This document shows, piece by piece, positions 1-64,000 of a stretch of 64,000 bases of DNA (its first letter is position 1; each line of letters opens with the position of its first letter). Below the pieces are notes generated by a model, which saw nothing but the letters and a program-made list of their open reading frames with translations, searched no databases and was not told the origin of the DNA. This DNA is from Fictibacillus terranigra (GTDB taxonomy: Bacteria; Bacillota; Bacilli; Bacillales; Fictibacillaceae): assembly GCF_030412265.1 (NCBI RefSeq), contig NZ_JAUHLN010000003.1:372001-436000 (forward strand), given 5' to 3'. Both the position numbers and the translations under genes were made by a program.

Positions 1-53
1 AGGGCAAGAAACGTACCTATTAAACCTAATCCCACGATTTGAAGAATCTCAAT
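1..53 (-). CDS. spoIIIAD: Stage III sporulation protein AD, N-terminal fragment
   Basis: Only about 17 codons are inside the window; the gene runs off the left edge. The visible peptide (I/M-EILQIVGLGLIGTFLA) matches the hydrophobic N-terminus of SpoIIIAD, a membrane component of the SpoIIIA-SpoIIQ channel between mother cell and forespore. It follows spoIIIAC on the same strand, as in the spoIIIA operon. A strong ribosome site (AAGGGGGT, overlapping the spoIIIAC stop) sits 8 nt before an ATT codon. No in-frame ATG, GTG or TTG exists nearby, so ATT looks like the start codon. Product call is confident from context; the start codon is inference. Confidence 0.75.
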   Translation of the reverse strand, partial: MEILQIVGLGLIGTFLA

Positions 54-67
54 GTTGGATACCCCCT

Positions 68-274
68 TCAGTTTTGAAAAAGAAAGACGCCTTTCACTTT
101 TTGAAACAGGTCGCTTAACAGTGAAATAACGATAAATAATGCCACGATGAACCCTAGGAGTGTCACCCAATGTGCATAATCTTCTTTTCCAACCATCTTC
201 AGAACACTATGCAGCATCGCTACTATGATTCCGAGACCAGCGATTTGAAAGACGACATTCACGTCAAAACCCAT
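68..274 (-). CDS. spoIIIAC: Stage III sporulation protein AC
   Basis: A 68-residue, two-helix membrane protein of the SpoIIIA complex that links mother cell and engulfed forespore and supports sigma-G activity. The sequence begins MGFDVNVVFQIAG and ends VFLFQN, typical of the family, with two hydrophobic stretches (about residues 5-25 and 35-58). An upstream in-frame ATG at 289 exists, but GGAGG lies between the two ATGs, 6 nt before the one at 274, so 274 is chosen. It sits 17 nt after spoIIIAB and its stop overlaps the spoIIIAD ribosome site, so it is co-transcribed. Confidence 0.92.
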   Translation of the reverse strand: MGFDVNVVFQIAGLGIIVAMLHSVLKMVGKEDYAHWVTLLGFIVALFIVISLLSDLFQKVKGVFLFQN

Positions 275-291
275 CTGATTTCCTCCCATGC

Positions 292-804
292 CTAGAACAG
301 TAAAATGATGAGAAGCAGCCCTGTAAGTATGCCGAGGCTTTTGTACATTCTTTCATACTTCACCTGTGCTTCGTTCGCTTCAGCAAGCTCCCTCTCAAGA
401 TGTGAGAGGGTTAGTTTGATCTGTCTTTGCTGGTTTTCCCGGTCGTGCCTGCCGAGCGTTGCACCAAACTGCCTGAGAATTTCAATCTCTTCTTTTTTGA
501 ACGCAGAAGCATCTGACAGTCCTGCTAAACTTTCTTCCCATGCTTCTAGAACAGAGGAAGCCGATTCATCCAGTCGATTAGATACCTCAAGGAAAAAGCG
601 GGCGACCGGCCCTTTCAGCTGGGAACTCAGATGTAAGAAAGCTTCATCCAGCGGAATGAGGCCGTACATGATTTCTGCCTCAAGAGATTGAAGGCCTACC
701 TTCAGCTGTCTCAGCTGCTTCGGCCTTTCTCTTACCTTTTTAGCCAGTTCAAAACCGATCCATGTGGTCGACACAAGAATAAGGACAGCTCCCAACCAGT
801 TCAT
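292..804 (-). CDS. spoIIIAB: Stage III sporulation protein AB
   Basis: A 170-residue membrane protein of the SpoIIIA channel complex. It has an N-terminal transmembrane helix (residues 3-20), a long soluble helical middle related to type II secretion GspF-type folds, and a C-terminal hydrophobic helix ending in LLLIILLF. Start and stop overlap with spoIIIAA by 4 nt (ATGA), indicating translational coupling. Length agrees with the B. subtilis protein. It acts in the mother cell membrane facing the forespore during engulfment. Confidence 0.92.
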   Translation of the reverse strand: MNWLGAVLILVSTTWIGFELAKKVRERPKQLRQLKVGLQSLEAEIMYGLIPLDEAFLHLSSQLKGPVARFFLEVSNRLDESASSVLEAWEESLAGLSDASAFKKEEIEILRQFGATLGRHDRENQQRQIKLTLSHLERELAEANEAQVKYERMYKSLGILTGLLLIILLF

Positions 805-1745
805 GTGATCGCCTTCAGTTCTGCCGTTATACGTTTTTGGTTCGCATCATATATTCCTCGGACGGTGCCTGGCTTGCCTGTCCTTGTCAATTCAATATAC
901 CTGTCAAAAAGCTTCATCTCAGCAAGCGGAGATATGGCAGGACGCCGGAGCGCTTCTTCAAGGGAGTGTCCGTGAACGGTCATCATCATTCCCACTCCGG
1001 CATTCATCGCCTCGAGTATGGCCTCTGCATCTTCTTTTCTTCCAATTTCATCTGCGATGAGCACTTCGGGGCTCATCGATCGGATCATCATCATCATTCC
1101 CTCAGCTTTTGGACAGGCGTCGAGCACGTCCACTCTTTGGCCCAGCACAAACTGCGGGATCCCCTTCACACTTCCTGCAATCTCTGAACGCTCATCAACA
1201 ATGCCAACCTTGCTTGAAGGTATTTTCTTCTCCGGGCATCCCGTACTGACCGCTCGGGCCAAGTCCCGAAGCAGGGTAGTTTTTCCTGTCTGCGGAGCTC
1301 CGACAATCAGTGTGTTCAGCCAGCGGCGGTTTTCATATAGACTCGGCAGGAAAGGATCTGCGCTCCCGATTTTTTCTCGTGCGATACGGATATTATAGGA
1401 ACCAATGTCCCGGATTGCTTTTACTTCCCCTTTTTCAGTGATTACCTTGCCAGCGAGCCCCACACGGTGTCCGCCCTTTATCGTGATATAGCCTCTCTTC
1501 AATTCTTCCTCAAGAGCGTACAAGGAATAGCGGCTTAACTTATTGATCAGCTGTACCCCGTCCTCAGGACGGACGAGATAATATCCCGAGCCGCAGGAAG
1601 GATACTCCGGCTGGCCATTAATAATCAGCTCCAGTGGTCTCTGCAGGCGAAAACGGATTTCCTCCAGTTGTCCGATCCGTTCTTTCGGGTATTTTTTAAT
1701 GAGTTCACAAACAGCTTCCGGCAACACAGCCATCACATTTTCCAA
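801..1745 (-). CDS. spoIIIAA: Stage III sporulation protein AA, ATPase
   Basis: A cytosolic mother-cell ATPase related to secretion ATPases that powers or gates the SpoIIIA-SpoIIQ channel. The Walker A motif is GAPQTGKTTLLRDLA (about residue 150), followed by a Walker-B-like VLIADEIGRKEDAEA and a downstream MMMTVHGHS segment. It is the first gene of the spoIIIA operon and overlaps spoIIIAB by 4 nt. Several starts are possible (GTG 1754, TTG 1745, GTG 1736, ATG 1733); TTG at 1745 is preferred because GGGGTGG lies 5 nt upstream. The protein would then be 314 residues, near family length. Confidence 0.9.
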   Translation of the reverse strand: MENVMAVLPEAVCELIKKYPKERIGQLEEIRFRLQRPLELIINGQPEYPSCGSGYYLVRPEDGVQLINKLSRYSLYALEEELKRGYITIKGGHRVGLAGKVITEKGEVKAIRDIGSYNIRIAREKIGSADPFLPSLYENRRWLNTLIVGAPQTGKTTLLRDLARAVSTGCPEKKIPSSKVGIVDERSEIAGSVKGIPQFVLGQRVDVLDACPKAEGMMMMIRSMSPEVLIADEIGRKEDAEAILEAMNAGVGMMMTVHGHSLEEALRRPAISPLAEMKLFDRYIELTRTGKPGTVRGIYDANQKRITAELKAIT

Positions 1746-1776
1746 GCGCACCACCCCAAAAAGAAATAGGTATTAT

Positions 1777-1805
1777 ACCTTATGCTTGCCAGCACGCTTT
1801 ATGAC
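1777..1805 (-). promoter_or_regulatory. Putative sigma-E promoter of the spoIIIA operon
   Basis: On the minus strand GTCATAA (1805-1799) and CATAAGGT (1784-1777) are separated by 14 nt and lie about 30 nt before the spoIIIAA start. They resemble the mother-cell sigma-E -35 and -10 consensus, and the B. subtilis spoIIIA operon is known to be sigma-E dependent. Assignment is by eye and by context. Confidence 0.5.
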
Positions 1806-1816
1806 CTGCATAAACA

Positions 1817-1852
1817 CAAAAAAGCTCCATTCCCCGTTTGGAATGAAGCTTT
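1817..1852 (-). terminator. Rho-independent terminator after efp
   Basis: Two arms, AAAGCT-C-CATTCC (1821-1833) and GGAATG-A-AGCTTT (1840-1852), form a 12-pair stem with one mismatch. On the minus strand the stem is followed by a run of T, directly downstream of the efp stop codon. It separates efp from the sporulation operon. Confidence 0.85.
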
Positions 1853-1866
1853 GTGGCCGTATTGAC

Positions 1867-2424
1867 TTACGCTCGGGAAACGTAGTCGCCTGAACGTGTG
1901 TCGATGATTAATTTGTCGCCTTGGTTGATGAAGAAAGGAACTTGTACAATCAAGCCTGTCTCAAGGGTAGCAGGTTTGGACCCGCCTGAAGCAGTATCTC
2001 CCTTAATTCCGGGTTCTGTTTCAGTAACTTCCAGTTCTACCGTGTTCGGAAGTTCCACTCCAATCGTTTCTCCTTGGTACGTCATGATTTGCACTACCAT
2101 GTTCTCAAGAAGGAATTTCAATTCATGCTCAAGCTGAGCAGAAGTCAGCTCAGTTTGTTCATAGGTCTCGTTGTCCATGAATGTGTGTGTATCCCCAGAA
2201 GCGTAAAGGTATTGCATTCTTCTGTTCTCAATATGAGCTTTCGCTACTTTTTCACCGCCGCGGAATGTTTTTTCCTGAATGCTCCCTGTACGGAGATTGC
2301 GAAGCTTCGAACGAACGAAAGCCGCTCCTTTACCCGGTTTTACGTGCTGGAAATCCATCACTTGCCAGATTCCCCCGTCTACCTCAATGGTTAATCCTGT
2401 TCTAAAATCATTAACTGAAATCAT
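1867..2424 (-). CDS. efp: Elongation factor P
   Basis: A 185-residue translation factor that binds between the P and E sites and relieves stalling at consecutive prolines. Three beta domains are expected: an N-terminal KOW-like domain (1-65) with the exposed loop [10 protein letters not shown], and two OB-like domains ending in [12 protein letters not shown]. Lys32 in that loop is the residue that carries 5-aminopentanol modification in B. subtilis. The start has AGGAGG 7 nt upstream. It is the third gene of an aroQ-pepP-efp run, 17 nt after the peptidase, and ends in a terminator. Confidence 0.97.
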
Positions 2425-2441
2425 CGTTTTTCCTCCTGATA

Positions 2442-3515
2442 CTAACCTAAAATAAGCAGTTCTTTTGTGGAATGAGTAAGAGATTCATTCCCCTGTTCGG
2501 TAATAAGGGCATCATCTTCAATCCTTACTCCGCCTAAACCGGAAACATAGATTCCCGGTTCCACCGTTACCATCATCCCCGGCTCAAGAATGGTGTCTGA
2601 ATGGACAGCAAGACTAGGCCCTTCGTGAACGTCAAGGCCAATGCCATGGCCCGTCGAATGCCCAAAATATTCACCGTAGCCTTGTTCGGCAATATAATCC
2701 CTTGTTAAGGCATCTGCCTGTTTTCCAGTCATTCCCGGTTTTATTCCCTGCATACCCCGTGCCTGTGCTTGATAAACCGTTTCATAAATCTTCCGCAGCT
2801 CTGAAGAAATTTCACCTACAGCAACTGTTCGCGTGATATCCGAGCAATAGCCTTTATAGTATGCTCCAAAATCAAGGGTTACCAGTTCTCCTTCACTGAT
2901 TTTCTTCTCAGAAGCTACTCCATGGGGAAGTGCAGAACGATTGCCAGATGCGACAATTATATCGAACGAAGAAGATGCTGCCCCATTCTTCCTCATGAAA
3001 AATTCAAGTTCATTGGAGACTTCAAGCTCCGTCCGGCCTGGCCTTATGTAAGAAGTAATGTGGGAGAAGGCTGCATCGGCAATTTGTGCGGCTTCCTTTA
3101 ATATCTTAATCTCTGAATTATCCTTAATCAAGCGTAACTTTTCAATAAGGCCGGAAATTGGCACAAGCTCTGTATCCTGGCTGCTTGTATACTTCTCGTA
3201 TGTCCGATATTGTGAGAAGCTGAGATAATCCTGCTCAAAGCCGGCTTTCTTGATCCCCATTTCCGCTGCAGCTTGTACGGCTTTTTCCTGAATCGCTGAG
3301 GTATGCCTGATAATCTCAAAGTCTTTCGCCTGTGCTGCTGCCTGATCCACATACCTGAAATCCGTTATGAGCTTCGCTTCTTTTTCAGAGACCACAAGCA
3401 CACCAGAACTTCCAGTGAACCCGCTGAGATATCGTCTGTTCTTCCCGGATGTTACAATCATCCCATCGATATGATGCTTTTGAAACTCCGCTCTTAATTT
3501 CTCTAATCTTGACAT
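2442..3515 (-). CDS. papA: Xaa-Pro peptidase (M24 family)
   Basis: A 357-residue metallopeptidase that removes N-terminal residues preceding proline (the B. subtilis yqhT/papA family). The N-terminal creatinase-like domain spans about 1-125 and the pita-bread domain 130-357. Metal ligands are recognisable in [17 protein letters not shown], in [16 protein letters not shown], in VEPGIY and in GVRIEDD. GGGGAGG lies 7 nt before the ATG. It follows aroQ by 26 nt and precedes efp by 17 nt, so the three are probably co-transcribed. Pairing a proline peptidase with EF-P is a conserved Bacillus arrangement. Confidence 0.93.
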
Positions 3516-3541
3516 ACCTTTTCCTCCCCTAATGACAAATT

Positions 3542-3976
3542 TCAGCTGATCTCATGCAGCAGCGCTAACACCGCAAGTTCATACCCTTTGAATCCAAGTC
3601 CAGCGATCTGTCCTGCTGCAACAGGTGCAATGACGGAATGATGACGAAATTCCTCTCTTGCATGAATGTTTGAAATATGTACTTCGATAACCGGGATATT
3701 CACACTTGCAATGGCATCCCTAATCGCATAACTATAATGTGTAAAGGCCCCTGCGTTCAGGACAATCCCGGAATATTCTTTCTCTGCTTCATGAATCCAA
3801 TCCAATATGGCTCCCTCATGATTGGATTGTCTGCACTCAACCTTTACGTTTTTGCTTTCACCGAAATGAATGAGCTGTTTTTCCAGAGCGGCGAGCGTAT
3901 CATTCCCATAGATGGTAGGTTCCCTGGTACCTAGACGATTCAGATTCGGGCCGTTGATGACCAGTATTTTATCCAT
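3542..3976 (-). CDS. aroQ: Type II 3-dehydroquinate dehydratase
   Basis: A 144-residue enzyme that converts 3-dehydroquinate to 3-dehydroshikimate in the shikimate pathway; type II enzymes are dodecamers working through an enolate. Family motifs are NGPNLNRLGTREP near the N-terminus with the following IYG tyrosine, RQSNHEGAILDWIHEA, NAGAFTHYSYAIRDA and EVHISNIHAREEFRHHS, which holds the catalytic histidine. The ribosome site AAGGGGACC lies immediately after the T-run of an upstream hairpin. It is the first gene of the aroQ-pepP-efp group. A second shikimate gene, aroK, lies in this window but is not linked. Confidence 0.95.
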   Translation of the reverse strand: MDKILVINGPNLNRLGTREPTIYGNDTLAALEKQLIHFGESKNVKVECRQSNHEGAILDWIHEAEKEYSGIVLNAGAFTHYSYAIRDAIASVNIPVIEVHISNIHAREEFRHHSVIAPVAAGQIAGLGFKGYELAVLALLHEIS

Positions 3977-3989
3977 GATTTGGTCCCCT

Positions 3990-4020
3990 TAAAAAATAGA
4001 ATGTTCCATGAACATTCTAT
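3990..4020 (-). terminator. Hairpin plus T-run between yqhR and aroQ
   Basis: A perfect 11-bp inverted repeat, ATAGAATGTTC / GAACATTCTAT (3996-4006 and 4010-4020), has a 3-nt loop and is followed on the minus strand by six T. It has the form of an intrinsic terminator for yqhR. It ends directly at the aroQ ribosome-binding site, so it could also attenuate aroQ. No obvious aroQ promoter lies between the hairpin and the start codon. Confidence 0.75.
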
Positions 4021-4043
4021 CATACCGTCATTTTTTTGAATAG

Positions 4044-4544
4044 TTAGGTATTTTCCCGGCTTTGTGCTGATTGCAGTTCCTGATACTCAAACGATATCGA
4101 GTATCCTACGAATACACCATACAAAATATACAAGCACAGTGTTGTGGCAATCGTATTCCTTCCTAATTGACTGATTGGCTCTAAACCCGGAAAGATGGGA
4201 TGAAGCAAGTAAAATACTATGACCCAGAGAAGGATACCAAAGGTCAGGCCACCCACCATACTTTTAACTCTTGATAGCAGATAGCGGTAGCAAATAGCAA
4301 CCAGGATGGAAATTAGAGAAATGGCGATCACGCCGATGAGCTGGCCAAGCCATTGGGATTTCCACTTTCCTAGCGCCCATGGTGCCAGAATGAGTGCCGG
4401 TCCAATTTTGGACAAATTGAGGTAGTAAGCAAAATAACCGACAATCCCCCAGAACAGTCCTCCAAAAAACCCTACACTCACCACCCTGGCCATAAAGGAC
4501 ATCGCCTCATCCCGCTTGTTCTTGTCCTGTTTAAAATCATTCAT
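4044..4544 (-). CDS. yqhR: YqhR family membrane protein
   Basis: A 166-residue integral membrane protein of unknown function, placed as in B. subtilis between aroQ and the divergent yqhQ. Four hydrophobic segments are visible, near residues 20-45, 65-85, 95-115 and 135-155. The N-terminus is charged (NDFKQDKNKRDEA). GGAGGTG lies upstream of the ATG. No catalytic motif is visible. Identification rests on position and general character, so function is unknown. Confidence 0.75.
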   Translation of the reverse strand: MNDFKQDKNKRDEAMSFMARVVSVGFFGGLFWGIVGYFAYYLNLSKIGPALILAPWALGKWKSQWLGQLIGVIAISLISILVAICYRYLLSRVKSMVGGLTFGILLWVIVFYLLHPIFPGLEPISQLGRNTIATTLCLYILYGVFVGYSISFEYQELQSAQSRENT

Positions 4545-4733
4545 TGGAAAACACCTCCATAGTTACAGTATGTCCCGTTTTCTTCCTCCACTTTCAATAA
4601 GTTGTGTTCTATTAATATTCCGTGTTAAAAATGTATAAAATGGGAAAAATAAAGATAACGCACGATTGCCTAGAGGTTTATAGCGTTTTACTGTAGAATT
4701 AAGCTAATAAACATAAAGGGTAGAGGTGTAGAA

Positions 4734-5684
4734 ATGACAGAAAACAAAAAACCGGCATACGGCGGCCAGGCAGTCGTCGAAGGGGTGATGTTTGCCGGCA
4801 AGCACACATATGTTACCGCCATCCGCAGGAATGATGACAGTATTGAGTACTTTGAATTGCTTAAACGCTACAACCCCTGGCTGAACAGAATTAAAAAGAT
4901 ACCTTTTCTGCGGGGGATCGCAGCGATACTTGAGGCCAGTTCAAACGGAACCAAACATTTGAACTTCTCTACTGAACGGTATGACATCCCTCCGGGAGAG
5001 GAAATAAAAAAGGATGAACCTTCCTCATCCAAAGCCATGTTCGTTTTCAGTCTGGCGGTAATCGGAATCATCTCTTTCTTGTTTGCAAAATTCGTTTTCA
5101 CTCTTGTTCCTGTTTTTCTTGCAGAAGCATTCCGGCCATGGGTGGAAAGCCATATCGGCCAAAACCTGCTGGAGGGATTCTTTAAGTTTCTCTTTCTCTT
5201 ATCGTACATTTACTTTGTTTCTTTAACTCCAACCATAAAGAGAGTTTTCCAATACCACGGAGCGGAACACAAAGTGATCAATGCCTACGAGAACGGTTTT
5301 GAACTTACCGTTGATAATGTTAAAAAACAATCACGGCTTCACTACCGCTGCGGAAGCAGTTTTATCCTGTTTACAGTAGTAGTAGGAGTCTTTATCTATC
5401 TGTTCGTTCCATCTGATCCCCTATGGCAGAGAGTCGTTTACAGGCTCGTACTGATTCCCGTAGTCCTCGGTATTTCTTTTGAAGTTTTGCAGATTACGAA
5501 CAAACTAAGGAACGTCCCTGTTCTAAAATATCTCGGGTTTCCGGGTTTATGGCTTCAGCTTCTCACTACGAAAGAACCTGACCGTGAACAGACTGAAGTG
5601 GCCATCCTTTCATTTAACGAGATGCTCCGGCGGGATGCCGAGCATGAAAAAAGAAAACTTGAAAACAGTACAAAAATCGTTTAA
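4734..5684 (+). CDS. yqhQ: DUF1385 membrane protein YqhQ
   Basis: A 316-residue membrane protein of the DUF1385 family, function unknown. The N-terminus KPAYGGQAVVEGVMFAG and the central HYRCGSSFILF and QYHGAEHKVINAYENG segments are hallmarks. Hydrophobic helices occur around residues 100-135, 140-165, 215-235 and 245-260. The ribosome site GAGGTG precedes the ATG. It is divergent from yqhR and followed 21 nt later by yqhP, as in related Bacillaceae. Confidence 0.88.
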   Translation: MTENKKPAYGGQAVVEGVMFAGKHTYVTAIRRNDDSIEYFELLKRYNPWLNRIKKIPFLRGIAAILEASSNGTKHLNFSTERYDIPPGEEIKKDEPSSSKAMFVFSLAVIGIISFLFAKFVFTLVPVFLAEAFRPWVESHIGQNLLEGFFKFLFLLSYIYFVSLTPTIKRVFQYHGAEHKVINAYENGFELTVDNVKKQSRLHYRCGSSFILFTVVVGVFIYLFVPSDPLWQRVVYRLVLIPVVLGISFEVLQITNKLRNVPVLKYLGFPGLWLQLLTTKEPDREQTEVAILSFNEMLRRDAEHEKRKLENSTKIV

Positions 5685-5705
5685 ACCTTCAAGGAGGTGA
5701 ACCTG

Positions 5706-6056
5706 TTGCATCGCAAATCATTTCATCCAGTCATTTGGGTCATTATCGTGTTGGCAGTAATTGGACTTGGGTCACAATTAATCTTTTCACCTCAAAAGTT
5801 AATCACGCAGTTGCTCATGGTCGGGGTGATTGTCGCTCTCTTTTACTTTATTTTTCAGCGGTTTCGTCCCGGTGAGAACGGAAAATACAAAAAAGCGGTA
5901 AAGCAGTCCAAACGAAAGTATAGCCAGTCTGCTGCACCGATTAAAAAGAGCCTGACTTCAAACAAACCAGCTCCCTTCAAAAAGCGAAAAAAAGAACATC
6001 ACCTCACTGTGATTGAAGGAAAAAAGAATAAGAAAAAAAATCGAGCTTCTTTTTAA
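5706..6056 (+). CDS. yqhP: YqhP-like small membrane protein with basic tail
   Basis: About 116 residues: two hydrophobic segments (roughly 6-24 and 30-50), then a strongly basic Lys/Arg-rich soluble tail ending KKNKKKNRASF. Function unknown. A GTG at 5697 lies inside the ribosome site; AAGGAGG at 5691-5697 is 8 nt before TTG at 5706, so TTG is the preferred start. It follows yqhQ closely and overlaps tail-to-tail with the patatin gene by 4 nt inside a shared terminator. Confidence 0.78.
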   Translation: MHRKSFHPVIWVIIVLAVIGLGSQLIFSPQKLITQLLMVGVIVALFYFIFQRFRPGENGKYKKAVKQSKRKYSQSAAPIKKSLTSNKPAPFKKRKKEHHLTVIEGKKNKKKNRASF

Positions 6057-6067
6057 GCTCGATTTTT
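6033..6067. terminator. Bidirectional terminator between yqhP and yqhO
   Basis: TCGAGCTT (6041-6048) pairs with AAGCTCGA (6055-6062) and is flanked by A-run and T-run, so it can terminate both converging genes. Both stop codons lie inside it. Confidence 0.88.
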
Positions 6068-6979
6068 ATATGGAGTCCATATTTTCTTGCCTGCTGCCCA
6101 CCGGTTCAAGAACTCGGTCCCCTGCAGATAACCGAAGTCCATCATTGCGTTTTTTGTTTCTTCCGGAAGCTCAAAATCCACGACGGAGATTTCCTTGACC
6201 GGGATAAATATGATGTCCCTGGCATCATATTTGGAAATATGCCGATTATCGTGTGCTTCCATCATCGTTTGAAACAGCGCTTTAAAAAGATTAAAGGCAT
6301 TGTTCACTTTATGTGCTGGAATATTTCCGTACGATGAGCTTAACTGAAAGCCAAGAACCGGCCGCTCTGATGTCCGGTCTTTTCGCTGAAACAGCCAGAT
6401 CGGAAAATTGCTCAATACCCCTCCATCCACAATATAGCTTTTTTGCCCAAGACGGTTATAAAGTGTGATGGGGTAAAAAAAATAGGGAATACTGCAGCTC
6501 ATTCTCACTGCCCTGGCAACGGGAAACTTCTCTTTCAGCAGCCCATATTCCTGAAGGTCGTCTGGCAGAACGACCAGCCGGCCCCTCGTAATATCAGAAG
6601 CTATGATTTTAAGGGAATCGTCCGGCAGGTCAGCAAAAGTCTCGATCCCTTTTGCCTTTAAGAGCTCCTTCACCCACCTTTCCAGGGCTTCTCCTTTATA
6701 CAGGCCTAACTTCCAGTAAACCTTCAGCCAATTCATAAAAGGAACCGGCAGCCACGATTTTTTTTCATCGAGAAACTGTTTCAGTTCCACGTTATGAATC
6801 AGATCTTTCAGTTCAGCGGAAGTATATCCTGCTGCTACGAGGGAAGCGACGAGCGCCCCGGCACTCGTCCCGGCTACGCGTTTGAATTGAAGGCCCCTCT
6901 CTTCTGCTGCCTGTATGGCTCCTATCAAAGATATGCCTTTTATGCCTCCGCCTGAGAAAACTCCATCCACCATCATCAT
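6053..6979 (-). CDS. yqhO: Patatin-like phospholipase
   Basis: A 308-residue patatin-family serine hydrolase, probably acting on lipid acyl esters. It carries the oxyanion motif GGGIKGISL near residue 12, the nucleophile elbow GTSAG near residue 38, and the Asp of the catalytic dyad in VDGGVLSNFP. No signal peptide is evident, so it should be cytoplasmic or membrane-peripheral. AGGGGGG lies upstream of a run of three ATG codons, so the exact start may vary by 1-2 codons. Its neighbours are conserved with B. subtilis yqhN-yqhP. Substrate unknown. Confidence 0.88.
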   Translation of the reverse strand: MMMVDGVFSGGGIKGISLIGAIQAAEERGLQFKRVAGTSAGALVASLVAAGYTSAELKDLIHNVELKQFLDEKKSWLPVPFMNWLKVYWKLGLYKGEALERWVKELLKAKGIETFADLPDDSLKIIASDITRGRLVVLPDDLQEYGLLKEKFPVARAVRMSCSIPYFFYPITLYNRLGQKSYIVDGGVLSNFPIWLFQRKDRTSERPVLGFQLSSSYGNIPAHKVNNAFNLFKALFQTMMEAHDNRHISKYDARDIIFIPVKEISVVDFELPEETKNAMMDFGYLQGTEFLNRWAAGKKIWTPYKNRA

Positions 6980-7030
6980 GAATTCCCCCCTTTATTATCC
7001 TAATCATGAGGGGAAGTACAATATTCAACC

Positions 7031-7064
7031 AAAATAAAAACAATCATAACCGCGGTTATGATTG
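7031..7064 (-). terminator. Terminator of mntR, perfect palindrome
   Basis: Positions 7041-7064 form a perfect 24-bp palindrome centred on CCGCGG, followed on the minus strand by TTTTTATTTT. It overlaps the last codons and the stop of mntR. Confidence 0.85.
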
Positions 7065-7484
7065 TTCCTGATTTTTTTGCTGTATCTCTTTCAAGGCCTC
7101 AACTCTTTGCGGATCTTCCTCAAAATATTGCAGGAGATCCCCGATCCTGTCGATGGCATTCCAGCTTAAATGATGCTCGATCCCTTCTACGTCGTCAAAG
7201 ATTTTTTCCTGGTCAACACCGATGACTTTTAAAAAACCTTCCAACAGTTCGTGCCGGTAAACGAGGCGTTTGCCTAATTTTTTCCCGTTTGGCGTCAATA
7301 CGAATCCGCGATACTTTTCATAGACGAGGTATTTTCCTTTATCCAGCTTCTGTATCATTTTTGTAACTGAGGAGGGATGTACTTCCAGACTTTCAGCAAG
7401 ATCAGAAACCCTGGCGTATCCTTTTTCTTCAATTAACGCATAGATTCGTTCAATATAATCTTCCATGCTGGGCGTTGGGGGCAT
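7056..7484 (-). CDS. mntR: Manganese-responsive transcriptional regulator
   Basis: A 142-residue DtxR/MntR-family repressor that senses Mn(II) and represses Mn uptake genes. The N-terminal winged helix ([34 protein letters not shown]) is followed by a dimerisation helix domain. Metal ligands are present with a one-residue offset from B. subtilis: Asp9, Glu12, His78, Glu100, Glu103 and His104 (in [17 protein letters not shown]). The C-terminus is short, lacking the SH3 domain of DtxR, as in MntR. It is monocistronic, with its own sigma-A promoter and terminator. No Mn transporter is adjacent. Confidence 0.97.
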
Positions 7485-7524
7485 GCTGTTCCCTCCGATT
7501 CATTCTTTCACTGCTCTGTTTAAA

Positions 7525-7553
7525 ATATTACTATACAAAAGAAAGGGTGACAA
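7525..7553 (-). promoter_or_regulatory. Sigma-A promoter of mntR
   Basis: TTGTCA (7553-7548), 17-nt spacer, TAATAT (7530-7525), about 40 nt upstream of the mntR start. Confidence 0.6.
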
Positions 7554-7618
7554 GGCAGTATCAATTCTGTGGTTTCTTTCTAGCTGTATTGGTTAATATG
7601 GATCATGCTCAGGACACC

Positions 7619-7653
7619 GCAAAAAAAGCCCAAACGCAATACGCTTGGGCTTT
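7619..7653 (-). terminator. Terminator of the ribonucleotide reductase gene
   Basis: AAAGCCCAA (7625-7633) pairs with TTGGGCTTT (7645-7653), with an inner CG/CG extension and a T-run on the minus strand, 17 nt after the nrdJ stop. Confidence 0.9.
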
Positions 7654-7669
7654 ATGGCAGATGGATCAC

Positions 7670-10228
7670 TTATAGTCCGCACTTTAATTGTGTGTTGCAG
7701 TTCGTGCACGTGTTGCAGCCGCCGATTTCCTTTACTTTTCCTTTTCGGCAGACTGGGCACGTGTTGCCAACCTCATTCCCGACAGTTACGTCTGTTGAGC
7801 GAAGATCGGTAATCGTATCTACAAGTACTACTTTACTTTTTTCTTCTTCCCCAAGGTTCATTTCTGTTTGTTCAAATGATTCTTCAGCTTTCAGCGTTAA
7901 GACTTGAGCGTCACGGCTTCCGTCCACGTATACGGTCCCGCCTTTTGCTCCGCCTTTGTATAACCGCTCATACACTTTTTTCACCTGATCGACAGAATAG
8001 CCCTTCGGTGCGTTCACCGTTTTACTGATGGAGCTGTCTACCCAGTTCTGGATTACACATTGCGTGTCCGCATGCGCTTCAGGTGACAGTTCCATAGCGG
8101 AAACAAAGAACTCAGGCAGGTTGTTTTCGTCTGCTCCTGGATTTCGGTCCAAATATTCTTTGACGATATCCGCCTTTACTTCGATGAATTTGCCCAGCCT
8201 TCCGCTTCTGAAGTACGAGAAAGAGAAGTAAGGTTCTAACCCTGTGGAGACTCCAACCATTGTCCCTGTGCTTCCAGTTGGTGCAACCGTTAATAAGTGA
8301 GAGTTTCTGATGCCGTACTTTAAGATGCCTTGACGAATATCTTCCGGCAGTTTTTTCATATAACCGGTCTTGATGAAGTTTTCACGAAGCTGTTTCGTTT
8401 CTGCTTCCGTCTTGCCGACGAGGAATGGGAAGCTTCCTTTTTCTTTGGCCAGCTCGATGGATGTACGGTAAGCAGTCGTCGCGATCGTTTCAAAGATCTT
8501 ATCTACCATGCGGTTTCCTTCTTCGGAACCATAGATGGTTTCACAGTAGATAAGAAGGTCATGAAGACCCATGACACCTAGTCCCACACGGCGTTCCCCT
8601 AGCGCCTGAACGCGGTTTGGTTCAAGGAAGTAAGGTGTCGCATCGATTACGTTGTCTTGCATTCTAACTCCGACTTCTACTGTGCGCTCCAATTTCTCAA
8701 AATCAATCGTCTTGTTCTCTTTGTCTGCCATGTTGCCGAGGTTAACGGCAGCGAGGTTACAGACAGAATATGGAGCAAGAGGCTGTTCTCCGCACGGGTT
8801 GGTAGCAACAACCTTCTGGCCGTATGCTACAGCATTCGTCATATCGTTGGCATTATCAATAAAGAAGATTCCGGGTTCAGCTGAATAGGTTGCGCAAATG
8901 TTAATGAGGTTCCAAAGCTCTCTCGCTTTAATTCTTTTATAAACCCGGATGCTGTAGCCCTTTTCTTCCCAGACTCTTACGTCACCAGCTTCATGCCATT
9001 CTTCATTGTAGGCTCTCATTTCTTCCGGTGTGTAATTTTCAACGTTAGGAAAGCGAAGAGCGTATTCCTCATCGTTTTCTACAGCTTCCATAAATTCTTT
9101 TGTAATCGTTACAGAAATATTGGCACCTGTAAGGAATTCAGGGTTATGGACGCTATAGGTTCCGCCGTCACGTAGCATGCGCTCGGCTTCACGGTGTACA
9201 TCGGCGTCAAATCCGCCCGTACCCGGAATCTCTTTATAGCGGAGAATTCCTTCATACATGGCTTTCTCTGTCGGCGTCAGCGGTGTAAATTTCAGCTTGT
9301 CCTGAGCAACTTGCTTAATCTTTTCGTCCTCTGTATTTTCGATGAGGTAACGAAGGATCCTCGGATTTTGCATTTTTGAAATGATGAAATCGATAATGTC
9401 AGGGTGCCAGTCCGCCAGCATGATCATCTGGGCACCTCTGCGGGAGCCGCCTTGTTCGACCAAATGGGTCAGCTTCGCAATGTCATCGAGCCAGGATACC
9501 GAACCGGAGGACTTTCCGTTCACTCCGCGCGCCAATGCGTTCTTCGGTCTTAAGGTCGAACCGTTCGTTCCTACACCGCCGCCTCGGCTCATGATCTCCA
9601 TGACCTGTTTGCGGTGGTCGGAGATTCCTTCACGTGAGTCCTTCACATACGGCATGACGTAGCAGTTGAAGTACGTGACGTCCGTTTCCGCTCCTGCACC
9701 GTACAGCACACGTCCTGCCGGGATAAAGTTCATATCTGAAAGTTCTTTGTAGAACTTCTCGAACGAATCCTTGCGCTTCTCCTCGGTCATCTCCACGCTT
9801 GCAAGCCCCGTTGCATTCCGTTTGGCAATCTGCTCATAATAAATCTCAAGCGGCTTGTCCATCACATCAAGGGAACGGTTGATGATCCCCGTTTCTGCTT
9901 CCTCTGGCTTCTCGAGCACCGCCTTAAATTCGTCTTCTACCCGGACACGCGCCGTTTTCGCATCCCAGTCAATGCTGACGATGTATCCGAGTCCTCTGGC
10001 CGGGAACTTCGGATCTTCTTTTACCGTTAATACAACGAAATCTCCTTCTTTTAACGTCTTCCTTTCCGTGTCTTTAAAACTGTATCTGTCCAGCATAACT
10101 AACCGTGATACACCTTTATGTGTCGTTTTCATGTCGCTTGTTACTGGATGTACTTGAGGAAATTGCTCAATATCCTTATTCAGCATCTCAATGTTAATTC
10201 CTGAAGGGTCATGTACTGCTACTCCCAT
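7670..10228 (-). CDS. nrdJ: Adenosylcobalamin-dependent ribonucleotide reductase (class II)
   Basis: An 852-residue vitamin B12-dependent class II enzyme that makes deoxyribonucleotides with or without oxygen, using adenosylcobalamin to generate the active-site thiyl radical. The core motif ATNPCGEQPLAPYSVCNLAA carries the active-site Cys, Asn and Glu region; TVAPTGSTGTMVGVSTGLEP binds phosphate. The C-terminal tail CPVCRKGK...GGCNTCTNCNTQLKCGL supplies redox-shuttling and zinc-like cysteines. AAGGAGG fits the second of two adjacent ATGs (10228; 10231 is possible). The gene is monocistronic and sits between lipM and mntR, which are neighbours in B. subtilis. A NrdR-like box overlaps the promoter; no B12 riboswitch was seen. 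Confidence 0.96.
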   Translation of the reverse strand: MGVAVHDPSGINIEMLNKDIEQFPQVHPVTSDMKTTHKGVSRLVMLDRYSFKDTERKTLKEGDFVVLTVKEDPKFPARGLGYIVSIDWDAKTARVRVEDEFKAVLEKPEEAETGIINRSLDVMDKPLEIYYEQIAKRNATGLASVEMTEEKRKDSFEKFYKELSDMNFIPAGRVLYGAGAETDVTYFNCYVMPYVKDSREGISDHRKQVMEIMSRGGGVGTNGSTLRPKNALARGVNGKSSGSVSWLDDIAKLTHLVEQGGSRRGAQMIMLADWHPDIIDFIISKMQNPRILRYLIENTEDEKIKQVAQDKLKFTPLTPTEKAMYEGILRYKEIPGTGGFDADVHREAERMLRDGGTYSVHNPEFLTGANISVTITKEFMEAVENDEEYALRFPNVENYTPEEMRAYNEEWHEAGDVRVWEEKGYSIRVYKRIKARELWNLINICATYSAEPGIFFIDNANDMTNAVAYGQKVVATNPCGEQPLAPYSVCNLAAVNLGNMADKENKTIDFEKLERTVEVGVRMQDNVIDATPYFLEPNRVQALGERRVGLGVMGLHDLLIYCETIYGSEEGNRMVDKIFETIATTAYRTSIELAKEKGSFPFLVGKTEAETKQLRENFIKTGYMKKLPEDIRQGILKYGIRNSHLLTVAPTGSTGTMVGVSTGLEPYFSFSYFRSGRLGKFIEVKADIVKEYLDRNPGADENNLPEFFVSAMELSPEAHADTQCVIQNWVDSSISKTVNAPKGYSVDQVKKVYERLYKGGAKGGTVYVDGSRDAQVLTLKAEESFEQTEMNLGEEEKSKVVLVDTITDLRSTDVTVGNEVGNTCPVCRKGKVKEIGGCNTCTNCNTQLKCGL

Positions 10229-10292
10229 CATTCTCCTCCTTATGGTTAAATCCAAACTTTTTCTATATGTTGTATGTAGTTAAGTTACCACT

Positions 10293-10321
10293 ATACTATA
10301 TATAGGTAAACCTGTTGTCAA
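10293..10321 (-). promoter_or_regulatory. nrdJ promoter with overlapping NrdR-like box
   Basis: On the minus strand TTGACA (10321-10316), 17 nt, TAGTAT (10298-10293). The palindromic CTATATATAG (10296-10305) overlaps the -10, and the surrounding 16-mer matches about 12 of 16 positions of the NrdR-box consensus (acaCwAtATaTwgtgt, from memory). A clear second box 31-32 bp away was not found. The rest of the 10229-10564 gap holds an AT-rich tract with no supported gene and the lipM terminator. Confidence 0.5.
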
Positions 10322-10522
10322 AACATTTATCTTGTCAAACAAGAAAAACCAAGCTTTTTTAAGAAAAACATAGCAATTGATGATTTTCCTGCTTCAAATC
10401 CCCTCAATTCTATCCATTTAACGATTGAAAAAAAAACCAAACAGAGAAGCCTTGAGATATCAAGCTTTACCGGATTCCGGTCTAATAATGCAAAAAAATT
10501 TTTCTGCCTTGACATAAGCAGA

Positions 10523-10555
10523 AAATAAAAACCGAGACAACAAAATCTTGCCCCG
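10523..10555 (-). terminator. Terminator of lipM
   Basis: An 8-bp stem with two G-U pairs (CGGGGCAA with TTGTCTCG on the minus strand), then GTTTTTATTTT, just after the lipM stop. Confidence 0.7.
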
Positions 10556-10564
10556 ATTTTCCCC

Positions 10565-11401
10565 TTATCGTCTAAATGTCCACTCTTTGCTCCTATATCT
10601 TGATTCTGCGATCTGTTCTACTTCCTTCTCCTGCTCACCGGTTAGAGTATAGGGCTTGAGATCGAGCTGTAATCCTTCCTCAAACCCTGCACGGAAAGCT
10701 TTCTTCGCTTCTTCTTGTGTGACCGGTGTTTCCCTGAGCTGGTTCATCGCTACTGCTTTATTTTTAAATGCCTTCTGCATCCTCGCACGGACACGCTCAC
10801 TGGAGTATAAAAACAGATCAAAAAGCTTGTCTTCATCAAGATCCAGCAGAATGGAACCATGCTGCAGAATAACCCCTTTTTGGCGGGTTTGTGCACTGCC
10901 GGCTACCTTCCTGCCCTCTACTACAAGCTCATACCAGGAGGGCGCATCAAAACAGACGGCGGAGCGGGGATTTTTAAGCCCTGCTTTTTCTTCTTCAGTT
11001 CTTGGAATGGCAAAATAGGCGTCTAAACCAAGGTTCCTGAATCCTTGCAGAATTCCTTCGGATATCACCCTATACGCTTCTGTTACCGACTTAGGCATAT
11101 TCGGATGCTCTTCGGTGACAATAACACTGTATGTAAGCTCTTGATCATGGAGGACTCCACGGCCACCTGTCGGACGGCGCACAAATCCAAGGCCATACTT
11201 TTCTACTGCCTCAAGATTGATCTCCATTTCGGCCTTCTGAAAATAGCCGATGGACAACGTCGCCGGATTCCAGCCGTAAAACCGGATAACCGGCGGAATT
11301 TTCCCTTCACTATGCCACGTCAGCAATGCTTCATCCAATGCCATATTATAGGCAGGATCACAATTTCCAGAATCAATAAATAACCATTTTTCTCTCTCCA
11401 T
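10565..11401 (-). CDS. lipM: Octanoyl-[GcvH]:protein N-octanoyltransferase
   Basis: A 278-residue enzyme of lipoate biosynthesis in Bacilli that transfers octanoate from acyl carrier protein to GcvH. It has the biotin/lipoate transferase fold with [18 protein letters not shown] (residues 75-92), the catalytic cysteine at position 150 in [13 protein letters not shown], and the conserved lysine in [10 protein letters not shown]. Length equals B. subtilis LipM. It lies close to the glycine cleavage operon, whose H protein is its substrate, although gcvH itself is not in the window. Transcribed alone. Confidence 0.93.
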
Positions 11402-11429
11402 ATAACTATCTCCTTTTTCATACCCTATT

Positions 11430-11457
11430 AGTTTATCAAAACTATCACTCCTGTCAA
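11430..11457 (-). promoter_or_regulatory. Likely promoter of lipM
   Basis: TTGACA (11457-11452), 16-nt spacer, TAAACT (11435-11430), about 30 nt before the lipM start. Confidence 0.45.
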
Positions 11458-11494
11458 AACATCAACTACCGTCCAATTTTTTTATATTATTCTT

Positions 11495-11523
11495 TTGATT
11501 ATGAAGGGCGGTGAAGATATAAT
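11495..11523 (+). promoter_or_regulatory. Sigma-A promoter of yqhL
   Basis: TTGATT (11495-11500), 17-nt spacer, TATAAT (11518-11523), about 30 nt upstream of yqhL. Confidence 0.65.
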
Positions 11524-11555
11524 TAGAGGAGATAGAAAAAAGGAGTGCAAATGAA

Positions 11556-11933
11556 ATGGAATGGATCATTGTTGTTGCCATTTTGGCAGCGGTTCTCGTG
11601 TATCTCGTTGTGACCGCGCTGTATCAAAAGAAATATTTAAAAACGCTGAGCGAAGAGGAGTTTAGAGCTGGTTACCGCAAGGCACAGCTGATTGATGTCC
11701 GTGAACCGGAGGAATTTAAAAAAGGCCACATCCTTGGTGCAAGGAACATTCCGCTTACTCAAATGAAACAGAGAAAAATTGAAATCCGTCAGGACAAGCC
11801 GGTCTATTTATACTGTGAGAGCGGCATGCGCAGTGCCAGAGCCGCACAGTTCCTGCGTAAAAATAAATATACTGACCTTTCACATTTGAGAGGCGGATTT
11901 AAAAAATGGACAGGCAAAGTCAAATCATCCTAA
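11556..11933 (+). CDS. yqhL: Membrane-anchored rhodanese-domain protein
   Basis: A 125-residue protein with one N-terminal transmembrane helix (residues 3-22) and a cytoplasmic rhodanese domain (32-120). It has QLIDVREPEEFKKGHILGA, and the active-site loop YCESGMRSARAA carries the persulfide-forming cysteine. Rhodaneses transfer sulfane sulfur; the partner is unknown. An ATG at 11551 is out of frame; the ATG at 11556 opens the domain. Divergent from lipM and convergent with gcvPB. Confidence 0.9.
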   Translation: MEWIIVVAILAAVLVYLVVTALYQKKYLKTLSEEEFRAGYRKAQLIDVREPEEFKKGHILGARNIPLTQMKQRKIEIRQDKPVYLYCESGMRSARAAQFLRKNKYTDLSHLRGGFKKWTGKVKSS

Positions 11934-11967
11934 AAAAGGTTCGGGAGCAATCTCCCGAACCTTTTTC
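11931..11967. terminator. Bidirectional terminator between yqhL and gcvPB
   Basis: AAAAGGTTCGGGAG pairs with CTCCCGAACCTTTT around a 4-5 nt loop, with A-run and T-run on either side. Confidence 0.92.
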
Positions 11968-11976
11968 TTTTCTATT

Positions 11977-13437
11977 CTACTTTACCACATAACGTAAAAC
12001 TGGTTTACGAGCGGCCATCGCTTCATCCAGCCTTTTGACAACGGTAGAATGCGGGGCCTCCTGAACCACTTCAGGAGATTTTTCCGCTTCCTGAGCGATT
12101 TGAATCATCGCATCGATGAATTCATCAAGGGTCTCTTTTGACTCTGTCTCCGTCGGTTCGATCATGATTGCCTCCTCCACACTGAGAGGGAAATAGATCG
12201 TCGGCGGATGATAACCGAAATCCAGCAGACGTTTTGCCATATCAAGTGTACGTACCCCAAGCTTCTTCTGTCTTCTGCCAGACAATACAAACTCGTGTTT
12301 ACAATGCTGGGTGAATGGCAGATCGAAATGCGGCTCAAGCCTTCTCATTAAGTAGTTCGCGTTAAGCACGGCGTACTCTGATACGTTTTTAAGCCCTTGT
12401 GGGCCCATCGTTCGGATATACGTATAGGCACGCACGTTGATGCCAAAGTTTCCGTAATACGGTTTGACTCGGCCGATGGATTGGGGACGATCGTATTCAA
12501 ACGTGAATCCTTCGCCCTTCTTCTTTAAAACAGGCTTCGGAAGGAACGGAATTAAATCCTTCTTTACTCCAACCGGACCGGATCCAGGTCCGCCCCCGCC
12601 GTGAGGTCCTGTAAAAGTTTTATGAAGATTTAAATGGACAACATCAAAGCCCATGTCCCCTGGACGAGTATAGCCCATAATGGCATTCATATTGGCACCG
12701 TCATAGTAGAGCTTTCCGCCAGCTTCATGGACGATCGCTGCCATCTCAAGGATATTCTCTTCAAAAAGACCGAGTGTATTCGGGTTCGTCAGCATAAGAG
12801 CCGCTGTATCTTCGCCAACGACACGGCGAAGATCATCGAGATCAACGAGTCCGCGCTCATCCGATTTAACAGTGATCGAATCAAATCCAGCAACGGTTGC
12901 TGATGCCGGGTTCGTTCCATGAGCTGAATCAGGAACGATTACTTTCGTACGGTGCCTGTCGCCGTTTGCTTCATGGTAGGCACGGATCATCATCAATCCT
13001 GTCCACTCCCCATGAGCACCAGCTGCCGGCTGAAGGGTAACCTCATCCATTCCCGTAATTTCAGCAAGAGAAGTCTGCAGGTTATAAAGCATTTCCATGG
13101 CACCTTGCACCGTTTCTTCGTTCTGAAGGGGATGGATCTGTGCAAATCCGGGAAAGCGTGCCACGTCTTCATTAATTTTTGGATTGTACTTCATCGTACA
13201 GGATCCAAGAGGATAGAAGCCGGAATCTACACCATGGTTGCGTTTGGAAAGAGCTGTATAGTGGCGCATGATCTGCAGTTCGGATACTTCTGGAAGCCCA
13301 GCAGGCTCTTCACGGATATAATCGGAAGGAATGAGGCTGTCCAGGCTTACTTCAGGGACATCAAGACCGGAAAGGCTGTATCCGACTCTGCCCTCTTTCG
13401 ATAGTTCAAAAATAAGTGCTGTATCATGATTGTTCAT
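11977..13437 (-). CDS. gcvPB: Glycine dehydrogenase (decarboxylating) subunit 2
   Basis: A 486-residue C-terminal half of the split P protein of the glycine cleavage system. With GcvPA it decarboxylates glycine and passes the aminomethyl group to lipoyl-GcvH. The PLP lysine lies in [18 protein letters not shown]; other family motifs are [14 protein letters not shown] and [20 protein letters not shown]. Its ATG shares one base with the gcvPA stop (TAATG), and GGAGGG lies in the gcvPA tail, so translation is coupled. It is the last gene of the riboswitch-controlled operon. Confidence 0.97.
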
Positions 13438-14777
13438 TATAGACCCTCCAATACCGTTGCCAGTTTGTCAATCTCAGCTTTTGTGCGCAATTCGGTAACT
13501 GCAATGAGCATATGATTTTTCAGTTCAGGATAATCCCGGCCAAGATCATATCCGCCGATCATACCGTTTTCCAGCAATTTTTTATTGATCTCTTTGACCG
13601 GTCCGTTTAGCTTTACGACAAACTCATTAAAGAAAGGGGCTTCATATGCGATCTTGAGTCCTTTTTCAGCAAGCACATTTTTCGCATAATGTGCTTTTTG
13701 GATGTTTTGAACTGCGATCTCTTTCATTCCCTGTTTACCGAGGGCGGTCATCGCAACGGAAGCTGCCAGCGCGTTCAATGCCTGGTTTGAACAGATGTTG
13801 GAGGTCGCTTTATCACGGCGGATATGCTGCTCACGCGCCTGCAGCGTCAACACAAAACCTCTTTTGCCGTTTTCATCGACCGTCTGTCCGACGAGACGGC
13901 CGGGAACTTTTCTCATCAGCTTTTGTGTGACAGCGAAATATCCGCAGTGAGGTCCACCGAACCCTTGTGGAATGCCGAAAACCTGTGCATCTCCCACAAC
14001 GACGTCAGCTCCAAATTTACCAGGAGGCGTCAGCACACCTAAAGAAAGCGGATTGCTGGAAACAACAAACATCGCCTTTTGATTGTGTACGATTTCTTCG
14101 ATTTCTTTCAATGATTCTACCTGGCCAAAAAAGTTAGGATATTGTACGAGTACACAGGCGGTCTCTCCGTCTACTGCTGTTTTCAGCTCGTCAAGATCGG
14201 TAAGCCCGTCCTTTGTGCCTACTTCAACGACTTCAAGAAACTGTCCGTTGGCATACGTTTGAAGAACCGCACGCGATTCTGGATGTACGCTTTTGGATAC
14301 GATGATCTTTTTGCGTTTCGTTTGTCCTGCGGATAACAATGCCGCTTCCGCCAGGGCTGTTCCCCCATCGTACATGGATGAATTGGCTACATCCATGCCT
14401 GTAAGTTCACAGATCATCGTCTGAAATTCGAAGATCGCCTGCAGTTCTCCCTGAGAGATCTCAGGCTGGTACGGAGTATAAGCAGTATAGAACTCTGATC
14501 TGAGTGTGACATGGTTTACGATGGACGGTGTGTAATGATCATAAACACCAGCACCTAAAAAGCTTGCAAAGTCTTTCGTATTTCTGTTCTTTTGCGCAAG
14601 ACTTGACATGTATGTGACAAGTTCCGGCTCAGGAAGGGCTTCTTCAATTTGAAGATCTCCTTTAAATCGAACCTTTTCTGGAATATCTTTGAACAGTTCT
14701 TCTGTCGATCCGATACCGACAGCTTCCATCATTTCTTTTTTATCTTGCTCTGTCATCGGCAGATAACGAAACGTCAT
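13437..14777 (-). CDS. gcvPA: Glycine dehydrogenase (decarboxylating) subunit 1
   Basis: A 446-residue N-terminal half of the split P protein. It has the type I PLP-transferase fold without the catalytic lysine, which is in GcvPB. Conserved segments include [36 protein letters not shown] and [17 protein letters not shown] lies 8 nt before the ATG. It lies 24 nt after gcvT and overlaps gcvPB by one base. Confidence 0.97.
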
Positions 14778-14801
14778 ATGAATATCCTCCCCAGTGGCTA
14801 A

Positions 14802-15899
14802 TTAGCCGCGTTTATAGAACGGCGACTTAACGATGACCGCCTTTAATCGTTTTTGTCTCACTTGTACTTCCACTTCGGTTCCCAGCTCAGTAAACTCGCT
14901 TTTTATGAGAGCCAGACCGAGGTTTTTTTTCAGTGTCGGTGATTGAGTTCCTGTTGTGACTTCACCAATGAGGTCCCCATCTTTAAAAACTTCATAAAAA
15001 GACCGGGGAATACCTTTGTCGATCATCTCGATGCCTACCAATTTTCGGGGTGCACCTTCTTCTTTCTGCTGTTTAAGGACTTCCTTGCCAATAAAATCTG
15101 CTTCTTTATCTGTTTTAACAGCGAAACCGATTCCAGCTTCAATCGGAGTGATGTCCTTTGACAGTTCCTGGCCATACAGCGCAAGCTTTGCTTCAAACCT
15201 CAGCGTATCTCTCGCACCTAAACCGCATGGAAGGACCCCCTCTTCCTCACCCGCTTCAAGGATGACATCCCATAATTTTACCGCAGCTTCAGGACGGCAG
15301 TATATTTCAAATCCGTCTTCTCCTGTGTAGCCTGTGCGGGACACGAGTGCTTTCATGCCCTGCAGGTCCACATCGTTTTTAAATTTAAAAAAGCCAATGG
15401 AGGACAGATCGGTATCGGTCAGCTTCTGAAGAATCTTTTCTGCAGCTGGCCCCTGTAAAGCGAGCTGTGAAGTAGAATCAGAGATATTGGTCAGCTCAAC
15501 GCCTTCCGTTAGATGGGACTGAAGCCAGTTGAAATCTTTTTCAATATTGGAGGCGTTGACGACGAGCAGGTAATGCTGATCATTATGCTTATACACGAGC
15601 AGGTCGTCAACAGTGCCCCCGTTTTCATAGCACATTACGGTATACTGTGCACCGCCGTCTTTCAGCTTTGAGATGTCGTTGGTGAGCATGTATTGCAAAA
15701 ATCCTCCTGCCCCTTCACCTTTTACCTCAAATTCACCCATGTGCGATACATCAAAGAGTCCTGCTTTCGTCCGGACAGCCTCATGCTCTTCCCCGATACG
15801 GGAAAACTGGACAGGAAGCTCCCATCCGCCAAAGTCAATGACTTTGCCGCCATGGCCCTTGTAAACGTCAAAAAGTGGTGTTCGTTTTAAGTCCCCCAT
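14802..15899 (-). CDS. gcvT: Aminomethyltransferase (T protein)
   Basis: A 365-residue tetrahydrofolate-dependent T protein that releases ammonia and forms 5,10-methylene-THF from aminomethyl-lipoyl-GcvH. Motifs include [25 protein letters not shown] (with the catalytic Asp region), [14 protein letters not shown] and [12 protein letters not shown]. The reading frame is open upstream to 15989, but AAGGAGG lies 7 nt before the ATG at 15899, which matches family N-termini ([13 protein letters not shown]). First gene of the operon. Confidence 0.97.
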
Positions 15900-15989
15900 T
15901 ACTCTTCCTCCTTTTAATCCATCATTGGTAATATTCAAAAAATTCCAAGTAAAAATCACACAAGTCGATCCGCTGAACAGGATATACAC

Positions 15990-16033
15990 AAAAAAGGACA
16001 GAGAAATACCTTTGCCAGGTATCCCTCTGTCCT
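15990..16033 (-). terminator. Expression-platform terminator of the glycine riboswitch
   Basis: A 15-16 bp stem (around AGGACAGAG and CTCTGTCCT, 15996-16010 with 16018-16033) followed by six T on the minus strand. The 5' arm adjoins the second aptamer, so glycine binding can prevent its formation and switch gcvT on. Confidence 0.9.
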
Positions 16034-16206
16034 TTAACCAGTAAGTTTCTCAGGGGCTAGCCCCTTCGTTTCTTCGTTGGTGGCCGCGTGACCGCGGACG
16101 CTCTCCAGAGACGCGTCAAACAAGAGTCTTTTTGCCTGAGAGTTTCGCTCCTGCTTGCTCCTTCGGCGCTACCGAAATAGTCTCTCCTCTTGCTTTCATT
16201 CGCAAG
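16022..16206 (-). ncRNA. Tandem glycine riboswitch (gcvT leader)
   Basis: The minus-strand leader contains the conserved first-aptamer pieces GGAGAGACT, GCGCCGAAGGAGCAAGC, ACTCTCAGGCAAAAAGACTC and CTGGAGAGCGTC. A second aptamer follows with GGCCACCAACGAAG and CCCCTGAGAAACTT. The arrangement matches the B. subtilis gcvT glycine riboswitch, an ON switch for glycine catabolism. Boundaries are approximate. It ends in the intrinsic terminator at 15990-16033. The promoter is probably near TAGTAT, about 30 nt further upstream, but its -35 is weak. Confidence 0.95.
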
Positions 16207-16349
16207 TATGCAATTTTATTCCATCGTCCATACTAGATATATGTTTTTACCTTGGAAACACATTATTATCCTATCATTATTTTAGTTTAAAAAGCAACGG
16301 CATTTTGTGAATCAGGTGGGCTATCCGTACAGAGAAAGGAAAGCGATAG

Positions 16350-18047
16350 ATGAACCTCAATATTATCTTTAACCGGGACTGGCATGAAGAATTTGCGAAA
16401 AGAATGGAAGATGACGGACCATGGACAAAATGGGAATTATATAATCTTGCGCTGGAAGCGGAGAAGAACCTGTCCATCCCAGAATTTCTCGGCCTTCAGG
16501 CGCCGGATCATCTCCCTCAGCTGACGTTCCTTCCCCATCAGCTTGAGGTCGCAAAAACGGTAATTGAAAAAATGAACGGAAAAGCCATTCTTGCTGATGA
16601 AGTCGGTCTCGGAAAGACGATTGAAGCCGGCTTGATCCTTAAAGAATATATGATACGGGGACTCGCTAAAAAGGTGCTCATTCTCGTGCCTGCATCCCTC
16701 GTGCTTCAATGGACCGGCGAGCTCAATCAAAAATTCTTCATTCCCGCAGTCGCTCAGAAAAAATCCTATGTGTGGGAGCAGTGTGATGTCGTCGTCTCAT
16801 CTATTGATACGGCAAAAAGGCAGCCGCACAGGGACATCGTACTCAATCAGGATTACGACATCATCGTTATCGATGAAGCACATAAACTTAAAAACAAAAA
16901 TACAAAAAACTACGAATTTGTACAGCGTCTAAAGAAAAAGTTCTGTCTGCTGCTGACAGCCACACCTGTACAGAACCGGGTGGAAGAAATCTTTAACCTT
17001 GTCAGCCTATTGAAACCGGGCCATCTTGGCAATCAGGAGAATTTTGATAAAGACTTCCGCAACGATAGACATTCACTAAAAAACGAAGAGAAGCTAAAAC
17101 AGCTGGTCAATAAAGTGATGGTACGGAACCGCAGGGAAGATACTGGCTTAAAATGGCCGAAACGGCTGGTCAAAACGATTCCTATCACACTATCTGAGAG
17201 TGAGAGAGACTTGTACAATAGCATCTCGGATCTTAAAGATTTGCCTGCTTTCAATCGAAGCAAGTTCTCGATCCTGACATTGCAAAGAGAGGTATGCAGC
17301 TCAAGGGAGGCTTGTTTTCTTACATTAAAGAACATGCTTCAGAAAGACGCGGGCAACATCGCCACTGAGCATACCATTCTTCCATTGATGAAAAAGATTG
17401 AGAACGTTACACAGAATTCAAAAGCACAGCAGACGCTCGAGCTCATTCAATCCATCAATGGCAAGGTGATTATTTTTACAGAATACAGAGCGACACAGCT
17501 TTATTTGCAATGGTTCCTTCAGCAGCACGGCATCTCCTCAGTCCCTTTTCGGGGAGGCTTTAAGCGAAGCAAGAAAGACTACATGACCTACTTGTTCAAA
17601 AACCATGCACAAGTTCTCATCGCGACTGAAGCCGGAGGTGAAGGAATCAACCTGCAGTTTTGCCAGCACATCATCAACTACGACCTTCCCTGGAATCCAA
17701 TGCGAATTGAACAGCGGATTGGGCGTATTCACCGGATTGGGCAAAAGGGAGACGTTCATATCTATAATTTCGCTACACAGGGCACCATTGAAGAGCGGAT
17801 CTTGAACCTTCTGTATAATAAGATCAATCTATTTGAAAGTGTCATTGGTGAATTGGATGAGATTCTTGCAAAATTCGAGCTGAAGAACATCGAATCGTAT
17901 ATATCAGACATTATGCTGAACTCTGAGAGCGAAGGAGAAATAAAAGTAAAAATGGACAATCTTGCCGCTCTTATTAATCTGGATGGGGGCATCAAAAAGA
18001 AAGGTTGGGAAGAACATGCAGCAGCACGAGATTCATCGCTTTCTTGA
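16350..18047 (+). CDS. yqhH: SNF2-family DEAD/DEAH helicase
   Basis: A 565-residue SNF2/Rad54-type ATPase. Motif I is LADEVGLGKTIEAGLI, motif II VIDEAHKLKN, motif III LLTATPVQN. The C-terminal helicase domain has IATEAGGEGINLQFC and motif VI QRIGRIHRIGQKG. About 55 residues precede the helicase core. SNF2 proteins remodel protein-nucleic-acid complexes; the bacterial target is unknown. The 3' end overlaps yqhG by 32 nt, a pairing kept in B. subtilis, so the two likely work together. Divergent from the glycine operon. Confidence 0.92.
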   Translation: MNLNIIFNRDWHEEFAKRMEDDGPWTKWELYNLALEAEKNLSIPEFLGLQAPDHLPQLTFLPHQLEVAKTVIEKMNGKAILADEVGLGKTIEAGLILKEYMIRGLAKKVLILVPASLVLQWTGELNQKFFIPAVAQKKSYVWEQCDVVVSSIDTAKRQPHRDIVLNQDYDIIVIDEAHKLKNKNTKNYEFVQRLKKKFCLLLTATPVQNRVEEIFNLVSLLKPGHLGNQENFDKDFRNDRHSLKNEEKLKQLVNKVMVRNRREDTGLKWPKRLVKTIPITLSESERDLYNSISDLKDLPAFNRSKFSILTLQREVCSSREACFLTLKNMLQKDAGNIATEHTILPLMKKIENVTQNSKAQQTLELIQSINGKVIIFTEYRATQLYLQWFLQQHGISSVPFRGGFKRSKKDYMTYLFKNHAQVLIATEAGGEGINLQFCQHIINYDLPWNPMRIEQRIGRIHRIGQKGDVHIYNFATQGTIEERILNLLYNKINLFESVIGELDEILAKFELKNIESYISDIMLNSESEGEIKVKMDNLAALINLDGGIKKKGWEEHAAARDSSLS

Positions 18048-18822
18048 GCGCTATTTCGAATCGAACGACTGTGTCATCGAACAAAAAAATCATAGCTATA
18101 TGAAAATCCAGCTCACTGTTGAGCTGGATAAACTGCTGATGAACCGGCCCTTTTACTGGCACTATCTGGAGAAAACAGGCGGAACACCAAATCCGATGGC
18201 TCTTACCCTCGTGACCGGCCAGCAGCATCCACCCGAGGGAAACGGGGAGTTTATTCACTTCGGTTCACCGAGGCTGCATCAGATTTTTGCATCCACCAAG
18301 AAACTCGGTTCATTCATCCGGATGTACGAAGCCATCCGCCAGGATCCCGGGAAAAATATCCCCTTAAATCCATGGCTCTGCGTAAATTTAAAAACCTCTT
18401 ATCAATGTGACCGTAAAAAGGATATTATTTCTTCTTACGGCATCCATCTGATTACAGGAAGGATCGTCAGCAATTTTCATGATCAGCTTCGCGGACTCCC
18501 TCTTACTCGTAAAATCCCGGATTTCTGCTACACACTGTCTGCCTTCATCCGTCCGATGAGCGGTTTAAAACGAGTCGAAGCGATCGTTGAGCAGCAAATC
18601 ACCGAGGATGACCATAGCTGGGCGGAGGATGCGGAAAATCGGTGGCGTGAAGACGAAGAATTACTGGATCGGTTTTATGAGGATGAAATCGAAAAGCCGG
18701 AATATTACCAGGTTGAAAAAGAGGCACTGCGAACACAATATGAGCCGAAAATAACCGTAGACATCATAAACGGCGGACTTTTCTATCTGTCTGATTCCTT
18801 TCTATCACAAGCATTCAACTAA
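18016..18822 (+). CDS. yqhG: YqhG, partner of the SNF2 helicase
   Basis: A 268-residue soluble protein of the YqhG family with no assigned function. Start MQQHEIHRFLERYF at 18016 is preferred because AAAGG precedes it and the N-terminus then fits the family; it overlaps yqhH by 32 nt. The C-terminal third is very acidic (VEQQITEDDHSWAEDAENRW and following). No nuclease or binding motif is recognisable. Strict linkage to yqhH suggests an accessory subunit, which is inference. Confidence 0.82.
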   Translation: MQQHEIHRFLERYFESNDCVIEQKNHSYMKIQLTVELDKLLMNRPFYWHYLEKTGGTPNPMALTLVTGQQHPPEGNGEFIHFGSPRLHQIFASTKKLGSFIRMYEAIRQDPGKNIPLNPWLCVNLKTSYQCDRKKDIISSYGIHLITGRIVSNFHDQLRGLPLTRKIPDFCYTLSAFIRPMSGLKRVEAIVEQQITEDDHSWAEDAENRWREDEELLDRFYEDEIEKPEYYQVEKEALRTQYEPKITVDIINGGLFYLSDSFLSQAFN

Positions 18823-18845
18823 AAAAAGGGGCTTTATCAGCCCCC
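18821..18845 (-). terminator. Terminator of moaA
   Basis: GGGGC and GCCCC arms around 18828-18844 followed by seven T on the minus strand; overlaps the moaA stop region. Confidence 0.75.
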
Positions 18846-19862
18846 GATGTATGACATCTCGATTTTTTCCTTCTTGCCCGCGTCGATTCTTCTCTCATCC
18901 GAATAACGGTCTGTACGGCTTTCCCAAAGACTTGTGATCATCTGGTCCAGGTCTTTTTTTGTTGCACCTTCCCGCAAAGGTGTCCTAAAATCCACTCCCT
19001 TTGAAGCAAAAAGACAAGTGAATATCTTTCCATCAGCAGAAAGCCTTGCCCTCGTACAAGCTGAACAGAACGCATCACTGATCGATGAGATGATGCCAAT
19101 TTCATTTTCTCCGTCAGCAAACTGGAAGCGGGAAGCAACTTCGCCATAGTAATTTTCACGCACAGGGCGAAGAGGAAGCTCGGTTTGAATGGTTTTAAGG
19201 ATTTCTTCCTTGGTTACCACTTCCTTCAAATTCCAGCCATTTGTCGTGCCCACATCCATAAATTCAATGAATCGCAGAATATATGGGGTCCGTTTAAAGT
19301 ATCGCGCCATCGGCACAATTTCCTGCTCGTTTACTCCTTTACGTACCATCATGTTTACTTTGATTTTAAGACCGGCTTCATGGGCAGCCTGCATCCCCGC
19401 CAAGACGGGTTCCACTCCAGTGCCTCTGCCGTTGATCCTGCCAAAGAGCTCAGAATCCAATGAATCAAGACTTACTGTCACCCGGTCCATCCCAGCTTTC
19501 TTCAAATCTTCCGCAACACGGGGTAGAAGCACACCATTCGTCGTCAGTGCCAAATCCTCAAGGCCTTCCAGCTGATTCAAGCGGCCGATCAGTTCAGGAA
19601 GGTTCTTCCTCATCAGTGGTTCACCGCCGGTTATCCTTAGCTTCGTTACCCCTAAGGAGACGAAGCGTTCTGCGATCGTTACAATTTCATCAAAGCTCAG
19701 CAGCTCCTTTTTATCCAAAAAAGAGTAGTCTTTATCAAATATTTCTTTCGGCATACAGTACGTACAGCGAAAATTGCATTGGTCAGTGACAGAGATCCGC
19801 AAATCTTTTAGCGGTCTTTTAAGCTGATCGTAAATCCCCTTTTCCATAGCCATTTTCATCAC
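18837..19862 (-). CDS. moaA: GTP 3',8-cyclase (molybdenum cofactor biosynthesis)
   Basis: A 341-residue radical-SAM enzyme catalysing the first step of molybdopterin synthesis. The SAM cluster motif is CNFRCTYC near residue 33. The C-terminal cluster ligands are in FCSACTRARLS and IFTCLF. It ends in the conserved Gly-Gly tail (SYIGG) needed for activity. Several start codons (MMKMAMEKG) lie close together. It follows yqzE on the same strand. In B. subtilis the tapA-sipW-tasA locus occupies this interval, so moaA is a substitution here. Confidence 0.95.
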   Translation of the reverse strand: MMKMAMEKGIYDQLKRPLKDLRISVTDQCNFRCTYCMPKEIFDKDYSFLDKKELLSFDEIVTIAERFVSLGVTKLRITGGEPLMRKNLPELIGRLNQLEGLEDLALTTNGVLLPRVAEDLKKAGMDRVTVSLDSLDSELFGRINGRGTGVEPVLAGMQAAHEAGLKIKVNMMVRKGVNEQEIVPMARYFKRTPYILRFIEFMDVGTTNGWNLKEVVTKEEILKTIQTELPLRPVRENYYGEVASRFQFADGENEIGIISSISDAFCSACTRARLSADGKIFTCLFASKGVDFRTPLREGATKKDLDQMITSLWESRTDRYSDERRIDAGKKEKIEMSYIGG

Positions 19863-19923
19863 ACTTCTTCTTTAGAATGATAGTTCAACAGTACCATACT
19901 TCCAGGCAATTGAAAAATGAAGG

Positions 19924-20100
19924 TTACTTCCTCCTCCTCCTGAACATCAACCCCAGTGAAAGGGGAACCATGCCAAAAAGCGAAACGAGCACCGGCTGCT
20001 TGCGTTCCGCTTTTTGCTGTTTCACTTTTCGTTTTTCCTCAGGAGAACGGCTCATCCTCTTGACGATTGCTTCAATGACAAATTTAAAATAGGCATTCAC
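19924..20100 (-). CDS. yqzE: YqzE-like small protein
   Basis: A 58-residue protein starting at GTG with AAGGTGA 6 nt upstream. It reads MNAYFKFVIEAIVKRMSRSP, then a basic middle and a C-terminal SLFGMVPLSLGLMFRRRRK. The FGM-P-L/F-RRRR ending and its position beside the comG operon match the YqzE family of unknown function. It lies between aroK and moaA, 14 nt after the aroK stop. Family call is from memory of pattern and context. Confidence 0.7.
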   Translation of the reverse strand: MNAYFKFVIEAIVKRMSRSPEEKRKVKQQKAERKQPVLVSLFGMVPLSLGLMFRRRRK

Positions 20101-20114
20101 AGGCCATCACCTTT

Positions 20115-20642
20115 TTATTGTTTTTCAACAGTCTGTCCTGAATCGGAGAGCTCTAACCTCGCTGCGATTTTTTCAACGATATTCGCAGGATCTTCGCCTG
20201 ATGTCTCCAGTACCCAATGGCATTCCCTGTAAAATGGGAGCCGGGAATCATACAGCTTCTCCATCTCCCGCTTTTTTTCATGATCAAACAATGGCCGGCT
20301 TTCATCCTCTTTTAGTCTTTCAAAGATTGTATCGAGAGGACAGCTTAGAAAAATAACGAATCCGTTTTCCAGCATGTATTTTCTGTTTGGCTCCGAAACA
20401 GCCATCCCGCCTCCCGTCGTAATGACCGCATCCTGCTGCGGAAGTTCAGAAAGAATGGAAGCTTCATAGCTCCTGAACACTTCTTCTCCAAGCAATGAAA
20501 ATATTTCTGCTACTTTTCGACTGTATTTTTCTTCGATGTAGTGATCGGTATCAACGACCGGCAAGTTAAGCCTCTTGCCGAGCAGCGAACCGATCGTGGT
20601 TTTCCCGGATCCCATGAATCCTGTTAAGTAAATCGGTTTCAA
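20115..20642 (-). CDS. aroK: Shikimate kinase
   Basis: A 175-residue P-loop kinase phosphorylating shikimate at O3. Walker A GFMGSGKTTIG lies near residue 7; the substrate-binding DTDHYIEEK is followed by ITTGGGMAVSE, and the lid contains DESRPLFDHEKK. TTG at 20642 is taken as the start: GGAGGG is 6 nt upstream and it overlaps the comGG stop as TTGA, so it is coupled to the competence operon. The upstream ATG at 20660 would place the ribosome site inside the gene. Confidence 0.92.
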   Translation of the reverse strand: MKPIYLTGFMGSGKTTIGSLLGKRLNLPVVDTDHYIEEKYSRKVAEIFSLLGEEVFRSYEASILSELPQQDAVITTGGGMAVSEPNRKYMLENGFVIFLSCPLDTIFERLKEDESRPLFDHEKKREMEKLYDSRLPFYRECHWVLETSGEDPANIVEKIAARLELSDSGQTVEKQ

Positions 20643-21013
20643 CTCGCACCCTCCACCCATTTCGTAATGCTTTTTGTCTCGCTATTATAATATATTACAA
20701 CGCTTTTTGTCTGATGGTTTCCCAAACTTGCAGATATTTTTATTTCAATGGCACGAGGATCTCCCATGGAAATCACGCAGTCCACAACGCCTTGATCGAA
20801 GACAATGCGGGTGGGCGTATCCTTATTTTTTTCCAGATTACTGATTGCTTGCCTGCTGGACTTCTCAATCATGGCACCAAGCTGCAGCTGTTCACGCTGT
20901 GCGGTAAGGAACTGTTTTTCGCCGAGATAAATGAGAAGCTGATGGGCAGTGAGCATGGAGAAGATCAGACAAAAGACGAGAACCGCCGGGAAAATATATC
21001 CCCGGCTATTCAT
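20639..21013 (-). CDS. comGG: Competence protein ComGG
   Basis: A 124-residue minor pseudopilin-like protein. It has a hydrophobic N-terminal helix (IFPAVLVFCLIFSMLTAHQL) without a canonical K/R-G-F-x4-E cleavage motif, as known for ComGG, and a mostly beta C-terminal part. Last gene of comG; its stop overlaps the aroK start. Assigned mainly by position and topology. Confidence 0.85.
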   Translation of the reverse strand: MNSRGYIFPAVLVFCLIFSMLTAHQLLIYLGEKQFLTAQREQLQLGAMIEKSSRQAISNLEKNKDTPTRIVFDQGVVDCVISMGDPRAIEIKISASLGNHQTKSVVIYYNSETKSITKWVEGAS

Positions 21014-21450
21014 TTAGGATTTCCCTGGATTTGTTCTGCCTGTCTGACAAAGACGCGTTCGTACACACGCGAGGCGGTGTCAGTAATCGATAAAGAAACT
21101 AGTTTTCCTGTGACGGATGCGTAAAAGCTCTTCACCGAAAACAGCCAGGTTTCATATCCTTGTCCATTGATCTGCTTTCGAATACGATTTTGATATAAGG
21201 AAAAAGTGATGGTCTGGCCCGAAGACGAAGTTAAGATAAGCTTGTCCTCGCTTGCCGCTGCGTTTACTGATTCTCTTATCGCCTGGCCGATCCCTGAATA
21301 AAACGATTCCAGCTCTTCCATCGGGACACCGCTTTGTACCGGCGGAGATAAAACCTTTATAAGAAGTGGAGAAAAGCTCGCCAATACGATAACAATAGAC
21401 ATCGCTATCAATGCTTCAAGAAGCGTAAACCCTTGCCGGCCGATTTTCAT
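21010..21450 (-). CDS. comGF: Competence protein ComGF, minor pseudopilin
   Basis: A 146-residue pseudopilin with a type IV prepilin signal (KIGRQGFTLLEALIAMSIVI). The ATG at 21450 overlaps the comGE stop (ATGA) with GAGG just upstream; the earlier ATG at 21468 is less likely. It overlaps comGG by 4 nt. It takes part in the transformation pseudopilus. Confidence 0.88.
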   Translation of the reverse strand: MKIGRQGFTLLEALIAMSIVIVLASFSPLLIKVLSPPVQSGVPMEELESFYSGIGQAIRESVNAAASEDKLILTSSSGQTITFSLYQNRIRKQINGQGYETWLFSVKSFYASVTGKLVSLSITDTASRVYERVFVRQAEQIQGNPK

Positions 21451-21767
21451 TGTTTCCTCACATCGCATTCTCTGTAGGTTCTACCGTTCTTTCCTGTAAA
21501 TTCAATGCAGAGCCCTCCTTCTAGCATCCTCCATTGAAATTCAGCTGTTTGTCCGCGGATATAAGAAGAACCCCCTTCATCACCGCCCCAGGCTTCAATG
21601 GTCATTTTGTTGGATAAAAGCTGTAAAGCCTCCCTTTCCTGCTTAATTGTAAAACGTTCAGTATACAGGGCGTGCAATGCAAGGCCGATACCACTGATAA
21701 CGATTGAAAACACGCTTAAGGCAAGGAGTGCTTCCAGCAAAAAATATCCTCTAGAATTTTTCAGCAT
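21447..21767 (-). CDS. comGE: Competence protein ComGE, minor pseudopilin
   Basis: A 106-residue protein with a prepilin-like N-terminus (NSRGYFLLEALLALSVF), using Tyr after the cleavage Gly and keeping the Glu at +5. Overlaps comGD by 17 nt and comGF by 4 nt. GGGAGG lies upstream of its ATG. Confidence 0.85.
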   Translation of the reverse strand: MLKNSRGYFLLEALLALSVFSIVISGIGLALHALYTERFTIKQEREALQLLSNKMTIEAWGGDEGGSSYIRGQTAEFQWRMLEGGLCIEFTGKNGRTYRECDVRKQ

Positions 21768-22197
21768 AGAACCTCCCTTTTCCCAGCAGAAAAACCATTT
21801 TATATTTGCCGGCTTCCGTTTTTATGATCAGTGTTCCTGAATTGCTGATGTTTCCGCTTTTGTTATAAGTAATCTTTAACGGCATCGTGGACGATTCAAA
21901 TCTAATTTGTTTGGGGTAATTAACGTTCTTATGCAAGTCGTTCATGGCCGTGGCAATAATATAGCGGTTCTCATCGGGTAAAATATGCAGATGCATGACC
22001 TTGTGATCATTTATCGCTGTTCGTTGGGTGAAGTATAAATCGCGTTTGAACTGCTCCAGGAAAAAGTGTACTTCTCTGCCTTTATAGTATTTCTGTAAGG
22101 AAACAGAGGCAATGCTCAAAAGAATACTTCCGATGGAAAGAACAATGAGCAGCTCCAGCAATGAGTAGCCGCAGACCCATTTAATCCGCCGCTTCAA
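21751..22197 (-). CDS. comGD: Competence protein ComGD, minor pseudopilin
   Basis: A 148-residue pseudopilin. The N-terminus KWVCGYSLLELLIVLSIGSI is a prepilin signal (G-Y-S-L-L-E). It starts at TTG, overlapping the comGC end by 17 nt. The soluble domain is beta-rich. Confidence 0.87.
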   Translation of the reverse strand: MKRRIKWVCGYSLLELLIVLSIGSILLSIASVSLQKYYKGREVHFFLEQFKRDLYFTQRTAINDHKVMHLHILPDENRYIIATAMNDLHKNVNYPKQIRFESSTMPLKITYNKSGNISNSGTLIIKTEAGKYKMVFLLGKGRFYAEKF

Positions 22198-22486
22198 CTA
22201 CCGTCCCGCCTTTTAGTTCAAGAGCATTCCCGTTCGGGCATTTAACCGTATCCACATAACCTTCTGATACCAATGTATTTAAGTCCGTGAGTTTCTCCTC
22301 TTTATCCGCTTCATAAGCACCTACTTGTCCCTGAACAAGGTCAAGTGTTGCCCTGCATCCAAGGTTCTTTGCGACTCCGAGGTTCTTTGCCATGCTTGGA
22401 AGCGCGATTAGGAGCAACACAGAAATGATGAGCAGAACGATCATCATTTCGATCAAAGTAAAACCTTTTTCGTTGATTCTTTTCAT
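22181..22486 (-). CDS. comGC: Competence protein ComGC, major pseudopilin
   Basis: A 101-residue major pseudopilin of the DNA-uptake pilus, processed by ComC. Signal and helix: EKGFTLIEMMIVLLIISVLL, with cleavage after Gly and Glu at +5. Two cysteines (LGCRATLD and VKCPNG) match the intramolecular disulfide known in ComGC. AAGGAGAG lies before its ATG. Confidence 0.96.
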   Translation of the reverse strand: MKRINEKGFTLIEMMIVLLIISVLLLIALPSMAKNLGVAKNLGCRATLDLVQGQVGAYEADKEEKLTDLNTLVSEGYVDTVKCPNGNALELKGGTVVEAAD

Positions 22487-22500
22487 TTGGCTCTCCTTTT

Positions 22501-23538
22501 TTATTGAATAGAATCCATCATTTTAAACATCGGAAGGAGCATCGAAACAAACATGGCAAGAATCATGCTTCCGATAAATAAAAACAGCACCGGTTGAACA
22601 ACGATGATGTATTTTGCCATTCGTTCTTCTGCATAACTGATCAATATTTCACTGTAAGCAATCAATTCTTTTCCGAGCGATCCGTAAGATTGCCCATGTG
22701 CAATAATCATAGACAGCTCAGGAACAAAGTATCGTCTTTGGGCAACAATATCTTCAAACCTTAAGCCGTTCACAAGCTCCTTTTTCATTAAGGCCGCCTC
22801 GGTCTGAAAAAATCGCATGTATTGATTCTGTTCGAGGATCTTCAACGCCTCATTGATTGCCAAACCGCCTTTTAAAAGGCTGCCGAGCTGAATGGAAAAT
22901 TGGTGGGTGATCAGGACGATAACGGTCCGTTTTAAAACTGGAATCCTTAAGAGCAAAGAGATTCGCCTGGAGGGAGACATTTTCTTCATGAATGTGAAAT
23001 ACAATAGCGCTGCACTGACAATAAAGGCAGCGAACATAAAAAAGAGGAACGGAATTTTTTTTAAGATGGAGATCATCACCATCGTAAAGTAAGGGAATTT
23101 GATGTCTAAGGAGGAGTATAAGGATAAAAAGTGTGGCATCAGCATGCGGAACAAAACGAAACAAATACACAAAACGACAACGAACAAAAAGATGGGATAC
23201 CTTACAGCTTTTATGAATCGTCCTTTCATTTCTTCCTTCTTCTGAAGCATTTTACCTCCTTCCATTACACTGAACCGCAAATCACCATGTTTTTCAGACA
23301 GCTCCAAAAACCCGAGCACATCTCTCGAAAAATTCTCATTTGCCAAAGCTTCGTGAAGAGCATAGCCTCTTTTCAGGCAATCGTACACCCTTTGAAGACC
23401 GTCTTGCATCCAGCGGTTCTGATGGAGCTTAAGGATAGAAATCGCTTTAGGCAAAGAATAACCCTGCTCCAAAAGACGGCCAAGGCGCAACAAAAAATCG
23501 CCCTGCTGTCTGTTCGTCCATCTCCTTCCTCTGCTCAC
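22501..23538 (-). CDS. comGB: Competence protein ComGB, platform membrane protein
   Basis: A 345-residue GspF/PilC-family polytopic protein forming the membrane platform for pseudopilus assembly. Two repeated GspF domains are visible; transmembrane helices lie around residues 115-140, 160-185 and 315-340. GTG at 23538 is the likely start: it overlaps the comGA stop (GTGA), and GGGGGTGGA is 6 nt upstream. Confidence 0.92.
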   Translation of the reverse strand: MSRGRRWTNRQQGDFLLRLGRLLEQGYSLPKAISILKLHQNRWMQDGLQRVYDCLKRGYALHEALANENFSRDVLGFLELSEKHGDLRFSVMEGGKMLQKKEEMKGRFIKAVRYPIFLFVVVLCICFVLFRMLMPHFLSLYSSLDIKFPYFTMVMISILKKIPFLFFMFAAFIVSAALLYFTFMKKMSPSRRISLLLRIPVLKRTVIVLITHQFSIQLGSLLKGGLAINEALKILEQNQYMRFFQTEAALMKKELVNGLRFEDIVAQRRYFVPELSMIIAHGQSYGSLGKELIAYSEILISYAEERMAKYIIVVQPVLFLFIGSMILAMFVSMLLPMFKMMDSIQ

Positions 23539-24599
23539 AGCCGGTCCACCCCCCACCTCTCAAGACTCTGGGAAGGAAGAAATCCTAAAGCGATGCCTTG
23601 TTTTATAAAATGATTCAATGTTCTGGTCTCATCCGGCCGATCCGAGTTGCCCCGAACCCACTCAATACCTTTTTCCAGCCCGGATCCTGACAGCAGTTCA
23701 TAAATACCCATTCGTTTATTTTTTCTTCGTATGAAACATTGCGTTTCGCAGGCTTCACCGCAATAGGGGCAGCTCACCGATAACAACCGCTGAGCAACAA
23801 TCCCGAGAAGTGTCTGTTCTAGTTCCTGCACAGTGACACCAAATTCAATCAACCGGTATAAGCAGCCTAGAGCATCTTCCGCATGGACAGTCGAAAGCAC
23901 TAGATGACCTGTCATTCCTGCCCGGATAACGAGCTTAGCTGTCGTTTGATCCCGGATCTCGCCAATCATGATCACATCCGGATCGTGGCGAAGGATAGAT
24001 TTAAAGCCTTCTCCGTACGTTATTCCTGCTTTTTCATTCACTTCCATCTGCAAAAACAGATCGATTTTCTTTTCTATTGGATCTTCAAGAGTGAGGATGT
24101 TGCGCGTAGATAGGGATTGGATATGCTGGAGAAGAGAATACATGATCGTCGTTTTTCCTGAACCAGTTGGTCCTGAAAAGAGAATAAGTCCGCTTGCCCT
24201 GTGCAAAAGAGCATGCAGTCCTTTCAATGAATCCGGAAACAATGCTAATGATTGAAACTCAGCGGGATGTGTTTGGGGAAGCAGCCGGATGACGAGGCTT
24301 TCGTGAAAGGCCGTTGGAAGTGTGGACAGCCGGAGATGAAGGAGCCGGTCCTGTAGAGCGATGTCCATCGAACCGTCCTGGGGCCTGCGGCGTTCACCGA
24401 TGTCCATTCCAGCTTTAAATTTGAAATGGGAAAGAAGTCTTTCAAAAAATCCGTAGGGCAGTTCTTCCACCTGATGCAGCCGGCCATCCACTCTGAACTG
24501 GATCAGGCCTTTTTCCCTTAGAGGGACAAAATGAATATCGGAAGCATTGGTGCTCGCTGCGAGTTGAAGGAGTTCATCACTTTTCTTTTCAATGGGCAA
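23535..24599 (-). CDS. comGA: Competence protein ComGA, traffic ATPase
   Basis: A 354-residue GspE/PilB-type ATPase that powers the transformation pseudopilus. Walker A is FSGPTGSGKTTIMYS; the Asp box, Walker B and His box are in GEIRDQTTAKLVIRAGMTGH and STVHAEDALG. A four-cysteine zinc site is suggested by CPYCGEACETQC. TTG start at 24599 with AAGGTGA 7 nt upstream. First gene of a seven-gene, densely overlapping comG operon that also leads into aroK and yqzE. Confidence 0.96.
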   Translation of the reverse strand: MPIEKKSDELLQLAASTNASDIHFVPLREKGLIQFRVDGRLHQVEELPYGFFERLLSHFKFKAGMDIGERRRPQDGSMDIALQDRLLHLRLSTLPTAFHESLVIRLLPQTHPAEFQSLALFPDSLKGLHALLHRASGLILFSGPTGSGKTTIMYSLLQHIQSLSTRNILTLEDPIEKKIDLFLQMEVNEKAGITYGEGFKSILRHDPDVIMIGEIRDQTTAKLVIRAGMTGHLVLSTVHAEDALGCLYRLIEFGVTVQELEQTLLGIVAQRLLSVSCPYCGEACETQCFIRRKNKRMGIYELLSGSGLEKGIEWVRGNSDRPDETRTLNHFIKQGIALGFLPSQSLERWGVDRL

Positions 24600-24663
24600 C
24601 GCATTATCACCTTCTTTCTTATCTTATAAGTAAATATACGGCAAAATCCGCTACATTCCTTCA

Positions 24664-24693
24664 AAAATTTTACACTTGCTTGCATAAAATTTT
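24664..24693 (-). promoter_or_regulatory. Two AAAATTTT palindromes upstream of comGA
   Basis: AAAATTTT occurs at 24664-24671 and 24686-24693, exactly 22 bp apart (two helical turns), about 65 bp before comGA. ComK boxes are pairs of AT-boxes (AAAA-N5-TTTT); these are similar in composition but lack the N5 spacer. They are a plausible activator site; the assignment to ComK is weak. Confidence 0.35.
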
Positions 24694-24722
24694 CGACAAT
24701 ACCCATACTAAAATTATTCCGA

Positions 24723-24797
24723 TGGGCTATAGCCAAGTGGTAAGGCAACGGACTTTGACTCCGTCACTCGTTGGTTCGAATCCAGCTAGCCCAGCCA
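24723..24797 (+). tRNA. tRNA-Gln (TTG)
   Basis: A 75-nt cloverleaf with acceptor TGGGCTA/TAGCCCA, anticodon loop TTTGACT (anticodon TTG), T-loop GGTTCGAATCC and encoded CCA. A single gene, divergent from comGA, followed by its own terminator. Confidence 0.97.
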
Positions 24798-24808
24798 TCT
24801 TTTACCAG

Positions 24809-24837
24809 GAACACCTGCCACGTGTTCTTTTTTTGTT
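24809..24837 (+). terminator. Terminator of tRNA-Gln
   Basis: GAACAC (24809-24814) pairs with GTGTTC (24822-24827), followed by seven T. Confidence 0.8.
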
Positions 24838-24860
24838 TTCCAAATCCAGTTAGAATGGCA

Positions 24861-24890
24861 TTTACAATCGAGTAAAAATTCATATATAAT
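24861..24890 (+). promoter_or_regulatory. Promoter of yqgY
   Basis: TTTACA (24861-24866), 18-nt spacer, TATAAT (24885-24890), about 40 nt before the gene. Confidence 0.6.
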
Positions 24891-24931
24891 ACAGAGGGAA
24901 TGAGTTCTTCGGTGAAAAGGGAGGGATACAT

Positions 24932-25177
24932 ATGGCAAGAATGTACAAGGTTTTGGGCTTTTGGACCGGTATTATCGCAGTAATGGCCTATCTTGGGGAC
25001 TTAACGAACATGTCACTGCTTTTTTTGGGCCAAACCATTTTGTTTGTTTCACTAAGCTACTTAAATTTATCTGAGCGTATGTATATTTACATTTTCGGAG
25101 CTTATTTAACAGTCTTTTTTGTCGGTTTTACATACTGGACGACGTTCATGATGACTCCCGGAGCGGGCGGTCATTAA
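24932..25177 (+). CDS. yqgY: DUF2626 membrane protein YqgY
   Basis: An 81-residue, three-helix membrane protein of the DUF2626 family, unknown function. Segments near residues 5-22, 28-45 and 50-72 are hydrophobic; the C-terminus is MMTPGAGGH. AAGGGAGG lies 7 nt before the ATG. Transcribed from its own promoter and closed by a bidirectional terminator. Confidence 0.88.
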   Translation: MARMYKVLGFWTGIIAVMAYLGDLTNMSLLFLGQTILFVSLSYLNLSERMYIYIFGAYLTVFFVGFTYWTTFMMTPGAGGH

Positions 25178-25224
25178 GAAATGCGCAAGCGTCCTTGGCG
25201 CTGAGCTAGACATTACTTCTATGC

Positions 25225-25268
25225 AAAAAAGAAAACGGTTGCCGTTTAGCGGCAGCCGTCTTTTTTTT
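25225..25268. terminator. Bidirectional terminator between yqgY and the methyltransferase gene
   Basis: ACGGTTGCCG (25235-25244) pairs with CGGCAGCCGT (25250-25259), flanked by A-run and T-run. The methyltransferase stop codon lies in the loop. Confidence 0.9.
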
Positions 25269-26325
25269 GGATAAGAACCTGAAAATATGAGCTGATGGAG
25301 TCCTCCATAATCAATGAACGAATGGCTCTGTTCTTTTTATGAACGGGTGAAAAGGGATCCAGGCTGCTGGAATCCTGGAGCAGCTCCAGTAATCCGTTCT
25401 CGAGGAGAAAACTGGACTGGCCCTGAAAACAAGCGGCTCGAAACCCCGCTTTTTCACCCATTGCTTTTACACAGTCCCAATGGATATGAGACGTAAGATC
25501 CATTTCTCCAGGAAATTTCAGCGGATCGTTGATTTGCTGATGCCGGTAATAGCCTCTCAGGCTTCCGTTCAGAAGTTGAGGCATTCTCCATTCTTGCCTC
25601 GTATATCCGTAGTCAACGAATATAACGGCTCCGTCTTCAACCCAGCCATAAAGAGCAGTAAGCCAGTTTGTCATAGCCAGCGGAATTTCTATAGTCTGTC
25701 CGATTGAGAGGTCTCCAATATGTTCATCGATCCACATGAGGAGTTCCGTATTCTGCAATGGCTTTTCTAGCTCCATAAGGTTTCCTTTATTGTCAATGGA
25801 TACCATGATCTCTGCCATACCGTGAACCTCTTTTTTAACCACGTCAACCGGCATCGCATCTAGGAGTTCATTGGCAAATAGGATTCCTTGAAAAGATGAA
25901 CGTACAGCTCTCATAGCATCGATCGAGTCAAAATGGGTGACAGGGCCCTCATAAAATCTGTCCTTTATTTTCCTTGTGTGAGAAGGGCTCGATTCAACTG
26001 CGATATACTCCAGAGGCGGATAGCCTTTGGCCTTCCATTCATTGAGAACACTTTTTGCAAACCGCCCGTCTCCTGCTCCGATCTCACATACGGCAAATGG
26101 CAGCTGCTGTTCCTGAAACACGCGATAAAACACATCCGCCCATACGGCTCCAAACACTTCTGAAGCTGCACTGCTTGTATAAAAATCTCCGTTTCTGCCG
26201 ATTTTCTCCCGTTCCTTCTGATAATAACCGAGTTGAGGGGTGTAAAGAGCCAGGCTCATATAGTCGGAATATGAAATAGCCTTATCCGGAGAGCTCATAA
26301 TCCTCTCCTTGATGACAGAGAGCAT
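25246..26325 (-). CDS. SAM-dependent methyltransferase, MidA/NDUFAF7 family
   Basis: A 359-residue class I methyltransferase of the COG1565 (MidA) family. It has the N-terminal cap segment SLALYTPQLGYYQ...IGRNGDFYTSS, the SAM-binding CEIGAGDGRFAKS and the FANELLDAMPVDVV segment. Mitochondrial relatives methylate an arginine in a complex I subunit; the bacterial substrate is unknown. It starts right after the yqgX stop. An internal ATG at 26298 has a better ribosome site (AAGGAGAGG) but would trim conserved N-terminal helix residues. Confidence 0.88.
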   Translation of the reverse strand: MLSVIKERIMSSPDKAISYSDYMSLALYTPQLGYYQKEREKIGRNGDFYTSSAASEVFGAVWADVFYRVFQEQQLPFAVCEIGAGDGRFAKSVLNEWKAKGYPPLEYIAVESSPSHTRKIKDRFYEGPVTHFDSIDAMRAVRSSFQGILFANELLDAMPVDVVKKEVHGMAEIMVSIDNKGNLMELEKPLQNTELLMWIDEHIGDLSIGQTIEIPLAMTNWLTALYGWVEDGAVIFVDYGYTRQEWRMPQLLNGSLRGYYRHQQINDPLKFPGEMDLTSHIHWDCVKAMGEKAGFRAACFQGQSSFLLENGLLELLQDSSSLDPFSPVHKKNRAIRSLIMEDSISSYFQVLIQKKDGCR

Positions 26326-26326
26326 G

Positions 26327-26956
26327 TTAAAAACCGCTTAAGAAAGGATTGGAGTCCATTTCTGCACCGATGGTTGTCTCTGGTCCGTGGCCCGAGAGAA
26401 CCATTGTTTCCTCAGGAAGATTCAAGAGCTTATCGTGAATGCTCTTCAACAGGAGAGCCTGATCTCCCCCATATAGATCAGTTCTTCCAATACTGCCTGC
26501 GAAAAGAGCATCTCCAGAGAAAACGGTCTCCGCACTTGATACATAATAGGATACACTCCCTGGTGAATGTCCCGGCGTCTCAAGCACATGAAGAGCGAAA
26601 CTGCCGATTTTCAGCTCTCCCTCCCCAGGAATCAGGTGATCCGCTTTCTTAGCGCTAATATTCTGCATAAAATGTGCAGACCCGTTCTTGTTCGGATCGA
26701 CCAGCCAGTCCTTTTCCTTTTTATGGACATAAACTGGGATATTCCACTTTTCCCTGACATCATCCACAGCTCCGATATGATCGAAGTGGGCATGCGTCAA
26801 CAATACTGCAAGCGGCTTTACTCCCCTTTTTTCTATTAACGAAATAATCTTTTTGCTCTCACTGCCCGGATCAAAAATTATGCCTTCCTTCTTCTCGTTC
26901 CATAAAATATATGTATTCTCCTGAACTGGTCCGACCGTCAGCCGCTCCCATTTCAT
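26327..26956 (-). CDS. yqgX: Metallo-beta-lactamase-fold hydrolase YqgX
   Basis: A 209-residue glyoxalase-II-like hydrolase. Metal motif THAHFDHIGAVDDV, then LETPGHSPGSVSYY, FSGDALFAGSIGRTDL and the C-terminal LSGHGPETTIGAEM provide the two-metal site. Cytoplasmic. It probably cleaves a thioester such as S-lactoyl-thiol, but the thiol partner (bacillithiol in Bacillaceae) is inference. Co-transcribed with the methyltransferase gene downstream. Confidence 0.92.
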   Translation of the reverse strand: MKWERLTVGPVQENTYILWNEKKEGIIFDPGSESKKIISLIEKRGVKPLAVLLTHAHFDHIGAVDDVREKWNIPVYVHKKEKDWLVDPNKNGSAHFMQNISAKKADHLIPGEGELKIGSFALHVLETPGHSPGSVSYYVSSAETVFSGDALFAGSIGRTDLYGGDQALLLKSIHDKLLNLPEETMVLSGHGPETTIGAEMDSNPFLSGF

Positions 26957-27027
26957 ACGTATCCCTCCATTGCATTCTATTTCCCCCTATTTTACACTAA
27001 AATAAAAAAAGATGCGGAGGTGATGGC

Positions 27028-27510
27028 TTGTCGCTTTTTTATGGAATCGAGATGAAACCCGCTGAGAAAAAACTCCCTGCCACCTCGGCCCAGATCGTAC
27101 GAAAAACGGCGGAACTGGCAAAGGTAATTGACCGCTGTGAAACGATCGTTATTGTAAAAACAATGGAGGAAGCACTCGCCTTAAAGGAGTACTATGAAAC
27201 TCAAAACCTGTTCGAAGAGCTGCATCCCTTGCTCTCTCCAGCTCACTTCCAGCCAACCGGCCGTTTTCAGGACTATGGATTTCAATCCGTTTCTCAGCGC
27301 CATTATCTTTTTGAAGACACTGTTCTCTCCTTTAGGGTAAACAGAGGAACGGACCAGGAGATAAGCATGTTTCTCTTTCAGCTCGACGAACATCTAATCG
27401 GCACAGATCAAGAGGATGACGGCTCCAACTACTTTGTTGACAGAGAGGAAAAAGAGCTCATACAAAAATATGCAAGTGCTTACAATGTAATCATTACAGC
27501 CCGTTCTTAA
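27028..27510 (+). CDS. Conserved hypothetical protein
   Basis: A 160-residue soluble, slightly acidic protein beginning at TTG with GGAGGTGA 4-5 nt upstream. It has mixed alpha/beta pattern (IVIVKTMEEALALKEYYE, VLSFRVNRGTDQEISMFLF) and no signal peptide, cysteine cluster or nucleotide motif. I do not recognise the family. It is divergent from yqgX and is followed by a 125-nt gap before yqgW. Confidence 0.7.
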   Translation: MSLFYGIEMKPAEKKLPATSAQIVRKTAELAKVIDRCETIVIVKTMEEALALKEYYETQNLFEELHPLLSPAHFQPTGRFQDYGFQSVSQRHYLFEDTVLSFRVNRGTDQEISMFLFQLDEHLIGTDQEDDGSNYFVDREEKELIQKYASAYNVIITARS

Positions 27511-27635
27511 AAAATGGAGACTGTACAAAAGTTAACAAAACAAGTAAAATAGTACAAGGCAGTACACGGTTTATTTGCTATACATAGGTAATACAGTAAG
27601 AAATTTCATTACTCCAGAGTAAGGGGGCATAGGAT

Positions 27636-27818
27636 ATGGCTTTAGCCATTATTTTCGCACTTGTTACAATTTTTGCTGCTTTAGGTTTACTGCGTTCATT
27701 AAAAATTAAAAATATGTTAGGTTCCGGTTTTGCATTTCTTACATTTGCCGTGTTTGGCTGGTTTACCATCATGACCTTTATTGATGTGTTCACTGGCGGT
27801 GGATCTACAGGCCACTAA
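27636..27818 (+). CDS. yqgW: DUF2759 small membrane protein YqgW
   Basis: A 60-residue protein with two hydrophobic helices (residues 3-19 and 30-52) and a Gly-rich end (TGGGSTGH), matching DUF2759. Function unknown. Ribosome site AAGGGGG. Preceded by an AT-rich leader in which no confident promoter was seen. Confidence 0.85.
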   Translation: MALAIIFALVTIFAALGLLRSLKIKNMLGSGFAFLTFAVFGWFTIMTFIDVFTGGGSTGH

Positions 27819-27827
27819 CCAAACAGC

Positions 27828-27863
27828 AAAAACCATCGGCGATTCATTCGCTGATGGTTTTTT
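27828..27863. terminator. Bidirectional terminator between yqgW and yqgV
   Basis: AAACCATCGGCGA pairs with TCGCTGATGGTTT (one G-U) around a short loop, T-run on the plus strand and A-rich on the other side. Confidence 0.87.
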
Positions 27864-27865
27864 GT

Positions 27866-28174
27866 TTATCCCTGTAATTTATTCCGAACACTTTCGAGTT
27901 TGGATTTCATGGTCGAATGCTTGTCTCTTCGGTCATCGATGCGGATATTCGTCGCCACCCGCTGGATCCCCTCCTGAAAAGGCGCTTCATGCATTTCTTT
28001 AATGACGTTTAATAAAACATCCAGATCGCCTTCCACAATCGTATTCATTGGAGTCAGCTCGTAATTGATCTGATCTTCATATTTTTCCAGAACTCGCTGT
28101 ATTCCTGCAACATATGAGCTGACACTCGGGGATTCCGTCCCGATCGGTATAACGGTAATATCGATAATGGCCAT
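27866..28174 (-). CDS. yqgV: MTH1187-family thiamine-binding protein
   Basis: A 102-residue ferredoxin-like protein of the MTH1187/YkoF-type family, which binds thiamine or related pyrimidines. It begins AIIDITVIPIGTESPSVSSY and contains YELTPMNTIVEGDLD. Start 28174 is chosen for GGAGG 6 nt upstream; the frame is open further up. Specific physiological role unknown. Confidence 0.88.
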   Translation of the reverse strand: MAIIDITVIPIGTESPSVSSYVAGIQRVLEKYEDQINYELTPMNTIVEGDLDVLLNVIKEMHEAPFQEGIQRVATNIRIDDRRDKHSTMKSKLESVRNKLQG

Positions 28175-28235
28175 GTTAACCTCCAGCAAAAAATAGTTTT
28201 GAGAATAGTAACAGTGTATCATGGTTTACACCATA

Positions 28236-28267
28236 AGAAAAAACCAGCATCTGTGAAGTGCTGGTTC
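28236..28267 (-). terminator. Terminator of yqgT
   Basis: AACCAGCA (28242-28249) pairs with TGCTGGTT (28259-28266), then a T-run on the minus strand. Confidence 0.85.
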
Positions 28268-28276
28268 CTCCCTATC

Positions 28277-29467
28277 TTACATGTAAAGGCTGGCCAGAAA
28301 AATGCCAAGCGTATCTTGATAGATTTGCTGAAATTGGGAGAGCGGGAGAGGATTAACACCTATCCCCAATTCGATCGTAAAACCGGGTCTTCGAAACTCC
28401 TGGATGAACCAGTCCTTATATCCCGCATAGCTGTCTACATAGCGAACCGCTTTATAACCGCTCACCCGTTGAAATTCCTCAGCGATTTTTTCAGCCTCAT
28501 CGGGTTCTTCCTTTTCAAAGCCCCAATAAAATTCCTGGCCTTGGGTATGAAGAGCGATCACCCGGTGAAAATTCTCATCGATCGTCAGATTGGCCATCGC
28601 TTTCGCTTCTGGTTCTGATAACGGATAATCTCCTGGGTAATCTCTTGGCGCAGGTTCTGCCGGCTTTCGTGCTTTTTCAATCTCCCACCGTGCCGGAAGC
28701 TGGTTGTTTAAATCTACACCCCGGATGTTCGCCTTCCAGTCTTTGAAATCAGGATTTTGTTTATTTAATGTCTTTACGAGGCTTCGGTAAGGCTCCGTAT
28801 CCGGCGGGCCGTGCAATACAAGATCGACACCGTCAGGATCGACCATAGGAACGGCAGAGAGCGTCGTTTGCTCATAAAGGGAGAGCATATTGATTCCCCG
28901 AATAGGGACATTGTTCGTCAGCGCCAAAAGATAATCATTTAAGAACACCATCAAGATGCCGGTCGTAATCCACTCGTTAGCATGAAAAGAGGCATTCATA
29001 TGCACTTTCTTTGGTCCTCTTCCCCATTTCAGCTGGATAAGTTCCTTGTTTAAAACCGACTGACCAAAACAATCCGAGCGAATGAAGGGATAAAGAGAAC
29101 ATAAACGCTGGAGGTCGTTTTTCAGCAAAGTGAAATCATACGGTACACCTGCAGAAACCACACGATTTACTGCTCGTTCCGGAACGTTCACAACCATCCC
29201 CTCTTCAAGCAGCTGTGCACTTACTTGCTGATTCATTAAAAACAGCCCATCTAACGGAACATTGTATCTACGGGCGAGAGAGTGAAGGCTGTCTCCCTTT
29301 TTTATCGTAATCTTTTGATGAAAATAACCAGGAATAAGCACCGTAGATCCGGGAAGCAGCTGATCGGGGTCCGTTTCCCGGTTGGAATCCAGCAGCAGCT
29401 GTAAGGGGAGTCCAAATAATTGGCTGTAATAGGAAAAAGTATCTCCCTTTCTTACCGTTATTTTCAT
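28277..29467 (-). CDS. yqgT: Gamma-D-glutamyl-L-diamino acid endopeptidase I (LysM + M14)
   Basis: A 396-residue peptidoglycan peptide hydrolase. Two LysM domains (about 1-46 starting ITVRKGDTFSYYSQLFG, and 47-93 starting ITIKKGDSLHSLARRYN) bind the glycan; the M14 zinc carboxypeptidase domain follows. Zinc ligands are the His/Glu of NASFHANEWIT and the His of IALHTQGQEFYW; the catalytic Glu is in FTIELGIGVNP. No signal peptide, as in the spore-associated L. sphaericus enzyme, suggesting a mother-cell role in cortex or muropeptide turnover. GAGGAGGAG precedes the ATG at 29467. Confidence 0.93.
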   Translation of the reverse strand: MKITVRKGDTFSYYSQLFGLPLQLLLDSNRETDPDQLLPGSTVLIPGYFHQKITIKKGDSLHSLARRYNVPLDGLFLMNQQVSAQLLEEGMVVNVPERAVNRVVSAGVPYDFTLLKNDLQRLCSLYPFIRSDCFGQSVLNKELIQLKWGRGPKKVHMNASFHANEWITTGILMVFLNDYLLALTNNVPIRGINMLSLYEQTTLSAVPMVDPDGVDLVLHGPPDTEPYRSLVKTLNKQNPDFKDWKANIRGVDLNNQLPARWEIEKARKPAEPAPRDYPGDYPLSEPEAKAMANLTIDENFHRVIALHTQGQEFYWGFEKEEPDEAEKIAEEFQRVSGYKAVRYVDSYAGYKDWFIQEFRRPGFTIELGIGVNPLPLSQFQQIYQDTLGIFLASLYM

Positions 29468-29540
29468 AAGCTCCTCCTCATCTTCATGTAACCTCTGCCT
29501 TTCAATGTATTCATATAGATGCACAGTCATGTATGAAATG

Positions 29541-29568
29541 AAAAAAACCATGCTGCGCATGGTTTTCG
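29541..29568 (-). terminator. Terminator of glcK operon
   Basis: AAAACCATGC and GCATGGTTTT arms with a 3-nt loop, followed by a T-run on the minus strand. Confidence 0.9.
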
Positions 29569-29581
29569 AGAGTACGTGCGA

Positions 29582-30559
29582 TTAAAGAACCGTTTCCTCA
29601 TGCAGTTTTTTCGCCATCCAGGCGCCGCCGTATACTCCGGCATCATTTCCGAGGGAAGCAATGGCAAATTCCGCTCCTTCTTTGACACGCGGCAGTGCGA
29701 ACTTATCAAAGTTCTGTTTAACAGGCTGGAGAATTTTGTCCCCTGCTTTTGAAACGCCGCCGCCGAGAACAATTTTCCCAGGGTTGATGGCATTTCCGAG
29801 GCTCGCAATCATGAATCCAAGGTGGTAGCCAACAAGCTCTAAAACGTAAAGTGCAAGTTCATCTTTTTTATCTGCTGCATCAAAAACATCCTTGGAAGTG
29901 ATCCCGCCTTCTTTTTCTTGTTCCTTATGCAGAATGGAATTTGGATACTTCTCAAGTCCTTCCCGGGCGAGACGGCAGATTCCTGTTGCAGAAGCGATGG
30001 TTTCAATACAGCCGGTCTTGCCGCAATTACACGGAGCGCCTCCCTCGGGAATGGCTGTGATGTGTCCGATTTCCCCCGCCATTCCATTCGTTCCGTGAAG
30101 GATTTTTCCGTTGGCTACAATCCCGCCTCCAACTCCTGTTCCAAGCGTCACACAAAGCAGATCCTTCGCTCCATCACCTGCGCCTCTCCACATTTCTCCG
30201 ACAGCCGCTAGATTGGCATCATTATCAACAACAACCGGCAGCCCGGTTTCCATCTCAAGCCGTTCTTTCAACGGGAAGTTTTCCCATCCGATATTCACCG
30301 CATGATAAATGAAACCGCGGGACAGATCAATAAAGCCCGGCGCCCCCATGCCAATTCCGTTCAGCCTGGACTTCTTTTCGCCAAACTCTTCCAATACAGA
30401 GTCGATGCTTTTTGCGATATCTGTCGTGATATTCTTCCCTTTATCCGAGATGTCAGTCGGGATTTCCCACTTCTTGATCAGATCGCCATAGTCGCTGATA
30501 AACGCCATCTTAATTGTTGTTCCGCCAAGATCTACGCCTACATACCATTTCTCATCCAT
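29582..30559 (-). CDS. glcK: ROK-family glucokinase
   Basis: A 325-residue glucokinase phosphorylating intracellular glucose with ATP. It has the ATP-binding GVDLGGTTIKMAF, the catalytic region VVDNDANLAAVGEM, GTGVGGGIV, the zinc-binding CNCGKTGCIE, and GEIGHI. The upstream GTG at 30568 is inside the ribosome site; AAAGGGTGA serves the ATG at 30559. It follows yqgQ by 27 nt, a conserved pair. It could phosphorylate glucose released by the cytoplasmic GH15 enzyme encoded in this window. Confidence 0.96.
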   Translation of the reverse strand: MDEKWYVGVDLGGTTIKMAFISDYGDLIKKWEIPTDISDKGKNITTDIAKSIDSVLEEFGEKKSRLNGIGMGAPGFIDLSRGFIYHAVNIGWENFPLKERLEMETGLPVVVDNDANLAAVGEMWRGAGDGAKDLLCVTLGTGVGGGIVANGKILHGTNGMAGEIGHITAIPEGGAPCNCGKTGCIETIASATGICRLAREGLEKYPNSILHKEQEKEGGITSKDVFDAADKKDELALYVLELVGYHLGFMIASLGNAINPGKIVLGGGVSKAGDKILQPVKQNFDKFALPRVKEGAEFAIASLGNDAGVYGGAWMAKKLHEETVL

Positions 30560-30586
30560 AGCTGTCACCCTTTTATCTCAATTTTG

Positions 30587-30778
30587 CTAGCTGAATTTTT
30601 GAACATTCGATTTAATGATTAGGAGCGCCATTCTTAGTTCCTGCTGGTCAATTAGTCCTGAATCATAGAGAGTCCTGATTTCATCCTGCATCATCTCCAG
30701 GTCAGCCAACCGATGCCCGGTGTAGACAAATATGCCGAACCTTTTTAAGAGCTGCTGCACATCATATAGCGTTTTCAT
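30587..30778 (-). CDS. yqgQ: YqgQ (DUF910) small protein
   Basis: A 63-residue helical protein with the DUF910 signature (VQQLLKRFGIFVYTGHRLAD, LYDSGLIDQQEL). It may bind nucleic acid; function unknown. Upstream of and co-transcribed with glcK, as in B. subtilis. Confidence 0.92.
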   Translation of the reverse strand: MKTLYDVQQLLKRFGIFVYTGHRLADLEMMQDEIRTLYDSGLIDQQELRMALLIIKSNVQKFS

Positions 30779-30811
30779 TTTATCACCCTGATTATTATAG
30801 CAGAGACTGAC

Positions 30812-30840
30812 GAAAAAAACCGCTTAAAAGACAGCGGTTT
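30812..30840 (-). terminator. Terminator of the M42 peptidase gene
   Basis: AAACCGCT (30817-30824) pairs with AGCGGTTT (30833-30840), with a T-run on the minus strand. Confidence 0.85.
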
Positions 30841-30874
30841 CTTTCAATTTCTTTTAGATGTAACTGTAAAGAGA

Positions 30875-31915
30875 TCATGCAAGTTCTGACTGCATGTAGT
30901 GCAGCAGTAAAGTTGCGGTATGGCGCAATGATTGAACGTGTGTGCGTTCATAGGCATGGGAAGCATCAATTCCAGCTCCGACCAGCCCATGCTTAATGTC
31001 ATAGCCTGCTTTAATGGCAGCAGAGGCATCAGAGCCGTAAAAAGGATAGATGTCCACACGGTAGTTGACACTATGCTCTTCTGCGAGCTGGACTAAATGC
31101 TTGCGCAGTCCATAATGATACGGACCGCTTGAATCCTTCGCACAGATCGAAACCGTATACTCATCGGTCGCCTGCCCGTCGCCTATCGCGCCCATGTCGA
31201 CCGCGATGTATTCTACGGTTTCTTTTGATATATTGGAGTTTCCGCCGTACCCGATCTCCTCATTGTTTGAAATCAGGAAATTCACGGTATAAGGAAGTTC
31301 AATGCTTTGGTCTTTAATCACCTTGATCAGATGCATCAAAATACCGACACTTGCTTTGTCATCCAGATGCCTTGATTTAATAAAACCGCTCTCTGTGATT
31401 TCTACCCTCGGTTCAAAGGATACAAAGTCGCCCACCGAGATACCGAGCTTTTCAGTATCCTCTTTTGTCTTCACCGGCTGGTCGATCCGGACTTCAATAT
31501 TTACTTCGTCCCTTTTTGCATCTCCGGCATCTTTATAAACATGGACAGATGTTTGATGCATAAGAATCGTCCCTGTATAAATTTTTCCGTCAACAGTATG
31601 TATGCTGCAATATTCCCCTTCGACTGCGTTCCAGCGGAATCCCCCGATCATGGCCAGTTTCAGGCGCCCGCTTCCCTTGATCTCTTTCACCATGGCCCCC
31701 AGTGTATCCACATGCGCTGTCAGCAAGCGGTGCTTGGAGTCATCCTTTCCTTTGATCGTCGCTATAAGCCCTCCTTTATGGTTAATGTAATACGGAACGT
31801 TTACCTTTTTCAGAAAATCACTCACATAGGAAATCGCTTGTTCCGTATAACCTGACGGACTCGGAATGCTTACTAGATCCTTGATATTCTGCAGTATTTC
31901 TTGTTCATTGATCAT
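30875..31915 (-). CDS. M42-family aminopeptidase
   Basis: A 346-residue di-metal aminopeptidase of the M42 (glutamyl aminopeptidase / tetrahedral TET) family. Metal and catalytic residues are in TAHVDTLGAMVKEI, HLDDKASVGIL, ISNNEEIGYGGNSN, VAVDMGAIGDG and GIDASHAYERTH. These enzymes form large oligomers that digest peptides in the cytoplasm. It is a single gene between glcK-yqgQ and an unknown membrane protein gene; in B. subtilis gluP (yqgP) lies near this position, so this is a local difference. Confidence 0.9.
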   Translation of the reverse strand: MINEQEILQNIKDLVSIPSPSGYTEQAISYVSDFLKKVNVPYYINHKGGLIATIKGKDDSKHRLLTAHVDTLGAMVKEIKGSGRLKLAMIGGFRWNAVEGEYCSIHTVDGKIYTGTILMHQTSVHVYKDAGDAKRDEVNIEVRIDQPVKTKEDTEKLGISVGDFVSFEPRVEITESGFIKSRHLDDKASVGILMHLIKVIKDQSIELPYTVNFLISNNEEIGYGGNSNISKETVEYIAVDMGAIGDGQATDEYTVSICAKDSSGPYHYGLRKHLVQLAEEHSVNYRVDIYPFYGSDASAAIKAGYDIKHGLVGAGIDASHAYERTHVQSLRHTATLLLHYMQSELA

Positions 31916-32052
31916 GATGTGCCTCTCTCCTATAATCGTCTAATTCATCACTATAACAATTTCTTTCCTTCTCATTAAATTCCTTCTTCTTTCTTGTGCT
32001 GGCCATGCATAAACATGGAACAACAGTATGTCCAGCGGGGTGGTTAATTCCT

Positions 32053-32919
32053 ATGAAAATGAGAAATTGGCTTGGTGTCGTTCTGCCTGTTTTTTTTGCG
32101 ATACTCTTTTTTATGTATCATTTTGGCAAGGAACCTGTCAAAGAAAGTATCATCTTTTTTCCCATTGACACCCAAGTGACCTTCACAAAAGCAAATACAA
32201 ATGTTTCTTTAGGCGGCTCGACTGCTGAAAACTACACGCTCGATTGGCAAGTATCCTCAGAAACGAACAAGCCTGCTTATCTTCGTCAGGATATCTCCTT
32301 GCTGTATGCGAACGGTGTATTAAGCAGCACGATGAACAAGTGGGAACAGGACACCAGAACACTTAAACAGTCGAAAAAAGTGAGCGGCAGGAACGATCAA
32401 TTGGCTCATAGCGTCAGCTATCACTATGCTGAAATTCATAGAAATGAGGATACCTACCGAAGCGCACAGGCAATGAGCAAAAACTATCTTTATGTTTTTA
32501 ACAATGGCAGTTCCTACACTTCTTTCCAAATCGCAAAGAAAAGCAAGGATCGTTCTGTAAAAACCAAGCTGGATGTTAAGACCTATCAATATCTTCAAAA
32601 GACTTGGATGGGAGCTAAACAGTTCTACAATATAAATGGTGCGAACTATCATGCTGTGGCGCTGAACGATCTGCCCCAATTCCAAGAACGTCCGCTCCCT
32701 GGTTTTACACAAGGCCAAACCAATAAAATTATCGGCAGCCTGTGGGAAGGGCTGTACAAAAACTATTTTCTTGGTGTTAGGAGAAGCAATGGCTCAAAGG
32801 CAAGCCCGATAGGAAGCAGCATGCCGCTTATCCTGTTCAGCAAGGATAAGACCCATCTTATCGTCCTGTTTAGACTCAAAGACGGTGAGTATATCCAGCT
32901 CATTCAATATACGAGATAA
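32053..32919 (+). CDS. Membrane-anchored hypothetical protein
   Basis: About 288 residues: one N-terminal transmembrane segment (NWLGVVLPVFFAILFFMYHF) followed by an extracytoplasmic, mixed beta domain rich in Tyr, Asn and Ser, ending DGEYIQLIQYTR. There is no lipobox or catalytic motif that I recognise. The ATG at 32053 follows GGGGTGG by 9 nt; ATG at 32059 is also possible. Its 3' end overlaps the convergent HAD gene by 20 nt and no terminator is seen between them. Confidence 0.72.
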   Translation: MKMRNWLGVVLPVFFAILFFMYHFGKEPVKESIIFFPIDTQVTFTKANTNVSLGGSTAENYTLDWQVSSETNKPAYLRQDISLLYANGVLSSTMNKWEQDTRTLKQSKKVSGRNDQLAHSVSYHYAEIHRNEDTYRSAQAMSKNYLYVFNNGSSYTSFQIAKKSKDRSVKTKLDVKTYQYLQKTWMGAKQFYNINGANYHAVALNDLPQFQERPLPGFTQGQTNKIIGSLWEGLYKNYFLGVRRSNGSKASPIGSSMPLILFSKDKTHLIVLFRLKDGEYIQLIQYTR

Positions 32920-33646
32920 TAAGCTGATTCAACTGATAAATTGAAAAGGCTCTTCTATAATCTAAAAGACGGCTTCGTGTTTTCAACGATTCACTTTCGC
33001 TTGTTGTGAGCCATACCGCTTTCCAGCCAGATTTAGCGGCTGGGTAAATATCCTGGTCCCAAGAATCACCAACATATAAAGGTAGGCCGCAATTCGTCTG
33101 TTCTTGAACTTTGAAAAAGATGGCAGGATCAGGTTTTTGCACTTCCATCTCGTCTGAAATGAAGATATGTTGAGGCATAATCCATTTCGTCAGGTTTAAT
33201 GCCTCTATTTTTTTTCTCTGGACTGTTTCCGCTCCGTTGGTAATGATGCCGATCAGCATATTACGATCAAAAAGGTCTTGCAGCATTTCGGACACCCCTG
33301 CATACAGCTGACAATACGAGGGGATGTACTCTCGGAGACGTTCCTCAAATCCGAGGGCAGCCCTATTTGATTCTGCTTCTAGACCGCATGACCGTAAAGA
33401 AGCTATAAACCGTTTTTTCTGATAGGCAAGACGGGATAGAGCGCCGCACTCATAGTCACCCCAAAAACGGTCGCAGTTCGTTTTGAAAACTTTAAGCCAC
33501 TCACGCCTCATATTCTCCTTGGCGCAACCCAGAATCATCTGTTCTTCACATAATTCTGAGAAGCTTTGCACAGCGGCAAGTCCAAAAGCACGGTCATAAT
33601 TAAAAAGTGTGTTATCAAGGTCAAAAAAGATTCCGTTTGCTTTCAT
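32900..33646 (-). CDS. HAD-superfamily hydrolase
   Basis: A 248-residue phosphatase of HAD subfamily IA. Motif I is FDLDNTLFNYD (nucleophile Asp), motif II GIITNGAE, motif III lysine in VQKPDPAIF, motif IV YVGDSWDQD. The helical cap lies between about residues 15 and 90. Similar proteins are nucleotide or sugar-phosphate phosphatases; substrate unknown. Its ATG lies only a few nt after the T-run of a terminator and no good ribosome site is visible. Confidence 0.85.
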   Translation of the reverse strand: MKANGIFFDLDNTLFNYDRAFGLAAVQSFSELCEEQMILGCAKENMRREWLKVFKTNCDRFWGDYECGALSRLAYQKKRFIASLRSCGLEAESNRAALGFEERLREYIPSYCQLYAGVSEMLQDLFDRNMLIGIITNGAETVQRKKIEALNLTKWIMPQHIFISDEMEVQKPDPAIFFKVQEQTNCGLPLYVGDSWDQDIYPAAKSGWKAVWLTTSESESLKTRSRLLDYRRAFSIYQLNQLIISYIE

Positions 33647-33649
33647 TCC

Positions 33650-33676
33650 AAAAAGAAGAGGCGCGAACAGCGCCTC
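33650..33676 (-). terminator. Terminator just upstream of the HAD gene
   Basis: GAGGCGC (33658-33664) pairs with GCGCCTC (33670-33676), followed on the minus strand by TTCTTTTT. It closes the small membrane gene at 33675-33851. Confidence 0.82.
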
Positions 33677-33851
33677 AAAACATTTCCTTCATAAATTTAT
33701 CCCGCACACCCGGGAACGACATCATTCTGCCAACCGCGAATCTACGGAGCAAAGGGACTCCCAATATGACATTGAGCAGCCGATATCTGTACTGATAACC
33801 TATCAGAATCAAGGCAACAACAAAGACAAGCTTAAATACAAATCTAGTCAC
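33675..33851 (-). CDS. Small basic membrane protein, hypothetical
   Basis: A 58-residue protein starting at GTG (33851) with AAGGAGG 8 nt upstream. It has one hydrophobic helix (residues 3-18), then a basic tail (YQYRYRLL, PLLRRFAVGRMM). Function not recognised. Lies downstream of mobA and ends in a terminator. Confidence 0.72.
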   Translation of the reverse strand: MTRFVFKLVFVVALILIGYQYRYRLLNVILGVPLLRRFAVGRMMSFPGVRDKFMKEMF

Positions 33852-33909
33852 AGAGCATTCCTCCTTGCTCTTACTTTTTGCCTTGATTGTACAAATTATT
33901 CCCTGAGCT

Positions 33910-34512
33910 TTATTCAATATAAAGGGAGTAATCTTCCGGTGTATTAATATTGATAAAATCATGGGGATTCCAATGGCCGGAGTCTTCTGTGATGAACTTC
34001 GTATCTACATTCTGCAGCAAACTATACATGCTCCGCTTCCCTTCAGAAAGAACCCGGGTTATGACTGGCTTACAGCTTATATGGTACAAAGCCGCAAGCG
34101 GCTGCCGGCATTCTTTCACGACAGGCACGACTGCTTGAACACCCTTTGTTGTCGCCGCGGCGGTTAAGAGCATGTCATATATTTCAGTTTTCATAAAAGG
34201 CATATCACACGTGATCACCGCATACCATTCAGCCTGCTCACTGCTGTTCATCGCCGTGAGGATCCCTGCCAGCGGCCCTTGTCCTTGTATGTATGATAGA
34301 TCCATGATCACCTTTGCAGACGAATCGGACAGTTTATGAGCGATTGAAGGATGCGCGACGAGATCCACAGAGGATACAGCAGGCTTCAAACAAGAGACCG
34401 CCCGTTTATAAAAATATTCCCCATCAATACAGGCGAATGCTTTATGAAAGGGAAAGCGCGACGATTCTCCTCCGGCAAGAACTACTCCCTTACACATTTT
34501 CTTTAGATCCAT
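33910..34512 (-). CDS. mobA: Molybdenum cofactor guanylyltransferase-like protein
   Basis: A 200-residue nucleotidyltransferase of the MobA family that adds GMP to molybdopterin. The N-terminal VVLAGGESSRFPFHKAF is a variant of the LAGGxSxRMGxxK signature: the Met-Gly is replaced by Phe-Pro-Phe-His. Other expected segments are YIQGQGPLAGI and the metal-binding VITCDMPFMKTE. It overlaps the DUF92 gene by 10 nt. moaA is also in this window. The altered loop leaves some doubt about exact substrate. Confidence 0.82.
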   Translation of the reverse strand: MDLKKMCKGVVLAGGESSRFPFHKAFACIDGEYFYKRAVSCLKPAVSSVDLVAHPSIAHKLSDSSAKVIMDLSYIQGQGPLAGILTAMNSSEQAEWYAVITCDMPFMKTEIYDMLLTAAATTKGVQAVVPVVKECRQPLAALYHISCKPVITRVLSEGKRSMYSLLQNVDTKFITEDSGHWNPHDFININTPEDYSLYIE

Positions 34513-35297
34513 AAAATTAGAACTCCTGCTGTTAGTCCCGCTGCTGTGCTTGAAGCAAAATTCACCGCATTGTTCGTGATGACTGACCAGCCTTTTAGCT
34601 TGTCACATTCCACTCCGCAATGAAACCTCTCTTCCACTTCAGCTCCACATCTCTTACATCTGTATGAAACCTGTACGGTCCCGCCGATTACGGTATCGAG
34701 CATATTGCCAAGAAACCCTGCCAAGCCCGCCAGGGAGAAAACGATAAGAGACTGCGTGCCGTTAAAAAACATCAGTGAACCTGCCGCACTGATCAAAAAT
34801 GAACCGACTGCAGCCGCCGTGAGGCCAAGAGATGACACCGCACCCGATATCCCTCTTTCCACTCGCCTCCTTCTTAGAATGTGGTACGGTTCTGCTCTTG
34901 AAAGGACTCCCACTTCAGAAGCCCATGTATCCGCTGCAGCTTCTGCTAAACTGCCGATCAAGAGAAGCAGCCAAAAAGGATGCGGAAGTAATAAATAGCC
35001 TGCTCCTGCAAAAAATGCACCGCCGCCATTCGCAAGGACTTGGCCGGAATCTCTCCCTTTCGATTCTTTTACGATAGTCCGCATCTGCAGCTTTTTTACT
35101 TTTCCCCATTTACTTAAAAGTGAGGAGGTGATAAAAAAAAGAAGGAGCAATCCGAGACCTTTAAAACCAAAAGCCCCGTAAACAACCATTCCCAGTCCCC
35201 AGCTGGCCAATCCCCCGCTCAGTGTGAGCATGTTTATTTTATAGGCCGCCAAAACAAACCCGGCCAGGATGAAACCAAAGACGAACCATGCCATCAT
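34503..35297 (-). CDS. DUF92 polytopic membrane protein
   Basis: A 264-residue membrane protein of the DUF92 (TIGR00297) family with about six hydrophobic segments. Family hallmarks are GGAFFAGAGYLL, AADTWASEVGVLS and GNMLDTVIGGTVQ. Near the C-terminus a CKRCG...HCGVEC four-cysteine motif could bind metal. Plant relatives include phytyl-phosphate kinase VTE6; the bacterial role is unknown. Overlaps both neighbours by a few bases in a cyclo-ligase-DUF92-mobA unit. Confidence 0.87.
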   Translation of the reverse strand: MMAWFVFGFILAGFVLAAYKINMLTLSGGLASWGLGMVVYGAFGFKGLGLLLLFFITSSLLSKWGKVKKLQMRTIVKESKGRDSGQVLANGGGAFFAGAGYLLLPHPFWLLLLIGSLAEAAADTWASEVGVLSRAEPYHILRRRRVERGISGAVSSLGLTAAAVGSFLISAAGSLMFFNGTQSLIVFSLAGLAGFLGNMLDTVIGGTVQVSYRCKRCGAEVEERFHCGVECDKLKGWSVITNNAVNFASSTAAGLTAGVLILWI

Positions 35298-35866
35298 GAT
35301 TCCGCCTTATGAACACCTTGATCGGTTACAATCCATTGGACTGGGACATCAAACGGCTCTACCGGTATGGAACGTAAGAGCTGAAGGTCAAAAGCAAGAG
35401 AGACCGTACTTCCTTCGTAGGATGCGAGATACCGGTCATAAAAGCCTCCGCCAAAACCGATTCGGTAGCCCTGTGGACAAAAGATTAAGCCAGGTACGAT
35501 CATCAAATCGATATCAGCACGAGAGGAAAGCTCGGTTTTCGATAAAATTGGTTCATAGAGGTCCATGTATACATTTTCAAGATCCAAAAAAGAGGTGATT
35601 CTGTAAAAATCCATCCTCCGCTCACCATCCGTGCTGCACTTTGGAGCACTGACGTCTTTCCCTTCTTCCCATGCCTTTGTTATAATCCCCCTAGTATCGA
35701 CTTCAAACTCTCTTGAAATGGTAATTCCGATATGATTTGATTCCATCCATAACGGCAAATTGAACAACTGTCCGGCAATTTTTTTACTTTTCGCTTCATG
35801 TGACGCTGCGTCCATAGTCAGCAGTTTATTTTTCATTTCTTTTCTTAAGTTTTTTTTCGTCTCCAT
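35294..35866 (-). CDS. yqgN: 5-formyltetrahydrofolate cyclo-ligase
   Basis: A 190-residue ATP-dependent enzyme converting 5-formyl-THF to 5,10-methenyl-THF. The family signature is PQGYRIGFGGGFYDRYL near residue 135, and the N-terminal basic MKNKLLTM helix is present. GAGGAG precedes the ATG. First gene of the operon with DUF92 and mobA. It complements the one-carbon unit production of the gcv operon. Confidence 0.93.
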   Translation of the reverse strand: METKKNLRKEMKNKLLTMDAASHEAKSKKIAGQLFNLPLWMESNHIGITISREFEVDTRGIITKAWEEGKDVSAPKCSTDGERRMDFYRITSFLDLENVYMDLYEPILSKTELSSRADIDLMIVPGLIFCPQGYRIGFGGGFYDRYLASYEGSTVSLAFDLQLLRSIPVEPFDVPVQWIVTDQGVHKAES

Positions 35867-36092
35867 GCCGCATCTCCTCTTGAATCTTCTTATTTCTTAT
35901 TTCACCAGCTACCGATCGAACGGCAAATGTATAAATACTGTGGTTCCCGTTTCAAGACACTTGTGACCCAGATCGTTTCCCCGTAAGCCTTTACGAGTGG
36001 CTTCGCTACCATTAGCCCGATCCGCTTCCTCCATATTTCTTGTACATACTTTTTTCAAAAAATGTAGTCTGTAATTGCCAAACCTTACCTTG

Positions 36093-36115
36093 TATAGTTA
36101 CAGCATACAACTATA
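36093..36115. promoter_or_regulatory. Inverted repeat upstream of the DUF2164 gene
   Basis: TATAGTT (36093-36099) and AACTATA (36109-36115) flank a 9-nt spacer, 16 nt before the ATG and partly overlapping the leader. Could be an operator or a leader hairpin. The rest of the 35867-36130 gap shows nothing recognisable. Confidence 0.3.
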
Positions 36116-36130
36116 AAGGAGTGATACAAA

Positions 36131-36376
36131 ATGTTTATTAAGCTTACAAAGGAACAGAAAGACATGATGATTGGTGATATTCAATCGTTTTTCTCCCAAG
36201 AAAGAGGTGAAGACATTTCAGAATTTGCTGCAGAAAGAGTTCTTGATCTTGTTAAGGAGTCCCTTGCACCTCACTTTTATAATGCTGCCATCCTGGATGC
36301 TAAACATGTGATTGAACAGCAATTTTCCTCCATGGAAGATGAAATACTTACTCTGGAGCGTCCAATAAAAAGATAA
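36131..36376 (+). CDS. DUF2164 family protein
   Basis: An 81-residue mostly helical protein of the DUF2164 family: FIKLTKEQKDMMIGDIQSFF, then a C-terminal part FYNAAILDAKHVIEQQ. Function unknown. AAAGGAG lies 9-10 nt before the ATG. Confidence 0.85.
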   Translation: MFIKLTKEQKDMMIGDIQSFFSQERGEDISEFAAERVLDLVKESLAPHFYNAAILDAKHVIEQQFSSMEDEILTLERPIKR

Positions 36377-36708
36377 CGCTCCTGATTTTCGTGAATAAGG
36401 GAGTGTCTTGGAATCATCAACATAGACACCTTATCACATAATCCGCCGACAGCAAAAGATGAAATAAGAAAAGCCGCCTAAACCCTTATCTGACAAAGGT
36501 TCTGACGTTTTTTCCGTCTATGAATACCGATAAACGATCCTTAACCTTTTTCAAAACTTAAAAAACAAGTGTGCGATAACATTTCGCTTCCTGTTGCATA
36601 TAGATATGGGGAGTATCAACTTTTACCGCTAAAGAATAACTCTGCTTTGACACCCCTTTCAGCAGGGCTATTCTTTAGTACTGTATGATTAAAACCAAAA
36701 CGAAAAAA
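36377..36708. other. Intergenic region with strong hairpins and a terminator-like copy
   Basis: No gene is supported here. Three structures are visible. First, ATAAGG-GA-GTGTCT with AGACACCTTAT (36395-36434). Second, a segment at about 36467-36510 resembling a decayed copy of the rpmG terminator. Third, a long hairpin CTAAAGAATA / TATTCTTTAG (36629-36638 with 36669-36678), extended by CTGCT/AGCAG inside it. None is followed by a T-run. They may belong to an unannotated RNA or to a repeat remnant. Confidence 0.5.
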
Positions 36709-36756
36709 CAAGAAAGCCGCCTAATCCCTTGTCCTGCAAGGTTTTTAGACGGCTTT
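36709..36756 (-). terminator. Terminator of rpmG
   Basis: A long stem from AAAGCCG-C-CTAA...CCTTG with CAAGG...TTAG-A-CGGCTTT, followed on the minus strand by a T-rich tract. Confidence 0.8.
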
Positions 36757-36764
36757 TCTTCACA

Positions 36765-36914
36765 TTACTTCGTTTCGCGATGCAATGTATATTTTTTTAG
36801 TCTTGGGCTGTACTTTTTAAGCTCTAAGCGCTCTGGGTTATTACGTTTGTTTTTTTTCGTAATATAGTTGCGATCACCAGTTTCAGTGCAAGCAAGAGTG
36901 ATGTTTACACGCAT
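36765..36914 (-). CDS. rpmG: Ribosomal protein L33, zinc-free form
   Basis: A 49-residue large-subunit protein, starting [20 protein letters not shown] and ending [10 protein letters not shown]. Zinc-binding L33 has two CxxC pairs; here only one Cys remains (ACTETG and KYSPRLKK replace them), so this is the C-minus paralog. It is too short to be obvious but matches family length exactly. Own sigma-A promoter and terminator. It occupies the rpmGA position beside yqgN. Confidence 0.95.
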
Positions 36915-36997
36915 GTATTTTCCCTCCAAACCTTAACCATTTCAAAAATGGCGTACTGCTTTGATTGATTTGTTTCCAAATTAATTCATACTTTAAT

Positions 36998-37026
36998 ATA
37001 ATACCAGACACATTTCATTTCAGCAA
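36998..37026 (-). promoter_or_regulatory. Sigma-A promoter of rpmG
   Basis: TTGCTG (37026-37021), 17-nt spacer, TATTAT (37003-36998), located just after the GH15 stop. No Zur-like operator was found around it. Confidence 0.65.
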
Positions 37027-37033
37027 GTGCAAT

Positions 37034-39001
37034 TTATTCAAGACGCTCGTAAGCTTGAATATAATCGACAACAACATCCACGAAGGTGGCATGTGACCAG
37101 GTTAAAGGGGCAACAGACAGCGGCTCGCCAGAGAAGGGATGAAGCTGTTCAGGCAGGACACCGCTCGAAAATGCATGGGAGACCACCCAGTGCATATATT
37201 CCCTGCATTGCTTGAGATCATGTCTGTCAGCTGCTGCTGCAATTTTCCATTTGGCGAGCCACAGCGTACAGATCAGCCAGGGATTTCCGGGCACCTTCTC
37301 CACTTCATGTGTCTGTTGAAAATAATAATCATTAAAATACCGGGCGACTCCGCCGATCGGTGTTTTGATATACAATTCCCGCTCAATCGCTTCCATCGTC
37401 GACCGCACTCTGTCATCGTCGGCAGAAAAAACACCAAAAGCGAACAGGCCATACATGCTGCTTTCGATCGTATAATCTTTCGTTATTTCCCCGTTATCTT
37501 CATCGACATAAATCCCCCGGAGGAATCGGCCGGATTCAGGATCATAAAGATGGGTTTCCATGCCTTTTTTTATGCGTTCAGCTCCCGCTTTATACCTTGC
37601 CGCCCTGTCATCCTCCCCGAATAGAAGAGCAAAAGAGTGTGCAGCTATCAGTCCGCCATAAACTGCCGAGCACGTAAACGTGAAGATTCCCCTTCTTTCC
37701 TCCCACAGATCATAGGATGGTTTAGGAAGGTCCAGCCCTTCATTCATGAACTGAAGAAGAAAACGAGCTCCTGGCCTTACAAGCGAACGATAGAGCGACT
37801 GGGCAAATTCGATGTCTCCTGTCTCTTTATAATGCTCCCAGAACGCCCATAATACCAAAGCCGTTTCATCTTCTTGTATCGGCAGCTGTTTTTTGCCATC
37901 ATTTCCGACAGTCGGATGCCAGCTTGATCCGATCGAACCGTCCGGATTGTATTTATGGTGCAGAAAGCCTTCCTTTGTCAGTACATCTGCACATCTTCTA
38001 TAGAAATTTTTGACCATACCCTGATAACCCGCTTTAGCGATCGCCGCTGCCACCAGCGCACCATCCCTCGGCCACATGTAGCTGTAATGGTCACGGTTAT
38101 ATTGCTGGATATCCGAATCATTGGCCGCCATGATGTAGCCATTCTCATTTGTTTGCGTCCTTACGACGAGCAGGCTCCGCTTATACAGTGTGATGATCTC
38201 TTCCTCCAGATCGGTTTCCGCTAAAGTGGATTTATTCGCCCACCTTCGCCAATAGATCATAATCTTATCCAGAGTCAGTGACGGGCCGATTTCCTTAATG
38301 TATTCATTCAGTGCCAGAACCTCTTCCCGGTTCCGGCCGATGGTCATCCAGTAAAAAGCATCAACGCTCTCTTGGCCGCCTATTTCATGTTCTACAGAAA
38401 AAGTGCTGTCAACAGATCCTTGGGCGATCGGATTGATATGCAATGCCCCATCCTCAGCATCCTTCCAAGTTCCTTCAGCACTTTGAAACCTTTTGATCCC
38501 TGTCGTATATTGTGATATGCCTTGTTCACCAAAAAGAGCATTAAACAAAAAATAGCGGTTCTTTTTATAATGAATGAGCGATTGGGAATCAGGTGCGAAA
38601 TACGCTGTATCGCCAACCTCTGTTTCATAAATGTTTAAATCTTGATGGAAAAAGAGACGGATCTTCTTTTCCTTATTTGAGGTATTCGTTACTTTTATCC
38701 TGCGCAAAAACATGTTTTCACGCTGATGTACACCGTCTTCGAAAACCAGACGTATGCCCATCTGTTTGTTCTCAGCCGTACAGCAGGTAACAAGAGAATC
38801 TTTATGGTAATCCGTGTGGATATCCCACGCGCCTGAAGACAGCCAGGAGAAATGGCCATCTGACCATATCCCCACTCTGTTGGCGTGTCCCTGCACATGG
38901 TTTTGCTGTCCGACATAAGGATAATAAATGTCTCTTATCTGAAGATGCTGATCAATGTTGACGAGAATTTTGCCGTTTCCGGCTACAAGCTGCCTTGGCA
39001 T
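37034..39001 (-). CDS. GH15 glucoamylase-type glycoside hydrolase
   Basis: A 655-residue GH15 protein with an N-terminal beta-sandwich (about 1-260) and an (alpha/alpha)6 barrel (about 280-650). The barrel starts at DHYSYMWPRDGALVAAAI; the catalytic acid is expected in YDLWEERRGIFTF and the base in SGVLPEQLHPFSGEP. It has no signal peptide, so it should release glucose from intracellular alpha-glucan or malto-oligosaccharide; a trehalase-like activity cannot be excluded. Last gene of the four-gene glucan cluster, 6 nt after the nucleotidyltransferase gene. Confidence 0.9.
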   Translation of the reverse strand: MPRQLVAGNGKILVNIDQHLQIRDIYYPYVGQQNHVQGHANRVGIWSDGHFSWLSSGAWDIHTDYHKDSLVTCCTAENKQMGIRLVFEDGVHQRENMFLRRIKVTNTSNKEKKIRLFFHQDLNIYETEVGDTAYFAPDSQSLIHYKKNRYFLFNALFGEQGISQYTTGIKRFQSAEGTWKDAEDGALHINPIAQGSVDSTFSVEHEIGGQESVDAFYWMTIGRNREEVLALNEYIKEIGPSLTLDKIMIYWRRWANKSTLAETDLEEEIITLYKRSLLVVRTQTNENGYIMAANDSDIQQYNRDHYSYMWPRDGALVAAAIAKAGYQGMVKNFYRRCADVLTKEGFLHHKYNPDGSIGSSWHPTVGNDGKKQLPIQEDETALVLWAFWEHYKETGDIEFAQSLYRSLVRPGARFLLQFMNEGLDLPKPSYDLWEERRGIFTFTCSAVYGGLIAAHSFALLFGEDDRAARYKAGAERIKKGMETHLYDPESGRFLRGIYVDEDNGEITKDYTIESSMYGLFAFGVFSADDDRVRSTMEAIERELYIKTPIGGVARYFNDYYFQQTHEVEKVPGNPWLICTLWLAKWKIAAAADRHDLKQCREYMHWVVSHAFSSGVLPEQLHPFSGEPLSVAPLTWSHATFVDVVVDYIQAYERLE

Positions 39002-39007
39002 GATCGT

Positions 39008-41419
39008 TTATACCTTCTGGTACTGCCGGATTTTATCGATGAACTCCGCCGCAGCTTCTTTTGCCTCATCCATGTTCGACCCTTGCGAATAAATCGTGAA
39101 AACCGGCTGTTCAACGTCCGGAAGAATAAGAGTCCAGCCGCCTTCCGGATGAAAAACCTTGATCCCGTCAACAAGCTCCACGTTATTGTCCCGTATATCC
39201 TCCATAAGCTTTCTCATGACCTTGCCCTTTTTATCCCACGGACAAGGTACAAATTCCCTCAGCATATTTACATTTGGCAGCAACTCAACCAGTTCTGACA
39301 ATGCGATCTGCTGTGTAGCCATCATCTCTAGGATATGAATGAGAGCATACTGGGCATCGTACTGAAAGTTCATCACACCGCTGCCTACTTCCATGATAGA
39401 ACGCGGGTTCGCTTTTGTGCGGATGAGCCTTCCGTTCAGCCGGCCGGCCAGGCTGTCCAGATCGGATGAGCCATAGACGGGGATCGCCATCTCGTTTTGT
39501 TTTCCCTCATAAAATGTAACGAGTACGTATAAAGAAAGCATCGTTTCCTCATCGAGCAACTTTCCGGATTCTGTGATCAGGCTGAGCGTTTCCCCTGCCT
39601 CACCGACCAAAATTCCGAGATTGGCATTTGTCACTCTCACAAAGGATGCCATTTCCTCGGGTCCAGTCTCTGAAGGAACGGTTAAAAACTCACAATCCAA
39701 TTTATGAAAAAGAATCGGTATAAAACTCAGATACGGCTGGTGGTTGTAGTTTACAACGATGCGAAACTTTGAATTTCTGATTCTTTTTTTGTTAACGGTC
39801 TGCAAAAGGGCTTCGATGTATTCTTCGTTCTTGTAATTGTTGTAGGTGCCTTTCCCGATCATATCAAATGCGGCGCGGCGGTAATCTTCCTGCCAATACG
39901 CATTCTCGATCTTCCTTTCCAGATCAGGGTGAATGGGAAGGCCTTTATGGTCATAAAACTCGATGAAGACTTGCTTCTCTCCGCCCCGATTTGAGAATCG
40001 GATATAGACGCCGCCTTGAAGATTATCCATCTCGATAGCGAAGCGGACGACCGGAGCAACCGTCGGGCTTGTATCAAGGGTATTCACTCCGGCTGACAGC
40101 AGTCCCTGGATAAAGGCCTGTTTGATCATACCGGAGAATGAATGGGAATCGCTGGCGATGGCGATATTGCATCCATAAGGCAGCACTGCTCCATAAGCAG
40201 AAGCAAGTCTAGCGATATAATCCGGGGTAATTTCTACATTGGCGATCCCTGAAACACCGCGGCTGCCGAATAAAGACTTCGTTGCTTTTCTTCCCCAGAT
40301 CAGTGAAGTATGAACGAGTGCTTCATCGTAGATCTCTTTTTCCGGCCAGATTTTAACTTCCGGTTTTAAAGTGGACCGTTTTCCGATCTTGCAGTGATTG
40401 CCGACAACCGCGTGCTCGTAAATTGCCGCTCCCTGTTCAACCATCGTACCGTTCGCAAGGGTAGCCCCACGAAGCTCACTTTCAGATCCAACGTAGACGT
40501 CATGCCATAGGATACTTTTCTTTATTGAAGCTTTTGAGGAAATCACATTATTACGGCCAATAACTGAATAGCTCTTAATATCTGCTCCCGCTCTGATCAC
40601 TGTTCCATCGGCAATATGAACAGGGCGTTCCAGCTTTGCACCATCTTCAATGACCACATTGTCTCCCACCCAGATACCCTGATCGATCTCATGGCCTGAA
40701 AATGGCAGGTTCACTGTTCCGTCAAGCATATCACGGTGTGATTGTCTGTACTGATGCAGGCTCCCGATGTCCGACCAGTACCCGTCAGCAGGATAGCCAT
40801 ACAGCGGACGCTCTTCCTTCATCAGGAGAGGAAACAAATCTTTGCTGAAGTCCGTCTGGACATCCTTTTCCATGTACTGAAAGATTTCCGGTTCAAGAAC
40901 ATAAATGCCGGTGTTGACTGTATCGCTGAAAACTTCATTCCAGCTTGGCTTTTCTAGGAAACGGATGATCTCTCCATCCTGATTGGTCATGATCACCCCA
41001 TATTCAAGCGGGGATTCCACCTGTTTCATAAAGATGGTAACGAGAGAGTCCTTTTCCTCATGGTATCGGATACCCTGTGACAAATCAAAATCAGTCAATG
41101 CATCTCCGCTGATTACGATAAATCGTTCATCCAAAAAGTCCTCTGCATTTTTAATGCTTCCTGCGGTCCCGAGCGGTGTTGTTTCCTCAAAGTAATGCAG
41201 ATTTACGCCAAAATCACTGCCATCTCCAAAATAATTCTTTATGGCTTCTGGCATGTAGTGAAGAGTCACCGCAATATCGGTGATGCCGTATTTTTTCAGC
41301 AGCTCTATGCTGTATTCCATTACTGGTTTATGCAGCAGCGGCACCATTGGTTTTGGCAGATTACAAGTCAGTGGACGAAGACGGGTTCCTTTTCCCCCAG
41401 CCATAATTACACCTTTCAT
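39008..41419 (-). CDS. Sugar-phosphate nucleotidyltransferase fused to phosphomannomutase-like domain
   Basis: An 803-residue fusion. Residues 1-230 form a nucleotidyltransferase with MAGGKGTRLRPLT, LPKPMVPL and YWSDIGS, resembling mannose-1-phosphate guanylyltransferase or glucose-1-phosphate thymidylyl/adenylyltransferases. Residues 250-370 are left-handed beta-helix hexapeptide repeats. Residues 375-803 resemble phosphomannomutase, but the key loops are altered. The phosphoserine loop reads GGVYIRFSNRGGEK instead of ...TASHNP; the metal loop (DGDADR in active enzymes) is VGEAGETLSLI; the sugar loop GEXSGH is MEVGSGVM. The mutase half is therefore probably inactive. Likely supplies a nucleotide sugar to the adjacent GT4 synthase. 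Confidence 0.87.
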   Translation of the reverse strand: MKGVIMAGGKGTRLRPLTCNLPKPMVPLLHKPVMEYSIELLKKYGITDIAVTLHYMPEAIKNYFGDGSDFGVNLHYFEETTPLGTAGSIKNAEDFLDERFIVISGDALTDFDLSQGIRYHEEKDSLVTIFMKQVESPLEYGVIMTNQDGEIIRFLEKPSWNEVFSDTVNTGIYVLEPEIFQYMEKDVQTDFSKDLFPLLMKEERPLYGYPADGYWSDIGSLHQYRQSHRDMLDGTVNLPFSGHEIDQGIWVGDNVVIEDGAKLERPVHIADGTVIRAGADIKSYSVIGRNNVISSKASIKKSILWHDVYVGSESELRGATLANGTMVEQGAAIYEHAVVGNHCKIGKRSTLKPEVKIWPEKEIYDEALVHTSLIWGRKATKSLFGSRGVSGIANVEITPDYIARLASAYGAVLPYGCNIAIASDSHSFSGMIKQAFIQGLLSAGVNTLDTSPTVAPVVRFAIEMDNLQGGVYIRFSNRGGEKQVFIEFYDHKGLPIHPDLERKIENAYWQEDYRRAAFDMIGKGTYNNYKNEEYIEALLQTVNKKRIRNSKFRIVVNYNHQPYLSFIPILFHKLDCEFLTVPSETGPEEMASFVRVTNANLGILVGEAGETLSLITESGKLLDEETMLSLYVLVTFYEGKQNEMAIPVYGSSDLDSLAGRLNGRLIRTKANPRSIMEVGSGVMNFQYDAQYALIHILEMMATQQIALSELVELLPNVNMLREFVPCPWDKKGKVMRKLMEDIRDNNVELVDGIKVFHPEGGWTLILPDVEQPVFTIYSQGSNMDEAKEAAAEFIDKIRQYQKV

Positions 41420-41433
41420 TTACACACAGCCCC

Positions 41434-44211
41434 TTATACCGGATTTTTTTGTAAACATTGTTTATACAATGCGCTTGTTTGCTGAGCAATTTCATTCCAG
41501 TTAAATACGGTTTCCGCTTCTCTTTTGCCGTTGATGGCGAGAGTGCGCCTTAACTGTTCATCTTGAGCAAGCGTCAGGACTGCCCATGCGAGACTTTCTG
41601 GATTACCGGGATAGATTTTAAGCCCGGTCTCTTCATGGCGGATAATGTCTTTCAATCCGCCGGTGTCTGTAACAACGGTAGCTTTTCCAGCCGCCATACC
41701 CTCCAGGGCGACTATACCAAACGGTTCATATAGGCTCGGAAACAGGGCAATATCGCATTCAGACAGCAGCCTGTTTCTGTCGTCATCGGATACAAAACCC
41801 GTGAAGGTGACATGTCCTTCCAGCCCTTCGTTATGAACCATGCTCCTGTACTCGTCAAGCATCGGGCCTTTTCCAGCGATGATAAACTTGATGCTGCCCA
41901 TCCGCTGTTTAACAAGATGAGCTGCTTCGATGATCGTCTGAAATCCTTTTTCTTTTACAACTCGCCCTACAGAGAATACAAGGATTTCATGTGGATCCTT
42001 AAAACGGAATCCCTCGGTGACATCTTCTGTCTGAATCAATTCAGGATCGACGCCATTGGGCAAAATGTGTATCTTTTCTTCTGGCAATCTGAATACTCTA
42101 GCCACTTCCTCTTTCATATAAGGGCTGCACACGATTACTTCGCTTGCCTCATAGCAGAGTTCCCACTCTTTTTGATTGATCTCATACTGAAGATCATTAT
42201 AAATGCCATTATTGCGGCCATGTTCAGTCGCATGGATCGTCGCAATCAGCGGGATGTTCAGTTCGTGCTTTAACCCTTTTGCAGCCACACTGACAAGCCA
42301 GTCGTGGGCATGGATGCAATCAAACTTTATTTTTTTGGCAAGCTCTCTCCCCTGATCGGCGATCGCCAGGTTGAGGCTGCCTGTCCAATGGAAGAACTCC
42401 TCTGTCTGAGGCTGGTTTGACCTTACTCGATAGACGTGTATTCCTTGGTTGATCTCATGTTCAGGGTATCCATCCACATGGCAAGTGACGACATGTACTT
42501 CGTTCCCTTGCCTAACAAGCGTCTTTGCCAGATCAAAGACATGCCTCGCGAGGCCTCCTACGACCATCGGAGGAAACTCCCACGATAACATCAGGATTTT
42601 TTGTTTTTCTTTTTCGGAATGCTGGTTGTATTGCTGCTGTATATAGAGGTCATGTGGAGTTTCAAAATAGCTCGTATCAATGCTTTTTAAAAATGGAAAA
42701 TCTTTTTCAAAAACTTCGATTGATGCTGTAGTTTGAGGATTCTGCTTGAACAGTTCTTTGATGGTATGAAAACGTTCGATATGGGTTTTAAAACGCTCAT
42801 TGGCGTATTGTGCCGACGTCTCATTGTCGACGATAAACGCCCAGTCTGAGCTGGCGGCAAGCATCCATTCCCTGATCATCTGTTTAACGTAACGCTTGGC
42901 AACAGGTGTCAGAGGAGAATGGAGAGCTACCGCTGAAATGATCTCTCTTTCACATTTATGCAGATGCCGATACATCCACGCGTTTTTCTCATTTAACCAA
43001 ACCTCGCCGTATTCATTGCGCCCCCATGTTGAAAAAGAGGCGTGGACGGTTTCAAGGTCCTGGTAATGGCGATTAATAAACTCAGTAGGCGTTATCCATT
43101 CGACTCTGCCTAAGCTCGCTTTCTGAAACGCAGCGATCCAATCCGTACCCTCGAACCACCAGTGACCGAACAATTCTGCATCAAAGGGTGCCGTGATCAG
43201 ATGCGGCGGGAAGCATTCGTGTTCTTTTTCGCTGAGACGGGCCTCAATCGTTTCTGTAAAATCCTCCGCATGCTGCTTTATTTTTCCTTCCGCCCATTCA
43301 CGGACATAAATCTGTTTCTCTTCAACTTGGCCTGTAATGCGGTGATATTTGAGGCCAGTATCAATCCTGATTCCTTCAGGATGGATATGAGGAAGGATAT
43401 AATCAAGCTCACGATTATAGGCGATATCCCGGTAAAACTCACGGTAATCAACGTCACCTGGATAACCCGTCATTGAGCTCCATACTTTTCCTGATATTTC
43501 ACGGTTTCTTGGAAACAGTGCGACTCCATGCGGCGAAAAGACGGGGGAACCGATTCCTCTTGCAGATTTGGGGCTGCTGTTCAAGAGCGTTTGTTCATCA
43601 ACAAATGTGTACAAGATTCCTTTTTGATGCAGCAATTTGTCAATGCCGGGAGTGTAGGCACATTCAGGAAGCCAGAAGCCTTTAGGTTTTTCACCAAAAT
43701 GCTGTTCAAATGTGGAGATGCCCATGTCGATTTGAGCTTGCAGAGCTTCATGGGTTTGAACATAAGGCAAAAACGCGTGCGTTGCCGCTGTCGTGAAGCA
43801 CTCCACCGCTCCTCGGGAATGAAAATGCTTGAAACCATTCAGCAGATTCTGATCCCATTTGAAGAACGTATCACGAATATTCTTATATCGTTCACTGTAA
43901 AATCGGATTACCTTTGCTTCTTCCCGATCGAGAGAGCGCACCTTTTCTTTTTTTATGAGATTTTCGGTGCTGTCCAAATACTCAAGATATCTCCTCTGAA
44001 GGACGGGGTCTGACAGCATTTCCATCACCGGCGGAGAAAAAGAAATATTCCAGGTGAATCCTTCAGGCTGTTGTTCAAGAACCCATAGCAGCGGGATGTA
44101 CGTCTCTGTCATTGCTTCGAACACCCATCGTTCTTCAAGCCGGTTGGCCTCTCTATGTTTTACGTAAGGAAGATGGGCATGCAGGATAAATGTGAAATAG
44201 CCACTTTTCAT
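41434..44211 (-). CDS. GH57 alpha-glucan branching enzyme fused to GT4 glycosyltransferase
   Basis: A 925-residue two-enzyme fusion. Residues 1-520 are a GH57 (DUF1957-containing) domain of branching-enzyme type: FTFILHAHLPYVKH at the N-terminus, nucleophile Glu183 in GFWLPECAYTP, and acid Asp344 in APFDAELFGHWWFEG. Residues 538-925 are a GT4 glycosyltransferase like glycogen or maltose-1-phosphate synthases: LSWEFPPMVVGGLARHV and the E-x7-E motif EPFGIVALE. The fusion should elongate and branch an alpha-glucan. Start 44211 matches the conserved N-terminus; AGGAG lies 10 nt upstream and the frame is open beyond. No signal peptide. Confidence 0.92.
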   Translation of the reverse strand: MKSGYFTFILHAHLPYVKHREANRLEERWVFEAMTETYIPLLWVLEQQPEGFTWNISFSPPVMEMLSDPVLQRRYLEYLDSTENLIKKEKVRSLDREEAKVIRFYSERYKNIRDTFFKWDQNLLNGFKHFHSRGAVECFTTAATHAFLPYVQTHEALQAQIDMGISTFEQHFGEKPKGFWLPECAYTPGIDKLLHQKGILYTFVDEQTLLNSSPKSARGIGSPVFSPHGVALFPRNREISGKVWSSMTGYPGDVDYREFYRDIAYNRELDYILPHIHPEGIRIDTGLKYHRITGQVEEKQIYVREWAEGKIKQHAEDFTETIEARLSEKEHECFPPHLITAPFDAELFGHWWFEGTDWIAAFQKASLGRVEWITPTEFINRHYQDLETVHASFSTWGRNEYGEVWLNEKNAWMYRHLHKCEREIISAVALHSPLTPVAKRYVKQMIREWMLAASSDWAFIVDNETSAQYANERFKTHIERFHTIKELFKQNPQTTASIEVFEKDFPFLKSIDTSYFETPHDLYIQQQYNQHSEKEKQKILMLSWEFPPMVVGGLARHVFDLAKTLVRQGNEVHVVTCHVDGYPEHEINQGIHVYRVRSNQPQTEEFFHWTGSLNLAIADQGRELAKKIKFDCIHAHDWLVSVAAKGLKHELNIPLIATIHATEHGRNNGIYNDLQYEINQKEWELCYEASEVIVCSPYMKEEVARVFRLPEEKIHILPNGVDPELIQTEDVTEGFRFKDPHEILVFSVGRVVKEKGFQTIIEAAHLVKQRMGSIKFIIAGKGPMLDEYRSMVHNEGLEGHVTFTGFVSDDDRNRLLSECDIALFPSLYEPFGIVALEGMAAGKATVVTDTGGLKDIIRHEETGLKIYPGNPESLAWAVLTLAQDEQLRRTLAINGKREAETVFNWNEIAQQTSALYKQCLQKNPV

Positions 44212-44224
44212 CGATTGAAAGCTC

Positions 44225-44899
44225 CTATCTGATTTTTTGATAGTAAGAATAACTGCTGAAGTTCTCCATCCATTCTGGAACTTCCGCGTTGCCATTCTTC
44301 CAGTTCATCACGCTGCTGGTACGGTGTTCGTTCGATTGGTCCCTCGGTGTCTCAACCGGATTGGACCTAAGGACCGTAAAGAAGCTGCCATCAAACGTTC
44401 TCGTCCCGATGTCGATGACATACGAACGATCGGGTTCCAGGTGCTGAATAAACCAATTGTTGGTCATCTCCGGTATATCAATTTCAAAGTTTCGATGGGC
44501 GTTGTGCCCTTGGAATGTGATGTCTGTAACATCATAGATTTTCATTCGTTTAGGCAACTCACTCCATGGAGTTCTAAAATGGTGTTCAACCATCTTGCGC
44601 TTCATCGATGAAATGCTCCAGTAGACATAAATACTTGTGGGAGATTGAACCATGGCAAACAGTGTATCTTCATCAAATTCATACGGCATCACCCACTGGA
44701 TGGTCTGTTCCTGTTTTGGGGGATCGGCGGGAATGGCTTGCTTCTCTTGCTTCTCTTTCTCGTCTTCCCTCACTTTTCCGGCTTCCTGGCGATATTTGTT
44801 CCACCGGTACTGGACTTTTCCGAGCGACATGTTCATCTTTTCGGCGATCTGCTGAAGGGTAAGGCCCTTTTCCTTCATTTTAACGATCTCATTAATCAT
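44225..44899 (-). CDS. HTH-DUF4912 protein, putative regulator of the glucan cluster
   Basis: A 224-residue protein with an N-terminal homeodomain-like helix-turn-helix (MKEKGLTLQQIAEKMNMS, VQYRWNKYRQEA; residues 5-40), a charged linker, and a DUF4912 domain (about 65-185; FDEDTLFAMVQSPTSIYVYW, HLEPDRSYVIDIG). DUF4912 has no fixed role. GGGGTG fits the ATG at 44899. First gene of the cluster, 13 nt before the GH57-GT4 gene, so a cluster-specific regulator or glucan sensor is plausible. Confidence 0.8.
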   Translation of the reverse strand: MINEIVKMKEKGLTLQQIAEKMNMSLGKVQYRWNKYRQEAGKVREDEKEKQEKQAIPADPPKQEQTIQWVMPYEFDEDTLFAMVQSPTSIYVYWSISSMKRKMVEHHFRTPWSELPKRMKIYDVTDITFQGHNAHRNFEIDIPEMTNNWFIQHLEPDRSYVIDIGTRTFDGSFFTVLRSNPVETPRDQSNEHRTSSVMNWKNGNAEVPEWMENFSSYSYYQKIR

Positions 44900-44986
44900 T
44901 TTTTTCACCCCGGTCGTTTAGTAAAGACATAGGTCTAATCCATCTTGCAGAATAGTATTTATATGCCTCCCGATTAATTTGAAGTA

Positions 44987-45015
44987 ATCGTATCATCACA
45001 AAATTCATTTCACAA
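44987..45015 (-). promoter_or_regulatory. Likely promoter of the glucan cluster
   Basis: TTGTGA (45015-45010), 17-nt spacer, TACGAT (44992-44987), upstream of the DUF4912 gene. Four of six matches in each hexamer. Confidence 0.5.
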
Positions 45016-45081
45016 TAAACGAAATTTGTAGAAAAATGTAGGTTGCTTAGCATGTCTAATAGAATAGGCTGTGTAAATTTT

Positions 45082-45096
45082 TTGAAAACGTTTGCT
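45082..45096. promoter_or_regulatory. cre site (CcpA operator)
   Basis: TTGAAAACGTTTGCT fits every position of the cre consensus WTGNAANCGNWNNCW. It lies about 105 bp upstream of the expected start of the glucan cluster transcript, and about 200 bp before the divergent gene at 45298. The 44909-45297 gap is otherwise AT-rich with no gene. Confidence 0.65.
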
Positions 45097-45297
45097 TTAC
45101 AAACTATTTGCAAAAAACTTTCGAAAACCGCCAATTTTCTACAAAATGCAAAGGATTTTTAAAGGCTCAACTGATGGAAGAAGGTATTTGTTTGTCGAAT
45201 TTACACAAAAAGGCGGATGATTTGGCGAAAAATCTATTCTTCCTATGAATACTATGGTATAAAAATAAGTGGAATGTTTTTAAAAAAGGAGGATACT

Positions 45298-45492
45298 ATG
45301 GAAATTATCATTTTTTCCCTATTGGCATTAGGAATCATTTTACTCGCCGTCTCGTTCCGTAAGGACAAAAGCAATAACCTGGAAGTGCAGCTGGAAAACT
45401 TCTCGATTCAATTGATGAAAGAAATGTATCAAGTGAAGAAAAAGCTCAAAGTGCTTGAAGATGAAATGATGATCAACGAGAAAGCTAAATAA
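45298..45492 (+). CDS. Small single-pass membrane protein with coiled coil
   Basis: A 64-residue protein: N-terminal transmembrane helix (IIIFSLLALGIILLAVSF) then a charged helix (QLMKEMYQVKKKLKVLEDEM) likely forming a coiled coil. AAGGAGG lies 5-6 nt before the ATG at 45298; an upstream in-frame ATG at 45217 lacks a ribosome site. A TGG-TATAAA extended -10 lies about 35 nt upstream. It sits where yqzD/yqzC-type genes sit in B. subtilis. Confidence 0.75.
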   Translation: MEIIIFSLLALGIILLAVSFRKDKSNNLEVQLENFSIQLMKEMYQVKKKLKVLEDEMMINEKAK

Positions 45493-45510
45493 TTTGATTA
45501 CGAGGGATTC

Positions 45511-45972
45511 ATGATGACAAATAATACATTAAGAGGTTTCTCGGCCGGTATGATCCTGTCCGCCGGTTTAATAGCAATCGTTTATTTTACACAGGCACCG
45601 CCGGAGAAAGAAGCTGAATTAAATGATAATACAGTCAATACATACCTACACTCCAAAAATATGACCGCGATCACTACTGAAGAACTTCAAACCCTGAAAG
45701 CCAGCCGGGCTGCTGCAGCTCAAAAAACGAGTGCTCCTGCTCCTAAGGCAAAATCCGAGGAAAAAGTTGTCTACAATGCGACTGTGCACGTTTCCAGAGG
45801 AATGAGCACAGGAGAGGTTTGTGATTTTCTTGAGAAAGAGAAAATCATCAAAGACAGCAAATCGTTTCTAAAATACCTGCGCAGCCATAAACTCGAAGGA
45901 GAAGTCAGGTTTGGAACCTACAAGGTGAACAGCAAGATGGATTACAAAAAACTTGCAGATACCCTCACATAA
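45511..45972 (+). CDS. YceG/MltG-like short anchored protein without catalytic domain
   Basis: A 153-residue protein with an N-terminal transmembrane helix (AGMILSAGLIAIVYFTQA), a Lys/Ala/Pro linker and a C-terminal LysM-like module (VHVSRGMSTGEVCDFLEKEK through VRFGTYKVNSKM). This module resembles the first extracellular part of MltG (YceG), the endolytic transglycosylase, but the catalytic domain is absent. 18 nt after the preceding small gene, and closed by a terminator. Confidence 0.78.
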   Translation: MMTNNTLRGFSAGMILSAGLIAIVYFTQAPPEKEAELNDNTVNTYLHSKNMTAITTEELQTLKASRAAAAQKTSAPAPKAKSEEKVVYNATVHVSRGMSTGEVCDFLEKEKIIKDSKSFLKYLRSHKLEGEVRFGTYKVNSKMDYKKLADTLT

Positions 45973-45981
45973 GGTATAAAC

Positions 45982-46017
45982 AAAGGGAGCCGGCTTTTAC
46001 AGCTGGCTCCCTTTTTA
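45982..46017. terminator. Terminator between the YceG-like gene and phoU
   Basis: AAAGGGAGCC-GGC pairs with GCT-GGCTCCCTTT, followed by a T-run on the plus strand; on the minus strand the tail is TTTGTTTAT, so it may act both ways. Confidence 0.88.
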
Positions 46018-46021
46018 TTGG

Positions 46022-46681
46022 CTATTCATTTAAACCGTAGCGTTTACCCTTTACGAGAAAGATAATGTTTTCAGCGATATTCGTTGCATGATCTGCCGTT
46101 CTTTCGATATAACGGCAAACGAAAGATAACTGGGTGATCTGAGCGAGCGACTCAGGATGCTTCGTCATCAGCTCTAAAAGCTCCTGAATAATCTTGCCGT
46201 AAAGATCATCTACTGAATCATCTGTATCTGCAAGGTTTTTCGCCAGTACTACATCTTCATCAATGTATGCTCTGATGGAGTCCGAGAGCATGCCGATCGC
46301 GATGTCAGCCATCCTCGGAAGGTCAACAAGAGGCTTGATCAGAGGCTTTTCCCCGATCCGAATCGTTGATTTAGCGATGTTGACGGCAAAATCAGCCATT
46401 CGCTCAACATCGGAGGAAATCTTAATCGCTGCAATGATTCTTCGAAGATCTGAAGCGACAGGAGCCTGCTTGGCGATCAGCAGTATGGCCGCATCATTGA
46501 TCTCGTCTTCAAGCTGGTTGATCCTCTGGTCGTTTTCAATGACTTCAAGTGCCTTGTCGACGTCTTGTTCTTTCAATGCTTCTATTGACTCTTTTAACGC
46601 AAACTCTGTTAATTCACCAATTTCAACGAGCATTTCTTTGAGTTCATTCAATTTGATCTGAAAGTTTTCACGTACTACCAT
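46022..46681 (-). CDS. phoU: Phosphate transport regulator PhoU
   Basis: A 219-residue protein of two three-helix-bundle repeats that modulates PstSCAB activity and PhoR signalling. Metal-binding motifs EDEINDAAI and RIAERTADHATN-type (here YIERTADHATNIAENI) are present, one per repeat, with SSDVERMADFAVNIAKS in the first. GAGGAG precedes the ATG. Last gene of the pst operon. Confidence 0.95.
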   Translation of the reverse strand: MVVRENFQIKLNELKEMLVEIGELTEFALKESIEALKEQDVDKALEVIENDQRINQLEDEINDAAILLIAKQAPVASDLRRIIAAIKISSDVERMADFAVNIAKSTIRIGEKPLIKPLVDLPRMADIAIGMLSDSIRAYIDEDVVLAKNLADTDDSVDDLYGKIIQELLELMTKHPESLAQITQLSFVCRYIERTADHATNIAENIIFLVKGKRYGLNE

Positions 46682-46702
46682 TTCGCTTCACTCCTCAAGT
46701 TA

Positions 46703-47485
46703 TTATCCAAAGCGGCCAGTTACATAGTCCTCAGTTCTTTTGTCAGAAGGAGCGGAAAAGATTTTGCTCGTATGAGCATATTCAATCAGTTCTCCCATCA
46801 AGAAAAACGCCGTACGGTCAGAAACTCTTGCCGCCTGCTGCATGTTGTGCGTAACCATAACGATGGAATAATCTTTTTTCAATTGAAGAGCGAGCTCCTC
46901 AATTTTAATGGTTGAGATCGGATCAAGCGCAGAAGTTGGCTCATCCATTAAGATGACATCGGGCTTAGTGGCGATGGCTCTGGCAATACACAAACGCTGC
47001 TGCTGGCCTCCTGACAACCCTAAAGCAGAAGTATTAAGACGATCCTTTACTTCATCCCACAAAAACACATCTCTTAAAGAACGTTCTACAATCTCATCCA
47101 ATTTCCCTTTTTTCTTGAGTCCATGAATCTTAGGGCCGTACGCGACGTTTTCATAAATGGATTTTGGAAAAGGATTCGCTTTCTGAAACACCATGCCGAC
47201 TTTTTTCCGCAGATCCACAAGGTCTACTTTTCCATTGATCAAGTTCTGATGGTCATAATTGATCTCACCGGACATCCTGACACCGGGGATATTTTGAATC
47301 ATTAGATTAAGCGTTTTGATAAACGTTGATTTTCCGCATCCAGACGGGCCGATGATGGCTGTGATCTCATTATTGTAGATTGCGAAATCGATGTCTTTCA
47401 GCGCCAGATTTTTTCCGTACCATAAGTTTAAGTTCTTGATGTCAAAAACGGTTTTCTCTTCTGTCAATACTGCTTGTCCCATCAT
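46703..47485 (-). CDS. pstB: Phosphate ABC transporter ATP-binding protein, copy 2
   Basis: A 260-residue ATPase of the high-affinity phosphate transporter. Walker [11 protein letters not shown], signature [14 protein letters not shown], Walker [14 protein letters not shown]. It corresponds to the second PstB (PstBB/PstBA pair) found in Bacillus pst operons; clearly diverged from its neighbour, so not an assembly duplicate. GGGGG lies just before the ATG pair. Between pstB copy 1 and phoU. Confidence 0.94.
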
Positions 47486-47493
47486 TATCCCCC

Positions 47494-48321
47494 TTATCCG
47501 AAGCGGCCTGTTATATAGTCTTCCGTATCCTTTTTCGATGGATTGGTAAAGATCTTGTCTGTTTGATCAAACTCAACCAGCACTCCGTTTAAGAAGAAGG
47601 CGGTCTTATCTGAAATACGTGAAGCCTGATGCATGTTGTGCGTCACAATAATAATGGTATATTCCTTTTTCAGTTCCATGATCAAGTCCTCTATCTTGGC
47701 ATTAGAAATGGGATCCAATGCAGATGCCGGCTCATCAAGGAGCAGAATACTTGGCTTCATGGCGAGAGTTCTGGCAATACAAAGACGCTGCTGCTGGCCT
47801 CCTGAAAGGGAAAGCGCAGATTCATGAAGCCTGTCTTTTACCTCGTCCCATAAAGCTGCCTTGCGAAGGCTTTCTTCTACAATTACATCGAGCTTTTTCT
47901 TCGAACGGATACCATTAAACTTCAAAGCGTGCGTAATATTATTGTAAATGGATTTTGGAAATGGGTTAGGCTTTTGGAACACCATGCCGATTTCTTTCCG
48001 AAGAGCGACAACATTGATGTCATCTCCGATGAGGTTTACATCTTCATAGATGATTCCTCCGGTGCTCCGGGCGCCGGGAATCAGATCATTCATACGGTTA
48101 ATGGAACGAAGAAACGTTGATTTTCCGCATCCGGACGGGCCGATCAGGGCTGTAACCGCATTTTTTTCAATGGAAAAACTGACGTCCTTTACTGCATGGT
48201 TGTCTCCGTAGTAAATATTCAGTTTTTTAATATTCAACGCAACCGGTTTGTTCTCTTTCTCTATGTTCGATTGTTTTGTTAATGGTTTTGAATCTTTTTT
48301 TTGTTCCATCACAATTTTCAT
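47494..48321 (-). CDS. pstB: Phosphate ABC transporter ATP-binding protein, copy 1
   Basis: A 275-residue ATPase with Walker [11 protein letters not shown], signature [14 protein letters not shown] and Walker [15 protein letters not shown] lysine-rich N-terminal extension of about 25 residues precedes the ABC core. Starts at 48345, 48321 and 48309 are possible; 48321 follows AGGTGG. Lies after pstA and 8 nt before the second pstB. Confidence 0.93.
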
Positions 48322-48345
48322 GGTCCCCCACCTATTCTCTAACAT

Positions 48346-49233
48346 TTATTTAGAAGCCGTTATCTTTTTGTGAACGGCACTGCCGATCCATCGGGCAAGC
48401 AAGTTAAAGATTAATACGGAGATGATCAGCACAGCCGATGATCCGTCTGCCACTTCACGCACATCCGGGATTAAGCCCTGTGTGTTCACAGCCCAAATAT
48501 GCACAGCAAGTGTTTCGGCTGGACGGAACACGTTTAGAGGAGAAGTCGAATCGAACGGGTTCCAGTTTGAAAAATCAAGTGTTGGCGTGGTAAGTCCCGC
48601 TGTAAAGAGCAATGCTGCCGCTTCACCAAATACACGGCCTGATGCAAGAATCGCACCAGTTAGAATGCTTGGGAACGCTGCAGGCAGCAGAACGGTTTTG
48701 ATCGTATGCCAGTGGGTGATGCCAAGAGCAAGACTTGCCTCTTTTTGATCTCTTTGAACCGTGCGAAGGGCATCTTCACAAACCCGAACCATAACGGGAA
48801 GGTTAAACACGGTAAGCGCAAGAGCACCTCCAAGAATGGAGTAACCCCAGCCTGTCAGATTAACAAACATCAATAATCCAAACATGCCAATAACAATTGA
48901 AGGCAATGAAGCCAATACTTCAATACACGTTCTGATCGCGTTCGTAAGCCTGCCTGGACGGGCATACTCCGCCATGTAAATACCGCCGCCAAGACCAAGC
49001 GGAACAGTGAACACCATAGTAAGGAACAAGATGTAGAACGAGTTAAACAGCTGGTTTCCGATTCCTCCGCCTGCTCTGAACGAGCTGGATGGCGAGGTTA
49101 AAAATTCAAGATTAAGCTTTGAAAATCCATGAAAGATAATATAGCCGAGCAGTCCCACTAGAACCGTAACAATGGTTGCTGCGATCAAGTAAAAAATAGA
49201 GGTAGCAATACGGTCTGTAACTTTGCTGTTCAT
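48346..49233 (-). CDS. pstA: Phosphate ABC transporter permease PstA
   Basis: A 295-residue permease with six predicted transmembrane helices. The coupling EAA loop is CEDALRTVQRDQKEASLALG. Its ATG shares a base with the pstC stop (TAATG), and TAGGAGG precedes it. Forms the membrane channel with PstC. Confidence 0.95.
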   Translation of the reverse strand: MNSKVTDRIATSIFYLIAATIVTVLVGLLGYIIFHGFSKLNLEFLTSPSSSFRAGGGIGNQLFNSFYILFLTMVFTVPLGLGGGIYMAEYARPGRLTNAIRTCIEVLASLPSIVIGMFGLLMFVNLTGWGYSILGGALALTVFNLPVMVRVCEDALRTVQRDQKEASLALGITHWHTIKTVLLPAAFPSILTGAILASGRVFGEAAALLFTAGLTTPTLDFSNWNPFDSTSPLNVFRPAETLAVHIWAVNTQGLIPDVREVADGSSAVLIISVLIFNLLARWIGSAVHKKITASK

Positions 49234-50159
49234 TAGAACTGCCTCCTAGAAGAAAGATAACGAATTAAGATAATAAAGATAAATGACATCGCTAAAAGAA
49301 TAAGTGCCAATGACCAGAGGACATTATTTTCAACACTTCCAAATGTGGTATGCCCCATGTTCAGCGTAATGATCGTCGTTAATGTAGCTGATGGATCAGT
49401 GATTGCAGATGGAAGTGTACGAACGTTGCCGATGACCATCTGAACAGCAAGTGCTTCACCGAACGCACGAGCCATCCCAAGAACAACCGCGGTCAAAAGG
49501 GTTGGCATAGCCGCAGGAATCAATACTCTCCAAATGGTTTGCCATCTTGTCGCACCAATCGCGTAGGAAGATTCTCTCAGACCTTTTGGCAGAGAACTCA
49601 TCGCATCTGTCGCAATACTGGTAACCGTAGGCAGAATCATAATGGAAAGGACAATCATACCCGCAAGCAAACTGAATCCTTGTCCACCCACTGAGTCACG
49701 CAGGAACGGAACAAGAACGGAAAGGCCGATGAATCCATAAACAACAGATGGAATACCAACGAGTAATTCAATGACTGGCTGAAGGATCTTTTTTCCCCAG
49801 GAAGGCGCAATTTCCGTCATAAAGATCGCACCGCCGATACCGAGTGGAGCTGCGATTAGAGCAGATAAAAAAGTAACAGCAAAAGAACCTACTATAAATG
49901 GAACGGCACCATACGCCGGACTCTCTGCATTGGTTGGATTCCAGTTCGTGCTGGTTAGAAATTCATATAAACTTACCCCATTATTAAAGAAGGCTTGTAA
50001 ACCTTTCGTACCCAGGAAAATCGTAATGGAAATCGTGGCAGTGATGATGATGAGCGCACTGATTAATACGATGGATTTCCCCCGCAATTCCATTTGGAGT
50101 AAAGATTTATTTGATTTTTTTAGCAGCCTTTGACTGGCTGTCATTGTCTTGTTATCCAT
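49233..50159 (-). CDS. pstC: Phosphate ABC transporter permease PstC
   Basis: A 308-residue permease with six transmembrane helices; the EAA loop is DAMSSLPKGLRESSYAIG. The N-terminus is basic and cytoplasmic. GGGGAGG lies before the ATG. Overlaps pstA by one base and follows pstS after a 95-nt gap holding a strong stem-loop. Confidence 0.95.
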   Translation of the reverse strand: MDNKTMTASQRLLKKSNKSLLQMELRGKSIVLISALIIITATISITIFLGTKGLQAFFNNGVSLYEFLTSTNWNPTNAESPAYGAVPFIVGSFAVTFLSALIAAPLGIGGAIFMTEIAPSWGKKILQPVIELLVGIPSVVYGFIGLSVLVPFLRDSVGGQGFSLLAGMIVLSIMILPTVTSIATDAMSSLPKGLRESSYAIGATRWQTIWRVLIPAAMPTLLTAVVLGMARAFGEALAVQMVIGNVRTLPSAITDPSATLTTIITLNMGHTTFGSVENNVLWSLALILLAMSFIFIILIRYLSSRRQF

Positions 50160-50186
50160 TTTTCGTACCTCCCCAAAACGCCCTAA

Positions 50187-50224
50187 CAGGGTAAATATCC
50201 ACTTCTACGGGGACACTTACCCTG
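50187..50224 (-). terminator. Stem-loop between pstS and pstC
   Basis: CAGGGTAA (50187-50194) pairs with TTACCCTG (50217-50224), and pairing extends inward with mismatches. No T-run follows. It probably causes partial termination or protects the pstS mRNA end, giving more binding protein than permease. Confidence 0.55.
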
Positions 50225-50254
50225 ATTTAGGCCTCTTAACTTTCTGTTTGGTTA

Positions 50255-51169
50255 TTACTTTTTCGTAATTTTCCCTTGAGCATCACGTTTAACTTCCATT
50301 TTGCTAGCAGGGATATATCCTTGATCAGGGACAAGTTTATTTTGAATCTCATCGCTCATTAAATAATCAAGGAACTGTTTTTCTAAGCCTTTTGGCTCTC
50401 CTTTAGTGTAAGAGTGCTCGTAAGCCCAAATTGGGAATTTACCTGTTTGTACGTTTTCATCAGTTGGTTTAACTCCGTCGATGCTAAGTGGTGTTACACC
50501 GCTGTTATCTGTGAAGTAAGAGAAAGCAAGGTATCCGATCGCACCAGGAGTTTCTTTGATCAGCTTTTGAACCGTGTTTGAAGAATCTTCTGTAGCTGCG
50601 CCTTCAACAGGTGCGTTGCCGTCAAGAGCGTATTTTACGAAAGTAGCACGAGTACCAGAAGAATCAGGACGGTTGATTAGAGCAATCTTTTGGTCTTTTC
50701 CGCCGAGCTCTTTCCAGTTCTTTACTTTTCCTGTAAATACTTTAATCAGATCTTTTTTAGAAATATCTTTGATGCCTACTTCCGGGTTAACTGCTGCAGA
50801 CATACCAACAACAGCAACTTGGTGATCTTTAAGCTTGTCAGCTGGGATTCCTTCTTTTTCTTCAGCAAAAACATCTGAGTTACCGATCTTAACAGCACCT
50901 TCAGCAACTTGGCTCAAACCAGTACCGCTTCCGCCTGCTTGTACTTGGATATCAGCGTCAGGGTTTTCTTGAGTGAATTGTTCTGCTGCTGCTGCAACAA
51001 GCGGCTGCATTGCACTTGAACCAGAGATTACGATGGATCCAGATGCTTTTTTGCCATCCTTATTTCCATCTGTTGAAGCACCTTCATTGTTTTTGTTTCC
51101 ACATGCTGTAGCGAACACGAGGAGCATAGCCAATACTGCTAAAAGGTAAGCGGATTTCATTTTCTTCAT
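50255..51169 (-). CDS. pstS: Phosphate-binding lipoprotein PstS
   Basis: A 304-residue extracellular lipoprotein that binds phosphate for PstCAB. The signal peptide ends in a lipobox-like VFATAC with the anchoring Cys at about residue 23, then a Gly/Lys/Asn linker. Phosphate-binding segments are SGSSAMQPLV, GGSGTGLSQV and RPDSSGTRATF. Start 51169 follows AGGGGG at a long 10-nt distance; an ATG three codons later is possible. First gene of the operon behind a PhoP box. Confidence 0.96.
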   Translation of the reverse strand: MKKMKSAYLLAVLAMLLVFATACGNKNNEGASTDGNKDGKKASGSIVISGSSAMQPLVAAAAEQFTQENPDADIQVQAGGSGTGLSQVAEGAVKIGNSDVFAEEKEGIPADKLKDHQVAVVGMSAAVNPEVGIKDISKKDLIKVFTGKVKNWKELGGKDQKIALINRPDSSGTRATFVKYALDGNAPVEGAATEDSSNTVQKLIKETPGAIGYLAFSYFTDNSGVTPLSIDGVKPTDENVQTGKFPIWAYEHSYTKGEPKGLEKQFLDYLMSDEIQNKLVPDQGYIPASKMEVKRDAQGKITKK

Positions 51170-51288
51170 TGTTTTAGATCCCCCTAGAATGATTTTAAAA
51201 GAATTTTGCATTTGATAGAGATTTTGCTTATTCGGTATGTCCTTGTCTCTATCGCACACCCCCAACAAGTTCTGTTAATCACTTCACA

Positions 51289-51347
51289 ATATTAGAATAA
51301 GCGACGATTATTAACGCTGTTTGAATGGAATGTAAAGAGATTGTAAA
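51289..51347 (-). promoter_or_regulatory. PhoP-dependent promoter of the pst operon
   Basis: On the minus strand four hexamers at exact 11-bp spacing read TTTACA (51347-51342), TTTACA (51336-51331), TTCAAA (51325-51320) and TTAATA (51314-51309). This matches the direct-repeat PhoP box. A -10 like TAATAT follows at 51294-51289. Expected to be induced by phosphate starvation. Confidence 0.85.
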
Positions 51348-51401
51348 TAAAACAAGACTACAGTACTATGTTTTTCTAACTAGAATGAATTATACAAATG
51401 A

Positions 51402-51430
51402 AAAAACGCGCCCAAAGGACGCGTTCTTTC
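51402..51430 (-). terminator. Terminator of the class B PBP gene
   Basis: AACGCG and CGCGTT arms around a 9-nt loop, T-run on the minus strand. Confidence 0.8.
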
Positions 51431-51444
51431 TTCATCTTATCTAG

Positions 51445-53457
51445 TTATTTTTTCTTATTTCCGTCTTTTTTCAGCTTAAAGTATTCATCTAGAGCAGCTG
51501 CACCGATCTCATTGTTGATCGAGCCTTCACGTACATTTGGCACGACAACGGCAAAAGCAACTTCCGGATGATTATACGGTGCATAACCGATCAGTGTTTT
51601 GTTGTTTAAACCGGATTTCGTATCCACCTCGGCCGTTCCGGTCTTGCCTGCCGGGTTATAAGACTTATGTTTGAAAAAGGCTGCCGCCGTTCCCCTGCTG
51701 CCGACCATAACCTGTCGGAATCCTTGATGAACAACATCAAGGTATTCTTGCTTCATTTCAATTTTGTTCATGACATTTGGTTCAAACTTATAGACGAGTT
51801 TACCCATTTTACCCGGCTGAACTGACGGTTCACGAACCTCTTTCAGGAGATGAGGCTGCATACGGTATCCATTATTGGCAATGGTGGAGACATATTGAGC
51901 CATCTGAAGAGGTGTATACGTATCGAACTGTCCAATCGAAAAGAACATAGCCTGTGCCAATTGGTCACTCATACCTGTGTTATAACCGGTTGCTTCAGAA
52001 GGGAGATCGATCCCGGTCGGAACACCAAGACCGAACTGGCTGTATGAATCCCTTAATACTTTAAATGCTTCGTCCACATGGCGGTCAATATAACGCTTAT
52101 GTGAATAGTCATATCCGGCAAGCTTCATGGCAATATTCCACATATAAACATTCGAGGAAGCTTCCAGTGCTTTTACCGGACCGATGCTTCCCAAGTTTTC
52201 GTGGGATTTCATCTTTCTTCCGTCTCCAAACGTCAGCGGTGCATCGTAAAAATGAGTGTTTGGTGTGATGGCACCCTGCTGGAGACCCGTTAGTACTGTT
52301 GCTCCTTTAACCGCAGAACCCATGGCGAAGGAATTATACACCGTTCCAAATGGGGCATTCTTGTACTTCCCTGTCTTTTTATCATATTCTTTACCTGCCA
52401 TGGAAAGCACTTCACCATTCTCCGGATTCAGCATCACCACATATGCTTCCGTCAAATCACGATTTGCGTAAGCTGACCCTCCGGACTTGGCTTTCTTCAG
52501 TTCTTTTTCAATAATTTGTTCGACTTTTTGCTGAAGCTGCATGTTAATGGTAAGTATCAGGTCCTTCCCCCTGGAACCTTCCACTTCAACCGGATCGCCT
52601 ACCGGGTTGCCCGATTTGTCTGTGACAAACTGCATTTTTGACTTTTGTCCCCTAAGCAATGATTCATACTGCTGTTCAAGAAAACTCGTTCCTACTAAAT
52701 CATTGCGTTCGTTTCCCCGAGAAATGTAATAATCCATTTTACTCTGAGGGATCTGTTTTACCTGTCCAAAAAGAGCTTTGAACGTGTCGCCATATGGATA
52801 TGCCCGCTTGGCATCAGGTTTGATATCCACCCCCGGCAATTCACCCAAATGCTCACTTATCTCCGCGATCTCTTTTTGCGTGGCGCCGATTTTAATTCGC
52901 TGAGGCGTCAGGGCGTATCCCCTGTCCATCTCCCGCTTAATGGCCAGTACCCCGATCTGTTGGGGAGTAAAGCTATTCAGATCCTTCTTTGTTATCCGAT
53001 CCAGCATCAGGTTGTAATAATCATCATCGCTGAGACCTTTTTTCTCTTTTTTACTGATCCTGCTTTCTACTTCCTTCTTGTTTAAAAAGATAAAATAATC
53101 TTTCTTGTCCCGTTCTGTCACACTTTTTGTATCCTTTTGAATATAGCGCGCCAGTTTTTTTGCGACGGCCTGCCGATCCTCGGGACTCGTTTTTTGTGTT
53201 CGTGTATACGTAATAGAATAAAGAGGCTTATTATCCACCACGACCCGGTCCTGCGTGTCGAACATCTTTCCTCTCGGTGCATCAAGCCTTGCAGTTACGT
53301 TTTCTTTTTTGTCCGCCGATCGATGATACTCTTCACCCTGAACTATCTGTACATAACCCAGCCTGAAGATCAATACCGAAAACAAAAAGAACACGGCAAG
53401 AAACAGCGCATTCAAACGCATCGGTACATGATTTCTTTTCTTTTTTTCTTTAGTCAT
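51445..53457 (-). CDS. pbpA: Class B penicillin-binding protein (PBP2-like)
   Basis: A 670-residue transpeptidase for elongation peptidoglycan. N-terminal transmembrane anchor (ALFLAVFFLFSVLIFRLGYV), pedestal domain with APRGKMFDTQDRVV, then the transpeptidase domain: SxxK in MGSAVKGATVL, SxN in LEASSNVYM, and KTG in AGKTGTAEV. It corresponds in position to B. subtilis pbpA (yqgF), between pstS and yqgE. A possible promoter TTGATT-17-TAGTAA lies about 80 nt upstream. Confidence 0.94.
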   Translation of the reverse strand: MTKEKKKRNHVPMRLNALFLAVFFLFSVLIFRLGYVQIVQGEEYHRSADKKENVTARLDAPRGKMFDTQDRVVVDNKPLYSITYTRTQKTSPEDRQAVAKKLARYIQKDTKSVTERDKKDYFIFLNKKEVESRISKKEKKGLSDDDYYNLMLDRITKKDLNSFTPQQIGVLAIKREMDRGYALTPQRIKIGATQKEIAEISEHLGELPGVDIKPDAKRAYPYGDTFKALFGQVKQIPQSKMDYYISRGNERNDLVGTSFLEQQYESLLRGQKSKMQFVTDKSGNPVGDPVEVEGSRGKDLILTINMQLQQKVEQIIEKELKKAKSGGSAYANRDLTEAYVVMLNPENGEVLSMAGKEYDKKTGKYKNAPFGTVYNSFAMGSAVKGATVLTGLQQGAITPNTHFYDAPLTFGDGRKMKSHENLGSIGPVKALEASSNVYMWNIAMKLAGYDYSHKRYIDRHVDEAFKVLRDSYSQFGLGVPTGIDLPSEATGYNTGMSDQLAQAMFFSIGQFDTYTPLQMAQYVSTIANNGYRMQPHLLKEVREPSVQPGKMGKLVYKFEPNVMNKIEMKQEYLDVVHQGFRQVMVGSRGTAAAFFKHKSYNPAGKTGTAEVDTKSGLNNKTLIGYAPYNHPEVAFAVVVPNVREGSINNEIGAAALDEYFKLKKDGNKKK

Positions 53458-53561
53458 TCATTCCACCCTTACTTATGTATGGAAATCGTCGTTTCCATTT
53501 TCGACAAATTGATTTACTAAAATAATTTTAACAGTTAATCAATGTTTCCGAAAGAAAAATG

Positions 53562-54839
53562 TCATATCCTAGTTCGATCTTCCGTGTCTTTATTGTGCTG
53601 TGAATAGTTCGCCAGAATGTCTTTTTTTTGAAGGGTGGGAAACCGTATGGAACGTACGCAAAAATAAATGATAAAATGTCCTGCTCCTAAAACAGGAAGC
53701 AGTACGGGAATACAATAGTCTCCGTTAAAATAAGTTATGGTTACCATTAAAACCACAATGGAAAGAATTCGTCCTGCGTTTAAGTGCAATTCCCTTACCA
53801 CAATATATTCTACCCGCATCGGTCCCGCGTTTTCCGACCGGCCGATCACATCGTAAGTCAGTGATACATAGGGAACAAGAAGCAAAGGGTAAGCGATCGA
53901 AATTACGACTCCATAAAAGAGAAGCAGGGGAAACGTCACTTTCAGCAGAAAAAGGAAAGGCGACAGGAAAAGGATCAATCCGCCAGCAAAGATTGATTTT
54001 TTTCTCCGTTCTTTGGTCATCATCCGTGAAACGATAAAATAACCGACGAACGATACGGCAGATTGAACAAGCCCAAAAGTTCCGAGCGCAAATTCACTGT
54101 CTGAAATGATGTACACCCAAATAACAATTAAAAAAACGAACGTCCCTTCCCTGAAACCCTGAAAAAAGTGGGCATTTAAAATGCGTCCCCAATTTATGTT
54201 GGTTGTCCTTGATTTCAATACCTGCCAGACAAAAAACTTCCCCTCTGCCTTCTGCCTGCTCAAGAAAAAACTTATGACGACCGCAGTGAAAAATAAGACC
54301 AATGAAATGCTGAAGATGATGCGATACCCCGTAAACTTATCCAGCTGGGAAATTAAAAATCCCGAGGTCATCGGGCCGACCATCCCTGATAGAGAGGTGA
54401 GCACGCCAAGATAGCCATTAAAATTATCCCGTGTATCCGGTTCTGTCACTTCAAAGGTTAGGACATTAAAAGCGAGCCAATAAAAGCCAAGCCCGGCACC
54501 GAGCAGGCCGCCCAGTATAAGCAGGTAGTCACTTGCCTCTTTTCCGAGAAAAAGTACATATAAATAAAAAAAGGATAAAATGGTAACACCGATCCGAAGT
54601 ACAATCACCCGGTCAATTTTTTTCGTGAGCTTCCCTGCAATAAAAAAGGCAACCGGCTGAATGCACACAATCGACAAATTATAGAGAGCAATATCCTTCA
54701 GCTCACCCGATTGTTTCCACAAATAAATGTTAACAAATGTATTAGACAGCGCCGTACTCAATGAAAACAGCCCGCCTACGACAAGCAGCAATAACAGTTC
54801 TTTCTTTCTGTCCGTGTCTCCAAACAAATTGAACTTCAT
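53562..54839 (-). CDS. yqgE: Major facilitator superfamily transporter YqgE
   Basis: A 425-residue transporter with about 12 hydrophobic helices (first VVGGLFSLSTALSNTFVNIY). Substrate unknown. Start at 54839 (MKFNLFGD) is preferred over 54902, as AAGGGGCG lies upstream and the extension is not membrane-like. Between pbpA and sodA, as in B. subtilis yqgE. Confidence 0.85.
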   Translation of the reverse strand: MKFNLFGDTDRKKELLLLLVVGGLFSLSTALSNTFVNIYLWKQSGELKDIALYNLSIVCIQPVAFFIAGKLTKKIDRVIVLRIGVTILSFFYLYVLFLGKEASDYLLILGGLLGAGLGFYWLAFNVLTFEVTEPDTRDNFNGYLGVLTSLSGMVGPMTSGFLISQLDKFTGYRIIFSISLVLFFTAVVISFFLSRQKAEGKFFVWQVLKSRTTNINWGRILNAHFFQGFREGTFVFLIVIWVYIISDSEFALGTFGLVQSAVSFVGYFIVSRMMTKERRKKSIFAGGLILFLSPFLFLLKVTFPLLLFYGVVISIAYPLLLVPYVSLTYDVIGRSENAGPMRVEYIVVRELHLNAGRILSIVVLMVTITYFNGDYCIPVLLPVLGAGHFIIYFCVRSIRFPTLQKKDILANYSQHNKDTEDRTRI

Positions 54840-54936
54840 TTTGTTCTCGCCCCTTTGCAATTCACATGTAGTTTTCACAACTTGAAAGGGGCTATTCGCC
54901 AATCAGAGAATTGGTTTTTATTGTATATCGGTAAAT

Positions 54937-54979
54937 TAAAAACCGGCCAGTGTCTTTTTAAAAAGACACTGGCCGGTCC
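54937..54979 (-). terminator. Terminator of sodA
   Basis: A perfect 18-bp inverted repeat (54942-54959 with 54960-54977, GACACTGGCCGGT at one end) followed by a short T-run on the minus strand. Confidence 0.9.
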
Positions 54980-54987
54980 ATGTAGCA

Positions 54988-55599
54988 TTATTTTGCTTCG
55001 TTATAGCGTTTTTCAACTTCATCCCAGTTTACTACGTTCCAGAAAGCATTGATGTAGTCAGGACGCTTGTTTTGATACTTCAAGTAATAGGCATGCTCCC
55101 AAACATCAAGGCCCAAAATCGGGGTTTTGCCTTCCATCACAGGGTTATCCTGGTTTGGTGTGCTTGTTACTTCAAGCTCACCGTTATTAACGACTAACCA
55201 AGCCCATCCGGATCCGAAACGGCCTTTAGCGGCATTTGCAAATTGTTCCTTGAATACATCAAGGCTTCCAAATTTGCTGTTGATGCGTTCAGCTACTTCA
55301 CCAGTAGGTTCGTTGGATCCGCCTGGCTTCAGGATCTCCCAGAATAAGCTGTGGTTCGCATGGCCGCCGCCATTGTTTCGAACAGCAGTGCGGATGTTCT
55401 CAGGAAGTGAATCCAGGTTAGAGAGAAGCTCCTCGAGGCCTTTGCTTTCAAACTCAGCTTGGCCTTCAAGCGCTGCGTTCAAGTTATCCACATACGTTTT
55501 GTGGTGACGATCGTGGTGAATATTCATTGTAGTTTCATCGATGTGTGGTTCTAGTGCATTTGCAGCATAAGGTAAAGCAGGCAGTTCAAACTTTGCCAT
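54988..55599 (-). CDS. sodA: Superoxide dismutase (Mn)
   Basis: A 203-residue dismutase converting superoxide to oxygen and peroxide. Metal ligands are His28 (in [14 protein letters not shown]), the His in NHSLFWEIL, and Asp and His in [15 protein letters not shown]. The Mn-type marker [10 protein letters not shown] is present. AAGGAGG precedes the ATG at 55599; the open frame extends 42 nt further. Monocistronic. Confidence 0.97.
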
Positions 55600-55712
55600 G
55601 TTAATCTCCTCCTTGGTATGTAAGCATTTTTTATATTTCATTTTGGAGAAAAAACCCCAAAATTGAAAACATAGTTAAGCAACAATAATGTTTAATAAGT
55701 ATCCCAACTCAT

Positions 55713-55741
55713 ACATTATCAGATTTACCCGGAACTTTCAA
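55713..55741 (-). promoter_or_regulatory. Sigma-A promoter of sodA
   Basis: TTGAAA (55741-55736), 17-nt spacer, TAATGT (55718-55713), about 110 nt before the start codon. Confidence 0.6.
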
Positions 55742-55835
55742 CGATTTAACCCTTTTTAATCCAAAGCTTATTATGTACATTTCGTGATGCCTTTTATCCC
55801 CGTGTCGTTAGAATTGTACGGCTTTTTTGTACAAA

Positions 55836-55866
55836 CAAAAAACCTTCACCATGAATGGTGAAGGTT
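55836..55866 (-). terminator. Terminator of the tRNA operon
   Basis: AACCTTCACCA pairs with TGGTGAAGGTT (55841-55866) and is followed by six T on the minus strand, 16 nt after tRNA-Phe. Confidence 0.92.
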
Positions 55867-55881
55867 GGATATGTATGAACA

Positions 55882-56204
<323 letters not shown>

Positions 56205-56211
56205 ACAAAAT

Positions 56212-56288
<77 letters not shown>

Positions 56289-56409
56289 ATGATATGAAAG
56301 GTTGTGGACGATGCCGTCCATGTGTGTCGTCTCTTCCTCTACTAGTTAACCTTGATGTGTATCCGTCGAGACAAGCCAGCTTAGATGTTATATATCAACG
56401 CCGCAGGCT

Positions 56410-56423
56410 TGCTCCACCCCGCG
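56410..56423 (-). pseudogene. Truncated tRNA-fMet 5' stub, copy 1
   Basis: Fourteen nucleotides identical to the fMet 5' end (CGCGGGGTGGAGCA), then AGCC instead of GTCT. Confidence 0.55.
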
Positions 56424-56542
56424 ATGATATGAAAGGTTGTGGACGATGCCGTCCATGTGTGTTGTCTCTTCCTCTACTAGTTAACTTTGAAGTGTATCCG
56501 TCGAGACAAGCCAGCTTAGATGTTATATCAACGCCGCAGGCT

Positions 56543-56556
56543 TGCTCCACCCCGCG
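56543..56556 (-). pseudogene. Truncated tRNA-fMet 5' stub, copy 2
   Basis: Same 14-nt stub (CGCGGGGTGGAGCA) in the next upstream unit. Confidence 0.55.
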
Positions 56557-56670
56557 ATGATATGAAAGGTTGTGGACGATGTGTCCGAGTATATGACTGT
56601 CTCTTCCTCTGCGTGCATTTTCTTGGAGGTTCAAGCGTCGAGACAAGTGAGCAATTATTCAAATAAAAAA

Positions 56671-56763
56671 TGGAGGAGGTAGAGGGATTCGAACCCCCGC
56701 GGGCTTTTACACCCCTGTCGGTTTTCAAGACCGATCCCTTCAGCCGGACTTGGGTATACCTCC
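56671..56763 (-). tRNA. tRNA-Ser (TGA)
   Basis: A 93-nt class II tRNA with long variable arm: acceptor GGAGGTA/TACCTCC, anticodon TGA in GGTCTTGAAAACC, T-loop GGTTCGAATCC, encoded CCA. The discriminator base reads T, where G is usual for serine tRNAs. Confidence 0.95.
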
Positions 56764-56776
56764 ACTTGAAGAAAAA

Positions 56777-56853
56777 TGGTGGACCCTGTAGGACTCGAAC
56801 CTACGACCAATCGGTTATGAGCCGACCGCTCTGACCAACTGAGCTAAGGGTCC
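56777..56853 (-). tRNA. tRNA-Ile2 (CAT, lysidine type)
   Basis: A 77-nt cloverleaf GGACCCTTAGCTCAG..., anticodon CAT in CGGCTCATAACCG. The body matches the minor isoleucine tRNA of Bacillus, whose C34 is converted to lysidine by TilS, rather than methionine tRNA. Confidence 0.88.
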
Positions 56854-56892
56854 ATGTGGTAAAGTTGAATATATGGGTATGTATGTAAGAAA

Positions 56893-56969
56893 TGGGGCGA
56901 CCGATGGGAATCGAACCCACGAATGCCGGAACCACAATCCGGTGCGTTAACCACTTCGCCACGATCGCC
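56893..56969 (-). tRNA. tRNA-His (GTG)
   Basis: A 77-nt cloverleaf counting the extra G-1 paired with C73; anticodon GTG in GGATTGTGGTTCC; T-loop GGTTCGATTCC; encoded CCA. Confidence 0.96.
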
Positions 56970-56984
56970 ATCGCCTAAAAAATA

Positions 56985-57061
56985 TGGTAGCGGCGGAGGG
57001 AGTCGAACCCACGACCTCACGGGTATGAACCGTACGCTCTAGCCAGCTGAGCTACACCGCC
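56985..57061 (-). tRNA. Elongator tRNA-Met (CAT)
   Basis: A 77-nt cloverleaf GGCGGTGTAGCTCAG..., anticodon CAT in CGGTTCATACCCG, T-loop GGTTCGACTCC, encoded CCA. The sequence matches the Bacillus elongator tRNA. Confidence 0.95.
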
Positions 57062-57067
57062 ATATTT

Positions 57068-57142
57068 TGGCTCCACAGGTAGGACTCGAACCTACGACCG
57101 ATCGGTTAACAGCCGATAGCTCTACCACTGAGCTACTGTGGA
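57068..57142 (-). tRNA. tRNA-Asn (GTT)
   Basis: A 75-nt cloverleaf TCCACAGTAGCTCAG..., anticodon GTT in GGCTGTTAACC, T-loop GGTTCGAGTCC, encoded CCA. First gene of the operon. Confidence 0.97.
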
Positions 57143-57173
57143 ACAATATGCTGTCCTCTTAGGGACAAGAATT

Positions 57174-57203
57174 ACTATACCATTTTTCCGCTATGTAAGT
57201 CAA
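57174..57203 (-). promoter_or_regulatory. Promoter of the tRNA operon with A-rich UP element
   Basis: TTGACT (57203-57198), 18-nt spacer, TATAGT (57179-57174). A run GCGAAAAAAAGG lies immediately upstream of the -35, resembling an UP element of stable-RNA promoters. It is about 30 nt upstream of tRNA-Asn. Confidence 0.75.
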
Positions 57204-57284
57204 CCTTTTTTTCGCTTTTTGCGAAATACCTTGGTGAGACAGACATAAATATAGCACGTCCCCAACATTATAGCAAGCCATTTT

Positions 57285-57767
57285 TTAAATTACGACAAAT
57301 AGGAAATATCCAATCATGACCGCCTGAATGATGACTTTAGCAACAGTACCCCCCAAGAAACCAAGGACAGATCCAAATCCCACCTTTACGGATTCTCCCA
57401 TTGATTTGCGCCCGATCAGCAATTCCGCAAGGAATGCACCTAAAAACGGGCCGGCGATGATACCGGCTACAGGTATGATAAAAGGGCCGACGAGCAAACC
57501 CATCGTACTTCCCCAGATGGCCGCTTTAGACCCTCCCCTTCTTTTTACACCGTACAAATTGCTGAAGTAATCGACAACGAACAAACTCGCCAGCAAAAAT
57601 ACTTGAACTGCGATAAAGAAGACCGTGAATGGCTGAAAGGAGTAAAAGATACCGTAAAGCACGAACCCGAGCACCATAAAAAGAGCTCCAGGCAGAATGG
57701 GAAAAATCAAGGCGGCAAATGCCAGGAGAAATGACACGCCGATCAATATCCAATAAAGAAAATCCAA
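57285..57767 (-). CDS. yqgC: DUF456 membrane protein YqgC
   Basis: A 160-residue, Gly-rich polytopic membrane protein (DUF456), with repeated small-residue helices such as GPFLGAFLAELLIGRKS. Function unknown. TTG at 57767 is the likely start: AAGGGGG is 7 nt upstream; a longer frame to 57818 exists. Same position as B. subtilis yqgC near sodA, except that the tRNA operon intervenes. Confidence 0.83.
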   Translation of the reverse strand: MDFLYWILIGVSFLLAFAALIFPILPGALFMVLGFVLYGIFYSFQPFTVFFIAVQVFLLASLFVVDYFSNLYGVKRRGGSKAAIWGSTMGLLVGPFIIPVAGIIAGPFLGAFLAELLIGRKSMGESVKVGFGSVLGFLGGTVAKVIIQAVMIGYFLFVVI

Positions 57768-57792
57768 AATAATGCCCCCTTCACCATCCAGT

Positions 57793-59412
57793 TTACCGTT
57801 CCAGCACAGCCTCAGCAATATTTACCGAATGGTCACCGATCCGCTCAAGGTTGCTTATAAAGTCAACATACACCACACTCTCTTGTCCTGTGCTCAAATT
57901 GTTGTTTATGTCCTGGATATGCTTCTTTCTCAGTGTTTTCTCCATTTCATCAATATCATCCTCAATCGTTAAAACCTCTTCTGCCATCCGTTTATCATTT
58001 GTTTCAAGAGATATGATGGCCTTGGTGAGACAGGATTGAGTCAGCATCATCATGTTCTCAAAATCACGTGTTGTAACTTCCGACAGCTTAATGTTATTCC
58101 TGGCCATGAAACAGACCATATCAATCATATTTTTTATATGGTCACCGACTCGTTCAATGTCTTTGCATAGATTGAGAAGCATTGTGTGCTCTGTTGATTC
58201 GTTCTTTGACAAGGAATGAATGGATAATTTAACGAGAAACTTCGTGATTTGTCGGTCAAACCGGTTGATTTCCTCTTCATACTGCATGGCGATGTCCGCA
58301 TGCTTGTTTTTCCGTGTTTGGAAGAAAAGAAGCGCCTGGTTGAGCCCTTCCCGTGAATAGGCTGCCATTTTCAGCAGCTCCTGCCGTGCTTGATGCAAGG
58401 CAAATTCCGGCGAACTGTTGATGACTTTTTGGTCCAATTTGACCGTTTTATTGTCGACAGACCACTCATCATCTTTGATCAGTTTCGAAACAGTAAAGAC
58501 GAGCAGCGAAATAAACGGAAATAAGATGATCACATTCCCTACATTAAAGATACCATGCGCAAAAGCAATCTCCATGGTCGGCTGCAGTTGGAGGCTGCCT
58601 GAAATCCATTCGATCAGCCCTTTGTATGGAACAAAGAAAATCACAAATATAATCGTCCCAATCACATTAAACAGTACATGGACCAGTGCTGCTCTCTTCG
58701 CGTTCTGAGAGGCGCCGACCGCTGCAATAACAGCTGTGATCGTCGTTCCGATATTATCTCCAAAAAGAACGGGAAGCGCACCTGTTAAATGAATAAGGTC
58801 CATGGAAAACATCTGCTGCAGGATGCCAACGGTCGCGCTGGAGGACTGCAGAATCATTGTAGCTATAGTTCCAAGGGCGATGCCCAAAAACGGCTGATGG
58901 TTTAAATGTTCAGTGATGTTTTTAAAATCCATGGAGGACTGCAAAGGTTCCATCCCTGCTCCCATCAGCTGCAGGCCGTAAAATAACCCGCCAAGACCGA
59001 ACAGGATTCTTCCGATAAATACATATTTGTAATCTCTGATAAAAAACACAAAGAATGCCCCTGCAGCAAGCAGCGGAAGACCGAAACTCGCAGCATCAAA
59101 TCCAATGATGAACGCAGTAAATGTTGTACCGATGTTGGCCCCCATTATGATGCCAACAGCCTGGCGTAGTGACAGCATCCTTGCATTCACAAGCCCTACC
59201 GTCAGAACAGTGGTGGCTGAACTGGACTGAATCAGCATGGTCACGAATAAACCCGCCAGTATCCCGGTAAACGTATTGGTCGTCAGACTGTCCAAAAGAT
59301 TTCTCAGCCGGTCGCCCGCTGAGTTTTGCAGACCCTCACCTAAATATTTAATTCCAAAAAGAAAAAGGCCGAGCCCGCCTATGAATTGAAACAGCATATC
59401 CTGAACGCCCAA
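57793..59412 (-). CDS. Na/Pi cotransporter family protein with PhoU-like domain
   Basis: About 539 residues. Two inverted Na/Pi-cotransporter repeats carry the QSSSATT signatures (TMLIQSSSATTVLTVGLV and MILQSSSATVGILQQ). A cytoplasmic PhoU-like helical domain follows (about 340-539; NLCKDIERVGDHIKNM, NLERIGDHSVNIAEA). It imports or exports phosphate with sodium. The start is uncertain: TTG 59412 gives a family-like N-terminus (GVQDMLFQFIGGLG) with AAAGGGG upstream, but ATG codons at 59484 and 59397 are possible. A second phosphate system besides pst. Confidence 0.87.
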   Translation of the reverse strand: MGVQDMLFQFIGGLGLFLFGIKYLGEGLQNSAGDRLRNLLDSLTTNTFTGILAGLFVTMLIQSSSATTVLTVGLVNARMLSLRQAVGIIMGANIGTTFTAFIIGFDAASFGLPLLAAGAFFVFFIRDYKYVFIGRILFGLGGLFYGLQLMGAGMEPLQSSMDFKNITEHLNHQPFLGIALGTIATMILQSSSATVGILQQMFSMDLIHLTGALPVLFGDNIGTTITAVIAAVGASQNAKRAALVHVLFNVIGTIIFVIFFVPYKGLIEWISGSLQLQPTMEIAFAHGIFNVGNVIILFPFISLLVFTVSKLIKDDEWSVDNKTVKLDQKVINSSPEFALHQARQELLKMAAYSREGLNQALLFFQTRKNKHADIAMQYEEEINRFDRQITKFLVKLSIHSLSKNESTEHTMLLNLCKDIERVGDHIKNMIDMVCFMARNNIKLSEVTTRDFENMMMLTQSCLTKAIISLETNDKRMAEEVLTIEDDIDEMEKTLRKKHIQDINNNLSTGQESVVYVDFISNLERIGDHSVNIAEAVLER

Positions 59413-59578
59413 TGAATTGACAACCCCTTTATCTAATCTCCTTATGTCATTATCTAGTTTTATGAAGGACATGTAAAGATGCATCGCAAAACCTTTACAA
59501 AGGAATGGTCTGCGCATTGTTTGTTTCCCCATTATTCGCTAAAATTAAAAACAGACCATTCATGAAATGAGGAGTTCA

Positions 59579-60346
59579 ATGAAAATTTTCAGCCATTTTT
59601 TCAAAAGCCTGTATTCACCTCCGACAATTGCCCGTCTCCGTTATCAGGGAATCGGCAAAGCCATCGGCTATGTATTTTTTTTAATCTTGCTGACTTCGAT
59701 CCCCGTGGGCATCAGCTTTTCCTTATCCTTTAAATCAGGCCTCGAAGAGTTCAAGCAATCAATGACCTCCGAGATTCCTGATTTTACGCTTCAAAATGGA
59801 AAGCTTGCCTCCGATCTTAAAAAGCCGGTTATCCATACCGACAGCAGCGATACCTTTATTTTTGACACAACCGGAACGATCAAAGAGGATGACCTTTCAG
59901 ATTATACAAATGTCATTGCTCTCTTGCATAATGAAGCTATCGTTATATCCGGCGGTGAGACACAGAAAGTCCCATATAACAGTTTAGGGGATTTGAGTCT
60001 GACCAAAAAGGACATCAGCTCCTGGACCAACACCTTGGTCGATCTTCTGCCTATACTGCTTCCTTTGTTATTTTTGTTTATCTATGTGTTTACGGTCGCA
60101 TTAAAGTTTATCGGTGTCACGGTATTAGCCGTCATCGGTTTGGTACTGCAGAATATCAGCCATCGAAACCTATCTTACAGACATTTATGGGTGATGTCTG
60201 CTTATGCCGTCACACTTCCTACTGTATTCTTCGCCATCATGAAAGTTTTACATACAGAGGTGCCGTTTTCTTTCCTCATTTACTGGGCAGTTGCATCTAT
60301 ATTTCTTCATCTTTCTATAAAAGAAACACCTTTGCCTAAAGGATAA
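59579..60346 (+). CDS. yqgB: DUF1189 membrane protein
   Basis: A 255-residue membrane protein of the DUF1189 family: N-terminal helix (IGYVFFLILLTSIPVGISF), a large extracytoplasmic loop (about 55-150) and four C-terminal helices. Function unknown; relatives may sense envelope state. TGAGGAG serves ATG 59579 rather than the ATG 12 nt upstream. Divergent from the Na/Pi gene. The symbol follows position relative to yqgC and is tentative. Confidence 0.75.
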   Translation: MKIFSHFFKSLYSPPTIARLRYQGIGKAIGYVFFLILLTSIPVGISFSLSFKSGLEEFKQSMTSEIPDFTLQNGKLASDLKKPVIHTDSSDTFIFDTTGTIKEDDLSDYTNVIALLHNEAIVISGGETQKVPYNSLGDLSLTKKDISSWTNTLVDLLPILLPLLFLFIYVFTVALKFIGVTVLAVIGLVLQNISHRNLSYRHLWVMSAYAVTLPTVFFAIMKVLHTEVPFSFLIYWAVASIFLHLSIKETPLPKG

Positions 60347-60377
60347 AAAAGAAGGAGCCGGACGGCTCCTTCTTTTG
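60346..60377. terminator. Bidirectional terminator between DUF1189 and DUF1002 genes
   Basis: AGAAGGAGCCG pairs with CGGCTCCTTCT, flanked by A-run and T-run. Confidence 0.9.
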
Positions 60378-60382
60378 ACTTT

Positions 60383-61258
60383 CTATTTTTGGAAAAGACC
60401 TTTTATCCCATCAATGATAGAAATGATAAAATCGATAAACTTTTGCAGAAACGATTGGGTTTCTTCTTTATTCAAGAAACCATCTAAATTATCCCGAACA
60501 TTCTGAAGCTGATTTTGAACGTTATCCCAGTTGATGTTCAGATCCTTCATTCGATTAAACAGGGACACAAGTCCGTTTAATTCTTCATCTGTCAGCTGAA
60601 TGCCGAGCCGCTCAGCGACACGTTTGATCAAGTCACGCAGTTCGTCTTCATTTTTAACCGGATGATCGGCCAGCTCTTGTTTAATTTCTGTGATCAGCTG
60701 TGTTGCTTCCTTTGTGCCGATTCTGTCACCAAGCTGTGCAGTTTTTACAACCTCTTCATTAGCCACTTGCTTTTTTTCTTCAGAAATATTTATGTTGGCT
60801 TTTTGTTCATAGGCCTTCAGGATACCGGTAAGAGCAGCGGTGCCGGATACCTCAAACGGCGCGGTGACATAAATATCCGCGTCCTTAACCCCAGCCGTAA
60901 CAAGCGCATTAACGATCATGCTGTCCGTTACCCAGTTGATGTTTTTTGAATCGACATGAAGCCCTTTGCCTTTCTCAGCAAGTGTAATTTTTGAAGAAGA
61001 GATGGCACGGGTTCCTAACTGTGCTTTGGAAATGTACTTCCCTAGATATTGGTGCTCTTCTTCATTCGACACCGTTACAGTATCCACGTTGGAGTCTACA
61101 CCCATCTCATTCAATATCTGTTTCTTTTGGTCCGGTTTCAAATCTTCGCCAAGTGTTACGATTACATCTCCTGGCGCTGCATCAGCAAATGCTTTTAAAG
61201 GTACCATCAACGTAAGTACAACCATTATTGGCACTACCCATTTTGCGTTCCATTTCAT
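60383..61258 (-). CDS. YpuA-like DUF1002 exported protein
   Basis: A 291-residue exported protein with a signal peptide (WVVPIMVVLTLMVPLKAFA, cleavage before DAAPGD). DUF1002 motifs: VTLGEDLKPDQKKQIL and VTAPFEVSGTAALTGILKAY. The C-terminal third is helical with a hydrophobic end (FIISIIDGIKGLF). Function unknown. GGTGGAG precedes the ATG at 61258, and the extra upstream frame is not signal-like. Single gene. Confidence 0.85.
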   Translation of the reverse strand: MKWNAKWVVPIMVVLTLMVPLKAFADAAPGDVIVTLGEDLKPDQKKQILNEMGVDSNVDTVTVSNEEEHQYLGKYISKAQLGTRAISSSKITLAEKGKGLHVDSKNINWVTDSMIVNALVTAGVKDADIYVTAPFEVSGTAALTGILKAYEQKANINISEEKKQVANEEVVKTAQLGDRIGTKEATQLITEIKQELADHPVKNEDELRDLIKRVAERLGIQLTDEELNGLVSLFNRMKDLNINWDNVQNQLQNVRDNLDGFLNKEETQSFLQKFIDFIISIIDGIKGLFQK

Positions 61259-61454
61259 CTTTATTCTCCACCTCATTGTTCGTATTTCCCTTTTCTCCAC
61301 TATCTGTGTCTCTTTCTTCTCAGACACATTTCCATTTTACACCACACAACTTTCAGGGAGCAATTTCTAACTTGAAAATGAAGTGTGTAAAAAAGGAATA
61401 ACCCCCGCGGCTGCAGCATATATATTCTCCATATATCAAAAGGGGGACAAGCCA

Positions 61455-61784
61455 GTGAAAAAGTTTCTGCTCTTCTGCCTGTCTTTATTAATCGTCTATA
61501 CGATCGCCTATGATCTCAAAATCGGAACCCTACAGTCCTACAGTTCAAAACCTGCCCCCGTTGCTGCAGTTAGTATAAAAAATAGCATACCTTATAAAAA
61601 AGTCAAAGTTTCTTCTGGAGATACCGTTCTCTCCATCATTGAAAAAGTCAATCCTGAATCACTGTCAAAGCCGATTCCTGAAATCATCAGGGACTTTCAA
61701 CGATATAATCACAATATTCGGCCGGAAGGCATTCAAGTTGGAAAAATGTATAATTTTCCGGTCTACAAGCAAGTAAAACACTAG
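61455..61784 (+). CDS. yqfZ: Membrane-anchored LysM-like protein YqfZ
   Basis: A 109-residue protein: GTG start with AGGGGG 8 nt upstream, N-terminal transmembrane helix (KFLLFCLSLLIVYTIAY), then a LysM-like domain (KVSSGDTVLSIIEKVNPESL, IQVGKMYNFPVYK). It probably binds peptidoglycan at the membrane surface; a sporulation role is suggested by the Bacillus counterpart. Immediately upstream of ispG. Confidence 0.8.
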   Translation: MKKFLLFCLSLLIVYTIAYDLKIGTLQSYSSKPAPVAAVSIKNSIPYKKVKVSSGDTVLSIIEKVNPESLSKPIPEIIRDFQRYNHNIRPEGIQVGKMYNFPVYKQVKH

Positions 61785-61881
61785 ATTTCTTGCCAAACTA
61801 AAGGAACCCTTGATAAAATGTACTACTGTACAGATGTTGATTCATATCTGTCATACTTGAAATTAAAGGAGCGGTTCACCA

Positions 61882-62985
61882 ATGAGTGAAATTACGCATC
61901 GTTCAAAAACGAGACCAGTCAAAGTCGGCCCATTAACGATCGGCGGCAGTGACCAGGTCATCGTTCAAAGCATGACGACAACAAAAACACATGATGTTGA
62001 AGCCACTGTTGCAGAAATTAAACGCTTAGAAGAGGCAGGATGCCAAATTGTCCGTGTCGCCTGTCCTGACATGCGCGCAGCAGAGGCTATTGCCGATATA
62101 AAAAAACAAATATCCATTCCGCTTGTCGTAGATATCCACTTTGATTATAAGCTCGCACTTAAAGCGATTGAGGGAGGCGCTGATAAGATCCGGATCAACC
62201 CGGGCAACATCGGGCGCAAAGAAAAAGTAGAAGCTGTCGTTAAAGCGGCGAAAGCTAAAGGAATTCCGATCCGTATCGGTGTTAACGCCGGTTCACTTGA
62301 GAAGAAATATCTTGAAAAATACGGATATCCGACAGCAGAAGGCATGGTTGAGAGTGCGCTTGATCATATTAAGATTCTAGAGGACCTCGATTTTCATGAC
62401 ATTATCGTATCGATGAAGGCTTCTGATGTTAACTTAGCGATCGAAGCTTATGAAAAAGCTGCCCAAGCCTTTGATTATCCTCTTCATCTCGGCATTACCG
62501 AATCCGGAACTCTTTTTGCCGGAACCGTAAAAAGTGCGGCTGGATTGGGTGTTATTCTTAACAAAGGAATCGGAAACACACTGCGTGTATCGTTAAGTGC
62601 GGATCCAGTTGAGGAAGTAAAGGTAGCAAGAGAACTCTTGAAATCGTTCGGATTGCTCTCTGATGCGGCTACATTGATTTCTTGCCCTACCTGCGGAAGG
62701 ATTGAAATTGACCTGATTTCGATCGCCAATGAAGTAGAAGAATATATCTCCAAAGTCCGTGCGCCGATCAAGGTTGCTGTGCTCGGCTGCGCTGTTAACG
62801 GACCAGGAGAAGCGCGAGAAGCCGATATTGGAATCGCAGGCGCAAGAGGCGAAGGTTTGCTTTTCCGCCATGGAGAAATAGTACGCAAGATCCCAGAAGA
62901 TCAGCTGCTTGATGAGCTGAAAAAGGAAATTGATAAGTTGGCTGAAGAGCATCATGCTAAACAACAAGCAGAATTAGTAAATTAA
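61882..62985 (+). CDS. ispG: 4-hydroxy-3-methylbut-2-enyl diphosphate synthase (flavodoxin)
   Basis: A 367-residue [4Fe-4S] enzyme of the MEP isoprenoid pathway, reducing MEcPP to HMBPP. TIM-barrel motifs include [25 protein letters not shown] and RINPGNIG. Cluster cysteines are in ISCPTCGR and the later [12 protein letters not shown], where the motif also holds the cluster-ligand Glu. AAAGGAGCGG precedes the ATG. Monocistronic. Confidence 0.97.
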
Positions 62986-63021
62986 CAAAAAGCCTGCCGG
63001 CAAGTCCGGCAGGCTTTTTTG
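62984..63021. terminator. Bidirectional terminator between ispG and yqfX
   Basis: AAAAAGCCTGCCGG pairs with CCGGCAGGCTTTTT around a 5-nt loop, with a T-run on the plus strand. Confidence 0.93.
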
Positions 63022-63030
63022 CTCCGATAG

Positions 63031-63423
63031 TTAAAAGAAGGGGGCAAACAATAAACCGATGACAATGGAAGCAATCCCGATTCCGATTGCCCAGTAACCA
63101 GAAGTGGTTGCTCCGCGCCTCGCTGCAATAAAACCGCCGATAATCCCGGCAGCTCCGAAAAGCACAGGAAGAATAAACAATGACAGGACAGACAGGATAA
63201 CGGAGAACATTCCGATTACCCTTCCTGCCTGGCCGCCGCCATCTCTTTCTTCATGTCTTTCTCTTGCTGTACGCTCACGCTCGTCTCGGGGACGATCATA
63301 CTCAGGAAGGGCTGCTCCGCTTGTGATCGGAACAACATCAGCAGCCATTTCCTCTCTGTAATCCGAATCCCGGTTAACAGGTTCTCGACTGTATTCCGAT
63401 TCAAATTCTTTATCTTCTGCCAT
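63031..63423 (-). CDS. yqfX: YqfX (DUF4190-type) membrane protein
   Basis: A 130-residue protein with a highly charged N-terminal half (RPRDERERTARERHEERDGG) and two C-terminal hydrophobic helices (GMFSVILSVLSLFILPVLF and YWAIGIGIASIVIGLLF) joined by RRGATTSG. Function unknown. Position between ispG and zur matches B. subtilis yqfX. Confidence 0.83.
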   Translation of the reverse strand: MAEDKEFESEYSREPVNRDSDYREEMAADVVPITSGAALPEYDRPRDERERTARERHEERDGGGQAGRVIGMFSVILSVLSLFILPVLFGAAGIIGGFIAARRGATTSGYWAIGIGIASIVIGLLFAPFF

Positions 63424-63513
63424 ACCAAATCCCTCACTTTCTTTGGTGGAGCGTTTTTAGTATGGCTTTAATAAAGGTAAATATAGTTGTTAATTTAATG
63501 AAAAGCTGAGCAA

Positions 63514-63543
63514 ACAAAAAAGGAGCGGTGTACGCTCCTTTTC
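63514..63543 (-). terminator. Terminator of the DUF1540 gene
   Basis: AAAAGGAGCG and CGCTCCTTTT arms with a 5-nt loop and a T-run on the minus strand. Confidence 0.88.
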
Positions 63544-63544
63544 A

Positions 63545-63757
63545 TTATTGTTTCCGTTTAAAGGTATGGCAGCATGTTTCAGCTGATTTATGGGCACTAT
63601 CCTTATGCTTCGCGTCGCCGATTAAATCACCGCTTGCTTCCATGTCATATTTATTGTTCGCGTGTTTATCGATTTCAACCAAGATGGCGTCAGCAACACA
63701 GTTGTTGCCTTCTCCCCAATACGTGCAGTTGGCTACATTACATTTTACTGTTGGCAA
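63545..63757 (-). CDS. DUF1540 cysteine-containing small protein
   Basis: A 70-residue protein with the DUF1540 pattern: VKCNVANCTYWGEGNNCVAD near the start and TCCHTF near the end. The five or six cysteines suggest metal binding. TTG start with GGAGGGAG 5 nt upstream. Adjacent to zur, which might suggest a metal link; this is inference. Confidence 0.85.
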   Translation of the reverse strand: MPTVKCNVANCTYWGEGNNCVADAILVEIDKHANNKYDMEASGDLIGDAKHKDSAHKSAETCCHTFKRKQ

Positions 63758-63803
63758 AATGACTCCCTCCTTTTACAGATAGGATGCCACATTTGCAAGG
63801 GAC

Positions 63804-64000
63804 TCATACAACGTTCAGTTCACATACCTGACAGACTCCGTAAATTTCGAATTTATGGCCGGTTACTGTAAAATCAGACAGGTCTGAAGTTACATTTTCC
63901 ATTGGACAGGCATTGATTTCTTTTGTTTTTCCGCATTTTAAGCAGATTAAATGATGATGGTGCTCCCTTGTTGGACACGTGAAACGAAACTTTTTCTCTC
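63804..64000 (-). CDS. zur: Zinc-uptake regulator Zur, C-terminal part
   Basis: The last 65 codons of a Fur-family repressor, cut by the right window edge. It shows the metal/dimerisation region HHHHLICLKCGKTKEINACP and the second CxxC pair in GVCQVCELNVV, forming the structural zinc site. Position next to yqfX/ispG matches B. subtilis zur (yqfV). Its DNA-binding domain is outside the window. Confidence 0.9.
   Translation of the reverse strand, partial: EKKFRFTCPTREHHHHLICLKCGKTKEINACPMENVTSDLSDFTVTGHKFEIYGVCQVCELNVV

Follow-up and report, generated by a model that had tools for sequence, protein, structure and literature searches.

A two-hairpin element beside 5′ tRNA stubs in tRNA operons of Fictibacillus terranigra and other genera of its order

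The tandem repeats of Escherichia coli tyrT (rtT RNA) are composed of units that hold the 3′ end of the tRNA, and they are located downstream of the tRNA in one operon. Integrative elements that target tRNA genes restore the 3′ end of the tRNA and encode an integrase, and nonautonomous elements of the IS200/IS605 type have a fixed short target at the 5′ junction. Short hairpin repeats are also an already known kind of sequence. REP sequences are described as short, high-copy, hairpin-forming and probably mobilized in trans, with a conserved GTAG beside the palindrome (PMC8266576). Bhal-1 of Bacillus halodurans is described as a stem-loop repeat family of 74 bp with 36 copies (PMC2267715).

Here, we describe a tRNA operon in a 64,000-nucleotide stretch of F. 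terranigra DNA (contig NZ_JAUHLN010000003.1, positions 372,001-436,000; the window), in which arrays of tandem units precede tRNA-fMet and tRNA-Phe. Each unit opens with a copy of the 5′ end of the downstream tRNA (the stub), followed by a small element and a leader. As in tyrT/rtT, tandem units lie beside a tRNA gene, each with a fragment of that tRNA, and the E. coli repeats are probably the nearest analogue. Unlike the tyrT/rtT units, which carry a 3′ tRNA fragment, the present units carry the 5′ end, lie upstream, contain a conserved element and involve many tRNA types; no rtT-type family was listed by Rfam for the window region at E ≤ 10. The units share the tRNA target, the partial tRNA copy and the preserved intact gene with tRNA-integrating elements, but the 5′ end is used and a unit of ∼125-160 bp is too short for an integrase gene.

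The element resembles the REP/TnpA-REP system in its short, high-copy hairpin repeats and probable mobilization in trans (PMC8266576). It differs in having two hairpins and a conserved core, in lacking an invariant GTAG (the two bases before the invariant AGAGGAA vary, e.g. GC, TT, GT, GA and TA) and in being itself inserted into REP-like repeats. The ends of the element (ACGAGC and GAGACA in alignment A1) are not mutually inverted as in MITEs, and no target-site duplication is seen in palindromic-repeat copies, which differ by the element alone, bar ordinary substitutions. The 5′ flanks vary (AGCT, AGTC, GAGCA, CAGCC, AGCG and CAGGA), unlike the fixed target of the IS200/IS605 type. Bhal-1 is similar in size, copy number, host group, intergenic location and predicted common fold (PMC2267715), and could be the same family, as judged by description, not sequence. 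A literature search of titles and abstracts, with partial coverage, did not retrieve the element. Likewise, insertion into tRNA genes with a 5′ stub maintained across genera was not found in the literature, itself partly covered, including the available parts of PMC2864571, PMC8632094, PMC2267715 and PMC8266576.

The two arrays of the window and their history in the genus

The operon is located on the minus strand in the order Asn-Met-His-Met-Ser-fMet-Phe, with units of 133 and 135 bp between Ser and fMet and two 125-bp units between fMet and Phe (Table 1). Tandem Repeats Finder detected the fMet array at 56275-56581 (period, 135; 2.3 copies; 97% matches; score, 579) and the Phe array at 55941-56204 (period, 125; 100% matches). 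The first 14 nt of tRNA-fMet recur twice upstream of the gene and delimit the 135- and 133-bp units. An earlier note on this DNA, made from the letters alone, had described these units, and Tandem Repeats Finder, ARAGORN and the stub positions bear the description out. The Phe units have a stub of 17 nt, taken from the start of tRNA-Phe; in the distal unit, two bases of the stub close to its 5′ end are altered. Hairpin 1 of the element adopts a variant form in the proximal fMet unit.

Table 1. Features of the fMet and Phe arrays (positions in the window)
Feature	Position	Strand	Evidence
tRNA-Phe(GAA), intact, downstream of Phe array	55882-55957	-	ARAGORN
Proximal Phe unit, 125 bp: 17-nt stub (56066-56082), element (55987-56065), leader	55958-56082	-	78.8 bits
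Distal Phe unit, 125 bp: stub (56191-56207), element (56112-56190), leader	56083-56207	-	78.8 bits
tRNA-fMet(CAT), intact, downstream of fMet array	56212-56288	-	ARAGORN; Rfam tRNA
Proximal fMet unit, 135 bp: 14-nt stub (56410-56423), element, leader	56289-56423	-	
Element in proximal fMet unit	56328-56409	-	Model match 56328-56416, 44.8 bits, overlapping stub end
Distal fMet unit, 133 bp: 14-nt stub (56543-56556), element, leader	56424-56556	-	
Element in distal fMet unit	56463-56542	-	Model match 56463-56546, 49.6 bits, overlapping stub end
Third element copy, decayed, in Ser-fMet spacer; stub not recognizable	56598-56658	-	40.2 bits; exact core
tRNA-Ser(TGA), upstream neighbor of fMet units	56671-56763	-	ARAGORN

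The fMet units, the Phe units and the decayed spacer copy share the core GTCTCGACG-N-AGAGGAAGAGAC, which matches the window five times and 100 shuffles of it not once. The two arrays thus contain one element, contrary to the earlier view that they are independent repeats of different unit sequence.

The orthologous locus was compared in seven genomes of Fictibacillus, taken in its broad sense. It is empty in one genome (G001), in which 22 nt separate Ser from fMet and the covariance model finds no match at E ≤ 1. A stub-element unit precedes fMet in the window and in the other five genomes (50-66 bits in these five), and units before Phe are present only in the window genome. The fMet units had been proposed to be older than the Phe units. 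This age order agrees with the orthologous fMet unit in six of the seven genomes (window counted) and with the restriction of the Phe units, identical to each other, to the window genome. The downstream leader of the Phe array is nearly that of the genome's other Phe locus, and the Phe units were therefore probably copied from there. Inspection by eye shows that the hairpin 2 stem of the fMet site varies among species and remains paired, as AACTC/GAGTT in G003 and ACCTC/GAGGT in G006, and as ATCTC/GAGGT with one G-U pair in G002. By the same inspection, the leaders of G003-G005 contain apparent remains of older units.

Three short phage records labeled as Staphylococcus or Listeria phage (OR845017, OR847252 and OR846958) match the window's chromosomal-type tRNA cluster and look like bacterial DNA within phage entries.

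Fold and distribution of the element

The element is ∼80 nt long, mostly 77-82 nt among 319 distinct hits. Its loci were first picked by the exact core pattern, and a covariance model was built from 33 such sequences; core conservation among the hits is thus partly made by selection. In the alignment of these 33 sequences (A1), ACGAGC..CGAGTT forms hairpin 1, followed by GTCTCGACGSAT..AGAGGAAGAGACA as hairpin 2. The closing pairs of hairpin 1 covary, and one of them is found as CG (22), GC (5), AU (4), UG (1) and other (1). The hairpin 2 stem occurs as GTCTC/GAGAC, GTCCC/GGGAC, GTTTC/GAAAC, GCTTC/GAAGC and GCCTC/GAGGC. Changes on both sides of the stems number 69 in alignment A3 (shuffle mean, 21) and 71 in A4 (shuffle mean, 9), alignments that were fitted to the model's structure and whose pair counts are biased towards it. 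Most of the stem changes were contributed by hits that the model added later and that do not follow the core pattern. Five measures were compared with 500 shuffles, and the observed value lay beyond every shuffle for three of them in A1 and for four in each of A3 and A4. The element consists of two adjacent hairpins, both with covarying stems. The repeated CGAG suggests tandem G·A pairs in the hairpins.

When folded alone, the fMet spacer is not more stable than its shuffles (z = -0.62). In the window region, Rfam 15 listed no match on the element at E ≤ 10, and only tRNA reached a gathering score. At five further loci (E ≤ 1), none was found on the element except a 22-bit match that touches 3 nt and falls far below the gathering score. 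A known RNA family was accordingly rejected for the scanned stretches. A recurring motif, ∼ACGGAGCAATACATCGTCCGTAAGC, was seen by eye between the element and the tRNA at fMet, Lys and Arg loci (e.g. L215, L244, L175, L084 and L134) and is probably a third hairpin.

In the F. terranigra genome, the core pattern finds nine copies and the covariance model retrieves the identical nine, all at tRNA loci: Lys (contigs 2 and 8), Phe (contigs 8 and 10) and fMet (contig 10). The exact pattern is present in 29 of 60 genomes (own counted), and a reversed-pattern control gave zero in every genome. The covariance model gave matches at E ≤ 0.001 in 131 of the 299 genomes surveyed from the order (own counted) and in 66 of 116 genera, in a survey whose filters lose weak matches; the other 168 genomes had no match at this limit. 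In a sample of the phylum, the F. terranigra genome was the only positive among 348 at the stricter limit of E ≤ 1e-5, and the 347 others without a match include some genomes of the same order. Up to 15 candidates per genome were scored in the order survey and up to 150 in the copy-number survey, and copy numbers are therefore lower bounds. At least 84-137 copies are present in each of four Evansella genomes and one Litchfieldia genome (101, 121, 107, 84 and 137), at least five in Shouchella clausii and at least two in an Anaerobacillus MAG.

Phages and plasmids were rejected as carriers: searches that used a single query, the 79-nt element of the window, gave zero phage matches and one weak plasmid match. 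The pattern hit two viral contigs. One hit (L186) looks like chance, as judged by its flanks, and the other contig (L187), with two model matches, looks like a prophage piece. The two elements of L187 form an inverted pair, at 198-277 (+) and 4489-4556 (-), ∼4.2 kb apart, and no conspicuous transposase-like product was seen by eye among the listed ORFs of this contig.

Insertion into truncated tRNA copies and identity of the stubs

The 319 distinct copies were obtained from 336 pooled model hits. From 120 pattern stretches, 93 entered the model scan, and three duplicates and 24 that lacked the rest of the element by eye were left out; order-survey loci that repeated known ones were excluded from later locus sets. 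In total, 218 of the 319 copies are located upstream of a same-strand tRNA within 1.2 kb, and 190 of them directly adjoin a 5′ stub belonging to that very tRNA, compared with a mean of 2.1% for other tRNA types. The 28 copies without a stub include contig ends, decayed copies, stubs changed by indels and model matches that start inside the stub. The same architecture recurs across many genera, which supports the earlier argument for a mechanism rather than chance. The earlier note had named, as refuting its proposal, the absence of other stub arrays together with loss in close relatives. This combination was not observed: one congener (G001) has an empty site, but stub arrays are widespread.

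The stubs represent 13 tRNA isoacceptors in 30 classes of tRNA and end position. Their ends fall within the D-arm (positions 12-18), at or immediately after its end (24-29) or, in tRNA-Gly, in the anticodon loop (31), and the idea that unit boundaries always fall inside the D-arm is not supported. The commonest classes are fMet 14 (n = 36), Gly 31 (30 of 31 Gly stubs), Lys 17 (26), Phe 17 (15), Phe 12 (13) and Thr 24 (11), and position 17 is common to eight isoacceptors (Lys, Phe, Asn, Asp, Ala, Val, Arg-ACG and Arg-TCT). A further class, fMet 10, has three members and owes its existence to model matches that begin within the 14-nt stub.

Behind the element, the tRNA sequence resumes. The first 2 nt fit the continuation of the tRNA in 83% of cases versus 30%, in 189 of the 190 stubs (L237, whose tRNA start was read one base off, was omitted; L228 and L216, also one base off, were kept). 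The mean fit over six bases was reached by none of 5000 permutations, and the own-tRNA continuation beats that of other tRNAs in 27 of the 30 classes (28 when only the first two bases are used). The junctions are exemplified by Phe GAGCA^GAGGAC (L226), Thr GGTAGAG^CAACTGAC (L237), Arg AGCTCAGCT^GGATAG (L161) and Asp GTAGCG^GTTAA (L208). This short continuation identifies the element as an insertion in a truncated copy of the tRNA, in most cases within its D-arm or anticodon arm. A long target-site duplication was rejected, because similarity between the leaders of stub and tRNA is largely confined to the adjacent ∼10 nt and tRNA sequence picks up again after the element.

The 3′ half of the interrupted copy is usually gone, and an intact copy of that tRNA comes next. 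At one locus (L014, in G033), the D-arm of two fMet copies and one Phe copy is interrupted by the element; an anticodon arm comes after it in all three, and the full 3′ half is kept in one fMet copy and in the Phe copy. The fMet copies have 17 extra bases after the element, and the Phe copy misses ∼10 bases, part of the D-arm. The fMet/Phe tandem block of L014 (795-1806, reverse strand) is followed by a sodA-like gene, as in the window. All 214 copies located within 300 bp of any tRNA share its strand (sense), and 198 of them have the sense tRNA downstream.

The identity of the stubs was analyzed, as were mismatches, conservation within site classes, variant tracking and decoy folding, with copies that have a recognized stub near a tRNA. 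The leaders before stub and tRNA are unrelated in 91 of 148 loci, where the stubs are 98.3% identical to their own tRNA and 69 are perfect; at the other 57 loci, the identity is 97.9% and 42 are perfect. Mismatches amount to 0-7.5% per stub position, compared with 22% at -1 and 76% at -15. Where a tRNA departs from the majority, its stub shows the same variant at all 46 paired sites and at 30 of the 34 unpaired sites when the three misread loci are omitted (70 of 70 and 42 of 46 when they are included), and at 15 of 15 and 7 of 9 sites in unrelated-leader loci only; members of a site class are related, and these counts are not independent events. Because the stub tracks its tRNA at unpaired sites as well, copying from the tRNA is favored over selection for pairing, and the stub is most likely kept identical to its own tRNA by recombination. 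The 98.3% identity at the unrelated-leader loci is in itself also expected from selection on the stub.

Copies away from tRNA genes and the origin of the units

No tRNA is found within 1.2 kb downstream, in the stretch examined, of 101 of the 319 copies. Nine of these copies still bear a recognizable tRNA stub, and the rest are mostly from Evansella and Litchfieldia. Among 95 copies tested, 89 are intergenic and six lie inside an open frame of at least 120 codons. In palindromic repeats, the element is cleanly inserted between AGCT and GAAGAC, as seen from three occupied and four unoccupied repeat copies, which stand at different places of the genomes and are not one site in two strains. Two of the four unoccupied copies have the element at a second site nearby, and a further insertion is located near GCAGGG|CCCGAGG. 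The insertion points look like hairpin loops. A long palindromic repeat (∼GACTCCTGCGGGAAAAGCAACGGCTGAAGACCCCGCAGG...) often hosts the element at Evansella-type loci (e.g. L076, L154, L173, L089 and L209), and Rfam gave no match on it in the scanned loci L232 and L233.

We favor, with moderate confidence, the interpretation that the units are copies of a small structured element of Bacillales that is moved in trans and whose copies at tRNA loci are maintained and multiplied by recombination between stub and tRNA. The element is probably a new family of small structured elements and mobile. A putative enzyme supplied in trans would insert it into loops or junctions of structured sequence, and at tRNA loci only events that spare an intact tRNA would survive, resulting in the order leader-stub-element-leader-tRNA. 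The direct repeat formed by the stub and the tRNA 5′ end could then allow units to be duplicated, lost and copied between loci of the same tRNA; such events would generate arrays and preserve the identity between each stub and its own tRNA. Continued selection would act on the hairpins, probably as RNA in the tRNA transcript. Several points speak against this interpretation: stubs measuring 12-31 bp offer little length for ordinary homologous recombination, simple decay fails to explain the usual loss of the tRNA 3′ half, and a plain DNA element would not usually be confined to the sense orientation.

The main rival, which we regard as possible yet distinctly less probable, is a cis-acting RNA leader in which stub and element control how the downstream tRNA matures or how abundant it is, for instance through a protein on the hairpins or through competition of the stub for the tRNA 3′ half; such a function is compatible with mobility elsewhere. 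The sense-only orientation suits it, as do the stem changes that keep pairing at the orthologous fMet sites of the genus (seen by eye). It is also favored by the conservation of core (0.86-0.99, a value that partly reflects hit selection) and stub (0.84-1.0) in classes whose loops are <0.75 identical and whose loops and leaders have mostly diverged to 0.45-0.65 (random, 0.48). A first look at decoy folding at 47 loci (mean, 0.67 versus 0.17) pointed the same way, and in the energy model the stub beats the tRNA's own 5′ strand (0.64 versus 0.13). In the control on 143 of 149 loci, however, shuffled and swapped spacers gave 0.65 each compared with 0.64 for the real ones (Wilcoxon p = 0.21 and 0.03), so that in the energy model any copy placed upstream shows decoy pairing, and an evolved decoy switch was rejected. 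A closing stem between the end of the stub and the tRNA remnant is suggestive at some Gly loci and not general, with 81 of 149 loci better than swapped. The tracking of unpaired sites by the stub, the matchless genomes of the order (168 of 299) and the many copies away from tRNAs also argue against a cis-acting leader.

An unlikely alternative is a minimal mobile RNA whose insertion into the loops of structured transcripts takes place at the RNA level, which returns to DNA by copying along with the 5′ part of the host tRNA and which has become domesticated as a cis-acting module in tRNA operons; its targets would be tRNA D- and anticodon loops and palindromic repeats. If true, this reading would provide a bacterial counterpart of SINEs and a new route of tRNA-operon evolution. 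Still less probable is a minicircle of stub, element and leader that integrates by site-specific recombination at the 5′ part of the tRNA, a mirror image of integration at tRNA 3′ ends, in which the upstream leader would be chromosomal and the downstream leader brought by the unit. The prevalence of unrelated leader pairs, the near identity of the window's downstream Phe leader to that of the other Phe locus and the tandem identical units are in line with such a circle, but 125-160 bp would be very small for it, and it does not predict that tRNA sequence resumes after the element. Ordinary slippage that yields tandem duplications without any special element, the likeness of fMet and Phe being coincidence or an assembly artifact, is refuted by the distribution and the stub statistics: tandem direct repeats do arise by slippage and the identical Phe units look recent, but the same core and fold occur at many tRNA types and in many genera, the reversed pattern is absent from all 60 genomes, and single-contig genomes also carry the element (e.g. 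G009 and G103).

If the favored interpretation of an element moved in trans is right, an element found in ∼44% of the sampled genomes of the order (131/299) and located in the most scrutinized genes of all, tRNA genes, is missing from the RNA-family library used. Its loci would offer natural experiments on the tolerance of tRNA genes to insertions, the upkeep of identity between stub and source and the turning of hairpin elements into regulators. For annotation, such tRNA stubs would not be chance pseudogenes.

Longer arrays were also observed. Four to eight units with periods of ∼140-162 bp are present at L226 (in G181), G323:C19:46786-47423, L140 and L084, and the eight-unit array among them stands before tRNA-Phe.
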